Shown: positions 1 to 64,000 of the stretch, one piece after another
Layout: every line of letters starts with the position of its first letter
How positions within the stretch are numbered: the first letter of the stretch is position 1
Source of the DNA: Actinomucor elegans
Lineage: Eukaryota > Mucoromycota > Mucoromycetes > Mucorales > Mucoraceae
DNA length: 64,000 nt
Reading direction: 5' to 3'
NCBI GenBank assembly: GCA_026027325.1
Contig: JAMSLZ010000017.1
Span: 186,001 to 250,000, forward strand
The notes under the pieces: generated by a model
Seen by the model: the letters and a program-made list of their open reading frames with translations, nothing else
The model's database searches: none
Told to the model about the DNA's origin: nothing
Made by a program: the position numbers and the translations under genes

Positions 1-415
1 TAGCAAAAGACATTTGACATTTGCCTATTTTATTTATATTTCTCTTGCCCGGAATTGAAAGCCAAAGATTGAAAAAGTCAAAAGTAATTCGCAAATAAAA
101 AGAAAGTTATTCTATTCAATTTACAAATAAATTACGTATGTAATAGGGTAAAAGACGATATATGATTGCATATTTTTCATTATCAGGCGATTGGTTTAAA
201 GTAAACTGAGAATTTTTTTTTTGGGATCAGGAAAATGGTTTCTGAAAATAAATATTGAATTACCGCAATCCAATCAATTATTCCATTTGCAACGCTACTA
301 CCATTGGTGTGGATGCACTACATTCAAACCGTAGCACGTCATCAGCTTCGTAAAAATATTCCAAAGCAAAGCAGTGTTCATTATCTTTTTCATTCAGAAT
401 CAAACTTATTACAGA
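1..415. other. Upstream region of the LUC7-like gene
   Basis: No gene can be supported here. On the minus strand about 45 codons (roughly 262-400, ending in TAA at 262) stay open and look acidic and coding-like, but any upstream exons would have to lie inside the LUC7 gene on the other strand, so it is not called. The stretch probably holds the 5' UTR and promoter of the LUC7-like gene. Confidence 0.4.
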
Positions 416-1741
416 ATGGGTAAAAATCACCAAGAAATGACACTAATGCATCAACAATACTTACACGTATTTGTATAGATTATCAAAAAGCAATGTTAGA
501 AGAGCTCATGTCTCAATATGTAGACGTGGATAACAAAGATTTCTGGGACGATAGTGTAAATATATAACCCTCTTTTTTTAATCGATAAATGTGTTTCTAA
601 TACTTCAAACATAGGTTTGTAAGCATTACATTGTTGCATTTTGTCCCTCTCAATTATTCACCAATACAAAGTCTGATCTTGGTAGGATATATACATATTA
701 AAATGTTTGGATCCCATTCTCATACAATCGTCTAGGTGCTTGCGATAAGATTCATAACGATCGTTTAAAGGAACGTTATCAAAAGACTGCAGACAAGAGC
801 AAATATCCTTACGAAAACGAATTTTACGATTATCTTAATAAGCTTATTTCTGATTTGACCCGCAAGATTCGTCAAGGTCATGGTAGATTGAATATCCAGC
901 TAGATGACAAGGTAGGATATCCTTGTTTTAAAACAAATCATCAAACTTACATTTATAAAAAAAAAGGCTGCCGAGATTCGTAAAGAAGAAAGAGAAGAAA
1001 AGATGGTATTATTAGATGTCAAGATTAAAGAACTGTTACAAAAAGTTGAAGAAGCAGGCGAAGAAGGTCGTGTACAAGAAGCAACTGATTTACAGACCGA
1101 AGTTGATAAACTACAAGAAGAATTGACTCTATTAAAAGAGGTAAGGAAACTAATGCAAATGAAACAAGAACCATATACTGATTATTATCTATAGAACGCT
1201 GACAGTAAATCTGAAAAGCGTATGGAGGTAAGATAAGAGTAAGTTTTGTTTTTGCAGAAAAAAGAAAAACTAATCGATTCAATAGGTATGCGATGTGTGT
1301 GGCGCTTTTTTGGTAACAAATGATTCTTCAGATAGATTGGAAGCCCATTATCAAGGTAAACAGCATCAAGGTTACTTGAAAATTCGTGATACGATTGAAT
1401 CCATGAGAGTAAGTACCCATTGAGACTGCATTTGAAAATTGTAGCTAATTTGTTGATAGCAAACTCGCCAGCAACAGCATTACAATCATGGTAATAGCAA
1501 TTATTCTCGTCAACGTTATGATTATCATGAACGCCGAGATGGAGGTAGGCAAAGAGATTATCGTCGTTATTCTGATCGTGGGTATAACAGGGACAACAGA
1601 AGTGATCATCGTAGTCGCGATAGACATGAAGATGATTTTGCTGGTGAAATGGATCGTTATAGTAGAAGATCTAGACGTGACTATGACGAACCACGTAGAT
1701 CGCGTTCGCGCTCTCCAGGTAGAAGATCTCGCTATGATTAA
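416..1741 (+). CDS. LUC7: LUC7-like U1 snRNP-associated splicing factor
   Basis: LUC7 family proteins bind the U1 snRNP in the nucleus and help select 5' splice sites. The model has eight exons: 416-419, 479-555, 615-681, 736-911, 967-1140, 1195-1227, 1286-1408 and 1460-1741, giving 311 residues; all seven introns are GT-AG and keep frame. The N-terminus reads MDYQKAMLEELM, the family consensus. A CCCH-type finger starts near C29 and ends in CDKIH near residue 57. A coiled, Glu/Lys-rich helix follows at about 109-175. A C2H2-type finger has C179, C182, H198 and H204. The tail (219-311) is rich in Arg, Ser, Asp and Tyr, like an RS domain. The first intron splits the second codon, one base after the ATG. 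Family assignment is firm; the first tiny exon is inferred from frame and consensus. Confidence 0.93.
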
Positions 1742-2456
1742 ACATAATAAAGTGAAACGTTTCGTAAGCTCCCTTCTGTGTTATCTATAGGAGACAACAG
1801 CATAATAGCAGTTGTTTGTTTGTTTGCTCCTCTTTTATCCTCCTATTTTTGAAAGTAGGCTTAGATAAACGCGTCTCTATATTTCTTTTTTTCTTTTTTA
1901 CTTGTTAGTACTACAGCTTGAAATACACGTGAGTCTTTACCTGTAGCAATCAAATTCATAAATTGCACTTGCCTATTTAGAAATGTTGATGTGACCTTGA
2001 TTGATCAAATATTGCCACATCACACGTTTTCTTATAGTACACATGTTTGATTGTTAGAGTTTGCTCTTTTGAGAGTCTTCAATGCTCTATTATGAGTTCT
2101 TTAAGGCTTATCCTATTATTTTACTTCAAATATGCGTATATCTGATAGATACCTTGCTTCTTAAAGTAGCTTGCCTGTTCAAATATGATTGGGTTTTGGG
2201 CTTAGTCTGGAAAATCTATTCGTGAGGCTTTTTTTACATCGTTTCAACTCAGCGACATTTCTGATTTGTACTGAAAGACCACGCTTCCATTCCCCTTTTT
2301 ACACTCCATATTAGTTCCAACCCCTCTTTTGAACCCCCGTGTATTTTACTAGGTCTTTTGTCATTTCTCTTCTCTTCTCCTCTCTTCTTTCTTTTTTAAA
2401 CTTTTTTTTTTGTATATCTCATCATATACAATATATAAAGGCTTCTTGAAAAGATA
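1742..2456. other. Intergenic region
   Basis: About 715 bases between two same-strand genes. No ORF or RNA gene was recognised. A long pyrimidine-rich tract (about 2290-2410) precedes the cyclin gene, and TATATAAAG at about 2432-2440 lies only 17 nt before its ATG, so it may not be a true TATA box. Confidence 0.5.
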
Positions 2457-2588
2457 ATGAATTATACTTACAATGTTGAACAACCTCTGGAAACCTATTA
2501 TTCAAAAACAGCCTGTTCCCTTCAAACGGATCCTGATCTCTATGCACTACGAAACAAAACAAAGCAGAACCTGGCCAACGTTATCAAG

Positions 2589-2625
<37 letters not shown>

Positions 2626-3538
2626 ATCATCATCATCAGCAGCAACAATTAGTTTCTACTAGTAATCGATTAGCCTATGTAGAAGCACTTGTTGGTAAGT
2701 ACCAATCAATGAATATACATACAATGCTAACACACTCATAGACATCAATGCAGTTGTCATTGAATCTATCTGGTATCCTACACACACAACTATTAAAGAG
2801 TCCTCTTCCCGAGTATCGCCGGTCGTACCATTGCGGATTTTTATACAAGAAGTGTTGAAAAGATCTCGAACAACCTATTCCACCTTACAAACTGCATTGT
2901 TCTATTTGTTTCGAGCTCGACCAGCCATTCTTGATTATCTACAAACCAATACGAAATGGCAGCAAAATGCCTACGTCAGTTGTGGAAGAAGGATGTTTTT
3001 GGCTTCATTGGTGGTTGCATCCAAGTTTGTTCAAGATAAAACCTATCGCAATTCAGCTTGGGCCAAGATTGCCGGCTTACCAGTCACTGAAATCAATACA
3101 GCAGAAAGATACTTTTTGAATATGATGGATTATAGACTTTATATCGACCAAGTCTCTTTTGATCGTTGGCATCGTCTTTTGCATGTCCGTACTCAGGCTA
3201 GAATGCATAATATACCAACATCCCTGCGTGACCTTTCCTTTTTATCGTTTGCTCCATCTTATCACCAAGAATACCCATCTCCACCTATGCAAGAATTACA
3301 TTATACACCTAATCATCATATTACACCAACATCACCCAATCATCATCGTACTTATTCTCCAAAAGCAGTACCACCTCCTGCCTTATCACTATCGCTTCCT
3401 AGTTCAATTTCTTCTTCTCCAGCTCAAACACCAACTGAAATATCTCCTATTCGAACCTCTAAACGAAAGTATGATCAAATTAACAGTCGAGAACAGATTG
3501 CTATTCTAGATAAAAAGCATTGTAGATTCTGGCAATAA
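2457..3538 (+). CDS. Pho85-type cyclin (PCL/CLG1-like)
   Basis: Cyclins of this family bind and direct the Pho85 cyclin-dependent kinase, linking nutrient state to cell growth. Two exons, 2457-2694 and 2742-3538, joined by a 47-nt GT-AG intron, give 344 residues. The N-terminus carries a polyglutamine run encoded by CAA repeats (about 2592-2624) followed by His and Gln. The cyclin box lies at about 78-210; its core GRRMFLASLVVASKFVQD and the NSAWAKIAGLPVTEIN stretch are typical of the PCL5/CLG1 branch. The C-terminal third is low-complexity, rich in Pro, Ser and His, and probably disordered. The family is clear; which Pho85 cyclin it matches is not decided by the sequence. Confidence 0.88.
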
Positions 3539-5424
3539 TAACCTCAACCCTATGCTTAAACCTATGCTATACTTACACCTTCATTACATCCTCACTTGCA
3601 TTTATAATATATGGCTATTTAGACACAATAAAAAAAACTCTCTATTGAATGGTATGTTTATTGAATTGCGAGTTTTACATATTAATTTACCTCACTGGTG
3701 ATACAGTTTACAGTTTAAATTAATGCGATATGTTGTGTTTAAGGTATGATACATCACGTTCAAGATAATTAAGGCTTGGCTTTTTTTATTTTATTTTATA
3801 TAATCACCCATCTAGATATTCACCGGATTAGATAATGATTTTGTATCAGCAATGTATATACTCATCCCAAGAATATATGACACAATAACATATATGCATG
3901 GACAAAGCCATAAGGATGAACATGCTACTATTTAGTCCGACTGAGTAACCATTAAAAGATAGCTAACTTGGATTAGTAGCTATATATAATCAACCTACTG
4001 GAGATTGAACTATAATATAGTGTCCTCTGCTCTATTTAAATACTTTTATTTGGTTCCACATATACTGTTTATATATCAACCAAAGTATACATCTATTGAT
4101 ATAAGCCATATCATCATTCCTCGATTATGTGCTACAAAAGGACGCAAATTCCACACATTGCTCAAAAGTGCTGGGGTCGGAGTTGTAACGCCATAGCAAC
4201 AGTAGACTCAACAACAAAACAAAAACTCGATAGTTTGCTACTTTTATAACTGATAAAAAGGTACGTAAAGTTCCAAGTGCTTTGGAGATTTTTTTTATAG
4301 GAATATCAGCAAAAGTAATTGTAAACTCTATGCTCATACTTGAATAGTTCAGCTTTGGTTCGTTACATTAATATGAACTTTATGTTATTTCCATATTAAC
4401 TATTGATAAATTAGATACTCTAGTTGAATCCTCTTGGACCATGATTAAGATATATTCGGGAGCGTCCTGTGCATGGATTACAAGCTAGGTACAGTATCAA
4501 ATCGAGACCAATAGAGAAATTTGTTGACAATTAGGTTTAGACTACATATGCATATCATTAAGAAATGTAATATTGGACTTCAAAGTATGTCCAATAATGC
4601 AAACAACAGTGGTTCTAATAGATAGTCTTTAGAGGTTCATCCTGAGCGTGTGCTTGTCATCAGATGTAATACTGTACCAAGATTGGCTGAACGATCTATT
4701 AGCCATTCAATTTATATAATTTGTATAAAATACGATCAATTATAAAATTGAAAAATACAGTACGCCCATGGAACTCTAACCAGATATAAGTAGTGTTAGG
4801 TGAAATAATTTATTCAGCATATGCAGTATTAATCGGATGACATTGGATCGAGATCAACCAAGATTTCTTAGCATCGCCAATTTTCAGAGCTTCTGATACA
4901 ATAATTTCATTGGTCTTTGGTGGTTGTAAACCAGTATCCATGGCACAGCTTCAACAGAAGTTCTTCAAAATCAAAACCAAATCTAGTTCAACAATCAAGC
5001 ATGAAAAACTTTGAAGCTAAAAGTATATATAGTATGAACTATACTCTGTGTGATACAAACGCATTTTTGACGATAAATTAGCATCGCCAAGCCCTAGGGT
5101 TTTTTTTTTGGCTGTACAAAGACTTTGTCCTTTAGAGCTGCACTTTTTTTTTGTAGTGACCTAACCAAGTACCAGACTGGAATTCTTACTAGTACAGGTT
5201 CAATTAACCGACATTTCAATTCGATAAGCGACTTCTAAAACATTGTAGCGGTATTTAAAGTGCACAAATCATAGCCCTTTGTATCACCCAATCAAACCCC
5301 GAGAAGTTCGCCCCGCCCCTTTTTCGATTCCCCTTTTATATTTCAATACCAATATTCCTCTCTTTTTTGAAATATTCTTTCTCTTTTTTCATTATTCTAT
5401 GGTGGAGCAGGCTTCCTTTAGTAC
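3539..5424. other. Intergenic region
   Basis: About 1.9 kb of AT-rich sequence. Short ORFs at 4005-4196 (+) and 4125-4337 (-) overlap each other and have no recognisable motif. The last 150 bases before the chitin synthase start are pyrimidine-rich and probably promoter/5' UTR. Nothing else is supported. Confidence 0.5.
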
Positions 5425-8400
5425 ATGAGTGTGGAAAACTACTCATATTTACGTCGTCCTACTTGTAGACGGCTTGTTTGGATATCCTTTTCTCGATTTT
5501 TAACATTTTTTATACCCAATTTCATATTACACTATATAGGAGGATTAACTACTACAGGTAAACATACCTAAAAAAAAAAAAAAAATACCTAAACGCTATG
5601 AATATTGACCATCAACAGCTTCTCGAAATGCTTGGCGCGAAAAGATAGCACTATTCTTTTTACTATTATTTTCAACAGCATTTTTTTGTTTTTGGTTAGA
5701 ATTCATCTCGAGCTACTTTTGCGATCCAGAAAAGACCTTTGAATTCAGCCAAGTGTTTTCGAATGATTCTAAACTGTCAGCGATTAATGGCAAAGCAGTT
5801 GACTGGAGAAACTCTCAAGGTTTAGGCAACCCTCTCGTAGATTTTGTCAATAACTATCCACATCATGATTTATCAGCTAATTTTCCCAAGTTTATGATGC
5901 TCAGTCGATCTTCAGCTACCGATCCTTACCAAGACGCTATAGTTAATGACTGTGTCTATTATCAGAACAAAGCAACACAAGCGGATGCTTGGTTAAATTA
6001 TGTTATTCAGTCAGATCCAGGCTACACTTTTGATAAATCAACTCAGTTACTATCGCAATGTCCTTTTCCCGAACATACCAACGTTACAGGTGCTCCTTGC
6101 TTCTATGGTTTTGACTATGAAAGTCAATTTCAAAATCTACCAATTAAAGGAGGTAAACACACCATTACTATTAGTATTAGTTAAGCTAGATATTAAACTT
6201 CTTGTAGATATCCAATATGATCCATACAAAGTAGAAAGTACTTATAACGCGTTACCGTCACCAGGAAACATGACAAAGCAAGCTTATGTCATCTTGGATG
6301 GCTATGTCCTCGATGTTACATCCTATCTCATTGGCGTAACTACCATCATCCCACTATCTGCAACGCTAAGCTCAAGGTCTTTTGCTATGGACCGTATGTT
6401 TTTACCTTTGGATTTGACTTTGTTCTTGTATATCAACTTGGGAAAAGACATTACTGATACTTTCTCGGGCAACGTAACTAATTCAGAATTTTATCGAAAA
6501 TGTCTTGTTCATTTATTTCAAAAGGGGGTTGCACCTTCTCATACACTATCTGATTGCCGTCGTATTAACCCTGCTCTATGGGCTACCATGGGCGCAGGTT
6601 TATTGTATTTCTTGATCAAGATGAATTTAGCTTATTTATCTCGAGTTTCATTGATACAGCGTCTATTGTTTTCATCCGCACCGCCTGAATCCAATTTTTA
6701 CTATCAACAACAGCGGCAAAGTTCAAGCCCATTATGGCCTCATACTATCTTGATGATTCCTTGTTTTGCAGAGTCTTCTGAAACATTAAAACAGACACTA
6801 GACAGTCTGTCGCGATCCACTTATGATGATACTAAAAAGCTATTATTATTCATCTGCGATGGTATCACCACCAACGCTCGCGAACAGAAACAAACCCACA
6901 CTGTCTTGCTTGAATACTTGGGTTACAGTTGCACTGAAGAGCCCTTACCTCAGCCTTACACTTCGCTCGGTCAGCACAGTAAACGTATCAATTTTGCACG
7001 CGTCTATTCTGGATTCTACGAGACAGGCCGTAATCGTGTTCCTTACATGGTGATTGTTAAGATAGGTCAACCGCAAGAAGAAGCAAATTACTACGCCAAT
7101 CATATGGCTACAGCACCAGCTGGAAACCGAGGCAAGCGTGATTCTTTGGTGCTAGTCCTTAGCTTTTTGGAACGGTGTATGAACTTAGCCAACCATCGCA
7201 TTACGCCCTTAGAATATGAAATGTTTAATCAATGCTATAATGTGTTGGGAATTGATCCTCGTCTTTTCAAATACATGATGGTAACAGATGCAGATATTCA
7301 GGTGCAAGCAGACGTGGTCCAGAAGCTTGTGTCTCGGCTAGAACGTGATCGCACCATGTTGGCCATCAGTGGCCATGTTAGACCAGCAAACCCTGAAGAA
7401 AACTTAACAACAATGCTCCAAATATTTCCTTTGTATATGACCTTTTATTCAGGCCTTGCTTATGAAGCTTGCTTACGCTCAGTCATGACTATCAATGGAG
7501 GCCTCGTCATGTATAAAATTTGGACTGAAAATGTGCCTCAATTACAGCAACAAGAAGACAAGTTCATTAAGAAATGGAAATTGCTTCAAAAGCACGGTAA
7601 TCATACTAAAACTCCACCAGTGCAACAGCAATACAAGTGGCCTAAGCTCAGTGATGAAATTATTGTAACGAATCCTTTCCAAGATCCTGCTAGTACACAT
7701 AGTCGCCAGAGTTCATATACCAATGAATCCATTACGACCATGACTACCACTACCACGGCAAGTGGAGCATTGCAGCGCTCTCATACTCGCTCTACATCAG
7801 ATGGAACCTCAACGCATGCTAGTAGAACAACACGGCCTGAATCACGTCTGTCATTATCAGCTCGTGTAGATATTCGTCCTTGCTGTGTTCATCCTACTGT
7901 TCTACGTGGTCTCGCTAAACCACAAGCCAACACGATGCATATGCAGAATGTGTTACTGTTGGGCGAAGAAAAACTGATGCCTCTTGTCTTGTTACGTTCC
8001 CATCCCAATCACCGTCTAGGCTTTGAACCTGAAGCTGTTGGTTATGCTACATTACCGACCCACTTTTTCTCTTTACAAGGTCTCCAGACGCGAAACATCC
8101 GCGCTAGTTTCCATACCCAACTGGAAATGCAACGTGTCTCTTGGCAATTAGGTTTCACTTACTGGATCTTGTCTACTACCGAGTTACTCGACATGATTTT
8201 TTCCATGCCGATCATTGTGTATTTGTATGGTGTATTTGGTCGATCTGTGAAACAGTATGGTATGGCCTATGTTATCATTGCTTGCTCGTTTACAGGCCTT
8301 GTTGTGCTTCACATTTTGTTCTTTTTACTACGAAGACAGTTTCGCTATATTCTTTGGTTTGTGTTGTATTGTTTATTGTCCTTACCATTATTTGCTGTAT

Positions 8401-9860
8401 GGTTCCCTATACTGGCAGTATGGCAGAGCAACTATGCAGAATATTGGTATGATGTATGGCCTACCGTAGCGGGTCGTGGTGCTCGATTACATGGTATTAT
8501 TGATCAAAAATCAACTAAACAGCAGTCGCCATCCAAACATGAAGACGATGATAATAATGACAGGGATACTGAAAAGAACAGTACTATTGCGCATCATTAT
8601 TCAATGCAGTTTTTGAATGATGAAAATGATCAAGTACCTCGACTGAGATTGGGAGAATATGAAATTGCAGAAGCCAGAAGGCTGCATCAAGCAGCAGAAG
8701 CAGCTTTGGATTCCAACTTTACAGGATTTACAGGCTTTACCGGCATCGATGGACAATCACCTACAGATAACATTGCTACACCACCTATAGCTCAAGTGCG
8801 CGACGGTGTGCATTCAACACGTATCACACCCAATTATCGACCTTCTAGTTTAGACATGTATGGCACCAACTGGAAAACACGATATCCCAATAGCAAATTA
8901 GAGGATGATATGGATTCGCCCAATGCTAACCCATTTGCCGATCAAAACAATCCATTTGAAGATCCTCTCTCTGAACAAGAACCTACGCGACATCGACCTA
9001 GTCATTCACAATCGTCTTATTTCACCTATGCAAGTCAACCTCATACTGATTTCTCTACCAAACTAGGCTTAATAACTGACGGTTCTGAAACAATGCCTAG
9101 CAGTATGAATAGTAGTGGATTTGCCAAGATGGAGCATTTGCCTGTAGATGATTTACCCGCGGCGCATCTACCCAGTAATCTTGAGTTAATAGATCACCAT
9201 CACCAAGACGAAGACGATCGTGCTTCTACACTCTCCATTTCTTCCAACACCTTTTCCATCTATTCACCCGAAGATACTACAACTGCTGCTATTACGGCTG
9301 CTTCGTCGCATCCTCGCCACCCATTAGATCATCAACAACAAGATCGCATGCCACGTCATCGTCTTGTCCAAAACCTCGCACATCCTGCTTTCGAAGGCAA
9401 TCCAGCACCACCCCTTGCTGCCTTGGAAGAAGGCCGTCATCGCGCTGTACATAATTTCACAACCATCATTCAACAACCTCCATCCAACCTCAATCTACGC
9501 CAGCAATACGATAGCCATGCCAATGCCCCAAATACACTCTTAAAAGCGAGACGATTGCCTCACAAGAAATCGCACAACCATGTGCTGCCCATGTCTTCTT
9601 CCAGTTCACTATCCCATCAGTACAAAAAGATGAATGTGGATGTGTCAGCGGCCAAGATTGAGGCAGAAGTACGTAGTTTTTTACAGCGTGCTGATTTGGA
9701 ATCAACCACCAAAGCACAAGTCAAAGCACATTTAGTGAAGCATGTACGTGTGGATGAAAATGATCAGACTGTGATGAAGTACGTGAATGATTGTATAGAA
9801 CAAGTTACAACAGAGATGTTGAATCAGCTAGATGATCTACGTGGATATGAACTATACTAG
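5425..9860 (+). CDS. Divergent chitin synthase (class V/VII-like, DEK_C tail, no myosin motor)
   Basis: Chitin synthases are membrane GT2 enzymes that polymerise UDP-GlcNAc into cell-wall chitin. Exons 5425-5557, 5619-6152 and 6208-9860 give 1,439 residues. The start (MSVENYSYLRRP, then a hydrophobic stretch and AWREK) matches the N-terminal membrane module of this group. A cytochrome-b5-like segment (GYVLDVTSY) lies near residue 255. The catalytic region has PCFAES, a GNRGKRDS motif near 527 and DAD at 583-585. The usual acceptor-site ED reads EE near residue 807, and the expected QRRRW is not present: the equivalent region reads TRNIRASFHTQ and then MQRVSW near 862. Several C-terminal membrane segments follow, then a long Ser/His/Gln-rich tail and a DEK_C-like domain (about 1367-1431). 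The ORF is undisrupted, so this is not an obvious pseudogene. Catalytic competence is uncertain. Confidence 0.85.
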
Positions 9861-11040
9861 CCATAAAAATAGCAATAGTAGTGAGCAATACATCTTTTTT
9901 ATAAAGCAATCCATCCATCATATATAGTATTAATAACAATAATAATAAAAAATAAGCATATTACAATATAGAGACAGAAAAAAAAAAACAGAGTTATTGA
10001 ATAGAGAGATCATGTAACGTTATCTAAGGATTTGTTCATTAGTCTTGGTACTTATTATTTGTTTTAATAATTGGTTTGTCTCTATGTTTAACGCATGCTA
10101 TTTTAGTTTTCACAAAAATAAAAGTAACATAGGACATTCGAATGTTTTGGTGGGAGCTAACGGTTTTCATTGTCTCTTTATTTTTCTAATGATTCCGGTT
10201 TAATATCACATCCCATAACTAGTATAATATTAATATGTATAAGTCATTCGATCATGCATCTAATGATGCTGTTTTTGTTTAAAAAAGGATGACATATTTT
10301 AATTTATCAATAGTTTTTTGGATTTCAGATTTATAACTTTTTTTTTTTGAAAATATAGATATATATATCCAAATGCCTGATAATGAAACATATGTGGATA
10401 TCAGTTGCAAAGACAATTGTTTTTTATGTTCAAAAGACAACTCAGAATGAGTTAATTCTAATTCTGGATAACTTTTCCCAGTCAAGAGTTTCTAGCGGTT
10501 TTATTGGCTGGTTGAAATATAAAAATAAAACAACGACGTGAGCATTGGAGTCATAGCTCCTCAAGCCTTAATAATACATTGTCTGAAGGTTTATAGGATA
10601 AAAGTATAGTTATAATCGCAAAACATCTTAAGCAAGCTTGCACAAGTTTAAGACTTACAAGGAATCATATAGGAAATATATTGAATATCCTATCAAAACT
10701 GTGTATCATCCTCAAGCGTTATTCAGTTTTCTGGTTTTGCTTGTTTTACTATTACAGGCCATGATTTTCATTAAATAATACATTAACATGTCTCTCTATT
10801 ATAAGTCGTATCCCTAAAAAAAAAAAAAAGATATTCTATACCATACTGCCCAAGTTACTGCCAAAATACCAAGTAATAAAATCAAAAGGGAGGCGTGCCT
10901 GAGCTTTGAGCCAATTTCTAAAAGCTGGGAGGAAATGACGAGTGTAGGACTGCTTTCTGACATTGAGACGCGCAAGCGTCCTGCTAAAGTTCAAAGGTTT
11001 ATTCTTCAACATCTTTACATCAAAACCAACATAATACAAA
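9861..11040. other. Intergenic region
   Basis: About 1.2 kb, AT-rich, with A-runs near 9980 and 10817. It contains the perfect inverted repeat AACTCA-GAA-TGAGTT at about 10440. Small ORFs on the minus strand (10279-10485, 10836-11039) have no recognisable domain and are not called. Confidence 0.5.
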
Positions 11041-11706
11041 ATGGTACCACTTCTTCATTAGCCATAGTCAAACGTTGAATTCTAATCACTTTATTGTTTA
11101 GTCTCTTCGTCTTGCCCCTGAAGCACACCCCGAGAAGGTCATGAGCACCTTGAACACCTCTCACACAGAATTAGGTGGACATGACGCTTTGCGTTTCGGT
11201 ACTCGTTCTATCAAAGCCGAGGTTTTACCTGGCCATCCTCTTGAAGCAAGATTAGATCAAGTAAGAGCGTTTACTTGTTTAAGCATACAGATACTGACGA
11301 AACAAACTTGTATTGTAGTGGGAGCAGACACAGTGGGAGTTAAAGTTGAATTTGGCGCGTCAAGCATATGGTATGCACGCTCCTATTAAGATGATGATGG
11401 AAAAGAGCATAGTCGAAAAGGTAACAACTATAAAGATTCAATGGTTTAATAGTTACTTACTGTCTGTATATCAGCGCCAACGTATGCCTATTCTTCCTTC
11501 TTCAAACTTGCACTTGGATATTTTGATGGGCAAGGACGAACTCATTGATTACGAAGACTTTCTTAATGGTAATATCATATATGTATCGCCCAATTGAATT
11601 GTATTGGTATTTACTGCTTATTTCTCTTATATTAGATCCTGCCATGTCGACTGATTCTTTGGATTTACACGCAACCATGGAGCACAAGCTTAATTTGAGA
11701 GTATAA
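11041..11706 (+). CDS. UMP1: Proteasome maturation factor UMP1/POMP
   Basis: UMP1/POMP is a chaperone for 20S proteasome assembly; it is enclosed in half-proteasomes and becomes the first substrate of the mature particle. Five exons: 11041-11043, 11102-11260, 11319-11420, 11475-11568 and 11636-11706, giving 142 residues in frame throughout. Family hallmarks are LPGHPLEARLDQWEQTQ, YGMHAPIKMMMEKSIVEK, RLP-like RMPILPSSNLHLDIL, and IDYEDFLNDP. Length fits the family (about 140-150). The first exon would be only the ATG, followed directly by the intron donor GTACCA; this start is inferred from frame and is the least certain part. The gene is convergent with the acyl-CoA carboxylase gene, 94 bp away. 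Confidence 0.92.
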
Positions 11707-11800
11707 AACCAAAATGAAATAAACAACAGCCATTATAAAGACTATATACCAACCAAGTCGATGTTTTATGTGTTCCTATTAGTTTTGTGTATTGTAGATT

Positions 11801-14309
11801 TTATTTCTTTGTATCATCAACAGAACACAAGAGCACTCTAGCGTCAACTAGCTGATTTTCTTCTACTCTCATAGTAACAATGCCCTCATGACGACTGAGG
11901 ATTTTAACTTCAGTTTTCATGGATTCGATCGACAGGAGTGGAGTATTCTTTTTGACAACGGTACCACTGGGTGCAAGTACCTTGAGAACACGGCAAGGCA
12001 TGGATGATGTGTAAGGCGTAACTATAAAGAGACATGTTAACATCATTATTGCAAAATATGGTTGCGTTTGTTACCTCGATCGTCTTCCAAGGAGGCTGCT
12101 TTACTCTTTAAACGATCCACCTTAACTAGCTCAACTTGGTAGCCGCGAACGAAATCATGGACAAAAATAGACTTTTCGTTCACATCTTGAACGTCTTCAG
12201 CAATATAAAAGTGTTGCTGCACACCATCTAAAAATTCAAACTTATATATCAATGCCAACGCTCCATCAAATTAACTATGATATTATACCTATGGTACAAC
12301 GCAAAAGCCCTTTGCAGCCACGAATACCTCTTGGGCCTGCTACCTCCTTACCTAAATCATTCTCAAAGAGAACAATTGAGATAGGAAGCTCTTGAACGTC
12401 TTCACCAGCTTTAGTTTCTTGTTTATCAAGTACATGGGCTTTAAAGATATGGCGTTTATCATTATCAGGTTCGCCCAGGTAATCATATTGGATCTGTACT
12501 TCGCGACCATGGTTTACCAAAAAGTTGACGCGCTTGTTGCGCCATTTGATATTGCGCCAGCCAGTTTGGATGTTCTTTAAATGAACCTGTTGGCTACGAC
12601 GGATGGTCCAGTCAAACAACAGAGCGGACACGACACTGTTCTTGACTTGATCAATATGAGGAGCAGGGAATAAGCGGTCCTTTTCTTGTGTGATAAAATT
12701 AGTATCAAAGGTGCCAGACTGGAAACGAGGGTTGTTCATGATGCTTAATAAGAATTTTTGATTGGTGGTAACACCTATAATCACTGTTCTAGCCAAGACG
12801 GTCGCCATACGGCGTACAGCTTCAGCACGCGTAGGTGCATGGACAATGACCTTGGCCACCATGGAATCATAAAAGATGGAAATTTCGGAGCCATCTTGTA
12901 CACCAGTATCGTAACGTACACCAGGAATATACTTGGCTGCATCAGCAGGACTCCATTTGTGGATGATACCAGTACGAGGACTAAAGTCATTATCAGGATC
13001 TTCGGCACAGAGTCTGACTTCAATAGCATGGCCATTGAACCGAATATTGTCCAGCAAACCGAGTTCTTTAAGATTGGCACCTTGGGCTACGAGTAACTGG
13101 AGCTCTACAAGGTCTAAGCCAGAGATGGCTTCAGTAATTGGATGTTCTACTTGAAGACGTGTGTTTAATTCTAAGAAATAGAACTTTTTCGTCTTTTCGT
13201 CCAAGATGAATTCAGCAGTGCCAGCACCAACATAACCTAATTTGCGGCCTAGTTCAACAGCTGCACTGGTCATGGCAGCACGCAGTTGGTCGTCTACAGC
13301 TGGTGATGGGGTTTCCTAGTAGCGGATCAGTATTCCGTATTAGGATAATAGCAAATGACAAATACCTCTACTACTTTCTGATGTCTTCTTTGAATAGAGC
13401 AATCTCGCTCATTGATATGATACACATTACCGTATTGATCACCAAAGATTTGAATCTATGCAGATTGTTAGTTTCAAATAAAATCTTTATTGAACTAACT
13501 TACCTCGACATGACGAATGCTCTCAAAGTATTTTTCAATTAGAAGCTTGTCAGATCCAAAAGCGCGCAGAGATTCACCTTGAGCGGCTTCAATCTCTTGC
13601 TTTAACCTAAAACATAATGTCAATAACACTTGATTGTTTTAATGTAGAGTGATAGCTTTACTGGCTAGTTTCATATACTGCTCTCATGCCTTTTCCACCA
13701 CCACCAGCTGATGCCTTGAGAAGAATTGGGAACTCTATCATAAAGAGTCAGCTAAGAGTTTAAAAAAAAAAGACGGCGCGTCTTTCAATTACCAATGCGT
13801 TTGGCTTCTTGTTCTAATCGATCAACAGACTGATCCTCTCCATTATACCCGGGGATAAGAGGTATAGAGGATGCATTCTTACTGATAAACACTTTGGCGG
13901 CAATCTTATCGCCAATAGCGCGTATATTATCGGGTCGAGGGCCGATAAAGTTGATACCAGCTTGAATAACTTGATCTGCGAAATCAGCATTTTCTGATAA
14001 AAACCCATAACCAGGATGAAGTGCATCAGCACCCGAACGTTTGGCTACCTCAATCAGCTTATCACCATTCAGGTACGACTCCGCGGCGATTGAAGCGCCA
14101 ATATGGTAAGCTTCGTCTGCCATTTTCACAAAGGGCGCGTTTTCATCACTACAGTGCTAGTTGAGTATATAATACAGTGTAAATATTGACGCTCTTTACC
14201 TGTCTGAATAAACGGCTACAGTGGCAATACCCAGCTTTTGACATGTCTTGATGACGCGACAGGCGATTTCACCACGGTTAGCAACGAGAACTTTATAAAT
14301 AGGTGTCAT
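11801..14309 (-). CDS. Biotin-dependent acyl-CoA carboxylase alpha subunit (methylcrotonyl-CoA carboxylase-like)
   Basis: The alpha subunit carboxylates its own biotin using ATP and bicarbonate; a separate beta subunit (not in the window) moves CO2 to an acyl-CoA, for 3-methylcrotonyl-CoA in leucine breakdown. Eight exons on the minus strand: 14309-14200, 14148-13793, 13734-13662, 13606-13504, 13455-13366, 13315-12289, 12227-12075 and 12021-11801, giving 710 residues. The biotin carboxylase N domain begins at residue 4 ([19 protein letters not shown]). The ATP-grasp domain has the glycine loop SAGGGGKGM and the [12 protein letters not shown] motif. [14 protein letters not shown] and the C domain follow. 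The biotinyl lysine is K673 in IESMKTE. No mitochondrial targeting peptide is visible, and an in-frame TAA lies directly before the ATG. Class is firm; the acyl-CoA substrate is inferred. Confidence 0.9.
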
Positions 14310-14500
14310 TTATTTAATGGAAAAAAAAAAGGTAGGAAGAAAAGTGAAAAAGAAGGCTATTTTATTACGAAAAAGCATATTTGTGTGTGAATTACATGCG
14401 GGGAAAAGGGTCAGGAATTTCCTTTTTCACGCTTTACAAGCTGACACTGATAGTTTTGACCCACATGAAAGTATCGGATATGAAAAATAAAGGGTTTTTT

Positions 14501-15851
14501 TTATTCGTTATACTAGATTCATAAAATTATTAGCTGTCAGAACATAATGAATTGGTTAGAGCTTACCTTCTTTGCAATCATACCCTCTGGTGGCTTGACT
14601 TCAGTCTTTTTACTGCCAATTTCGGCCCAGTTGGTAGATAAACAGGTACCATTACTCTCTGTAAAACTCTTCATCATGGCTCTTTTAGTGTCTGGGTCCG
14701 CATCGTTGTAGATCTGTTGAAATAATGCATTTAAAGCTTGTTCGCCTTCGGGTTTCTCTTCTTCCACTTCTTTAGCCAATTTATTCCAGTCTTTTTTAGG
14801 CTTGCTAGCAGTAGTAGTTGCTTTAACCACTATTAAAACATTTTAATATCTATTTTTGATATGTGCATCATCACTTACTTTCTGTGCCTTGATCGCTGTC
14901 GCTTTCTAATGCTCCCCACATGATTCCAATCATGGCCTTCTTCAATTTAATTTCAATCTTTGTCGAAAGGACCTTGTAAGTAGACTCTTTAGGTACAATA
15001 TCGTGAGCAAGCGGTTCAAGTTCAAGCGAATAATCCGATTCATTGGATAACTTGACTGTAAGTGATAACTATTTGACTTGGGTGAATACAGGAATTCATG
15101 CAATCATAGATGAACTTACTGAATTTGGGAAAAAATTCAGGGTAACAGCATTAGGGTCCACCTTTTTGATAAATACTTCAATTGTAACAAACGTATCATT
15201 TTGAAACCATTCGTGTCTAGTTTTTTTTATCAGTATCATGTTGATACAGCATATCTTTTATCTTACCTTCCTGTAACTTTAGGTGTTACTGGTGCTACTG
15301 GTGTTGGTGCTGGTGCGGGTGTCTCGGGTTTCTGTTCTTGCTGAACAGGCATCTTTTCTGTGTTCTTTCTTAACCAAGTAACCAATGTCTTTTCGGTTGG
15401 ATTCATTTCTTTCGATTGCTCCAAATGAGTTTGAGCTTCATTATATCTACCTAAACGATGTAAAACGATGCTAGGATAGGTGTGAGAAACAAGTACTTAT
15501 TGGTTATTTTCGCGTTTTTTTTTACCCAAGTTGCAAGTGAGCTCTGGCTAGTAAACTACGGGAGCCTTGTTTTAATAGCACCAAAGCCTTTTCACCATCC
15601 TTGAGAGCTTCTTCGAGTTTGTTTAGCTTTTGGTGCACTTGACACCTAGTTGAAATACAATATCAATAAACCGATTGTATCAGTCCAAGTAGGAAACTAT
15701 ACCGTTTTAATATAAACTCGGCATTCTCAGGTTCTAAAGCGACAAGTTCTGAGAAAAGAGTCAAGGCCTCATCATAGTCATCGTCAAAAAAGGCATCGTT
15801 GGCTTTAGCAAACAAGTCGGCTGATTCTCTTGTAGATTGAGGAACGTTCAT
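14501..15851 (-). CDS. SGT1: SGT1 co-chaperone (TPR-CS-SGS)
   Basis: SGT1 links HSP90 to SKP1/SCF ubiquitin ligase and kinetochore assembly. Seven exons: 15851-15703, 15645-15526, 15470-15267, 15216-15120, 15068-14879, 14829-14567 and 14512-14501, giving 344 residues. TPR repeats fill about 1-120 (ADLFAKANDAFFDDDYDEAL, then LARAHLQLGIVLHRLGRY). A Pro/Thr linker follows. The CS domain begins near HEWFQNDTFVTIEVFIKKV (about 190) and continues through VKLSNESDYSLELEPL. The SGS domain has DWNKLAKEVEEE, NALFQQIYNDADPDTKRAMMKSF and SFTESNGTCLSTNW. The last exon is only 12 nt and adds YNE after PPEGMIAKK, matching the conserved SGT1 terminus. Retaining the last intron would instead give a tail ending QFIMF. 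Identification is firm. Confidence 0.95.
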
Positions 15852-16809
15852 TTTCTTTTGGAAACCTGAGGAAGCTCAAAGAAAATCAATTCCTTTGTTA
15901 TTTATGTAAGGCCAGAACTGATTTGATTGGCTAAGAGGTGTACACGAAAAGCAAAGTCTTATCATCTAGCAATTGAAATAAATCAACAGATAACAGGTAA
16001 TCTTGAATGTAAACAAAGCATTATTTTCACATAAATATATGCAGAACATTATATCACACTAAATTATTTAATATGTATTATAGCAATTTCATTTTCTTAA
16101 AACATGAAAACCGCACCAAAGTAAATGAAATGCATTTTCTCAATTCGTAAACCTATTTTTCATCTCCGGTTCTTGTTATATATTTCGGACCAATAACATG
16201 CTTCGAAAGGAAGTATTTAATCACAGATGAACGCAGCCATCCAACCACAATTGTGAAGATTTCATGCCAAAAAATCAAATTTTTTTTTTGGAAGGCAGCA
16301 AGTAGCAGGTGAAAACTCATACTTTACACTATTAGTACGAATTGTAAAAGACACAATTAGTTTTTAATGATACTATTTTCAAGGGAATTGAAAGAAAAAT
16401 TCTATAAAGCTGGAGGTGTCTGGAGTTTCTGGAGTTTATTATGTAAGCTTACTGAAAATAAGACTTACCATCGTTCTATGAAATATCCAATAATCAGCTA
16501 TTTATTTTGGTATAGACACAGGTGTCTGATTTTATCAATATTTATCAAGGAAGTCATGGAGGAGACAAAGGCTTTTAATATCGGCTGACTAATGAAATCA
16601 GTCCTACTTAGATCTACAAGTAGTAGTATAGTTATGAATAGATCAATGTTTATATCAATGGTTTCAGACGCACTCGCAAATGTTTTAGATTTAGAGATGT
16701 TATAACGGTTAGCAATGCATATACAGGGAAAAGTGTTTTGGATGAATACTGATTGCGCATATATTATGATTGTCTCTATTCGGGTTATTTCATGTAGTTT
16801 ATTTTGCAA
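15852..16809. other. Intergenic region
   Basis: About 960 bases between the SGT1 start and the F-box gene stop, both on the minus strand. Overlapping small ORFs (16367-16588 +, 16498-16809 -) show no recognisable motif. No other feature was seen. Confidence 0.5.
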
Positions 16810-18543
16810 TTACTGTAAATCCAAGTCTATTGGGATGTTTTCGCTCATTTGAAGGATTCTCAGTTGCTCAATCTTTTTAAATTTCAATTTAATCACCTGC
16901 CATTTTCTTACAGGCTTCTGCTTCACAATGGCAGTTTGCTTTGCAAAATCTATATGACAAAACTTGCTTCCTTTTGCAGTGACTATATTCAAGATAATTC
17001 CTGAGCACACCATTCGAAGCTCTCGCACACCTATATCCAATTGCTCCAATTCTACCTTTGGCATAGAAATTTTGTTTATATCATACCACCCGATATTGGC
17101 TAAAGTCAAATAACGCAGATTGACACAGGCAGCAGTAATCGATTGAATAAACTTTGGTGGTGTATCACAAGCAATGATTTCCAGTTTCTGCAACGTTGCG
17201 CTAGTGGTTCCAGGAACGATGGAATAACACTTACCGCCAACGATGGCAAGTGTTTTTAATTGAGTACATTGTGTGAGCACGGTGTGTACAAATTGCTCAC
17301 AGGCTTTCTTCTTTATGTTGGAATATTCGAAATCGATTGAAAGTGTATTGACATAAGGCGCAAAAGTGCTGATATACTCGTCTTGAATGTTTTGGATAGT
17401 TGTACCGAGTTTAGGAAGTAAAATAGTCAGTGTGTAATCTTTAGCGTTGGATGCAGAGTATTGTAAAGCGCCTGGCATGAATTCCTCGTCGAATTCGACA
17501 TCTGCGATGGATAAAGTGGTGGGCGTCCAAGGTTTCCCAGGCTGATAAAAGAATCGAAGATAATCCAGGGCGATCGCGCGGGTACCTATACATCTTTTAC
17601 CTACGATGCTAAAAATCGCGGAAGGTAAGGCGTGAATGAGGTTGATGAGAGTTCCCAGTCCTTCCAGTTGATTAGTTTGAGGTGTATGGACGTCCATAGT
17701 TTCCAACTCAAGTTTTTCTAATTGATTAAATTTGCGTAAAAAAGGAATAAACAGTGCGAGGTCTGCCACTTTGTCCTGAGATCGAATCATCAACCGCCTC
17801 ATTGCTGGGTAGTGCACCATAGATTGAGGATTTGCTAATCTAGCTTCCATCTCTTGCTCTGTTTCACCGTCAAACGGTCTGTACTTGCCATCCTCTTTTT
17901 TATGGAGCAACCTCACGCTTAAATACTCCAAATTCTGGCAAATTCTTAAGATACCTTCCAGGTCTCGAAGCGTAGGTATACGTCCATTGACCAACGATAG
18001 CTTCTCTAACCGAGGAAACTTGATCAGTTCGACAATGTGAGGTCTTTCAAAGCCATCCATTACGGCGTATTCTTTGACTGAGCGACTATGGTAAAGTGAG
18101 CAAGCAGTGAATTCAGGTAGGGGTACATAAGGAAATACACCAAGTTTTTTCAGCGGCTTAGATAGACTGCACAAGGCTTGGAGCAAGCATTTCGTGAGTT
18201 GAGGTGAGCAGCCCAGCCATTCAATATTAGGACATAATACTGCGATTTGGTGGATCTGTTGTTTGAACGCAAGACTATGTTGTTCGCTTTGAAAATCTTT
18301 GCATGTAAACGTAATTCTCTTTACAAATGAACCAGGGCACGTCTGCATTGCCTTGATAAATAAACTGACCGAAGAAAATCGTGGCAAATTGATCTCTTTA
18401 TAGTATTGACGTTGGGCTTGCGTTTTCCATGCTCGGCAAACGAACAGACATTGCAGTATATCTTGTGGTGTTACAAGTTCAAAGACTTGTGATAAAAACT
18501 CTTCTGGTAAATGAGTTTGATGATTTGACATTTTGGAATCCAA
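16810..18543 (-). CDS. F-box protein with LRR-like C-terminal region
   Basis: F-box proteins are substrate receptors of SCF ubiquitin ligases and bind SKP1 through the F-box. The single exon encodes 577 residues. The F-box lies at about 11-50: HLPEEFLSQVFELVTPQDIL followed by CLFVCRAWKTQAQR. The rest holds irregular leucine-rich segments (for example LEKLELETMD, LRYLTLANIGW, LKTLAIVGG) spaced as in LRR-type F-box proteins of Mucorales. An internal Met at residue 5 could also serve as the start. The gene lies next to SGT1, a partner of SKP1 in known systems, but nothing in the sequence shows that this neighbourhood matters. Target unknown. Confidence 0.85.
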   Translation of the reverse strand: MDSKMSNHQTHLPEEFLSQVFELVTPQDILQCLFVCRAWKTQAQRQYYKEINLPRFSSVSLFIKAMQTCPGSFVKRITFTCKDFQSEQHSLAFKQQIHQIAVLCPNIEWLGCSPQLTKCLLQALCSLSKPLKKLGVFPYVPLPEFTACSLYHSRSVKEYAVMDGFERPHIVELIKFPRLEKLSLVNGRIPTLRDLEGILRICQNLEYLSVRLLHKKEDGKYRPFDGETEQEMEARLANPQSMVHYPAMRRLMIRSQDKVADLALFIPFLRKFNQLEKLELETMDVHTPQTNQLEGLGTLINLIHALPSAIFSIVGKRCIGTRAIALDYLRFFYQPGKPWTPTTLSIADVEFDEEFMPGALQYSASNAKDYTLTILLPKLGTTIQNIQDEYISTFAPYVNTLSIDFEYSNIKKKACEQFVHTVLTQCTQLKTLAIVGGKCYSIVPGTTSATLQKLEIIACDTPPKFIQSITAACVNLRYLTLANIGWYDINKISMPKVELEQLDIGVRELRMVCSGIILNIVTAKGSKFCHIDFAKQTAIVKQKPVRKWQVIKLKFKKIEQLRILQMSENIPIDLDLQ

Positions 18544-19793
18544 AAGAAACTTCGAACGCGTGAAAAAAATTGCGTTTTGATAGCGGAATAGTCTTTCTTC
18601 TTCCTACCATTTTTCCATCGCCGCTCCATATCTCATTAGATCAAGTTTTTAACGTCGCTTTCATTATTCTATATATATTTTCTATACTTCTTCAGACTAA
18701 TGTAATAAGTTAAAACACCTACTATAGGGTTTATCAATAATAAAATAAAATTATTAGGGCAATAGATAATTGTTAGGGGTTCCGCTTACCGCCTCTAATC
18801 TTTTTGCGTTTGAACGATAAAAAATTACCAATGATAAACTTGGAATTGATTAAAACCAAACTGCATAAAATACAATTACGCGTGAAACGGGGCAAGTGCC
18901 ATTATGTATTTAGCTTGATTGAGATAATGTAATCCCAAATAAAAAGTTAATTTCGTGTTTTTTTAAGGATTGTAATCACATCTTGGGTATCTTATATTTA
19001 CAAAAAGATCTTCAAATTATAAAAGCGTATGTTCAAATATGCTGAATATATATCAATCCTATATATATAAAGAAATTTGGGATTAATTTGTGATTTCTGA
19101 CCTCTATCATTGAATGGTTAGCTATTAAAAATTTGGCTTGAAAGAATATTTCATTCTAATTTAATGTCGAATTTAACGATCATTACAAGTTTAAAATAAA
19201 GAACTGCATCTACTGGAGCTGTTAACTAACAAAAGTACTGTAATTGCACTACATTTTAACAAATGACTGTAATGTACATTTATTTCAATAAACACATATT
19301 ATCTCTAAATGTCTCTGGTTGTCTCGGACGCTTCCAGTAAAAGATTGGATTTGACAAGTATGTATTGCATAATACCCACAATGAGCCAACACAATTTTAT
19401 TAGGGCCTTTATTAACTGGAGCACAATCGGTATAATTTTTCTTAACTATAGTTTTTATGCATTTTATATGACTTTAGGTCGATCTACAAGTCTCTTGACT
19501 GATTGCGATAAAATGTATCATTTAATGAGTATTACATGTCCAAAATGAACAGATACGCCCATCAGAACTTTTGTTAATTAGTATATTTGGTTTTTCAACA
19601 TTTGGCATAGAATTACATGCATTGCGTATAGATTACTGTAATTTATAGACTTGACCCATTTCTGATCAAATATCGCATTAAAAAGCTCAAGCTCAGAATG
19701 AACTGTTGTTGCTGTTTGTGTTGAGCTGAAGAGCAACCAGTGCCAAGTCCATCTCTTTCAGCATGATATAAAAAGAAACATAGAAAACAGTAC

Positions 19794-19945
19794 CCAAACG
19801 TGAGTTCCTGGAGCGAGTTGAAAGATTCGCGCAGCAACTAGGCCATCTTTTAGAATGCCTGTTAATTTACCACTCATGACATCTTCTTGCATAACTTCAC
19901 TTTTAACAGTGAAGAAATCGAGAACTGGATGTATTGCCTGTAGCT
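19794..19945 (-). other. Possible isolated exon or gene relic
   Basis: On the minus strand, 50 codons stay open between an acceptor-like site (ATTAG before 19945) and a donor-like GTACTG after 19794. The translation looks like real protein (it includes EDVMSGKLTGILKDGLVAAR), with balanced charge and hydrophobicity. No partner exon with start or stop could be joined convincingly, and the family was not recognised. It may be a remnant of a decayed gene or a chance ORF. Confidence 0.25.
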
Positions 19946-20203
19946 CTAATGATTACGCGTTTTTTTTTGTTCTTTTCTAAAATGAACAGCACGATTTAAA
20001 CAGTACTACATATCTATGAACGCGTATTCTTCTTTGCAGGAAAAATAATTTGTTTTTTTTTAGAAGTGTCTTACATGCACAAACAAGTAATATCCCTGTC
20101 GCTATAGTTGCACACAAGGAAATTTAAAGGGGAATCAGCAGCAGCAATGATGATCCTCCTGGAGCAATATAGGCCTTTTCAGATTATCAGGGATAAAGAG
20201 TAT

Positions 20204-20214
20204 TTTATATAAAG
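20204..20214 (+). promoter_or_regulatory. Possible TATA box of the SURF4/Erv29 gene
   Basis: The sequence TTTATATAAAG lies about 70 nt upstream of the ATG at 20282, a plausible distance for a TATA element in a gene with a short 5' UTR. Seen as sequence only; no transcription start is known. Confidence 0.3.
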
Positions 20215-20281
20215 TGGTTCCGATGTATATACCCAGGGTTCTTTACCTCTTTTCTTCATTATAAAAATAAAAAATAAAAAA

Positions 20282-21183
20282 ATGAACAGTTTTGAAGAGT
20301 CCATCCGACAAACTAGTGCCAAAGTAGAAAAGGTACTGGATACAGTTGGCCAACCTATTAAACCATATTTACCCGCTCTGAGTCGATTCTTGGTGGTGGC
20401 AACTTTCTATGAAGACGCTCTTCGTATCATACTGCAATGGTCAGATCAACGACAATATCTGGAGTCTTCTAGAGGATTTCCTGCAGTTATTTCGTTCCTG
20501 TTCTTGATTGCAAATGTGATGGCCATGCTGGTGTTTTCCTCTACTTTGATAGCCAAACGCCACGTCAGTTTGTCTGTTTCGGTATTAGCTGGTGTCATTG
20601 TATCTCAAGCTCTTGCTTACGGTTTGTTATTTGAAAAGGTAAGTAAACATGAAGGGGTGGTTCGTTTTCTCAGTCGATAGTAAAATCAAAATCAAATTAG
20701 ATATTCCTCTTGCGTAATCTTTCGATTATGGGTGGTCTACTACTGTGTCTTTCGGAATCACTGTTACGTAAAAGAAAGTCAAGTTCAAACTTGTTTGCTT
20801 CATTACCTACATTGACTGAAACCGAACGGCACCAGTATTTCCAGTTAGCAGGACGTATTTTGTTGGTCTTGCTATTTTTTGGGTTTATAATTCAAGGTGA
20901 ATGGTCCCTTTTACGTATATTTGTGACAATGATAGGATTGGCATCTAGCATTATGGTCGTGGTTGGATTTAGAGCGAAATGGTCGGCTTCTTTCTTGGTA
21001 ACCTTTCTTTGCATCATGAACGTCATTGTCAATAACTGGTGGAGTATACATCATTCAACCTATTCACGCGATGTCACCAAATACAACTTTTTTCAATGTC
21101 TCAGTATCATGGGCGGGCTTTTATTGTTGATATCGATTGGACCTGGTCATCTCAGTTACGATGAAAAGAAGAAAGATTACTAA
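20282..21183 (+). CDS. ERV29: SURF4/Erv29 family ER cargo receptor
   Basis: Erv29/SURF4 is a multi-pass COPII cargo receptor that carries soluble secretory proteins from the ER to the Golgi. Exons 20282-20638 and 20701-21183 give 279 residues, a usual family length. The N-terminus (ALSRFLVVATFYEDALRII, then QWSDQRQYL) is a family signature, followed by several membrane segments, NNWWSIHHSTYSRDVTKYNF and FFQCLSIMGGLLLLISIGPG. The protein ends KKDY, a KKXX-type dilysine ER retrieval signal, as expected for a receptor cycling between ER and Golgi. The gene runs tail-to-tail with the anoctamin gene, 119 bp away. Confidence 0.95.
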
Positions 21184-21302
21184 TGGTTCATGGTATTTAA
21201 CATCTGATTAGGGGAGATGGCTTTATAGATAGTAACACATATATTATACTTTACTACTACTACTGCTGTTATTATTTATTAAATACATCATTAATATTGT
21301 AT

Positions 21303-23943
21303 TTACTTGAGTTTGAAAGCGCTTTCAACAAGCTGAATAGCTTCACTAGCTTCTGATTGACGATTTAAATGCTGGTTCCAGATTTTAGCACTTAAACCAT
21401 CAGTCAGATCCGAATTATCATCAGCGTCAATACTGCGACGCATGACAAACTGTTGATGGTTGCCTACCATACGATCTAACCAGATCTTCTTCAACTTATA
21501 CTCTTCTTTACGAACTAAAATTTCAGATTGGCTAGGGACCATATCAAATGCTTTGCGTACACCTGCTCTAAGAGCAATGTAAAGATGTTCTGATAAAAGA
21601 ATAGCCAATAACGTAAATACAGGAGTATAAGGTGAATGAATGTTGGTTGAAGGATGGAAGAGATAGGCAAAGGAGCCCATTGTAATGGAGGATAACCAAA
21701 CCAAAGTTTCCATATTTCCTAACCAAGGGCCAATGCTTTCAGCTCGATGAGGAATAGGACGTCTATTCAAAAGATCAAGTCAGTTTAAAGTAATCAAGAC
21801 ATGAAGTCTACTTGCCTTGTATATTTGCAGATCTTGATAGCATCGCCTCGAAGCTCTACCCAGTCATTGATCATTGAACATAGAGCAGTCAAAGGCCAAA
21901 CAGTAGTAAACATACTGACGTAGCCAAACTATGATAGAATAGATCAGATATTTTTCCTTCTCTTTTTTTTTTTAAACTATCTATATATGGTGGATGTTAC
22001 CTGAATCACCATTTCAACATAGTCTGTATAGATATTGTATTCTTCCATTGCAACTTCCTTGTGTACTTTTTCCATGAACTGCTTTTCTTCTTCATCTTCC
22101 ACAATAGAGGCACTAACTGATGGTTCAGTCTTTTTTTGTGTAGTTTTTGATGCTAGCTTTTTGGCTTTAGGCATTAGCTTCTTTAATGCAAAAGGCACAA
22201 CCATCTCGGTCAGGAATCCAACCAGTTGACCAGTAACAATGAAGTAGACGAGCTGTGCACGCAATCTTTGAAAATCAACCGTTTTGTGTTCATGGCTAAT
22301 ATTGAATTCAACAAGGTAAGGTAAAACATAATCGCCAAAGGGGATATAAATCCAAGCGGTAATGAACTGACGTAAGTTAGACTAAGATCATAGAGAGATA
22401 GCTCCATTTGATTTGCTCTTACCAATGAGAGATAACCAACTAAGAAGTTGGCAATAAAGATCTTTTGGGTATAGCTGTATTCCCAGGATGCATCCGTCTT
22501 GTGCATTTCCCAATTCGTGAGTGCTTTGACCCACTTGCTGTAAAAACCGATCATGGTAGGAATAAAGATAACATAGCCAATAGTTGGAGTGTAATGCTTT
22601 AGAAACAGTTAGTACTGATAGACCAGTATGCCGAAATGATCTTACCAAGAACTGACGGAAGGGGCCATTATAGTATTCGTGTAAAAACAGCTGAAGAACA
22701 AAAACAAAGCCAACAATGATACTCAACAAAAAGGCTCCTGCTACAACACCGGGTATAGAAGCAATACGTCTACCCAACAATGTTTTAGCGGACACATAGG
22801 GTGTATCTTCACCTGTAACACGATCTTTGATGATCTTCTCTCCTTTGAACTCGGCACGTCTCTTTTCATGTTTCGAGTAGTTTCTAACACCCCATTGCAG
22901 TGCCAACTCAGATTCTTTTCGTCTCCACATCTCTGTAAACAGGATAGCCCATAATAACATGAATAGAGAGAACCATATAGCCAATGTATTCGAGTGAGTT
23001 AAATAGACAAGAATACCAACAACAGCAGGTGCGCTAAGCCAAATGAGATAATTTTGCAAGAAGGCAAAGTAATAGGCTACCTTTTCTCCAAAATGATCAC
23101 GTATTTTCAATAGATCGGCATCACTGATTAACCATTTAGTGGACCAGGATTTCAACCATTTCTATCAATCAAATCTCAGTCAAAACTGCTAAAACAGACT
23201 TCAAATCCGAGAGTTACACTAAAAAACTTTTTTATACTTACGCTATTGAACTGATCATCGTGTAAAGGCATAATGCTCTCTACATACTTGTCTACTTGGT
23301 TGGATATACCCGCGCCTCCTTCTGATTCAGGTTGTGTCAAGATTTCATATACTAAACGTAATCTCTCTGCTTCCGTCAAGTCCTCAAATGCTTGATCCAC
23401 GTTATCAGTGTTATTTGAATCATCTCCAATCTCATCCACGCGTACACCCAACAAAAAATCACGCACTCTAGAGTAAGTGCATCATTAGAAAACCAATTGA
23501 AAAGCACTGGGTTGCAGAACTTACCTTTCCTGTCTGTATTCCTTTTTAATGGGACCAACTGGACTACTAACTAAGATTAAAAGCGTGCCTTCCTCTTTAC
23601 CGGCACGTACTTGGAAACGCAGGTTGACTTTAGTTAAACGGTTGGTAATACTGGTAAGAGACTCAGTTACATAAGACTGTAACTCGGCTCGTGTCATTAT
23701 GGTTTTGTTGCCTGTAGGTATCTTTGTAGGAAAACGAAACACAATGACATAATCGATACCAGCATTGCTTGAGGCAATACAAGAGCCTGAAGATGTGCTA
23801 GTTTGTGTTAAGCTGGATGGTTTCAAAGCAGGTTCGTTATTGGTTACAGTTGCTGGTGTTGCCCCTACTGCTGCCTCAGCCGTGGGCGGGAAAAGATGTG
23901 AGAACGGCTCCTTTGGAGCAAGGAGAGGTTTTTGTTCAGTCAT
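21303..23943 (-). CDS. Anoctamin (TMEM16/Ist2-like) membrane protein
   Basis: Fungal anoctamins act as lipid scramblases or ER-plasma membrane tethers. Seven exons: 23943-23525, 23467-23242, 23161-22646, 22596-22423, 22366-22001, 21928-21816 and 21762-21303, giving 757 residues. A cytosolic N-terminal region (residues 1-220) precedes WLISDADLLKIRDHFGEKVAYYFAFL, the typical entry to the anoctamin domain. TEMWRRKESELALQWGV and a run of membrane segments follow, then VNDWVELRGDA-like INDWVELRGDAIKICKYTRRP near the end, the conserved C-terminal core motif. The intron between exons 6 and 7 uses a GC donor (AAG|GCAAGT), the only GC-AG intron seen. Ion-channel versus scramblase function cannot be told from this reading. 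Confidence 0.93.
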
Positions 23944-24804
23944 ATATACTTGGTTAAAAAAAAAAAGAGAGAAAAAAAAAAAAGAAAGATAAAAAAGAAC
24001 GTGTAATTTAATAAAGCGAGGTTAAAGCCCAACAAACAATAGCCTTATTTGCTTATTGGATGTTTCGAGTAACGTTGGATTGACCAATAAGAAGGCTAAG
24101 TTAGCTAGTCCTCTCCCTTTGTTTATGCTAGATGGCATTTTAACTATGTTGGGAGGATTTTGCTTCAGAATTACGTCAAGCCATCAGTAGTAAAATTGGT
24201 ATTATATTACTGGAGGATACATGTAAACTATGAAAAAGCGCTCTGAAATTCATAGATTATTAGCACATAAGAAATTTCTGGAATCGATGTGATATTAAAA
24301 TTCTACAAGCAGCAGCAACTTGATGATAGAAACAATAGGAACGCAGATGTTACCATGCATCTGTTAGCACCGATTTTATGTAATATAGTATTGACAGTTA
24401 GATGTAGCCGCCTAGGGAAATGCTTATAGTTACACTTACGTACTTGGGATAAAAACATGCTCATATATATGAACAAAACATTGATTACTAGACATCAACA
24501 TGTGCAGTTGATGAAGTTTGGTACATATATGTTGGGTTCTGGAAACTGAGGAGAAGACCATATCAACAGCGACCAGGACCAATCATCGTTAGGACTGCGA
24601 CATTATATCTAGCTGTACGTTTACAATACATTGCACCATCTATCAAAAGATAAACTTGCCATACTGCTTAGTTGTAATTCATTTATAGCTGAACATTAGA
24701 TTCTGCGGATTGGTTAAGCAAATATAATGCTACATAAATAATTATTCTAATTTTATTTTAAAGCGTAGGATATATATATGGTTAATGGGTTGAGACAAGG
24801 GTAA
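23944..24804. other. Intergenic region
   Basis: About 860 bases from the anoctamin start to the end of the ACR3 pseudogene. A-runs at 23955-23985 are probably in the anoctamin 5' UTR. No gene or structured element was recognised. Confidence 0.5.
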
Positions 24805-25813
24805 CTAAGCATTGGCATGAACTGGGTAGGATTCCTCGATATCCTCTTTCAAGCACAGTGTAATATATAGGAGGATAGCCAACGCAGATACTTCAATCAA
24901 AAGACCGGTAGGGGCAGCCAATGCTTTCTTCAAGTTAATACCCCAAAGATCAGAGACAACAACAATAACCAATTCAAAATTATTACTATCAGCTGTGAAA
25001 GACTGAGTAGCAATCAGTTCATAGGGAAGCTTGAACATCATCTTACGAATAGAAAAAGGAATAAAGAGCATAATGACAAAGTAATAGAGCAAAGGTACAT
25101 TGACGCGGAAAACAAAGCCAATGTTTTCAATAATATGACGATCTTGATTAGCAAACATGACAATGATAATGTAGATAAGACTGTCGAGAGCCAATGGACC
25201 AAAAGAAGGCAAGAAAGCATTGATATACCACTTGTTTCTCTTCAACCAACGTAACAAGTCACGGGTAATAATGCTGGTAACAGTAGAAATGCCGAGGTAG
25301 GCCAACACGGATTAGGCTACAGACCAGATATCAACGTTGATGTTCTTATTCACTGGTGTACCAACCAAGAGAGGACAATGCCGATAAAGAGCATAGCCTA
25401 AGGCGAGAATAAGGCGATTTGGAGAATAGAGTTGATAATAATCAAGATAACACAGTAATCATAATAACTGCCAGAGAATGTGTTCCAGATAAGGACCTTG
25501 GCGACACATTTATGTGGATTTACTTGAGTTTTTTGTTTGCTTTGATTAAAAATATAAAAAAAGAATCTACCTTACTAAATCGACCATCACGACACCAGTA
25601 CGGGAATCCGGTAAGTTGGGCAAACAGGTTCAAGTAAGAGCTGTTATTACAATTGCACTAATCATCCAAATGATAACCAGCGAAATAAGGATTTGGGCCC
25701 AAATCTTTCTGTTTGATAAGATGATATGAAGCTTCTCATATTGAGCCTTACACAATACTGTATACATCATGACAAAAAGACCAATAGTGATAGGTATCTC
25801 ATGTTTACTTATA

Positions 25814-25815
<2 letters not shown>
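24805..25815 (-). pseudogene. ACR3-type arsenite efflux transporter pseudogene
   Basis: ACR3 transporters expel arsenite across the plasma membrane. Homology starts just after a 40-base T run (A run on the sense strand) with IPITIGLFVMMYTVLCKAQYE, the conserved ACR3 segment; the first membrane helices are missing. It continues through CLPNLPDSRTGVVMV, VAKVLIWN and YYDYCVILIIINSILQIALFSP, then SVLAYLGISTVTSIITRDLLRW and the last helices to HANA at 24805. Lesions seen are TGA at 25630-25632 where the family has Trp (ALTW), a disrupted stretch around 25510-25600 where the conserved Cys helix should be, TAG at 25398-25400, a frameshift between about 25350 and 25380, and TAA at 25312-25314. Codon-level similarity is still high, so decay looks fairly recent. 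Confidence 0.85.
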
Positions 25816-25846
<31 letters not shown>

Positions 25847-25855
25847 TATGGTCGA
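25816..25855. repeat. Homopolymer T40
   Basis: An unbroken run of 40 T on the plus strand, exactly where recognisable ACR3 homology begins on the minus strand. It may mark the breakpoint that removed the transporter's N-terminal part, or be a later expansion. Confidence 0.9.
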
Positions 25856-26029
25856 TTTCCTATACTTTGATTTGATACTGAGTAACCAAGCATATGTATT
25901 AAATAGATTTTGAACACATGGATACTCTATCTTCTAGGCATGCTCGATTATAAAGACACTCTATTATCAACCATCTTATTAAAAAAAAACTAACGCTTGA
26001 TGCCGATCTATTATACTATTTATTATATT

Positions 26030-26782
26030 CTATACATCTTGCTTATCTTTTTTTGTCACTGAAACTATTTTTTGTATATAAGAAGGTGTATCTCCAGAAG
26101 CATAACGATGTAAATCCGACAATCCACCAGCTGCTAAACCAAACATGGCGCCGAAAAACACAGAATATCTAAAAGATCCTCTTGTCAATCTTGCTATAGG
26201 AAATAAACACATGTATTAGATCCTATGTACTGTCTGATTTGTTAATTAATACTTACTCAAAGCTGAAAAGATGGTGCCTGTCGCCACACCTGCTGTCACT
26301 GAATTGATAACATCTGCTTCTCCTCGCACATCATCCAAAGCTGCTTCCAAAGCGCCATACAATAAACACAATCCACCCGTCTTTCCAGCAAATCGAATGC
26401 CTCGTTTAACACCACCCAACATCATACGGTAGTTCTTGGTTTTGTGATAAAAGTACCAGCCTTGCACAGTGGTAGGCAGTTTGTGAGCGTTTTCGGCTAA
26501 ATACTGCAGGCCAGACTGACGGCCACCTAAAAACGCGCCCATACTGAAGCCCCAAAAGGAACCGATCGATGTCATTAACAAAAGTCGTGGTTGTGTACCT
26601 AAGCCAGCGCGTACAAGCGTCGATTGACGTTGATCGTCATAATAAGTGGGTGGAATATTAGTGAGTTGGTATGTTTCTTCCACAGGTAATGCTGGTGAAA
26701 TGTCCAGAGAAGAGGTCGATGCGTGTGGAGTAGGTGGTAGCACTTGAGGTGTAGGTGGTGCTGTGGTTTTATCTTGAGACAT
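26030..26782 (-). CDS. Tim17/Tim22/Tim23 family membrane protein
   Basis: Exons 26782-26257 and 26193-26030 give 229 residues. The N-terminus (1-65) is Pro/Thr-rich and probably disordered. The rest holds about four hydrophobic helices with Gly-rich packing: SIGSFWGFSMGAFLGGRQSG, a central FAGKTGGLCLLYGALEAALDD, INSVTAGVATGTIFSA and YSVFFGAMFGLAAGGLSDL. This pattern is that of the Tim17/Tim22/Tim23/Pmp24 superfamily of mitochondrial inner membrane proteins. It is not a standard Tim17, Tim22 or Tim23; it resembles the complex I assembly factor TIMMDC1 group, but that is inference. Confidence 0.75.
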
Positions 26783-27313
26783 GGTTTATGATTTGGAGAA
26801 TGTCAAACAAGAAAAAAAAAAAAAAAAAAAAAAAACCAAAACAAGTGGAGTTTTTTGAGGAACTAGGGTAGCACTATATATTTGAGTCTCATACAAAGGA
26901 CTAAAGAAGCAAGTAAAAAGGATAGACTTGCATTGTGGGCCTGAGAAATATATTCAATTGACCTTCGGTTTGTTTGTACTCGTCGTTTTCAATACTAGAA
27001 GGGTATACATGATGCAGTAACCTTAGAATCGATGTATTGGCTTAAATGTTCAATTAGTTCCAGCGGGACTTAAACCATTTCTTAACAAGTACAATTTAGA
27101 AGTACAGCGCCTCTATCCTCAATGCTCGTAAACCAAAAAGTAGCAATAAAAAAAAAGACTTAGCTTATTGTTGTTACCTCCTTTTTTTTGTGCGTTATCG
27201 GTAACATTTTTTTTCTGTTGTCGGCAACAATAAACTTTATTTTTATCGGGCATGACAATGCATAGTACGAATCCTCTTTTACTTTACCCCTTAACAGTCC
27301 AGGGAATGATCTA
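26783..27313. other. Divergent intergenic region
   Basis: About 530 bases between two divergently transcribed genes, probably holding both promoters. An A24 run lies at 26812-26835, close to the Tim17-like start. The segment 27140-27260 is rich in short A/T runs. No RNA gene was recognised. Confidence 0.5.
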
Positions 27314-28398
27314 ATGAGCAAACGCATATTATTAAACACTGAAGTCATGAACCTTATTGTCAAGGAGCTTATCGGTAAGTTCTTGCCAAGTTTCCGCTGT
27401 TATATTATACTGTTTCCTAACTCTTTCTGTTGTTTGGATTAGGACCAGAAGCAATTGATCAATATTGGCCTCGCCCAACAGAATGGGCAAATGCAACAAA
27501 ATCAGACGTTTTATATGCTGCTGACGATGCGAGCACATTTCCACCTATACTGATAGAAGTACAGTACATCGCAGACAGCAGATTTCTGCATCGACTTGTC
27601 CAATATTGTGAGGAAGTGAACAAGCAGCATCATACCGAACCCGTGGTCCTTGTTTTTGTAATCAACAAAACCAGAGCCAATATAATGCGTAAAGCCACAA
27701 AGGACCAGCAACTTCCATTCCTCTTCAAATTGCCAAGCTTTCCTTGGGCTAAAAAGTGTTTTATCCTCAATAATGATTCCATTCGCGACCATTTGCTCAG
27801 CACACCATTATGCCCACTGGCTGCTCTTGGTGCGTTTTTTACTGCCCAGAAGCCATCTCTCGTCAACCATGATCAGCGAGACGATCCAATTATCCAGAAG
27901 TTATACAGCATATCTATGCAAGTTTTTGGACGCGTGACCATCCATGACAAAACAACGGTAGAGGATCTTTTATGCATATGTGACAACGCTCAATCAAAAT
28001 TCCAAGAAAGCATCGAAATTCTTGAAGATTTGCCAGATACCAGCTCGAAAAAGCGTGCCATTGATTGTCTGAATGGTGGACTGGAAATATTAAAATCGTA
28101 CAAGTGCAAATACATACCCAGTCAATCGCCATCACCATCACCATCACCATCATCGTCACCATCACCGTCACTACCAGTCTCATCATCGTCATCACTCGCA
28201 CAAGTTAGCACACAAATTCCATCATCATTATCCAGAAATTGGAAATTTGTTGAGGATTACATACAAGGCCTTGGAGCTGAAAAAATGAATTGGAATATCT
28301 GCTATTTAAAAGGCCAGCGCCAGGGTTATTTCACAAACTATACCAAGCCCTCCAGCCTCAAAAGTGCATATCAGCGTTGGAAAAACAACAAAAAATAA
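27314..28398 (+). CDS. Uncharacterised protein, PD-(D/E)XK nuclease-like
   Basis: Exons 27314-27374 and 27443-28398 give 338 residues. The N-terminal region reads LNTEVMNLIVKELIGPEAID, then QYWPRPTEWANATKSDVLY and PPILIEVQYIADSRFLHRL. The D...(I)EVQ arrangement, followed by a helix and a hydrophobic strand (VVLVFVIN), resembles the PD-(D/E)XK fold found in restriction-like and transposase-associated proteins. The middle is helical and charged. A Ser-Pro repeat (about 230-255) precedes a C-terminal block (ISYLKG-like ICYLKGQRQGYFTNY). From memory, similar multi-copy proteins occur in Mucorales genomes, but this was not searched. Function unknown; nuclease activity is not shown. Confidence 0.6.
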
Positions 28399-28981
28399 CA
28401 AGTATGAACCAAAAGAATAGGAAAGACTTTGTTTATGGATGCTTTTACTGAGGGTTTTTTTTAGACTGAGAATAAGTCAGTATTTATTAATATAATAGTT
28501 AAGGATATGTCACTATAATGCTATATTATTAAACCGATCAGGTAATTTACTATTAATTCAGTTATTTGATCAGAAAATTATATACATGCGCATATTTTTT
28601 GTATTTTATTTATATCAAAAGTTCCGGTTATTGGGGTAAAACTAACAAATCAAAAATGAGCAGTTACATCAGTAAAAATGCTGCCTCATGGTAACGAATA
28701 AATACGATATTTGGCATCAGCCGATACATGGACAATATGAAGGCAAACCTTTTCAAACTATTTTGTACTTGTCTAAATTTTCTTTAATTTTGTGATTCCT
28801 TCAAAGTTTCGCAATTAAATTTCAGCTAACTCCACCAACCATTCAAAAGTGTTGCATAATTCAAATCCCTATTAAAAGTTAGAGTGTTTAAGGAATACCG
28901 AAGAAGATTTCATATAAATAACTTGGTCGCTTATTTTTTTTTTCTTCACTCTCACCTCTTTTTTACGCTTGAATAGTCAAT
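28399..28981. other. Intergenic region
   Basis: About 580 bases, AT-rich, with no recognised gene. A pyrimidine-rich stretch ending near 28970 lies directly before the bromodomain gene start and is probably its promoter/5' UTR. Confidence 0.5.
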
Positions 28982-30422
28982 ATGGCAACGGCTGAATGGA
29001 CTGTATTAGAGAAGCTTTTATTATCTCAAGCAGTTTATAAATATGGTGAAGACAATTGGTTTCAAATAGCTCGAAATCTCAAACACCATGCTTTACTCGA
29101 TCGTCCTTCTGATTATTTCAATCAAAAGGTAATTATATCCGAGATCCAATTAGCCCATACTCAATAATCGATAGAATTGCTCTTTACAATACTATTTAAT
29201 GGTGGAGGATCTCGAAAAATCAAAGTAAATCTCGTTGTTTCTTTGACTATTTTACATTTACTAATAGTTTGCTTTGTTCAGACGACATGCTTTAACCCAA
29301 GATATGCCTGTTGTAGTTCAAATAGCCCGTCAACTCTATTCATTACGACTCGAAGAATTAAAGAGAGCCATCAATGAGGACGAAGAAAAGTTTTTACTGC
29401 TTATATCCGAGATTGATGATATACGAGCCGGTAAATGGGATAATCAGCTGTTAGGTTTACCAAAAGATCAACCATCAACGATAGCAGCTGTAGAGTCTAA
29501 TACCAACATACCTTTAAAGACCGAGGAAATATCCAATTCTGATCAGCAATCAGCTGACGAATTTCAAACTGATGAATCCAAGCAAGAAAAGATAAGCGAA
29601 GAACAAGCCAAAGTACAGACCGATAATCTGCAGAATGAGACAAGAAACGTTCGGGATAAAGATACGACACCGCCACCTAGGGAAGAAACACCTACAGCAT
29701 CAGATGAGAGTTTTCAATCAGCAATCGAAGATACTGAGTCACAAGCGAAAAAGCGTCCAGCAGAAGAAGTGGATGATGAAGAAGAGCCAAGCTTAAAGCG
29801 ACAAAAGACAGACTTGGATGAATCAATAAGAAATGACTATTCAACAGATGTTAGCCAGGTCACTACCCCAGCAGATACAACGGATTTGAGAGATGGCACC
29901 GAAAGTATTGCAGGAAGCGACAGTAATGCAACTTCTGAATATAAAAGATCACATAAACGAGATGACCCACGACATAAATCATGGCAAAAGAATATTAATT
30001 TGCTATGGAGAGAGATTGCCAATCATAAAAATGGAGCTATGTTTATGAATCCTATCAAAGAATCCATTGCACCTCATTATTATGAGATCATCAAGAGACC
30101 TATGGACCTTAAAACCATTAAAAATCGAATTCGCGATGGGGTAAGTAAACTATTTGGTAGATAAGTTGATTCACGATACTGACTAACTATGACTCAGTTG
30201 ATCACTAGCACTGTTGAATTTGAACGAGACGTAGTGTTAATGTTGAATAACTCGCTCATGTACAATAAAGAAGGCACAGAAGTATATCTGTTGGCAAGGG
30301 AAATGCTACAAGATACAGAAGAAAAGATCAAGATATTTAAAAATGCAGATACAGATACAGCAGCCAGTTCACATACTAGAGCTGCTGCTAAAGAACGAAG
30401 AAAAAGCATAGCACCAGAGTAA
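28982..30422 (+). CDS. BRD8/Bdc1-type bromodomain protein (NuA4 subunit-like)
   Basis: BRD8 (Bdc1 in fission yeast) is a subunit of the NuA4/TIP60 histone acetyltransferase complex. Exons 28982-29128, 29175-29224, 29282-30140 and 30198-30422 give 426 residues. The N-terminus has the SANT-like start of this family, WTVLEKLLLSQAVYKYGEDN and WFQIARNLKHH, then a coiled region (LYSLRLEELKRAINEDEEKF). An acidic, low-complexity linker (about 155-300) contains KKR and KRQK basic patches. The bromodomain fills about 310-410: WREIANHKNGAMFMNPIKES, YYEIIKRPMDLKTIKNRI, then VLMLNNSLMYNKEGTEVY with the acetyl-lysine Asn in the NN of LMLNNSLMYN. Family match is strong; membership of NuA4 is inferred. Confidence 0.9.
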
Positions 30423-30534
30423 TTTTAAAGATGGGTATATGCATTCGGTATTTTATTCTTTTTTTTTTTTCTTTTTTTTCTTTTTTTTTATGTATGTTGT
30501 AAATAATAAAAAAGATAGATAGTATATATAAAAG

Positions 30535-32879
30535 TTATACGCGTCTTTTTCTACTCAAGTTATCTAAATGGCCTTGTTGCTGACCTCGAGCTTTCCGCGA
30601 CTTTTCGAATTCACCGTCCATCATTGTACTTGAATCCAGTTCATCTTCATCCAAGGTTTCCAAAGCATAACCTTGCCATTCATGTTCTTGTACTTTAAGT
30701 GCACTTTCTCTTTGCCAATCTGCCTCCATTTTAGTAGCATGGTAGCCCTTCCACTCTTCTGAGGTCTCTGATTGCGATGAAGCACGTCTAGGACTATCCG
30801 TACAGCTATTTGGACCGGGATATCCCTTCCATACCTCGTCCTCATCCTCATCCTCCTCATTAATCTTGGCCTGTGGAACTGGATAACCACCCCATTGTTC
30901 AGATCCTGTAGTAATATGCTCATCTTCTTCACGAATAGGATAACCCAACCATTTCTCCTCACTTGTACTGGTAACATCGCTATTTGCTTTTTGGGAGGAT
31001 TATAATTGCTCGTACCTGGTACAAATTCAGGTGCAGTAGGTGATAATCTCGATTTTTGTTTGCTGCTACTTGCCAAGGAAGATGATGTATCTGAAGCAGG
31101 TTTCTTATTATTATTTTCTTGGCCATGGCCCTCTACTACTACAGAGACTACTTCTGTGACAGGCTCTTGCTTCAACTCGACATTTGCAGGCTCAACTGGT
31201 TGATCTACCTCAGTAACAGGCTCGTTTTTAGGTTCCTGTTCCGTCAATTCAGTGGCTGTCAAAGTAGGTAGTGTAACCTCGTGTCCAACAACGGTAACAG
31301 GTTTAGCTAACGGAGTTTCTTCTGCAGCTGGTTCTTCCATTTGCTCTTGTTCATTTGTTTCGTTGACAATGACTAAAGGTACTTGCTCTTCTTTTGCTGT
31401 ACCTTCTAAGGGCTCTTCATTGTTAGCATCAGCTGTAGTAGTTTCGGATGGCTTGGATGATACTACAACTAGTTCTTGCTCAATAGCTTCACCACTGTCG
31501 GAATGGTGAGAAGATTTAGAAGATGCTATCGAGGCTGGACGAACAAGGCTAGTACGTTTTGATGTACTTGTCGACTGCTGCTGCTGCTGCTGCTGCTGTT
31601 GTTGTTGTTGATGCTGTTGATGCATGAACCTATTACTAGTTTCTTCGACAAAATCATCATCGGTATCGCAAGTAATGGTTTCACCAGGTTTTAAAGGTTC
31701 GACTTCCATACTTTCATTAATGAGCTGATCTTTGCGAAGATAAACACGAGAAACAAGCCAGTGATGTGTCAGTCGATCGCCTGGTGCTAAATGATTCAAA
31801 TTGGATACAGGAAGAACAGCAGTACGCAAACCTTCAATATGAATTGCTTTGTTATTGTGAGCCATCGAAGCACGCTTGCTATTAGTGGGTAAGGTGCCCA
31901 AAATGTCCTCTAACGAAAGGTCACTACTGGATGAATTGTGCTGACAGAGTTCTAAGATAGCCAACTGAAGATCCAGTTTATGAGCACCAGGTGTAGACAA
32001 GACAATATCAGCACTCATCAAAACAGGATCTTCGTTATCACCCGCTGTATAAGCCGAGACAATGGATCGGATCGATATTAAATGAGGTTGTATCCAAGGT
32101 ACAGCAATCATGATACCACCATTACTGGATTTATTAGCATAAGTTTCCAACTTGCTACGTAGACAAGCGTGATAGGCATTATAATTCTTGGCAGGCGATA
32201 TAATCTGAACTAGATCGCGAAACATATCCTTTATACGGGAGTTGCAGTTTTGCCATAGTCGTTTGTTTAATCGACGCACCTCTGGAAACGTTAAAGCCTT
32301 GATAATAGCTGCAAACCCAGAGAAATCACGGTATGCATGCAATAAGAGATAAGCCACACGCACCCAATGCGTAACCAAGCTGTCCTTGGTAGGATGCACG
32401 GGTGGTACAACTCCTAAGGAATTATCAGTCAATAATTCTGCCCAGTAAATAAGCTGATGAGCCACACTGTGAGTCAAGTAATGACTGAAATCCACAAGAT
32501 GACACAGTTTACTTTGTTCTTTATCGAGTTGACACAATGATCGTTTGTCTAGAAATGCGAGATTGTAAAGTTGACTGTCCATCACGGCTATTTGCCGTGC
32601 AAGTGAGTCGGCATCCCAAAAGAGAGCAGTGGCAGCTTCCACGGATTGCATCTGACGAGTCAAACTGTTTAAACGTTTCGTTTCTACCTTGGACGTTTCT
32701 AAGAGGCCGCGCAAGACACCGACTTGAACTGGTGGATTGGCCTTTTTCGCTTCAGCAAGTTTCTTGGTAGCGAGGTCAAGCGCATTGGAACCAATAATGT
32801 AGGATTGAGTAAGAGGTGAGAGCGGGATGACAGGAAGACCTGTATTACGATTGGTATTATTATTGACTGAAGTCGCCAT
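30535..32879 (-). CDS. RasGEF-domain protein with WxGYP repeats; one-base frameshift in this sequence
   Basis: RasGEF domains load small Ras-type GTPases with GTP. From the ATG at 32879 a single open frame covers a region at about 75-275 typical of RasGEF (VAHQLIYWAELL, VAYLLLHAYRDFSGFAAIIK, FPEVRRLNKRLW, YNAYHACLRSKLE, VPWIQPHLISI). A Ser/Glu-rich tail with polyGln follows. At an A5 run on the sense strand (30988-30992) the meaningful frame changes: upstream reads EFVPGTSNYNPPKK, and downstream in the other frame reads NSDVTSTSEEKWLGYP and on to a stop at 30535. That second frame carries five spaced copies of W-x-G-Y-(P/H/A). Staying in the first frame gives a Lys/Arg/Met-rich tail ending at 30621. 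No GT-AG intron joins the frames, so a missing base (error or mutation) is likely. Confidence 0.8.
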
Positions 32880-33588
32880 TAGAGATATATGAAGGGTATG
32901 AGCAAATAAAGAAGAAAGAAAGCACCGGGGACAAGTAGCAAAAGGTGGAGTTTATTCTTGTTTAACCTCAATAATTGTGTGTGATGTAAGCTGAGATAAG
33001 AGGTAACACTTGAAGCAGCAATAACAGCAATAATAGTTTTTGGTTCTCCTCTGCCGGCTCGAACATTGGAATGATTACTATGCAGTCAAGTGTCATCTCG
33101 TTCTAGACTATCAAGGACAGTTTTATTTGTAATCTGCATCTACAGCTGTAGAAGCACCTGTAGTTATTGAGTCAGGTTACTATGGAATTTTCCAGTCTGT
33201 CTTCAACAATAACTGAGGATGAATATCTTCTTCTATAGCTGTTAGTGATTGTATTTACGTGTCGGATCACCAAGAGTACGCGAATGTTTGTTAGTTACAC
33301 CAAGGGCGGAAGCAATGTTCATCTGTTTGCAACTTGTTCTTGCAGGAAACCCTTATTTTAGATTATATTCAAAACTTTTATTCTAGTCCCAGCTCTAAAG
33401 TTGGAAGTATCTTTTCATGACATAAAGAAACATCGATTTCCGCTTACTATTTGAAAGCATACAAGTCGATATCCGTCAAGTTTGCATAAAACAAAACAGA
33501 TCAGCTTAGTATGTCGCTCTAAGAGAAGGAGTTTAATTTGCACATTTGGTTGGCAGACGGTGATCGAAAAATTGAAAACAACAACAAC
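32880..33588. other. Intergenic region
   Basis: About 710 bases upstream of the RasGEF gene, probably including its promoter. A 63-codon minus-strand ORF at 33415-33606 shows no recognisable motif. Nothing else is supported. Confidence 0.45.
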
Positions 33589-34268
33589 CGCTATGGGAAA
33601 AATCATCTTGTTTCATTCAATATCATTGCATCCCATGCAATTTTTTGCTTCTCCATGAATTTCATAGAATTTCATCGAATTTAATTTAGAAATGAAACTC
33701 GTGTGGTTAAATTTATTCAAGAATTTCCTATGAATCTCAACCTAACTGGATGATGCAATTTCAATAGATTAAATATATCAGTGGAAAATATTAAATTGTT
33801 CAATTTCATCAATATTTATTTTTGCATAGTTTTCATGATAAAATGAAATTTGCATTAAGTTCAATTGTTTTCATAGATTTTTTATAATTTAACTCCTATA
33901 AGAATAATTCTAATCGCGTTCAGTGCTTTGATCTCAAGAGCTAATATACGACATATACAAGCCAACTGATTGATTTTTTTTTTTTTTTTTTTTACAATAT
34001 GGCCATCAGAGTAGTAGCTATGGAATTATATTTTGAATGCATACGTACATTCACATCATATATCATATATCATATATCAACAAAAATACTGTAGTATTAC
34101 ACTCTATATAATGCAACATGAGAATTTAGTATTATTACATCACATCGATTAATTAACGAAACTCAATAGAACTCTATAATTTTTATTGATGAATGGATGG
34201 AGTGGATGAAATTCGCAAACTTTTCATCCATCAAACAAGCTCAACAAAACATATTTTTCCCCATAGTG
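33589..34268. mobile_element. Small non-autonomous CACTA-like element (680 bp)
   Basis: The left end reads CGCTATGGGAAAAAT (33589) and the right end, on the other strand, reads CACTATGGGGAAAAAT (ending 34268), close to the 14-bp ends of the large CACTA element at 37548-42786. Just inside the left end are repeated GAATTTCAT units (about 33657-33680), like the subterminal repeats of such elements. There is no coding capacity. Flanking triplets are AAC and ACA, so no clean 3-bp target duplication remains. It is probably a decayed deletion derivative of a related but not identical family. Confidence 0.6.
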
Positions 34269-34619
34269 ACACATGCATTATATTTGAGATAAAATGATGC
34301 AGTTTACACCTGTCTTTTCCTTTTCTCACATCTGACGTTTAAAGGACTTTAGTTAAAAAAAAAGAAACGGAACTTGGTCCAACATAAAAAAAAGGGTAGT
34401 TTAATATGATTTCATGCAGTATAAAAACGTAAGCTGTTATAAAGTTGAGCAAAGTTCGTACAGAGGTTTTTCACGCATTGAATAGTATAAATGTCATATT
34501 ATACGTTATATAGAGTACTGCGAAACACCAAGTGCTTTAAAAAATAAAACTCCTCTACTGTTTTGAAAATAATTAACCTAAAGGTTTCATTTTCCTCTTC
34601 TCTTTGCATAATTCATACA
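34269..34619. other. Upstream region of the second F-box gene
   Basis: About 350 bases with A-runs near 34354-34393. It probably contains the promoter and 5' UTR of the F-box gene. The reading frame is open from an earlier Met at 34563, but the first 19 residues from there do not look like part of the F-box protein. Confidence 0.45.
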
Positions 34620-36614
34620 ATGGTTCGTCATTTACCGATAGAAATCATAGAACAGATTGTGTACTTTTTACCAAATAATACTGATATAATACAATGCTTG
34701 CTAACCTGTAAGGCTTGGCATGCTATTTTGTATCGTATATTGGTGCGCTCTGTCACGATCAAACATAGAAGACAGTTAAAGCAATTTCTCCAATTGGTTA
34801 GTAGTAAACATGAAGACGATGCGCAAGAAAACACCATTGGCAGGCACGTTCGAGAATTACATCTCAAAAATCGCGTAGGATTAACTAAAGAGCACTTTAA
34901 ACTTCTCGGGCAATACTGTCCTTATATTGAAGTATTCAAATTTCGAGACTGGCGTCATTACAAACTGTCTGCTTTCCAGCCTTTCAAGCGCCTGAAACAA
35001 ATACCAAAGATATATGATCGATTTAAAGGACAAGCGGCCTTGTTTGAGTCACGTATGACTTTGACTCACTTGGAACTGGGTATGCGTATCTGTCGAGATC
35101 TAGTAGTTCAAGGATGGCTCTTGCCCTTCTTATCTTTAGGATCCAACTTGACCCATTTGCGTTTAGACGGCTATTTTAACCCTACAACACGTATGGGCCA
35201 CTTGGAGTTTAACTTTTTTCATTGGGACGCGCTTCACCACTTGTGCAAGCATTTGACTCATATCCAAATGCATTCTGTAATTTTGACAGCGACAGTAGCG
35301 GACGTAAAAAATATGGAGGCTGCCATAAACGCGAATACAGTAGACCCGATGCCTCGAATGAAATCGCTTGACCTTAAAAGCTTGAGCATAGAAAATCCAA
35401 TTTGGTTACCGTATCTAGCCAAGAAGTATCCCAACCTACATACACTTGTCATTCGATTTGATATGTGTGCTTTTATTCATTATCAGGAACCTTATCAGGT
35501 GTTGGAGCCGGAAGAGTGCTGCACTGCTTTTTTGGCTATGGCAGATTATGTATCGCCTCATCTACGGACATTGACCTTACAAAGTCTATATGCGTCGCAT
35601 TTTCCTGGCAAAGCATTTTTCGACAATTTAACCTCTAAAGACATCAAGTTAGATTCACTTCAAGTTAATTTTGAAACCAACAGACGTTCACTTGTCGGAC
35701 TCAGCATGCCTGTCCTGAAATCCATGTTGGTGGGACAGACCAATACCCTCAAGAAATTGGATATAGATCTATGGGTGGGTGCACAGGCATATTTCAGAGA
35801 CTTTCTACAGCCAATCGCGGCATGTTCTCGGCTGGTAGATTTACATCTTTGCAACGATGATCTTGTTCAATTTCATTTTAGTCCGATTCCTTTAGATGTC
35901 TTACTGGATGAATGCGCCCATTTGCAAAAACTAAGCTTGGGCCGAATTGCGTTAGTTATTGAAGATAAGCATACAACAAACCAGTACCATCCGCTCAAAC
36001 ATTTTGCCATTTCGGTAGCTCGCATTGATGAAGCCTTATTCAGATATCTCTCAGCCCGATGTCCTGATATTGATCATTTAGACGTCGATACTTGCTTTTG
36101 GATGCCTCGAGAACTAGAAATGAAGATCCATATGCCACATAATCGTTTCGAATATGTTCATATTGGTGATTTCAACAAAATACATACACCACGTATGGAA
36201 GGAGACTTGGGTAACGGTATGCCTGTTAATATCTTTGGTGTCGCACAATTGGACAAAGTGCAAAAACAAAGGGCACGGTACCAGCACTCAAAACATACTC
36301 TGAAAGATGTAGATGAAGAAGATATTACAAGTTGGTATCATTTATATGAAATAGATGACGGTAGAGTGCGGTATCCACCTTCAGCTTTACGAAAATTGCG
36401 ACCAGAAGAAGTCATTTCACTCAAAGGCTTGATTATTCATTACCAAGCAAATTATCATCTGGAACCAACCATGGCACTTGATATGAATATGATTGAAAGA
36501 TTCGTGCCCAAGAAAGATTGGCGGGATGATGTACATTATGGCTATGTAGCTCTCACTTGTAAATCCGTACGCACGCTCAAATACAACTTTAATAGAATCG
36601 ATTGGGCTTTATAG
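34620..36614 (+). CDS. F-box protein, large Mucorales-type
   Basis: Single exon, 664 residues from the Met at 34620 (an in-frame Met at 34563 would add 19). The F-box is at the very start: MVRHLPIEIIEQIVYFLPNN then DIIQCLLTCKAWHAILYRIL. The rest has leucine-rich stretches such as LTHLELGMRICRDL, LTHIQMHSVILTA and LRTLTLQSLY, then a long C-terminal half with PHNRFEYVHIGDFNKIH and ALRKLRPEEVISLKGLIIHY. It presumably binds SKP1 as an SCF substrate receptor. It is not a close copy of the F-box protein at 16810-18543. The substrate is unknown. Confidence 0.83.
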   Translation: MVRHLPIEIIEQIVYFLPNNTDIIQCLLTCKAWHAILYRILVRSVTIKHRRQLKQFLQLVSSKHEDDAQENTIGRHVRELHLKNRVGLTKEHFKLLGQYCPYIEVFKFRDWRHYKLSAFQPFKRLKQIPKIYDRFKGQAALFESRMTLTHLELGMRICRDLVVQGWLLPFLSLGSNLTHLRLDGYFNPTTRMGHLEFNFFHWDALHHLCKHLTHIQMHSVILTATVADVKNMEAAINANTVDPMPRMKSLDLKSLSIENPIWLPYLAKKYPNLHTLVIRFDMCAFIHYQEPYQVLEPEECCTAFLAMADYVSPHLRTLTLQSLYASHFPGKAFFDNLTSKDIKLDSLQVNFETNRRSLVGLSMPVLKSMLVGQTNTLKKLDIDLWVGAQAYFRDFLQPIAACSRLVDLHLCNDDLVQFHFSPIPLDVLLDECAHLQKLSLGRIALVIEDKHTTNQYHPLKHFAISVARIDEALFRYLSARCPDIDHLDVDTCFWMPRELEMKIHMPHNRFEYVHIGDFNKIHTPRMEGDLGNGMPVNIFGVAQLDKVQKQRARYQHSKHTLKDVDEEDITSWYHLYEIDDGRVRYPPSALRKLRPEEVISLKGLIIHYQANYHLEPTMALDMNMIERFVPKKDWRDDVHYGYVALTCKSVRTLKYNFNRIDWAL

Positions 36615-37547
36615 TTGAAAAAAAAAAGACTCATTTCCAATAAACCAGTTCGATATTATACTTCAATATATTTGGGCGTGGAAATACTACAAATTCACAT
36701 TTCTTTTGACTGACCTATTTTAATACACAACTAACAGTATAATTATAGTCATATGTAACAACAGATGCTGTAGCTCATTCTGAGCATGGATTATTAACCA
36801 GATGAAAACTTATGCCAAGATCTGCCGGGAAGACCTATAGATTATTAAATCTGAAAGACATATATTTTACTGACAACTATTAACATCATTATTTTTTAGT
36901 TGAATAAAAAATCTAATATAAACAGCAGTTTATTCTGAACATGATTTAGTAATTAGTTACGATATTAAACTCGGACAGGTTAAAGATCTACAGTTCAGTA
37001 ATATTGAGGCTCTATGAATTGTATGTAATATAATTGTTTGTAAATATTGAATAGCGTATTCGCTATAATTAAGTTAAATAATGGCTTTATTAGGTACAGT
37101 GATTTATTCTTAACATGAACTTGCTCACTGAATGCTACATCTGTTCAATTTTTTAGGCAGGGCAATTTAATTTTTTTTATTTTTTATTTTTATCGTTGGA
37201 CAGCTGAAATTTCGTCACCTAAAAATACCATAATGACTAGAAAAAAAATAACAAATACATATTGGAGGTATAAGCTATCAATATATGTCATAGAGCTGTT
37301 AGTTTTCTTTCAATTGATATACATTATGCAAGATACATAATGAAAGTAACTATCAAACTGTAAACTGGAAAAAAGATATACTAGCGGAGTTTTATAGCAT
37401 TTAATACAATCAAGTGGCAACTATTTAACATATTGCACAAAAAGAAGCGTAAGATATTCTATAACTTTGTGAAGTTTCAAAGCGGGTCCCCAGTGAATAT
37501 TCCCAAGTTGTTTTGTCAATAGACCAGAGAAGAACAATAATAATAAT
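36615..37547. other. Intergenic region with degraded repeat motif
   Basis: About 930 bases between the F-box gene and the CACTA element. A motif like GCTCATTCTGAGCATG occurs at 36774, as TTTATTCTGAACATG near 36933 and as TTTATTCTTAACATG near 37105, roughly 160-170 bases apart, suggesting a decayed tandem or dispersed repeat. No gene was recognised. Confidence 0.5.
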
Positions 37548-37561
37548 CACTATGGGAAAAA
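37548..37561 (+). repeat. Left terminal inverted repeat of the CACTA element
   Basis: CACTATGGGAAAAA, preceded by the AAT target duplication. Pairs perfectly with 42773-42786. Confidence 0.93.
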
Positions 37562-37857
37562 AAAAGTGAAATAAAGTGAATTCATGGCAAAATCAAGTGA
37601 ATTTCAAGTGAATTAGTGCTTTCACCTGAATTTAAAGTGAAATAAAGTGAATTTCATGGCAACTTGGAAACCAGGTTAATGCACCTTAACTTTTATTTCC
37701 ATTATTTTTCCATGAATTTCCATGTTTCCCAATTGGAGTGAATATGGAGCTAGTTCGAGTAAATTGTATGTTAAACTAAACAGTGAAGCAGAGCTCTGGT
37801 TTCAACGAATATAAGACAGCATTGATAGTATAGAATAAATTTATATATGTACTTGGT

Positions 37858-40800
37858 TTAATAAGGTCTCCAAGCAACATATGTTTTGTCTTTATTTAAT
37901 AAAGAAGGTATAAGTATAGCATATCCTATTATGTCCTTGGCTTTGATTATTTTCCATAGGAGCCTTTCTTCATAGGGTTGCGTATAATAGCAGCATGTTT
38001 GACCATCAAACACTAAAGTCGTTTGATGTTGTAATAAGGCAAGTATTTGATCTTTCCATCTAATAAACTGCTTTACTTGGCCTATATTATATTGTAAGGA
38101 CATAGTATCATCTGATATGTATGCAACTATCTTTTGGTTTTGTTTTCTTGAAGAAATATCAACGGTTTGGCCATTCCTCGTTTTACCGTAAGTATTAGAA
38201 GTAGAAACAGAGTACTCCTCTTCTGTTGAACTGGAACCATTATGATCGGCTAGATATTGCTGGATTAGATGCTTAATATCACACGTTGGAAATAATTGGT
38301 TGATTAAGTCAGCAGAAGAAGGTTTAAATACCATATCTTCATCAACACTATGGCTTTCAATTCCAATCTGCCAGTTTTTATACGCTTTTGTGTAGTGATC
38401 CATTAGAACAGTGACAGAGTTTTTTTGAGGATTTTGTTTAGACTTGATATGTCTTTTTACATCTTGAATACTTCTTTCAAGAGTTCGGGCGCTTATCAAT
38501 CTAAGTGGACCAAGCTGAAAAATAATATAGGACAAATGTTTTAGATAATGCTGGTTAATGGTAAATGTATCTTTTCCCATCTTCTGCAGTAAGAACGCAT
38601 GCCATCTTTTTACTAATCTAGAATGAAAAGACGATATAAATTATCGAAAACTTAGCATAGCTGCACGTAGTAGTCTCTCAAAAAAAAAACTTACTCATCA
38701 ATCCGTAACAGATCACTTGGATATATGTTGAATTTTTGGGTCAAAGTGCAGACCATGGATATTGATTTCAAAGCATTGCACGCATCATCAACAGCTTCCA
38801 GTACAGGAGAAGCTACCTTTCTCTTCTTTTTTCTATTTCTTTCGGTTTGGTAAATATCAGCATGTTGTTTTCGTAACGCCTCCACTACCAAAGTGGGTAC
38901 TATGTACATTAAAAAATCAATCCAGTCAACGCTACGAGATTGGCCTGATTTGGAAGAAATATCTAAGTGAAGAAAAAAGCAAGGATATTAATTCATTGGA
39001 ATAATTAGCATTAAGTTTCTTGAGTTAATCTCTAATACCTATAAATTGACCATCAATGGCTCCATTTGGAAGCATTCGTTGTATTTGAACCATTGCTCTG
39101 CCAATTTCTTCTCTATAGGCGTTCCGAAGGAACAAAGGGTTATAGTATCCGAATCTCTGAGAGTCATCCTTCATCATGGACCATATGTGCTTGGCTATAT
39201 TCATTCCCCATAAGTGCATCTCATCTAATCCAAAAAATGAACATCCATGAAAGCTTTTTAATAATGCAAATGGCAATTTCCCTTTGAGTGAAGTAGCCTA
39301 GATAGTTAATCAAATCATACTGCATTAGACACTGATACAGTTACTATTGTTTAATTTATTAAGCTTCTTACCAAGTCACCGTTTTGATAATCCTCAGAAG
39401 TCCTTAATGGGTATTCAATGGGCTCTTGTGCTTCATTTGTTCCAGGAAAAACTATAGTCCTTTTTGATTTGGAATAAATGCCTTTGATCTTGCAAATGCG
39501 GCATCCATGGTAAGAATTATGGCCAGCATGTAAACATAGCTCTGATAGTCCAGGAATATCACCAATTATGTTTAATAAGTGGGCCTTTATACGGATGGAA
39601 GAGGTTCCTGTTTCGACAATAATGCCTTCTGTTTCCAAAACGAGAAGCTCCTGGATGGTAGGATAAAGGAAACTAAAGATATCATAGGGTTTTCTCGGAC
39701 CAGGTATGACGGCAACGATCAGTCTGTTTTCTGGATCAAATCTATAATAGAGCATTTAATTTATCCATTAAAGTTTCAGCGCCAAGTTATTTTGTTTTGT
39801 ACCTTTGTTCTGGTGGTATATCATTAATAGTAAACATGATAATTGCCATACTATTATCACCTGTGTCAAAAGGATGGAATCCATCGTAATGGAACGAGAG
39901 CGAGAGGTTATAGTCTTCTTCGGCGTCACTATTTCTACTTTTAAAAGCGAATCCATCCAATATATCTCTCTCGCAGCCATCAAGCTCATCGGTTGAACTA
40001 TACACAGAGCTACGCGTAGCTTTATATTTCAACTTCTTCCTATTCTTTTCAGACAGCATAAAATAGGCCAACTGCTTACTAAGTGATAGTTGGTAATGCT
40101 TGGCTTTAGCTTCCATGATAGTTGATGTGGACGATGTCTCTTCATAACGATGTCTCTTGCAACTTAACCTAGGGCAAGCAGTTTGACTGTCACCAGGGTA
40201 ATACATGTAGCACCCTTCAGGACACATGTCATATTTATCAGCTTGAAGTTGGATTATATGATTATTATTAATGCTTTCGCATTTATACGGGCTGATGAAT
40301 TTTAGATGTTCTATAAAAGAAAATAAGAATAGCAGTGAGCACACTGGTAGTAGTAAAGCAGCAAGATGGAAATAATAACTATACCACTATTCATCTCAAT
40401 TAAGTACTCATTGAAGAAGTTGAATATTTTTTCGGTCGTACTTTTTGATACATTGTTTTCTTTTAAGAGATACTTCAGTTCTAGACTTTTCCTCTCTGGA
40501 GGACTTAAAATATCCATGTACTGTTTACCATCGTCCTTGATTTTAAGCTGAATAGGATGGGTAATAGTATCTTTGAATTTGCTTAATCTAGAGTATATTT
40601 CTTCCACTGTGGTTTTTTTTATTGCGTCTTCTTCTATAGCGCCAACTGTTCGCCAACCTTCTTGTATTACCTTAGTTTTTTCTGAATTTTCTTCTTCATT
40701 CGCTATAGAGTCGCATTCATCCAAGCTGTTCATATCTACAGAGTTACTGAAATCACAGTGGCTTGTTCGTAAAATATCAGCAGGATTGTTATTTACAATA

Positions 40801-41012
40801 TCAGTGCTTGATTGATGTTGCGTTTCATGGTTTAAAAGATCATCTGATACATAAGGGTTACTGGCGAAATGACCTTGCTGAGATAGTGTAAGTTTCTGCT
40901 TTACTTGACTATATATATTGAAAGCACGTCGCATTCTGCAATTGATAATATGCCTTCTTATTTCTTTTTTAGTAAAGTACTGTTGACACACTGGGCAGTT
41001 TTCACCAGGCAT
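37858..41012 (-). CDS. Tnp2-type (CACTA) transposase
   Basis: Catalyses cut-and-paste transposition by binding and cleaving element ends. Six exons: 41012-40385, 40310-39803, 39741-39372, 39297-39039, 38962-38695 and 38617-37858; five GT-AG introns keep one frame to give 930 residues. A zinc-binding motif C6-C9-H21-C25 (CPVCQQYF) opens the protein. The Tnp2 core has SFHYDGFHPFDTG (about 350), IPPEQRYK joined to FDPENRLIVAVIPGPRKP, GDIPGLSELCLHAGHNSYHG with CRICKIKG (about 440), and FGLDEMHLWGMNIAKHIWSM (about 530), the D/D/E-type landmarks of the family. An upstream Met at 41084 could extend the N-terminus by 24 residues. No internal stop or frameshift was found. No similar gene lies in the rest of the window. 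Confidence 0.9.
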
Positions 41013-41625
41013 TATTCTTGTTGAAATAGGCGAAAGAGTAAAATAAAGGTAAAAGCGTTGGGACTCTGCACGTATTATATGCACAGTTTTAGAGATGCGG
41101 TAAAAATTGAATAAAAAGCGAATAAATGAATTAAAACCGTTTTATGAGGTTTTATTGATCTAAAGTAAGTTTAGCTATCCTATCTAGCACGTATGTCTTG
41201 TATTTAGATTTCAAAGAAAATAGTCTCTTGGTAACAATCAAAGGTCTTTTTTAATATATGTTCACTCTGCATTAATTGTCCTTTCAGCGGTGATCCAAAC
41301 TTCCCTCTTTAGATGGATGGTTAGATGAAACCCATTCCTTAATATATATATGCAGAGTGCCATATGTGCGTTTCACCACAAGAGAGATATCAATATTCGA
41401 GCAAGGTTTGTTTATTACGCATAATTACGTTACATTAGCTCTAATAGGTTCTGATTTTTTGTATATGATACCTAGCACTTCCTGGTAAGATTCTCCCGAC
41501 ACAGGCTATACCTATTAAGTTAAAGCCATTTTTAACTGCAGGGCTTATGATATAAAGATGGTTCCACTACATGCATTTCTTTTGCACTCATTTCTTTCCA
41601 TAAATTTTATAAAATCATTAGAATC
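41013..41625. promoter_or_regulatory. Divergent promoter region inside the CACTA element
   Basis: This 613-bp non-coding stretch separates the start codons of the transposase (minus) and the companion gene (plus). It should contain both promoters. No defined regulatory motif was recognised. Confidence 0.5.
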
Positions 41626-42299
41626 ATGCCAGCTAACAGAAGACAAATTAGACAGACCAGCCAATCCAGTCAATCCAGCAGCAGAGAAAACGACAGAGAT
41701 CTTAACAGTCAAATAAATCTACCTCCACCTTGGATGGAAGATTTTAAACAAGATCTCGTAAACTATTTCGATGAAAAGCTTCAACCCTCTTTAAACATAG
41801 GAAGCTCAAAAACTATCCCAGTGCCAAAGAAGCAAAGGAGAGTAAATTCTAAAGTCTATATCCAATGCTTTTTAAAAGAACACCTAAAGGAGCCAGTGCC
41901 TAATGATGAAGATATCAGCAGCCTGATGGGAATACTTGATCAAGAAGCTTTCTCTTCAGTACTAACTTTTGCGCAGCAGAACCCAGAAGCTGCATGTAAA
42001 AGCTGGAGGCTGCTTTCTTCTCTTAATAAGCTCTCCATGATACAGTCGGCACTACAACAGTCGATAGCATCAGATGAACGGCTTGCTATCATCAACAAGT
42101 GTGTAAGATTTTGGCCTTGCGAGTTTCTTGTGCAAGAAAAATGGACTAACAGAAGCAAATATAACAGGAAGAAAGTGTAAGTGTACATTCTATAACTATT
42201 GCATATTGAATCAAAAGGAGAGAAAAATGAACACCCATTTGTAGGCTTCAAGCGGAAGGTGCGCAGTTAAGAAATGCAAGAAATCAAGGACTGCAGTAA
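41626..42299 (+). CDS. Companion protein of the CACTA element (unknown function)
   Basis: Exons 41626-42176 and 42245-42299 give 201 residues (intron GTAAGT...TTGTAG). The N-terminus is Gln/Ser/Arg-rich (residues 1-30), followed by LPPPWMEDFKQDLVNYFDEK, a basic patch (PKKQRRVNSK) and a helical region with LKEHLKEPVPNDEDI and KSWRLLSSLN. No known domain was recognised. The ORF lies wholly inside the terminal repeats and is divergent from the transposase, so it is very likely element-encoded. By analogy with En/Spm, whose second protein TnpA binds subterminal repeats, it may bind the 39-bp repeats near its 3' end; that is inference only. If the intron is not removed, the protein stops a few bases later at 42180 with a shorter tail. 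Confidence 0.7.
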
Positions 42300-42458
42300 T
42301 ATATCAGTAAATATAATTAGCTTAATATTATATACCCATTTTGTATCGTTTATCTTATTGAATAAAGAGTCATCATTACACATATGTTGTTTCATTATCT
42401 ATACATGGTTAATACATGCAAAAAAGGTTGAAATATAAGTGGTTGAAATCATAGGAAG

Positions 42459-42692
42459 GTTAACATGCTTTTCGAGTGAATTGCAAGTGAATTGCAAGTT
42501 AACATGTTTTTCGAGTGAATTGCAAGTGAATTGCAAGTTAACATGTTTTTCGAGTGAATTGCAAGTGAATTGCAAGTTAACATGTTTTTCGAGTGAATTG
42601 CAAGTGAATTGCGAGTTAACATGTTTTTCGAGTTAATTTAAGGTGAATTTCGGGTTAACCTGATTTTCAAGTGAATTGCAGGTGAATTGCAA
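42459..42692 (+). repeat. 39-bp subterminal tandem repeat, six units
   Basis: Six head-to-tail units of 39 bp start at 42459, 42498, 42537, 42576, 42615 and 42654. Each begins GTTAACATG and contains GAGTGAATTGCAAGTGAATT. The first four are nearly identical, and the last two diverge. The array sits about 80 bp inside the right end of the element, where such elements carry transposase-binding repeats. Confidence 0.95.
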
Positions 42693-42772
42693 GTTAACTT
42701 GAATTCACTCGAAACGGCAACGATTCTCCTGCAAACCGAGTTAACTTGAAATTCACTCGAAATTCACTCGAA

Positions 42773-42786
42773 TTTTTCCCATAGTG
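42773..42786 (-). repeat. Right terminal inverted repeat of the CACTA element
   Basis: TTTTTCCCATAGTG on the plus strand, followed by the AAT target duplication. Pairs perfectly with 37548-37561. Confidence 0.93.
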
Positions 42787-42949
42787 AATTCACATTATTT
42801 ATTTTCCGCACCCAATCATGCTCCTTCATAATCGAAAATGTTCAGTGAGCCAATCATTTTCGAACAATTCATCACTGCTGCAAAACTGCACATATTTCGA
42901 GCTGTTCGTTCTACTACCTATATCTTTTGCTTCTTGAGCGCTATACATA

Positions 42950-43826
42950 ATGAAATTGTCTTTATTGCTTGCAAATCTTGCTTTTATCCCTACATTATTT
43001 GCTGCATCCAATGTACCTGAAGTAGAGGATGGTAATTACTAGAGTGAATTGAATGTTTCTCGGCATTGTTTTTAAATGAAATCGTTAGGTTTCGAGCAAG
43101 TAACCTGTGGAAGCGCTATCAAGCTTACAAGCAAAGCAAATGGATATAAGCTACATTCGCATGGAGTCACTTATGGTATAGTATTCAATAAACATCAATA
43201 TATATCACGTTATTGATAGCGAAATAAGGCAGTGGATCAGGTCAACAGTCAGTCACTGGGTTCCCTAACGCAGATGACAGTAATAGTTTCTGGATCGTAG
43301 AAGCAGCTTCTGGAAAGCTTTGTAAGAGAGGGTAAACAAAACAAAAACAAAAACCATCTAAATGACATCAAAAAAAAAAAAAATTGACATAATTCAATTA
43401 GTGAGCCGGTACCTTGTGGATCATCCGTGCGTTTACGACACGCCAATACGCATGGTTATCTTCATAGTCACCTTCATCAATCACCTCTTTCAAGACAACA
43501 GGAAGTAAGCTGTTATGACGGTAGAGATTCAGGCGATAACTGGAAGGTGGAATGCTTAAATACCAACGACAAAATATGGTTACGCGAGAGCACAGTTCAA
43601 TTTGTGCACGAAGACACCAATGCCTATTTGAGTAGCTTTGCCAATCATCAATTCGGTCAGCCTATTCCCGGACAATTGGAAGTGGCCGCCTCTAAGTATG
43701 CTTCAAAAAATTCGCAGTGGATGGCACAGGTAATATTCAAATCAGACTTACTATACTCTCAAACTAATACTGATTGTCTAAAAAATGATACAGGAAGGTG
43801 TTTATTTTGCTTCATCTTCAAAATAA
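42950..43826 (+). CDS. SDF2-like ER-luminal MIR domain protein
   Basis: SDF2 proteins are ER luminal partners of the Hsp40/BiP system and share MIR repeats with protein O-mannosyltransferases. Exons 42950-43031, 43089-43175, 43229-43331, 43402-43729 and 43794-43826 give 210 residues. A signal peptide is evident (MKLSLLLANLAFIPTLFAAS). The MIR repeats follow: VTCGSAIKL, KLHSHGVTYGSGSGQQSVTG, PCGSSVRLRHANTHGYLHSH, SRQQEVSCYDGRDSGDNWKV, and HQFGQPIPGQLEVAASKYAS near the end. The protein stops at FASSSK with no HDEL-like signal visible. The CACTA insertion ends 163 bp upstream of the start codon. It converges with the mL44 gene, 46 bp away. Confidence 0.92.
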
Positions 43827-43872
43827 TAAAAGATCTAGAGATAAAAAAAAAGAACAAAGGAAAGGAATTTGC

Positions 43873-44880
43873 TTAGACGATAGCTTGAGTATTGCCCAAA
43901 GGAGCAGCAACATATTTGTCTACATTTTCAGCATCAGAGGGCAATGTAAAGTCCTTCTTTTCTTGACCGTAGTAGCTTATTAAAGCGTCTTGACAGGCCT
44001 ATATGGATTCATTAGTTTATACTATATAGGCACTTGATTTGAGTTACTTACTCTGAATTCAGCCATCTTGAGAGAACTACCAAATCCTTCACCCAACTTA
44101 TTTTGTCCAGAAAAGACACCAACTACAAATACAGGAGCTGAAGAAGCACGACCTGTTTCTGAAATCAAACGGGATTGAGCAGGTTCTTTATGCAATTGCT
44201 TCAACAAGGCTGTCAAATGACGCTTAGGTTCCTGTACTTTGATAATAGGTCGAATATCAAAATCGCGACTCAACACGAAATCGTGAATGAACTTTTTGGC
44301 TGCTTCTTGTCCTTGTTCTTGGTAAATGGCACCAATCAAGGCATTCATACAGTCAGCCATCACTGTGCTATAACCCAACTTGACACTCTCGTCCTCAGGT
44401 GCTTTCCATGTCACAGTATGTTGTAAACCAACTTCGGTAGCGATTTTAGTGAAAGACTTGTTGCCGATGAAAGCTCTTAGGGCAGTGTTGAAGGCTCCAG
44501 GGTGAAGAGAAGGATATTTACAATGAACGTATTCGGTGGCGAATAAACCAACAACACGCTTGCCAATAAATTCTAAGGTGGCGTTATTGTTTGAATCTTG
44601 AACAGACTTGTGAGTGAGTGCTTGCTTTAAAATGTTCGAGTCCAAGGATTGAAGTCCAAGACGGGCTCCAAGAGCATGAATAGGTGCTCTATCGTCTGAT
44701 TCAGTTTGGTGTATGGGTTGAGTGTGAAGTAATGCTGAAGCAAAGCGAGGTGCTATGTATAGAAAAAGTAATTAATTAGTTGGTTTGTCCGAGATTCTTT
44801 TACGAATTACTCGTACCTGACTTGGTAGCAGCAAGGAACTTGGTTGAAAGCGTCTGTGACTTGGTAAAGATATTCAACAT
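43873..44880 (-). CDS. MRPL3: Mitochondrial large ribosomal subunit protein mL44 (MRPL3)
   Basis: A structural protein of the mitochondrial large ribosomal subunit with a degenerate RNase III fold and a double-stranded RNA-binding domain. Exons 44880-44817, 44752-44052 and 43998-43873 give 296 residues. The N-terminus is basic/hydroxylated (MLNIFTKSQTLSTKFLAATK), as a mitochondrial presequence should be. The RNase III-like helix reads NATLEFIGKRVVG, where active RNase III enzymes have an E-x-L-G-D motif; here GD is GK, so cleavage activity is not expected, as in other mL44 proteins. The dsRBD-like part has HLTALLKQLHKEP, APVFVVGVFSG and KLGEGFGSSLKMAEFRAC. The gene is divergent from WASP. Confidence 0.9.
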
Positions 44881-45418
44881 GATAGATTCCTTTTTTGAAT
44901 GGTTGACACAATCGATAAAAAGAGTCCTGGCTGTCTAACTTCTTTCCTCCTCCTCTCTGCCTTTCACTCAAACTTTCACTTGGTACCGTGGCAAGTGATT
45001 TGAGCGGGGGTTCATAACGTGGCTTGATAAAAAGGAAAAAAGGTCACAATCCCTCACTCTCAAGTAATTTATGCATATGGCACTGTATTCAGTTACAGAA
45101 TATGCCTGAATACAAAGATATTTGTCCACCATTCATAAAGTTTAAAGTAATTTCTATTTGCGATAGGTGGTGTATTTTGTTTGATACTGTGTAAATATCG
45201 AGAAAAACCGGGAAAAAAAGGTGAAATATCGAATTACACGAGCTCAGAGCTTCAATCCCTTACCTTTTAAGGCGTTGCGGTCTTTAAAGTTATTCCCGGC
45301 GCCAGATGCACTATTATACTAATCGAGCAAAACGAGCTGCACTTGCCTCTTCTCTTCCTTAACTTTCTTTTTGCCAAGAAACTTTTAAACACCTTTTTAT
45401 ATATAATCAATAATATCA
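44881..45418. promoter_or_regulatory. Divergent intergenic region between mL44 and WASP genes
   Basis: About 540 bases separate two divergent start codons, so both promoters should lie here. No defined motif or RNA gene was recognised. Confidence 0.45.
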
Positions 45419-47801
45419 ATGCCTTCACTTGCTCTCTCAAGTGCCGAGGATAAGAACAAAGTAAGGCGTGCTTTGCCGACTGCAGTAAGTTTCTTTTCGA
45501 AAACAATCTCATTGCAACCATTTTCTCATCTGAACTTCATGGAATATAGAAAATTTATGCGGCCTCGGTAGCTAGACTATACGTTGCTTATCCCAATCCT
45601 AATAAGTGGGCTTATTCTAATATATGGGGAGCTGTGGCTTTTCTAAAAGACAAGAAGAATGGCTCTTATTATATTCGTATCATAGACTTGACTGTAAAGT
45701 ATATTGTAATTACGTAAATTATAACACAGAACTAATATGTACACCTTACTTTTGTATCACCGTAGCAAAATAAAGGTGTTATTTGGGAGCAAGAGCTTTA
45801 CGATGGATTTACTCTTACAATGGGCACCCCATCTTTTGGTTCTTTTGCCACTGATGTAAGTGTTGAACATTCGATATAGTCATTCGATATAACTCATGTG
45901 TGAATACACTATAGGAATATATGGCCGGTCTATCTTTTGCAGACGAAAAAGATGCAGATGTGTTCTATTCAAAATTGACTCAAAGAGAATCATCAAAGAG
46001 CAGCAACTCTAAAAACAAAAAGAAGAAAAAAGGTAAAACCATGAGTCAAATGTTTGTTTCGATTGACACTTATGTCTTTATGCAATAGAAACAAGTGGTA
46101 AAAAGCCTAAAGGAAAATTGGATAAATCTCAGATTGGTTTACCCTCTGAATTCAGGTATAGTTATAGACTATATTGTATTAAACGAGTAAGCTGATAGAG
46201 TCAATGAAGGCATTTAGGTCATATTGGCTATACACCTGATAAAGGTTTTAGTGTACAGAATACAGGCCCTGAATGGAATGGATTATTTGATCAGTTAAAG
46301 GATCTTGGTATTTCTCCAGAAGAAATTCATGAGAACGAGGACTTTATTAAAGAGTTTGTAAATGAGAGAGGTGGTCCCCCAGCACCTCCTCCACGTCCTT
46401 CTGGTTCAGTGGGTGCAAACGCTTCAAGGACTCGTGTTCCACCTCCACCTCCATCAAGACGTCAAGCTCCTCCACCCCCTCCAGTTGGTGGTGAGTTGTA
46501 AAACAAACTGTTACAATAAGCTTTGTATATTAACTGTTTTATTCATAGGCCGTCGACCTCCACCTCCTCCACCGCCTTCTCGTCGTACTGCTCCACCACC
46601 ATCAAGCAGAACTGCAGTACCTCCACCGCCTCCTCCTCCAGTGAGATATCAACAACAACAACACCAGGTTGAATATCAGCAGCAGCCTTCACCTAGAAGT
46701 CCAGCAGCTCCTCCACCTCCACCTCCACCTCCAGCTTTTCCTAGTATGACTCCCCCACCAGTGCCAAATCGCCAAATATCACCTCCTGGTGGTGCAATTC
46801 CACCACCACCACCTATGAGACTACATCAGCAGCAATCTCATTCTGATATTCTTTCTAGAGCAGTACCCCCACCACCTGCAATTAGTCCACCTGCAATTAC
46901 AAAATCAAATAACCCTTATAAAATGGTTACTCAACAGCAACAGTATTCTGAACCAGAGAATGAAGAATTAGCTCCTCCTCCACCTCCACTTCCTCCTATG
47001 GGTATTCGACAAACCGCACCTGCTGCCCCCCCTCCACCACCTCCACCACCTCCACCACCTCCACCACCTCAACAACAGCAGCAGCAGCAGCAGCAGCAGC
47101 AGGATACATATTATCAAGGGGAAGTCGAGGAAGATGAGCAAACTATGGATGATGATGAGTTTTATGATGCTCCCGAAGCCCCACCACCTCCACCCGTGCA
47201 GAGATCCGTGCCTGCTGCACCCCCATTACCTCCAATGCCACCTGCTGGAAATAATCGATCAGTACCTCCACCTCCACCTCCACTTCCTAACAGAGATAAA
47301 AGAGGCCCTCCTCCTCCTCCTATAGGGCAAAGACCAAATGCTCGCCCACCTACAAATGCTCCACCTCCACCTCCACCTCAACCACCTATGACTGTCGGTG
47401 GAGCTCCTCCACCTCCACCTCCTCCACCTCCACCTCCAATGAATGGCGCACCTCCTCCCCCACCGCCTCCACCTCCAATGACTGGTGCTCCAGCCCCACC
47501 CCCTCCACCACAAATCATGGGCGGTAGTAGCACACCTGCCTCACCAATAGTAGGTGAGCCCCGTAACGCATTACTAGACGCTATTCGAGGCGCAGGCGGT
47601 GTTTCCTCATTGCGAGCTACGCCAGTTGAAGCACGTAGAGATCGCAGTAGTCCTTTGGGTGAAGCAGCCGCTGCAGGCGCTGGTGGCGCCGCTGGCGGTG
47701 ATTTAGCTACCAGTTTATTGGCTGCACTCAATGATCGTAAAAAGGCCATTCAATCAGACGATGACTCGGATAGTGATGATGGTAGTGAATGGGATGATTA
47801 A
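45419..47801 (+). CDS. LAS17: WASP/Las17-type actin nucleation-promoting factor
   Basis: WASP activates the Arp2/3 complex at endocytic actin patches. Exons 45419-45484, 45550-45693, 45766-45855, 45915-46032, 46089-46155, 46210-46490 and 46549-47801 give 672 residues. The WH1 domain (about 15-125) has KIYAASVARLYVAYPNPNKW, GVIWEQELYDGF and GSFATDEYMAGLSFAD. A CRIB/GBD-like segment follows (IGLPSEFRHLGHIGYTPDKG). The middle is very rich in polyproline, with a polyGln tract near 47070-47101. A WH2-like NALLDAIRGAGGVSSLR lies near residue 590, and the acidic end DDSDSDDGSEWDD binds Arp2/3 through its conserved Trp. The exon 6 start was chosen at 46210 because it restores the GBD consensus. Confidence 0.95.
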
Positions 47802-47843
47802 ATAAAATAAAATAAAAATTGTTTTATTGTTATAATAAGGGTA

Positions 47844-49366
47844 TTATTGAAGTTTCTTGGCTCGTTTATTGACTGGCAGACCACCACCAGGTTGATTCCA
47901 AGAAAGATAAGATGAATCACCCAGTTTTCTGGAATTAAAGTAATTTGAGTAAAAAAAAAAAAAAAAAAAAAAAAGCGATGCTTTTTGATAATAAAAAGTT
48001 CTTATATATATATATACATACCTTGGTTTGATGCAATGACGAAGTGTAAATATGATACCTAAGAAGATGGAAATACCACCAATTGCCATATAGGCAATGC
48101 CCAAGTATGGATTACGGCCACCCAATGGTGAAGTAGTGGATAATACAAGCCATTTGGTACCTCCATATGCCATTGTATCAAAGTCTAATGAATTTTTTTT
48201 AAAAAAAAGTGATGAGATGGAATAAAGCTGCTGTTAATATTTAGATATCTTACTCATATCAATGCCAATTCGCCATCTACCAGCTCCAAGCGTGTCTTTA
48301 TCATTTCTACCCCAGATCTTTCTAAAATCAGGCAAAGCAGCTACATGCATCCACACCATGAAACGTTCCATGTTGGGTAAATCAGGTGCTGGATATTCAT
48401 CTGTATATCTACCGTTTGGATATCGCAAAGACCAGCTGGGAGGCGGTACAATTTGTGCATTATTGTACTGCGTGGGGCTGTATTTTTTTCTATCGGTTGG
48501 CCAAGCTATGCCAGTTCTTTGAAAGATGTAATCGGCCGCGGTCGATGTTACAGAAGTCAAATCGGATGCAGTATCTAAAGTAAAACTGGATTTAATATCT
48601 TCGTAGATACATTAGATTGTCAGTATTTCAACCAACCATTGAACATGGAATTGGCAATCAATCCACATGGATACATGATCAAATTCTCTTCACTCAAAGC
48701 AAGAGGCCCACAATTTGTTTCCAACACTTTGGTATCCACGATACCGCCGCCTAATTGAGTTGGATCATAGTTTTTGATGTATTGGCGGTGGTTTTGATAG
48801 AAACTTGTTAATCGGTAATACATAAACACCGGCCCTTCCATTGGCTCTGGTACGGTAAAGTCGAGGATACAGCGCCGGATGTTAATCTGGTTGGGGTTTT
48901 TCCAAGTTGGGTCCAAAAATTCAGTTACATTTTCTACATGGAAAGCAGGCGGTTCCATGCTACTGTTGAACTCAGTAGAGAACTGGAAACTGTATTTGGT
49001 ATTATCTAGATAAGTAGGATCGACGTATTGCCCACAAGTAGTATAATCAATCATGATCTCGTTAACCTAATAAGTGTGTCAGCCTATTGAAGTGGTTTCA
49101 AAGTATCGAAATTTTTTTGTTTGTTTTACTTTGCCGTTATTCCAGTAAAGCAAGCCACCAATAGGCAAAAACAGTAGACCAATAACAAAAAACGTTGGTA
49201 GGACTGTACGAGGTGTAAGTACCGGTTGCCAAGCTGCCAACTTTTGCTGTTGAAAAGCTCCATCTGTTCATCAAAAAAAGAGTTAGCTTCTTTAGATCAG
49301 ATCAATGTTGTATAATTTACCTTTTGGTTTCCGAGATTTTTTGATTTCTATTTCTGCTTCTGACAT
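47844..49366 (-). CDS. CDC50: CDC50/LEM3 family P4-ATPase subunit
   Basis: CDC50 proteins are beta subunits of P4-ATPase lipid flippases, needed for their folding and ER exit. Exons 49366-49321, 49263-49130, 49066-48637, 48574-48254, 48184-48022 and 47928-47844 give 392 residues. The cytosolic start ([20 protein letters not shown]) leads into TM1 ([20 protein letters not shown]). The lumenal loop has [52 protein letters not shown] and [18 protein letters not shown]2 is [20 protein letters not shown]. The intron after exon 3 has the weak donor GTTGGT. The strand run of A23 near 47951-47974 is in an intron. Family assignment is firm. Confidence 0.95.
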
Positions 49367-51534
49367 TACAACCGAAAAGCAAATAAATGAACAAGATAAA
49401 AAGAAGAAATACGCTAAAGAAACTATGGAAATACGTGTATAGAGTGGTCGTACGGATCACGTGTAGGTATTTATTGCTCATTACTGCATATCAATAGTGA
49501 TTATTAGGTGAGGATCTTTTCCGAGATGTTTCGAAAAATACTTTTTTAGATTTTGGCTGAGCCATCCATGTTGTGTTGGTTTATTTTGATGAGAGATTAT
49601 TCCGTTACTGTAGTTGTTCCTTGATCGCAATTAAGCTTTTTTCCTCCGTTTTTATCGGAGTGTCGGCGGTACATGAACATCCAGATTATTGCTGCAGATC
49701 TTTTTTTGCTTGTCAGCCAAAAAATGTCCCTGGTGCGCAAGCATTAAGAAGAAACTATTATAACGTGCAAAAAACAATAGCTTTTCAATTAAATATTTAG
49801 TTTCATTTATTACTTACTGAATAAACTATGCGTCACAATAAAGTAAGGCTTTTCTAATTTTGATTGTCTGCCGATGATTTCGACATAACTTTGTTTTGAA
49901 TTCATTTTGAGCTTATTTTTTATTATTTTATGTTTATCTGATCTTTGATTAACAATATAGCGTTAATAGGCTTTTTTTTTTAAAAAAAAAAAGCAAAGTA
50001 TGTTAAGCAAGCATATAGAAAATCAATTACGGACTGGATAATCTACGTTTTTTATTTTAAATCCCGGAATTTATCTAGCAAAGAAGTTGACGTTTCTTTA
50101 AAGATAGTTCTGAGGTAATGCCATGGGGTTTTTCTCATTTTTGATTACCGCTAGATCTCTCAATCAATCTCAAATGTCACATCTAAAGAGGATGCGCTCA
50201 GAATGAACGGTTATATATTCACTCGAACTTTTTAATCGGAATATAAAGATATATTATTTAAGGAAACGTCTGATCATTAGTAGATCTGTAGATCATGGTC
50301 TAACGTTGTATTTGAATAGTAGTTCACTCAGAATGAGCCGCTGAATCCATTAGGGCTTCAAATAGTCTCTTATTAAATATCTAAAAAAAAAAGTGGGCCT
50401 ATATTGCCTGGCTCTCAGTGATATAGTGGCCTGAAGCAATTGAAGAGTTTAATGTATCACCTACATAATCTGACCTAGCTCAAATAACCATATAATTGGC
50501 CTTTTGAGTATAGGGTATTTTCTAAATGCGATGTCAAGTCAGAACCAATCGAAAGATCTAGATAGCATTTACTTTAGTTTAAACAAAACTCATTTATTTC
50601 ATTTTTAATCGCTAAAAGCGCAATATATTTGTTGCAGTATAGCCAAATAAAATATTATCTGATACTGCAGTTTGTTTGCAAGTACAGATAAGTTAATTGA
50701 TATAGAATCAAAATTGAATCGGTAGAGAGAAATGCCCTATATCCTCCATTGTTATCGAATATATTTTCATCTTTAAACTGTTGAGTCATGTCACGATACT
50801 TTTTATAAATCATTTACTAGTATCCATGATACATGGTTAAAGGTCATATATGTAAAAAGGTTTAAGCCCACCCATCTCCTAATTGGAATTGATGCATAAT
50901 ATTCTGATATTAAAAAAACACTAACAGAACATAGAGTACATTCTTGATAGCATGAATTGAATCTAGTTGATAACCTTTATCAATCCGAACTGATAGATGT
51001 AAGTAAAAACTCTTGACTATTTTCTCATGTCCAAGCTCTTAATTCAGCAAATTTTATCGTAAACACTATGGGTTATTGCATTTTGTTGGTCAAAGAGATC
51101 AATGCATGTATCAAAATAGCTACGTCAAAAAGTGTGCCAATTACAACAGCCATTTCAATGTAGAAATTGGACACTACTTTAAACAAATCATATGTTTAAA
51201 CGCTGCAGTTCTTTGCTTCGGTTATGGAGTAGTCAAATACGACATTAAACTAGCAACAGCCAATAAATGTAAAAGAAGGAAACGGAAGATTTCAACAGCA
51301 ACAACAACAACAAAAACCTCCTCACAGACCAGATCTTTGGATGACGCTTTCTAAACTCCAAATAATATTTAGAAAATAGTTGCATAACTTGAACGACATT
51401 TAGAGTTGTAGTTCTCAAGTGATGTAGATCCATAAGACAAACATATATAATCGATTTCATGTATTTACAATGTATTTTTTCTGATATTTTATGAGATATT
51501 AAATACTTGAACTATACTGATGTGTCGAAACAAT

Positions 51535-51579
<45 letters not shown>

Positions 51580-52435
51580 ACCACGGAAATATTGGATGGC
51601 ATGTATTCCATTCGATGTATATTTTAATTTTGCATAGTCATTGTTAGTATATTTTGTCTGTATCTTTGGCATGTTTTTCCGATTTTTTTTTAAAAAAAAA
51701 GATAGAAAATTAAATCGGCATTGGCCAATGAAAATTGAGAAGTTCGAACAGGAAAATTACAGGCAGAATGCATTGCTCAACTTCAGAGATCTCGTCAAAT
51801 GTGGCATTTGATTAGTGCTAGAGTAGGTTGAGCCCCAACATCTAATAATGCCTCTGCTCTACTTGAACTCTTTTGCTATACACATTGTTTGCTCAAAAAC
51901 CATGAATGGACCGGTCTTTATTCGCTCGCATTAACTAAAAAAGAAAAAGCAGGTCACCCGGTTTCAATACTTCCCTGTGACCTATCATTATTCAAATTGA
52001 AATGTCATCTATTGAGAGAGGGAGGGGGGCATAATGCAAATAATGCAGCGGTCCCAAACCTAATCACTCACTGAGCAAGATGTCATTTTTATCAAACAAA
52101 GAATCTTATTTTATAATGTAACATGTCGCACAAAACAACAAATGACTAAGAATAAGGTAGTAGAGTTAGAAGTTGACTTGCGCCAATAGTCGCATGTGAG
52201 AATCCAGGTTTTTTAGGACCTGAAAAAAGATAAAGGGGATCGCTTTTAACTGCTTTATGCCGTGGAATGATGTTACCAAGAAGAGAGCCTGAGTAAAACA
52301 ACTATCTGCACGTGACCGTGGCAAACCATCCTTCAATGGAAAGCAGATATACCAGATATCAATAAAAAGAATTGAATCTTCCCGTTTCTATTGTCTTCTT
52401 TTTTTTCTTTATCATTATTCTGATTTAACAAAAAA
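49367..52435. other. Long intergenic region
   Basis: About 3.1 kb between divergent CDC50 and phenylalanine hydroxylase genes. No gene was accepted. ORFs at 49573-49800 and 51076-51354 (both plus) have ATG starts but no recognised domain. Two same-strand copies of CTCAGAATGA(A/G)C lie at about 50208 and 50327. A 41-base A run is at 51537-51577. Confidence 0.5.
51537..51577. repeat. Homopolymer A41
   Basis: An unbroken run of 41 A in an intergenic region, the longest homopolymer seen in the window. Confidence 0.9.
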
Positions 52436-53936
52436 ATGTCTCCTGCTAACACTGATCAAGCTTTAAAGACTACGTTGTGCTTTGCCATCCAAGACAAGAT
52501 TGGTGGTCTCGAGGACTGTTTAGCCGCTATTAAGGCTATGGACATTTCTCTTACTCGTATTGAGTCGTAAGTTGTGTCTTCGTCGTCATGGGTATGGGTA
52601 TTAACTATCAAAAATAGTCGTCCTAGTCGTACTAAGGAATGGGATTACGATTTCTTTGTTGACTTTGATGCTAAGAATGCAAAGCAAGTTGCCAATGTCG
52701 TTGAAGGCCTTCGTAAGCATACGAAGGATGTTCGTGTTATTGGTTCCGATAACACGGGAGGTAACGACAGAATCCTTTTTTTTTTTTTTTCTAAAAAAAA
52801 TTAATTTTTTTGTGTGAGCATAGACAGCGTTCCTTGGTTCCCACGCAAGCTGACAGATTTGGATACTTTTGCTGACAAAGTCATGGAAATGGGTGAAGAA
52901 TTGAGTATGTTAGTTGATGATTTCCCACGAATAAAATACTAACAGTCACCTAGGCTCTGATCATCCTGGTGCTAAGGATCCTGTTTACCGTGCTCGTCGT
53001 GCTGAAATCACGCGTATTGCAAAGACCTACCGTACTGGCCAACCTGTACCCGAAATTGAGTACACGGATGAAGAAAACGAGACTTGGGGTAAGGTATTCC
53101 GCGGCTTAACTGCCATGTATCCCACTCATGCTTGTCGAGAACACCAATATGTGTTCCCTCTCTTGGTTCAAAACTGTGGCTATAACGACAAGAAGATTCC
53201 TCAGATTGAACAAATCTCTCGCTTCTTGAAGGACTGTACTGGCTTCACTGTTCGTCCTGTCATGGGTTTATTGTCTAGTCGTGATTTCCTCAATTCATTT
53301 GCCTTCCGTGTCTTTTACTCCACACAATACATTCGTCATTCCTCCAAGCCTTATTACACTCCTGAACCCGATGTATGCCATGAATTGTTAGGTCATGTTC
53401 CATTGGTAAGTCTACTCGTCATATGTACTTTCGTTGACTAACAATCTTCCGTATAGTTTGCTGATCCTGATTTTGCAGACTTTTCTCAAGAAATTGGCTT
53501 AGCGTCTTTAGGTGCCTCTGATGATGATATTGCAAGATTAGCGACTATTTTCTGGTTTACAGTCGAGTTTGGTCTATGTCGTCAAGATGGTGAAGTGAGA
53601 GCATTTGGTGCTGGTTTACTAAGCTCGTTTGGTGAACTAGAATACTGTCTATCCGACAAGCCTGAATTAAGGCCATTTGAACCTCTCAAGACCGCAGTCC
53701 AAAAATACCCCATCACTGAATTCCAACCTGTGTACTTTGTAGCAGAATCCTTCAAGGACGCGCAAGAAAAGGTGCGAGATTTTGCAGCCAAAATGAACCG
53801 TCCATTCTCAGTGCGCTACAATGCATTGACACAATCTATTGAAGTGCTAGATAACAAAGAAAAGGTCGTCCGATTTGCAAAGAGTATAAGAGATGATATG
53901 AAGACTCTGACTACTGTTCTCGAAACTCTTTCATAA
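52436..53936 (+). CDS. PAH: Phenylalanine 4-hydroxylase (pterin-dependent aromatic amino acid hydroxylase)
   Basis: Converts phenylalanine to tyrosine with O2 and tetrahydrobiopterin, using a non-haem iron. Exons 52436-52566, 52618-52760, 52824-52904, 52954-53405 and 53457-53936 give 428 residues. An ACT regulatory domain is at about 10-90 ([20 protein letters not shown], then [10 protein letters not shown]). The catalytic domain includes [31 protein letters not shown] and [20 protein letters not shown]. The iron ligands are H261 and H266 (HELLGH) and E306 (FTVEFG). [14 protein letters not shown] and [10 protein letters not shown] near the C-terminus fit PAH. Related tyrosine or tryptophan hydroxylases are less likely, because fungal members act on Phe as in Mortierella. 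Divergent from the CDC50 gene. Confidence 0.95.
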
Positions 53937-54235
53937 TACTTTTTTTAAATAATTTTTTTTGGAGAATAAAATAAACAGGCTGAATGATGGAATATAGGGT
54001 AGAGCTCCTCTATATTTCATTGTTTTTTGTTTAATCCCTTCAACTTTTTTTTTTTTTGGTTCCTGTTGTGTATTTTAAAACATATTTCATTGAGAGTTTA
54101 CATTTAAATATCTCGTTTATCAACATAATAGACTCAACAAGAAATTTTGTATTACAAACCTACTGTCTTAATAATTAACCATAATATAATTTTGGAGTTC
54201 AAGAAAAGTATAATAGGTCTACAATGTCCCACTTA

Positions 54236-54266
<31 letters not shown>

Positions 54267-54879
54267 GTGTATAGCTTTCGATACTAAAACAGGAAGACAT
54301 AGAACTTCGCCTTCTTTTTGTATTTGTCCTCTAAAATCAGTTTTTCTTATTAAACAAATGATTACTGCATTCTCTATAAACGCATATAGCAAGGCTAGAT
54401 GCAGGATGTCGTCCATTTTTACGTCATGATTTGTATTTTATGATATCTAAAATATTATCTAGAATTGAAGAAGTTAGTATGACGAGCTACTTCATAAGCG
54501 AGTGTTATCAATCTCGGTCAAATGTCCCGTCTAATGAGTATACCGTGTTCAGCTGCATCTTTTGAAACTTCCATTTGAATCCAATTCACTCAATCATTGG
54601 CACACATTAGTTAATCAACAATTTTCAATAACCAAGAGTTTCAGTTATTTAAATATACTCTGTTAAAGATTGTACATTAATTCACTATCATTCTTGTTGA
54701 CAAAAACGAGAGTAGCCGCGTTTTGAAACGACAACTTTGTTTATTATTTGTATACCACATGTTAGAAGAACCAAATGAAAACAAACAGATGCCATAATGC
54801 CTTAAAAATACAGTAATTGTAAAGATGCTATCTACTAGTGTTACAAATAGACTATGTACAAATGCAAATGATTTACATT
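53937..54879. other. Convergent intergenic region
   Basis: About 940 bases between the 3' ends of the PAH and ADAM genes. It contains a T27 run at 54239-54265 and no recognised gene. The first 50 bases probably hold the PAH 3' UTR. Confidence 0.5.
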
Positions 54880-57028
54880 TCATCTTTCATTGACGGCAGT
54901 GGCTGAACTGGCCGAAGAGAGTGGGCTAGTAGATGAAGCTGTTTTTAATTGGTGGGCTGTAAGTGTGAGAGACGAATCGTGAAGTGTACTGCTTTCGTTC
55001 TTCTTGACCGGAGCGATTATCTTTTGTCTTTTTTCTCTATAGCCAGTGCATCTCCAACATCCAAACCAAAACAAGAGCAAACCACATATACATAGCATCA
55101 ATAAAATAGCTACGCCTACAGGGATTGTAATATGCTTATGTCTTCCTAACCATTGCAAATTGGTACTGAGCATATCACTATTGCGACATTCTCCCGAGAA
55201 ACATTGGCCGCCAAACCCACAAGGCGTACCATCGATAAAGCTACCACTGAAAAGCAAACATTTTTCATTATTACCAGGAGAATCACACAGCAGCTTACAG
55301 CCGTCATTGTCTTTCTGGCAAGATTGAGTAACATTCATGACATATCCACGTGATAGGCATTGGGCATCCCGAGAAGTACATTGACCTGAAGCGCATTTTA
55401 AGCCGCCATTGCCACAGGCTAGGCCGTCTGGTAAGTAACTATCAGTGGGACACGTAGGTGAATCACCTGTACAGTATTCTTCCACGTCACAAAGCGTTGC
55501 AGCGGCTCGGCACATATGGGTCTTGGGCCGTATTTGACATTGGTGGCAGCAGCTATCGTTTTTATCCCTATACCCAAAGCATATTAGGTTTCTTCCGTAT
55601 ATTTGCTTCTATTTATTTGTATACTTTACTCGCATACGGCTTCAGGTTTGAGTTTGCATGTCTTGCTATCACAGCAATGACTTTCTTCACCGCCCGTATC
55701 ACACTCCTCACCTGGTTCTCTAATACCGTTACCACAGACATTAAGCTGATGTACGGGTTGAAGATGGTCGCTCGGATCGTTTAAGCAGGTACCAAGACTG
55801 GGAAATGCATCACAGATTGTGTTGATAGAACATTGGCTAAAGTGTTTCGCTGTACTATTGCTAATCGAACTCATCAAATAACCGCTCGTATCACACTGTG
55901 GTTGATCTAATTGGCAACAGTTGCAGTCTCCTTCTTTACAAGGACAATCTGAAGAAGTACAGTCATGGATAGCGCCGAAACCATGGCCAATCTCATGAGC
56001 TACTACTTTCCATTCTTCTCGAGCTATTATTATCAGTGTTATTCAATAGAGTGAGTGAAAGTTATATAATAGCAAAGTATTTAATACTTACTGACAGCGG
56101 ATACACCAGCACCAGTAACATATTGCACTTTTCCAGCACTTGACATTTGCGTACTTTTACCACTATTACACAGTTGTTTTAACCAGGCTAGACCTACCTC
56201 AACACCCGTGCTATAATAATTTGATAAATAATTTTAGACTTTTTTTTAAAAAAAAAAATTACATACGGGCAATTAGTCATGAGATGCCAGAGGCCAGCTC
56301 CATCGTTACTCATGGAAGATCGCCACAGACTGAAATCGCTTAAACGATCTCCTAATGCGTAAGTAGCATCGCAGGCACGATTCCAAGGCCTCTTTTGATC
56401 TATTTTGGTATCGCAATTTGGGTCCATAACTGTGATGTTAATCAGACCGAGTGCGACATTAAAAGTTTCTTCAAAGACTGCTGAAGCCATATTGAAGTTA
56501 TTGATGATTTGGATACGCGCATTATCAATTGTCTTGTAATGTCTTACATAGGTACAGTCAGCAGCTAATAATAGAATTTAATATAATCAAACTATCATTT
56601 TTTTTTTTGTATTGGTAAATCACCTGCACCCATATAATTGACTATATAATAAATTTAATATGTAAACATAGGGAGATGTATATAGTAAACTTACTCTTCC
56701 TAGTGGTTGGACACCCCTGAACCGATCGTATTGTGATTCCTCGTTTGGTAAGATGGCTGTTCAATAATAGAGAGTCAAAACCGCACTGATGTTGATTCTG
56801 TCTTTTCATTAAATCAGAGGTATCAGATTCCCTATAAATCACCATGGATTCGTTAAAGGTGACTGATGCATCTTCGAACCGTTTTACAAGATTGTAATTT
56901 CTAGTTGATTTTATATGATATATATCACCATGGGCTTGAAATGCACCTTCAAGAATAGGTTGATCGTGTCTATAGATAATGCATGAATTAATTAGAAAGA
57001 AAACACATGGAAATAGTCTTGATTTCTT

Positions 57029-57065
<37 letters not shown>

Positions 57066-57552
57066 GTGCATCAAATCATGTCGTATCAAGATTCTTGCCC
57101 AACCAAGTTTACGTGAAGAAGGATACAACTCATCTTCTTGTTTATCGATAACGTGCCCTTTATAGACGTTGATATTATCCTTAGTAGCAGGTCGACTAGA
57201 TCCTTGATAATGAATGACTGCTTGAGGATGAAATAAGTCAAAATTCGGTTCAAGATGCAAATAAAATGTAGTATTATAAGCAATTAACGAAAGTCGCACT
57301 GGATCTCTATTCGTAGAATGATATCTTTTTTCAAACGCGTATCTCTTTTCAAACTGTATGTTGGATAGTGGCTCTATTCGATTCACTCTGTTGTTATTAA
57401 TACTATGTCCTAAAATAATACCCTAATGATTAGGCTTGATGTCAAAAAAAAGGCATTATTGTTTGTTTGTTACCTAAAACTATTGGTAACACGGCAGTAA
57501 TAGTAACCAAAACGCATAGTAGTTGGAAATACGTATATTTGAAAAATATCAT
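54880..57552 (-). CDS. ADAM family zinc metalloprotease, membrane-anchored
   Basis: ADAM proteins are surface proteases that shed ectodomains. Eight exons: 57552-57474, 57409-57064, 56969-56695, 56641-56624, 56564-56267, 56210-56092, 56023-55630 and 55567-54880, giving 738 residues. A signal peptide (QLLCVLVTITAVLPIVLG) and prodomain come first. The reprolysin domain starts near ADCTYVRHY. The zinc site is H388, H392 and H398 with E389 (HEIGHGFGAIHDC), with a likely Met-turn in SGYLMSSIS. The disintegrin domain has NVCGNGIREPGEECDTGG and MCRAAATLCDVEEYC, followed by a Cys-rich region. One transmembrane helix (about 653-678) and a short Ser/Thr-rich cytosolic tail end the protein. Exon 4 is a microexon of 18 nt. 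A T31 run lies in the second intron. Confidence 0.93.
57031..57061. repeat. Homopolymer T31 in an ADAM intron
   Basis: A run of 31 T directly next to the splice donor of exon 2 on the minus strand (donor GT lies at 57062-57063). Length variation here could affect splicing or sequence accuracy. Confidence 0.85.
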
Positions 57553-59170
57553 ATCCTTTCCGTTTCTATATATTAAAAGAAAAAAAAAGGAAAGAAAGAA
57601 CAACTGCTTGGTAAAAGGAGTGACTAATGAAGGAAAGAAGAAAAAAGAAAAGAAAGGGCCAGGCATTAATGATCTTCTTTTTTTAAATCAAACAGTCCGT
57701 TTCTAGGAGCCAAGTCTGATGAATAGATGGTTCCTAAAAAAAGTTCTATATTACATGGCCTTTCTTTGTCAAGTTTTAGAATAGATCTATATACATCAAT
57801 AGTACTTTTATCATAGTAGGGTTTTCAGGTACAATAACCTTTCTAGGAAATGCCAAGTCCGCTTTTGTGCTATTTTATATGAAAAATAATCTGTTCCAGA
57901 CGCTAGTGTCGATTTTTAAGCGGGCTTGTGGTATACTAATAACTCAAAGAAACTCGAAAGGGGGAGGGGCTTAAACAAGCAAAAGAAAGGATAAACTCAT
58001 TCGATCATTAAAGTTTATAAATAAACCAATAATGGGTGCGAAGTGTTTTAATAAAACAATAGAATTCAAGTTATTGTGTTTTTTTTTTTTTTTTGGATCA
58101 GATGGGCATATTCTCAACATGAATCCCAGATCGATGGAGAAATCTATTCATTCATGGAATTGATTTATATAAAATGCATGTAATTTACAGCCTCCATCCT
58201 TATAGTGCCGTGTATTCATAATGCCATAGACAAACAGCAAGTACAATAGATATATTTTAAACTTGCAGAAGCCTTTAGAAGCGATACTGAAATGAGATTA
58301 CTTGCGAAATGCTGCAATGTTGAAAATGGAAGAAAAAAATCGCAAGGGCGTCCCACACCCCCCTTCGCCATTTAGGTCCAATTTTTCAAAAACCAACTTT
58401 TTTTAATAGTGTAATGACAGTATTTTTAAGGTCTACTCGTTTTTAATTATTGTCGATTTAGCGCGCGCAATAGTATATTCATTTGCTTTATTTCATGTTT
58501 TTTACTGATATAAAATAATATCTGAAATTCTGGTTGATTTTTTTAAAAAAAAAAAAAGTAAGCGAACAACATCTTTTATCAGCATTTTCATGATCAATTC
58601 AAGGTAAAATTCAATACTAGGCTGCACTATGCATTGATCTATTCAATAATCCACAAATATTATTAATATATGCTGCGTCTAACAATCATTGTTTATTATT
58701 ATACTAATTTTGTTTTCTACCAAATTTCGGGACAATTATATTCAATGGTCAGAATGATGAAATTTTACGGTAACATACATTTAATGATAGTTGCAAACAT
58801 TTAGAGATATGGTTTAAACAAGAATTTTGTTTATCTAATACGTAACAAAGTATATATATATATATTTATATGTACTATTTTTCCGTCTACAGTAGTGGAA
58901 AAGTGCCTGCATTAGAGAATTTAAACAGGGAATGCGGTCAAATTAAGCATTGATGCGAACCGCATAACAGTACTTGTATGGGTGTTTTTTAATCCTATAG
59001 TACTTTTTTTTGTTATTTTGTTATTAGTGGTTAGTCTATTTATGGCCGCTATAACGGGTCTTTACGTTTTTACTCGCAGTGTTTAATGGACGAAAATATA
59101 GTCTACTATCATGTTATACTAATGAACTGCTATTGATGAATGCAATATGAGTGGTTGATTACCCTGTCGC

Positions 59171-59208
<38 letters not shown>

Positions 59209-60683
59209 TAGCAGATAAAGTAGTATATTATGGATCTATTCAATCTTATGTAACATTAAACCAAGATCAGTTGGGAGATCTATGGATCATTGGATCTATT
59301 ATACGAAAAGTAAATATTTCTCAATATAACTATTTACGAAAGTGTAACGGTAATTGCATTTTTAATTAAAGAATAGTTGCTAATTACTTTAGCAGTTCAT
59401 TCTCAATGTATCCCAGCCATCTGATATGATATGAAACCGAGATCGGCAGATCTAATGTTCATTAGATTTAAATAACAAGAAATGCATATACTTACACCTA
59501 ATCATTAAAATGCAGTATACCCATTATAGTTGAGTGAAATAACGATTTTAAAAGAAATGTTAGTTTATCAGATGTGACAAAGCTGAGATTGCTTAAGGAA
59601 TGTCGCAGGATTTCGGGAAAAAAAAATCCAGAAAATAATTGTTTGGATCATCGGCAGCCAATAAAATTCATGGATTTGCAACAGGATTCCTGAAACGTAG
59701 ATAGTCATTGGCTATTATCGAAGATAGATGGGATGATGTACATGTAAAAAAGATCTACGGTATTCTCAAATGAAAAACATATATCTCGACCATCTCTGAA
59801 AATACAATATGATGATTCAGGAAATATACAGAACTAATGCACTCTTTGGCCTTATGTATCATGGTTGTATCAGGGCATCACAAAGTGTCTTCTTATTTTC
59901 ATTGTCTTACAAAACGTATGTCATTCGAATAAGGATCAAATGATCTTCAGCGTTTAAGAACCACATCAGTTAGCATGTACATTGTCTTGTATGACCAATT
60001 TTTGGGTGATTTAAAATTCTCCCCCAAAAATTTCTGGAAAAAAATCGATGTTATCCAACATTGATCTCAATTCAATGTCGTATCATTGTTCAGACTGAGC
60101 CGCAGCATCAACTGCTTCTATTGTACTTGTTGTTTTTTCAATAACAAGTCTTAACAGTAGCTATTTAACTAAGAGAATAACAGGCCATTTGTCTTTTTTT
60201 TTTCCATCGAGGTGGAGACCACTGAATTTTTATTTTTCTCAACCCTAACCTTCTTGAGACACGCACTATGCAAGCATGTCTGTGGTACTACAGGTGATTC
60301 AAGAGTATCATGTAATTGGATTATAACGTGAATCGAGTGTATCCACCAATCACAAAAGAATGAATGAAGAGCAGGTCAAATGGAACAATGGCCGATCGTT
60401 GTTTCAGCACAGACCTGTTCTATAGACCAACCAATCATATTGTATAATTGATCATGAAAGGACAACAGAAGCATCATGTGGATTTTTTATATCACTTGTT
60501 TAAGCTTTTTCTCTATTCGGAATTTATAAACAGCCTTAATTCTTATTATTTTGTTCTCTCTCTCTTTCTTTTTTTCTCCTTTCTCCTTTAAATACCTTTG
60601 CAAACAAACAAACAAAATAGAGCTTTTTATTTCTCTCTTTTTTTTTCAATTTTTTACCTTTTTTTTTTTTTACTCATTCCTCA
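57553..60683. other. Long intergenic region
   Basis: About 3.1 kb between divergent ADAM and glycosyltransferase genes. It holds a TAA microsatellite (59171-59208), a short C-rich segment (58345-58380) unlike its surroundings, several A/T runs, and a motif similar to GTTCATTCTCAATG at 59396. Only short unsupported ORFs are present. The last 150 bases are pyrimidine-rich and probably the glycosyltransferase promoter/5' UTR. Confidence 0.5.
59171..59208. repeat. TAA trinucleotide microsatellite
   Basis: About a dozen uninterrupted TAA units in the intergenic region. The short ORF that overlaps it encodes only a polyasparagine run and is not considered a gene. Confidence 0.9.
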
Positions 60684-61907
60684 ATGCGCATTGCTATAAT
60701 TACCGAGAATTTCTTACCCAAAGTCGATGGCGTCACGCGTACACTTGCACGCTTGTTGGAACATCTTTCAATAACCGATCATGAAGTAATTTTGTTAGGC
60801 CCTGAAACGAATATGAAGACCTATGCAGGTGCTGAACTGATAGGTACTTACGGTATCCCTTTCTTTTTGTATCCAGAACTGAAATTCAACTTTTGGAGAC
60901 CTAAATTTACTGAAAAACTACTCGAGTTCCAGCCTGATCTAATCCATCTTGTCGACCCTGTGTTCTTGGGTGCGTTTGGATTAGCCGTGATACGCTATTA
61001 TCTTCCGGATGTGCCTCTTGTTTCATCTTATCATACCAATTTAGCAGTGTATTGCAATCATTTTGGTTATGGGTTCCTTACATCGATGATGTGGCGCTGG
61101 AATCGCTATTGCCATTCGTTTAGCCGGTTTATTGCATGTCCTTCTCCATCAACCCAGTCTATCTTGACCGACCATGGGTTCAGTGATGTCCGATTGTGGC
61201 CCCGTGGTGTAGATATTTCTTTATTTTCTCCGACACAGCGTTCTGAAGCTTTGCGAGCACAATGGATAGGATTATCTAAAAACAAGACAGTAATTTTGTA
61301 TGTGGGTCGCGTGTCGTTTGAAAAGAATATTGAATTATTGATTGAGGCTTACAAGGCCATGGATCATGCAGCTTGTCATTTGGTGATAGTGGGTCACGGT
61401 CCCGCGTTTCAGGAAATCCAGAGTTCGTGTTTGGAGTTGGGTATACCTGTTACGTTAACGGGTTATCTGCAAGGCAGAGATCTGGCGCAGGCGTATGCTT
61501 CTGCAGATGTATTTGCATTTCCTTCAGTGACAGAGACATTTGGTCAGGTTGTGTTGGAGGCCATGGCTTCGGGTTTGCCGGTGGTGGGTTTGGAGGCTGA
61601 AGGCGTAAAGGATTTGGTGGCGCATAGTCGTACAGGGCTGCTATTAAATACGTTTGGTTTATCGGTATCGGATCAACAGGCCAAATACCGTGGACTGTTG
61701 GAGATGTTGGTAGCTCAAAATGGATTATTGAAAGAGATGCGCTTAGAAGCAGTCAAAGAAGCTAAAAAATATACTTGGTATGAAGCAATGGAGTGTATGG
61801 TGCAAGTGTATTATAAAGCGGTGTGTCAAGATGAGCTGGAGGTGATAGTAGATGATGACAGTGGAGTGGAAGAAGACTATGCGGAAAGAAAGCAAATACT
61901 TATATAA
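60684..61907 (+). CDS. GT4 family glycosyltransferase (MgtA/SQD2-like)
   Basis: GT4 retaining glycosyltransferases move a sugar from a nucleotide donor, often mannose or a sulfosugar in this branch, to lipid or glycan acceptors. Single exon, 407 residues. The start MRIAIITENFLPKVDGVTRT is typical of the bacterial alpha-mannosyltransferase MgtA and plant SQD2 group. The acceptor domain has PDLIHLVDPVFLG and PLVSSYHTNL. The donor domain has LWPRGVDISLFSP, VILYVGRVSFEKNIELLIEA, VGHGPAFQE and the E-x7-E motif in TETFGQVVLEAMASGLPVVG. There is no signal peptide or clear membrane helix. It is intronless while most neighbours have introns. The substrate is unknown. Confidence 0.88.
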   Translation: MRIAIITENFLPKVDGVTRTLARLLEHLSITDHEVILLGPETNMKTYAGAELIGTYGIPFFLYPELKFNFWRPKFTEKLLEFQPDLIHLVDPVFLGAFGLAVIRYYLPDVPLVSSYHTNLAVYCNHFGYGFLTSMMWRWNRYCHSFSRFIACPSPSTQSILTDHGFSDVRLWPRGVDISLFSPTQRSEALRAQWIGLSKNKTVILYVGRVSFEKNIELLIEAYKAMDHAACHLVIVGHGPAFQEIQSSCLELGIPVTLTGYLQGRDLAQAYASADVFAFPSVTETFGQVVLEAMASGLPVVGLEAEGVKDLVAHSRTGLLLNTFGLSVSDQQAKYRGLLEMLVAQNGLLKEMRLEAVKEAKKYTWYEAMECMVQVYYKAVCQDELEVIVDDDSGVEEDYAERKQILI

Positions 61908-63164
61908 TTATTTCTATTTAAGCTGTACCACTAATATATACATGTAATGAATGTTTGTACACCTCTTTAGACTTGTTTATATTAATTTTAACAAATATAG
62001 TCTAGTTAATCGAATTATGCTCTGGGTCCTTTTTTTTTTCATAAGTTCTAAAAAGGTAAATCATCCATGGCAGTTGAATTTTTCATTAATGAATTACAGT
62101 GTAACAATTTCATATATAAGATATGTGATCCAGTAAATTTACAGTGAACAAAAATGGCCATATTGATGCAGCATGTAGAACAAAAACTATGCCCTTTCAC
62201 ATGACCCTAGAGTCGCGCCAGCAAGAACCAGGCGTTGCTAACAATATTCAACTTCATTGGCCTTAGGTTGGCTATGGTAGCCGGGCATTTTTTTTTAGAA
62301 AATTCATAGCATCGACGACATAAATTCTAAATATCGAATCATTGACATTCGGGATGTCAAACCGGGGATCCAACATGGTAACCATATATAACCACAAAAC
62401 CGCATTTCAAATCATCAACGGACCGAGATACTAAAACGATTTCCGAGCAAAATATAGAACAAAAGGCGCTCTTTCAAATGGAGGTCGTTTTTTTTTCTAA
62501 TAGGTGTAAGTCGAAATAAGTAAAGTCAGCCAGACATCATATTGCTCTGACCTGGTAATAAATGGAATGCATATGCGAGCACATATATGTCTACTGACGG
62601 TCTTGACCGACTGTACGACAGCATCCGGGAAATGCGCATAGAGCAGACACTGTTAATGAGCCAATGCAATGTTACATTTGAACGGAAAGCGTGTGAAGTT
62701 TTTAATAGCGCGCACAAATAGGTGAATCACTGTCATTGATTGGCTGAAGAGTATCAATATAACTTGTATAGATTAACCTTATAAAGCATTTTCTGATTAT
62801 GCAAAAAAAAAAAAAAAAAAAAAAAAAAATAATAATAATAATAAAAAAGATATATAACAGTTTATTATTAGGAAGGTAACCCCATTTCAGTTTTACTATA
62901 ACCTAAAAGTTCATGAGCCCTTTACTACTCTTGGAACAAGTTGTTATCATATTGGGCTGGGAATATTTTTTTTCTTGTTGTAAGTAAATGTTTATAAAAC
63001 CAACGTAACCATATACAGCAAATATATTGGTAGGTTAGTATTGAAACACATAGTGTACCTTTCTCAAAAGAAAAAAGAAGAAAAAAAAAAAAAGCCCTCA
63101 AAAACTCACTTTTTAGTACTCGAAGCTTTTTTTCTATTCTTCTTCCTGTTTGTTATACTTTTCC
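61908..63164. other. Intergenic region
   Basis: About 1.26 kb. It contains an A27 run at 62803-62829 followed by a short TAA run. ORFs at 61951-62136 (+) and 62526-62717 (-) show no recognisable motif. No gene is supported. Confidence 0.5.
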
Positions 63165-64000
63165 ATGACTTCTAACGTAATCAAAGGTAATATAAAAAAC
63201 AAGATATTATTGTTACATACCTTACTGATACACTCTATAGTCAAAGTCTACTATACTTTGCGTGGTTCAAAATCAACAAGATTAACTAGTTTTACTATAC
63301 CAAACACTGAAAAGACAATTGATCATTCAACCATTCCTATTCCACTAAAAACTTGTTTATGGTCCATATGTTCTTCAAGGTATCTTATTTCCAACTGTAT
63401 TACACGTGATGCACTTACTGATTTAAGCTATTTAGTCCGGACATGATATGTAGAGATCACGATTTATCTATCTATACTGCAAACTTTGATGAATCAGGCC
63501 ATGGCCCAAGCGAAAAACGCGACTCTCTTATCTGGGAAGGCCATGGTTTAATGACTTGGGTCATGGATCAATCCAGAGAAGAGGTTCATGTGTATGGTAA
63601 AGCTGCACAGCATGAAACAATTGATATTTACATTGAATTGCAGCCTGTAAGTAGGGCTTTTGTATATAGTATGAATAAGTGATTTACTTTTTTTTTTTTG
63701 ATAGACTATGAAATGGATGAAAGATGACTTTTTCTCTGCATTAAAAAGTAAATCATTCGAACAGTTTAGAGCTTCTACTCAAACACCCAGTCATCCACTA
63801 TGTAATTGTTATTCTATACCAGAAGCACCAGCACAAGCAGAAACTGAATTTGATAAATACTTACGGCATCGTGTTTCTGAAAACGCCAGCCCACCACTAC
63901 CTTCTCGATTACCTTCCTTATCTACTGTACCAGTATTTCGACCAGAACCTATATTCCCTTCCTCAGCGACAACAACGAATAATAAACGATCGCCACCCAA
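63165..64000 (+). CDS. Uncharacterised protein, 5' part (runs off the window)
   Basis: A spliced model reads MTSNVIK, then exons 63165-63186, 63241-63379, 63436-63646 and 63705 to beyond 64000, all in frame with GT-AG introns. The visible 222 residues include VKVYYTLRGSKSTRLTSFTI, RDSLIWEGHGLMTWVMDQSR, a region TMKWMKDDFFSALKSKSF, and a Pro/Ser-rich stretch after residue 170. No known family was recognised. The frame-consistent splicing of four exons supports a real gene; the start codon is the first suitable Met. Confidence 0.6.

Follow-up and report, generated by a model that had tools for sequence, protein, structure and literature searches.

In the fungus Actinomucor elegans, insertions of a CACTA/EnSpm transposon lie at a fixed distance, usually 31 bp, from a CCAAT-type sequence motif, and rows of 3-bp units begin at the same base at motif sites where no element is present. 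These observations are best described by a model, to which a probability of roughly 0.7 is assigned, in which an autonomous CACTA element in a recent burst inserts at a place measured from the motif and keeps both copies of the duplicated triplet upon excision, thereby building up rows. We also lean towards a broader statement, namely that the motif from which the transposon measures is a host promoter motif, that the duplications kept on excision form a time-ordered row in which visits are counted, and that some triplet repeats were written by transposition and not by slippage. If true, (i) a eukaryotic DNA transposon that targets a promoter-like motif to the exact base would represent a rare and testable form of target choice, perhaps acting through promoter factors, (ii) rows of scars would let past transposition and excision be read off site by site within a single genome, and (iii) triplet repeats in promoters would have an origin besides polymerase slippage.

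Structure of the element and its copies

The element is contained in the window (the whole stretch of 64,000 nucleotides that was analysed), where its two ends are the only exact matches to CACTATGGGAAAAA. It has terminal inverted repeats (TIRs) starting with CACTA, a target-site duplication (TSD) of 3 bp, a Transposase_21 domain and subterminal repeats at both ends, as is characteristic of CACTA/EnSpm (Table 1). A sequence-only reading of the same stretch had listed perfect 14-bp TIRs, a perfect AAT duplication, a lesion-free six-exon transposase of the Tnp2 type and a second gene; all are in place, with the refinement that the left AAT belongs to a row of four such triplets, which may be read as scars of insertion and excision.

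Table 1. Features of the element and its surroundings, in positions of the window
Feature	Position	Strand	Remarks
CACTA/EnSpm element	37548..42786		5,239 bp; no difference from majority base of compared copies
Left TIR	37548..37561	+	14 bp, CACTATGGGAAAAA
Right TIR	42773..42786	-	14 bp, CACTATGGGAAAAA
TSD AAT, left copy	37545..37547
TSD AAT, right copy	42787..42789
Four tandem AAT, one of them the TSD	37536..37547		side away from motif
Target motif in register, 9/15 positions	42797..42817	-	CGG in place
Left subterminal AAGTGAATT repeats	37574..37656	+
Right subterminal array	42459..42698		39-bp unit x 6.2
Transposase exon 1 (predicted)	40385..41012	-	CxxC..H..C finger-like N-terminus, by eye
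Transposase exon 2 (predicted)	39803..40310	-	start of Transposase_21
Transposase exon 3 (predicted)	39372..39741	-	remainder of Transposase_21 match
Transposase exon 4 (predicted)	39039..39297	-
Transposase exon 5 (predicted)	38695..38962	-
Transposase exon 6 (predicted)	37858..38617	-
Second gene	41626..42299	+	predicted exons 41626-42176 and 42245-42299, 201 aa
Older 680-bp relative	33589..34268		TIRs one mismatch from those of the element; after (AAC)4
Target motif (2 mismatches) of 680-bp relative	33549..33588	+	four AAC units from +28

The predicted transposase reads through 930 codons without a stop, its exons being separated by five GT..AG introns of 61-77 nt, and matches Transposase_21 (tnp2, PF02992) with an E-value of 3.2e-11 (43.3 bits, against a cut-off of 28.6). 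By eye, candidate Ds of the DDE triad are found in HYDG (350-353) and GDIPG (from 439), in the expected order, and a candidate E in ARTLERSI (721-728); candidate C(2)C and H(3-4)H signatures, which according to the available part of PMC12730594 accompany the DDE residues in CACTA/EnSpm transposases, are CRIC (459-462) and HYLKH (701-705), again in the expected order. A protein database search returned 4,987 word-sharing candidates and none at E <= 0.001. When the transposase was searched against its own genome, only the present family was seen among the matches listed (the best 49 of 354 candidates scored), a search by which diverged transposase lineages may be missed. The second gene is a candidate for the second, end-binding (TnpA-like) protein of CACTA/EnSpm elements and is predicted to encode 201 aa if a 68-nt intron is removed and 184 aa if left unspliced. 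Its product has no Pfam match, its structure model is poor (mean pLDDT 44.4), and its two database relatives are 97% identical over 92% of the query and 81% over 67%.

All counts given here come from one genome, of 36.5 Mb in 27 contigs. The 14-bp TIR sequence matches at 64 places on one strand and 63 on the other, compared to 1 on each for a reversed control, and a 37-base left-end pattern and a 46-base right-end pattern are found at 60 and 57 places, respectively, all of them at zero mismatches where three were permitted. Forty regions were fetched; in 37 of them the two TIRs are separated by more than 5 kb, and the comparison covers 36 of these (L029 was left out, as were several lone TIR matches and C6:67508). 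Relative to the majority base there are no substitutions in 31 of the 36 copies, one in each of three copies, 16 in L013 and 20 in L038, and 20 of the 31 substitution-free copies also lack indels. The small indels, mostly of 1 bp, may be assembly errors; larger differences include a shortening of the right subterminal array by 39 bp in each of L013, L041 and L044.

More diverged relatives exist as well: L025 is a 3-kb deletion derivative with ~88-91% identity, L001 and L006 are short stretches with 81-83%, and the left-end pattern of the 680-bp relative in the window has one match genome-wide, itself. The present copies form a very recent burst atop an older population. The sequence-only reading had called the element young, apparently intact and possibly autonomous and had proposed looking for paired copies elsewhere; the abundance of identical ends, the scarcity of substitutions, the mostly perfect TSDs (see below) and the older relatives all bear this out. 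Its young, intact and possibly autonomous CACTA element stands, and the target-site rule and the rows of triplets described below formed no part of it.

A CCAAT-type motif at a fixed spacing

The motif beside the insertions, ATTGGNNNNCGGNGATTNAAA, is of the CCAAT type, has 15 scored positions and lies outside the element. It was first derived from the flanks of the same insertions, 58 copies being aligned. When every readable flank is scored (including L029 on both sides and the misread left flank of L059), at least 10/15 positions agree at exactly 31 bp from the junction in 22/57 left flanks and 24/56 right flanks, compared to 0-3 flanks at each remaining offset between 27 and 35. In a second analysis of 53 usable sites, which omits L029, L025, L036, L037 and L059, the motif is present with at least 9/15 on one side at 30-34 bp in 50 sites, a count that is somewhat inflated by the choice among five offsets and two sides (the better side was taken and ties were assigned to 31), whereas the per-offset counts are free of that choice. 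The spacing is 31 bp in 42 of these 50 sites, 30 bp in three, 32 bp in two, 33 bp in one and 34 bp in two, one of the last being L044, which has a 3-bp palindrome at its junction. Since the motif lies to the left in 22 and to the right in 28 sites, the orientation of the element is immaterial. The window element occupies a weak motif match, and the CCAAT box there (42812-42816) is one base closer than usual.

The TSD sequence is arbitrary across copies, and a perfect 3-bp duplication is present in 47/53 usable sites; by eye, the imperfect cases are two 4-bp duplications (L061 GTTA, L069 ATGT), three with an extra palindromic triplet and one (L015) with none. In the constant spacing between motif and insertion, the element behaves like a sequence-guided integrator.

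The motif is a host feature that does not depend on the element, being found also far beyond the flanks from which it was derived, with 13 exact occurrences genome-wide and 213 at no more than one mismatch, versus 0 for the reversed pattern. For the short form ATTGGNNNNCGG there are 1,631 matches, versus 345 for its reverse. The reverse complement of ATTGGNNNNCGGNGATTNAAA contains CCAAT, and the CCAAT-binding complex is for this reason presumably a candidate reader of the motif. At element-free sites (n=19, ~1.2 kb read), the coding signal indicates a preference, on the CCAAT side, for genes that are oriented like CCAAT (Wilcoxon p 0.0017). At occupied sites (n=33, 300-bp flanks) this signal is absent on the CCAAT side (p 0.87), and on the insertion side there is a weak signal for genes pointing inward (p 0.044). 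ORF length and a first coding score gave no gene direction, and the signal of the revised score is modest. An ATG at 42950, located 138 bp beyond the CCAAT box at 42812 of the window, is probably the start of the MIR-domain gene detected at 43388-43876. On this modest coding-strand signal, the motif is likely to be a promoter element.

A few loci are arranged in unusual ways. At G000:C13:13640-23892 two inverted copies (L036 and L037) are joined so that their left ends face out, and an exact right TIR is lacking; this stretch of 10,253 bp has ATA/ATA flanks and a motif score of 13 at 31 bp, and seems to have moved as a single unit with two left ends. By its end matches, C23:3032067-3042270 resembles it. 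At G000:C26:15354-43602 (L085 and L086) left and right ends are 28 kb apart with TAC/TAC flanks and, by eye, no motif; the locus may represent one insertion nested within another or else a composite element of very large size. The bases nearest to L029 (G000:C12:1668494-1673694) are those of the right flank of L022 (C7) and the left flank of L023 (C9), although ungapped identity with those flanks is low (114/300 and 182/300); its duplication is mismatched, and the identical repeat may have recombined here, undergone translocation or been misassembled.

Rows of triplets with and without the element

An additional exact copy of the TSD triplet lies on the far side, facing away from the motif, in 23/47 occupied sites, compared to 2/47 for the motif side (Fisher's test, 9e-7). 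No extra triplet is present at 24/47 occupied and 53/78 empty motif sites (non-homopolymer).

The empty sites were drawn from the first 100 listed of the 213 motif sites, five of which are at elements (one each at L014, L022 and L023, two at L029); 80 of the 95 element-free sites were fetched in listing order and 15 left out. Setting aside L159, which is nearly a duplicate of L155, and L097, which was read separately and has no duplication at +28, leaves a final set of 78. That rows should start at +28 was predicted before these sites were inspected. An exact triplet duplication starting there is present in 20/59 empty sites and in 6/20 of a later set, or in 26/78 when pooled, against a mean of 3.7 and single positions reaching 10; for non-homopolymer duplications the count is 25/78 against a background of 1.8/78, with 7 at +27. 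From +28 onward in steps of three (28, 31, 34 ... 49) the counts are 25, 13, 10, 12, 7, 2, 3 and 2. In the 59 empty sites, periods 3 and 6 are elevated, 9 slightly and the remaining periods little or not at all, and at control ATTGG sites of the window that lack CGG, 7/199 have a duplication at +28, the mean over offsets 20-59 being 6.05. Therefore, rows start at the insertion base whether or not an element is present. A candidate peak upstream, at -28, was rejected: it appeared in 11/59 sites of the first set and 1/20 of the later one, or 12/78 pooled, where background positions reach 10.

Several other readings of the rows have to be weighed, which overlap with one another and with the main one, and whose probabilities need not sum to one. 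The best surviving of these, although unlikely, is that the rows are microsatellites that already existed by the motif and that the element prefers repeats as its targets. Simple repeats are indeed preferred by some transposons, and extra copies at occupied sites would be expected. However, ready-made targets would hardly be so one-sided, the sites lacking an extra copy argue that a row is not required, the row units are diverse in sequence, and rows begin at the exact insertion base at element-free motif sites too. Slightly less credible is a host process, such as slippage or nick repair, that makes 3-bp duplications by itself, with a shared protein-DNA structure guiding the transposon to the same place. 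The motif is a host feature found genome-wide, and 95 of the first 100 listed sites have no known element, which speaks in its favour; yet a host process predicts neither that the unit length equals the 3-bp duplication of the element nor that the start coincides with its insertion base.

Under the main model of motif-measured insertion and triplet-keeping excision, the integration complex would recognise the composite CCAAT-type motif, directly or through host factors bound there, and would insert the element in either orientation, with a 3-bp staggered cut, after the triplet beginning 28 bp from the start of ATTGG. Excision would often rejoin the flanks with both triplet copies kept, and the next insertion, measured from the same motif, would duplicate the motif-nearest triplet anew and shift older copies outward, so that a one-sided row of 3-bp units would grow by repeated insertion and excision. 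Anchoring at the motif together with such excision would account for the one-sidedness, the sharp near edge and the ragged far edge of the rows. Part of the rows may also stem from other families that make a 3-bp duplication. The occupied and empty motif sites that lack an extra triplet, and the weak motif match of the window element, count against the model.

Some traces at the sites bear on excision. Remnants of CACTA/TAGTG ends are found at +28..+45 of empty sites in 7 cases against ~2.0 expected, which is suggestive only as a sign of excision, and a palindromic triplet occupies +28 in 3/59 empty sites, which is scarcely an enrichment. In L038, L044 and L075 the reverse complement of the triplet lies between the triplet and the element, forming a 3-bp palindrome; cleavage of the flank through a hairpin, followed by rejoining, would leave such junctions, and palindromic footprints are tied to hairpins for Ac/Ds in the accessible part of PMC4561436. 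A variant of the main model would have the duplications arise by abortive or partial integration and gap repair, with no whole element inserted or excised. The same one-sided rows would be expected, and excision itself is deduced, neither it nor an empty allele being seen in the one genome; the suggestive end remnants and the palindromic junctions nevertheless fit excision, and we know of no abortive integration with gap repair in the CACTA/EnSpm superfamily. This variant is about as doubtful as the host process.

If insertions are anchored at the motif, older elements are expected farther from it. The motif distances of three older relatives (34 bp in L025, 38 bp in L001 and, measured from the motif start at 33549, 40 bp in the 680-bp relative) fit older insertions pushed outward by row growth; 34 and 40 bp equal 31 plus a multiple of 3, and 38 bp does not. 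In L006, also an older relative, the motif is absent at the one end read. Random insertion with selection sparing only copies near promoters is highly improbable, given a base-exact spacing in a burst that is so far nearly free of substitutions.

Comparison with known systems

The present element shares its CACTA-type ends, short TSD and Transposase_21 domain with the CACTA/EnSpm (CMC) elements, including those of fungi, where the TSD of EnSpm elements is 3 bp according to the available parts of the sources (PMC12730594, PMC12810828, PMC1636069). It differs in its target and its traces, in that the same parts report neither a base-exact promoter motif nor triplet scars for known CACTA/EnSpm elements, and the DNA transposons studied in PMC12810828 are described there as approximately uniformly distributed. 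A 3-bp duplication on insertion is also made by mPing/Harbinger elements. However, in the portion of PMC4561436 that was accessible, mPing elements with matching duplications never left both triplets on excision, one being kept, and this behaviour of another element with a 3-bp TSD speaks against the main model.

In the literature searched, which covered few subscription journals, no precedent was found for motif-spaced insertion with triplet scars. Tn7 recognises a sequence and inserts at a constant distance from it, and in this respect the present element behaves likewise; Tn7 is bacterial, with one attachment site and a dedicated selector protein. The retrotransposons Ty3 and Tf1 integrate at a set place relative to promoters via host factors, and it is in this set place near promoters that the likeness lies. 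These are, however, integrase retrotransposons that do not excise and are hence unable to build rows of triplets, whereas the present element is a DNA transposon.
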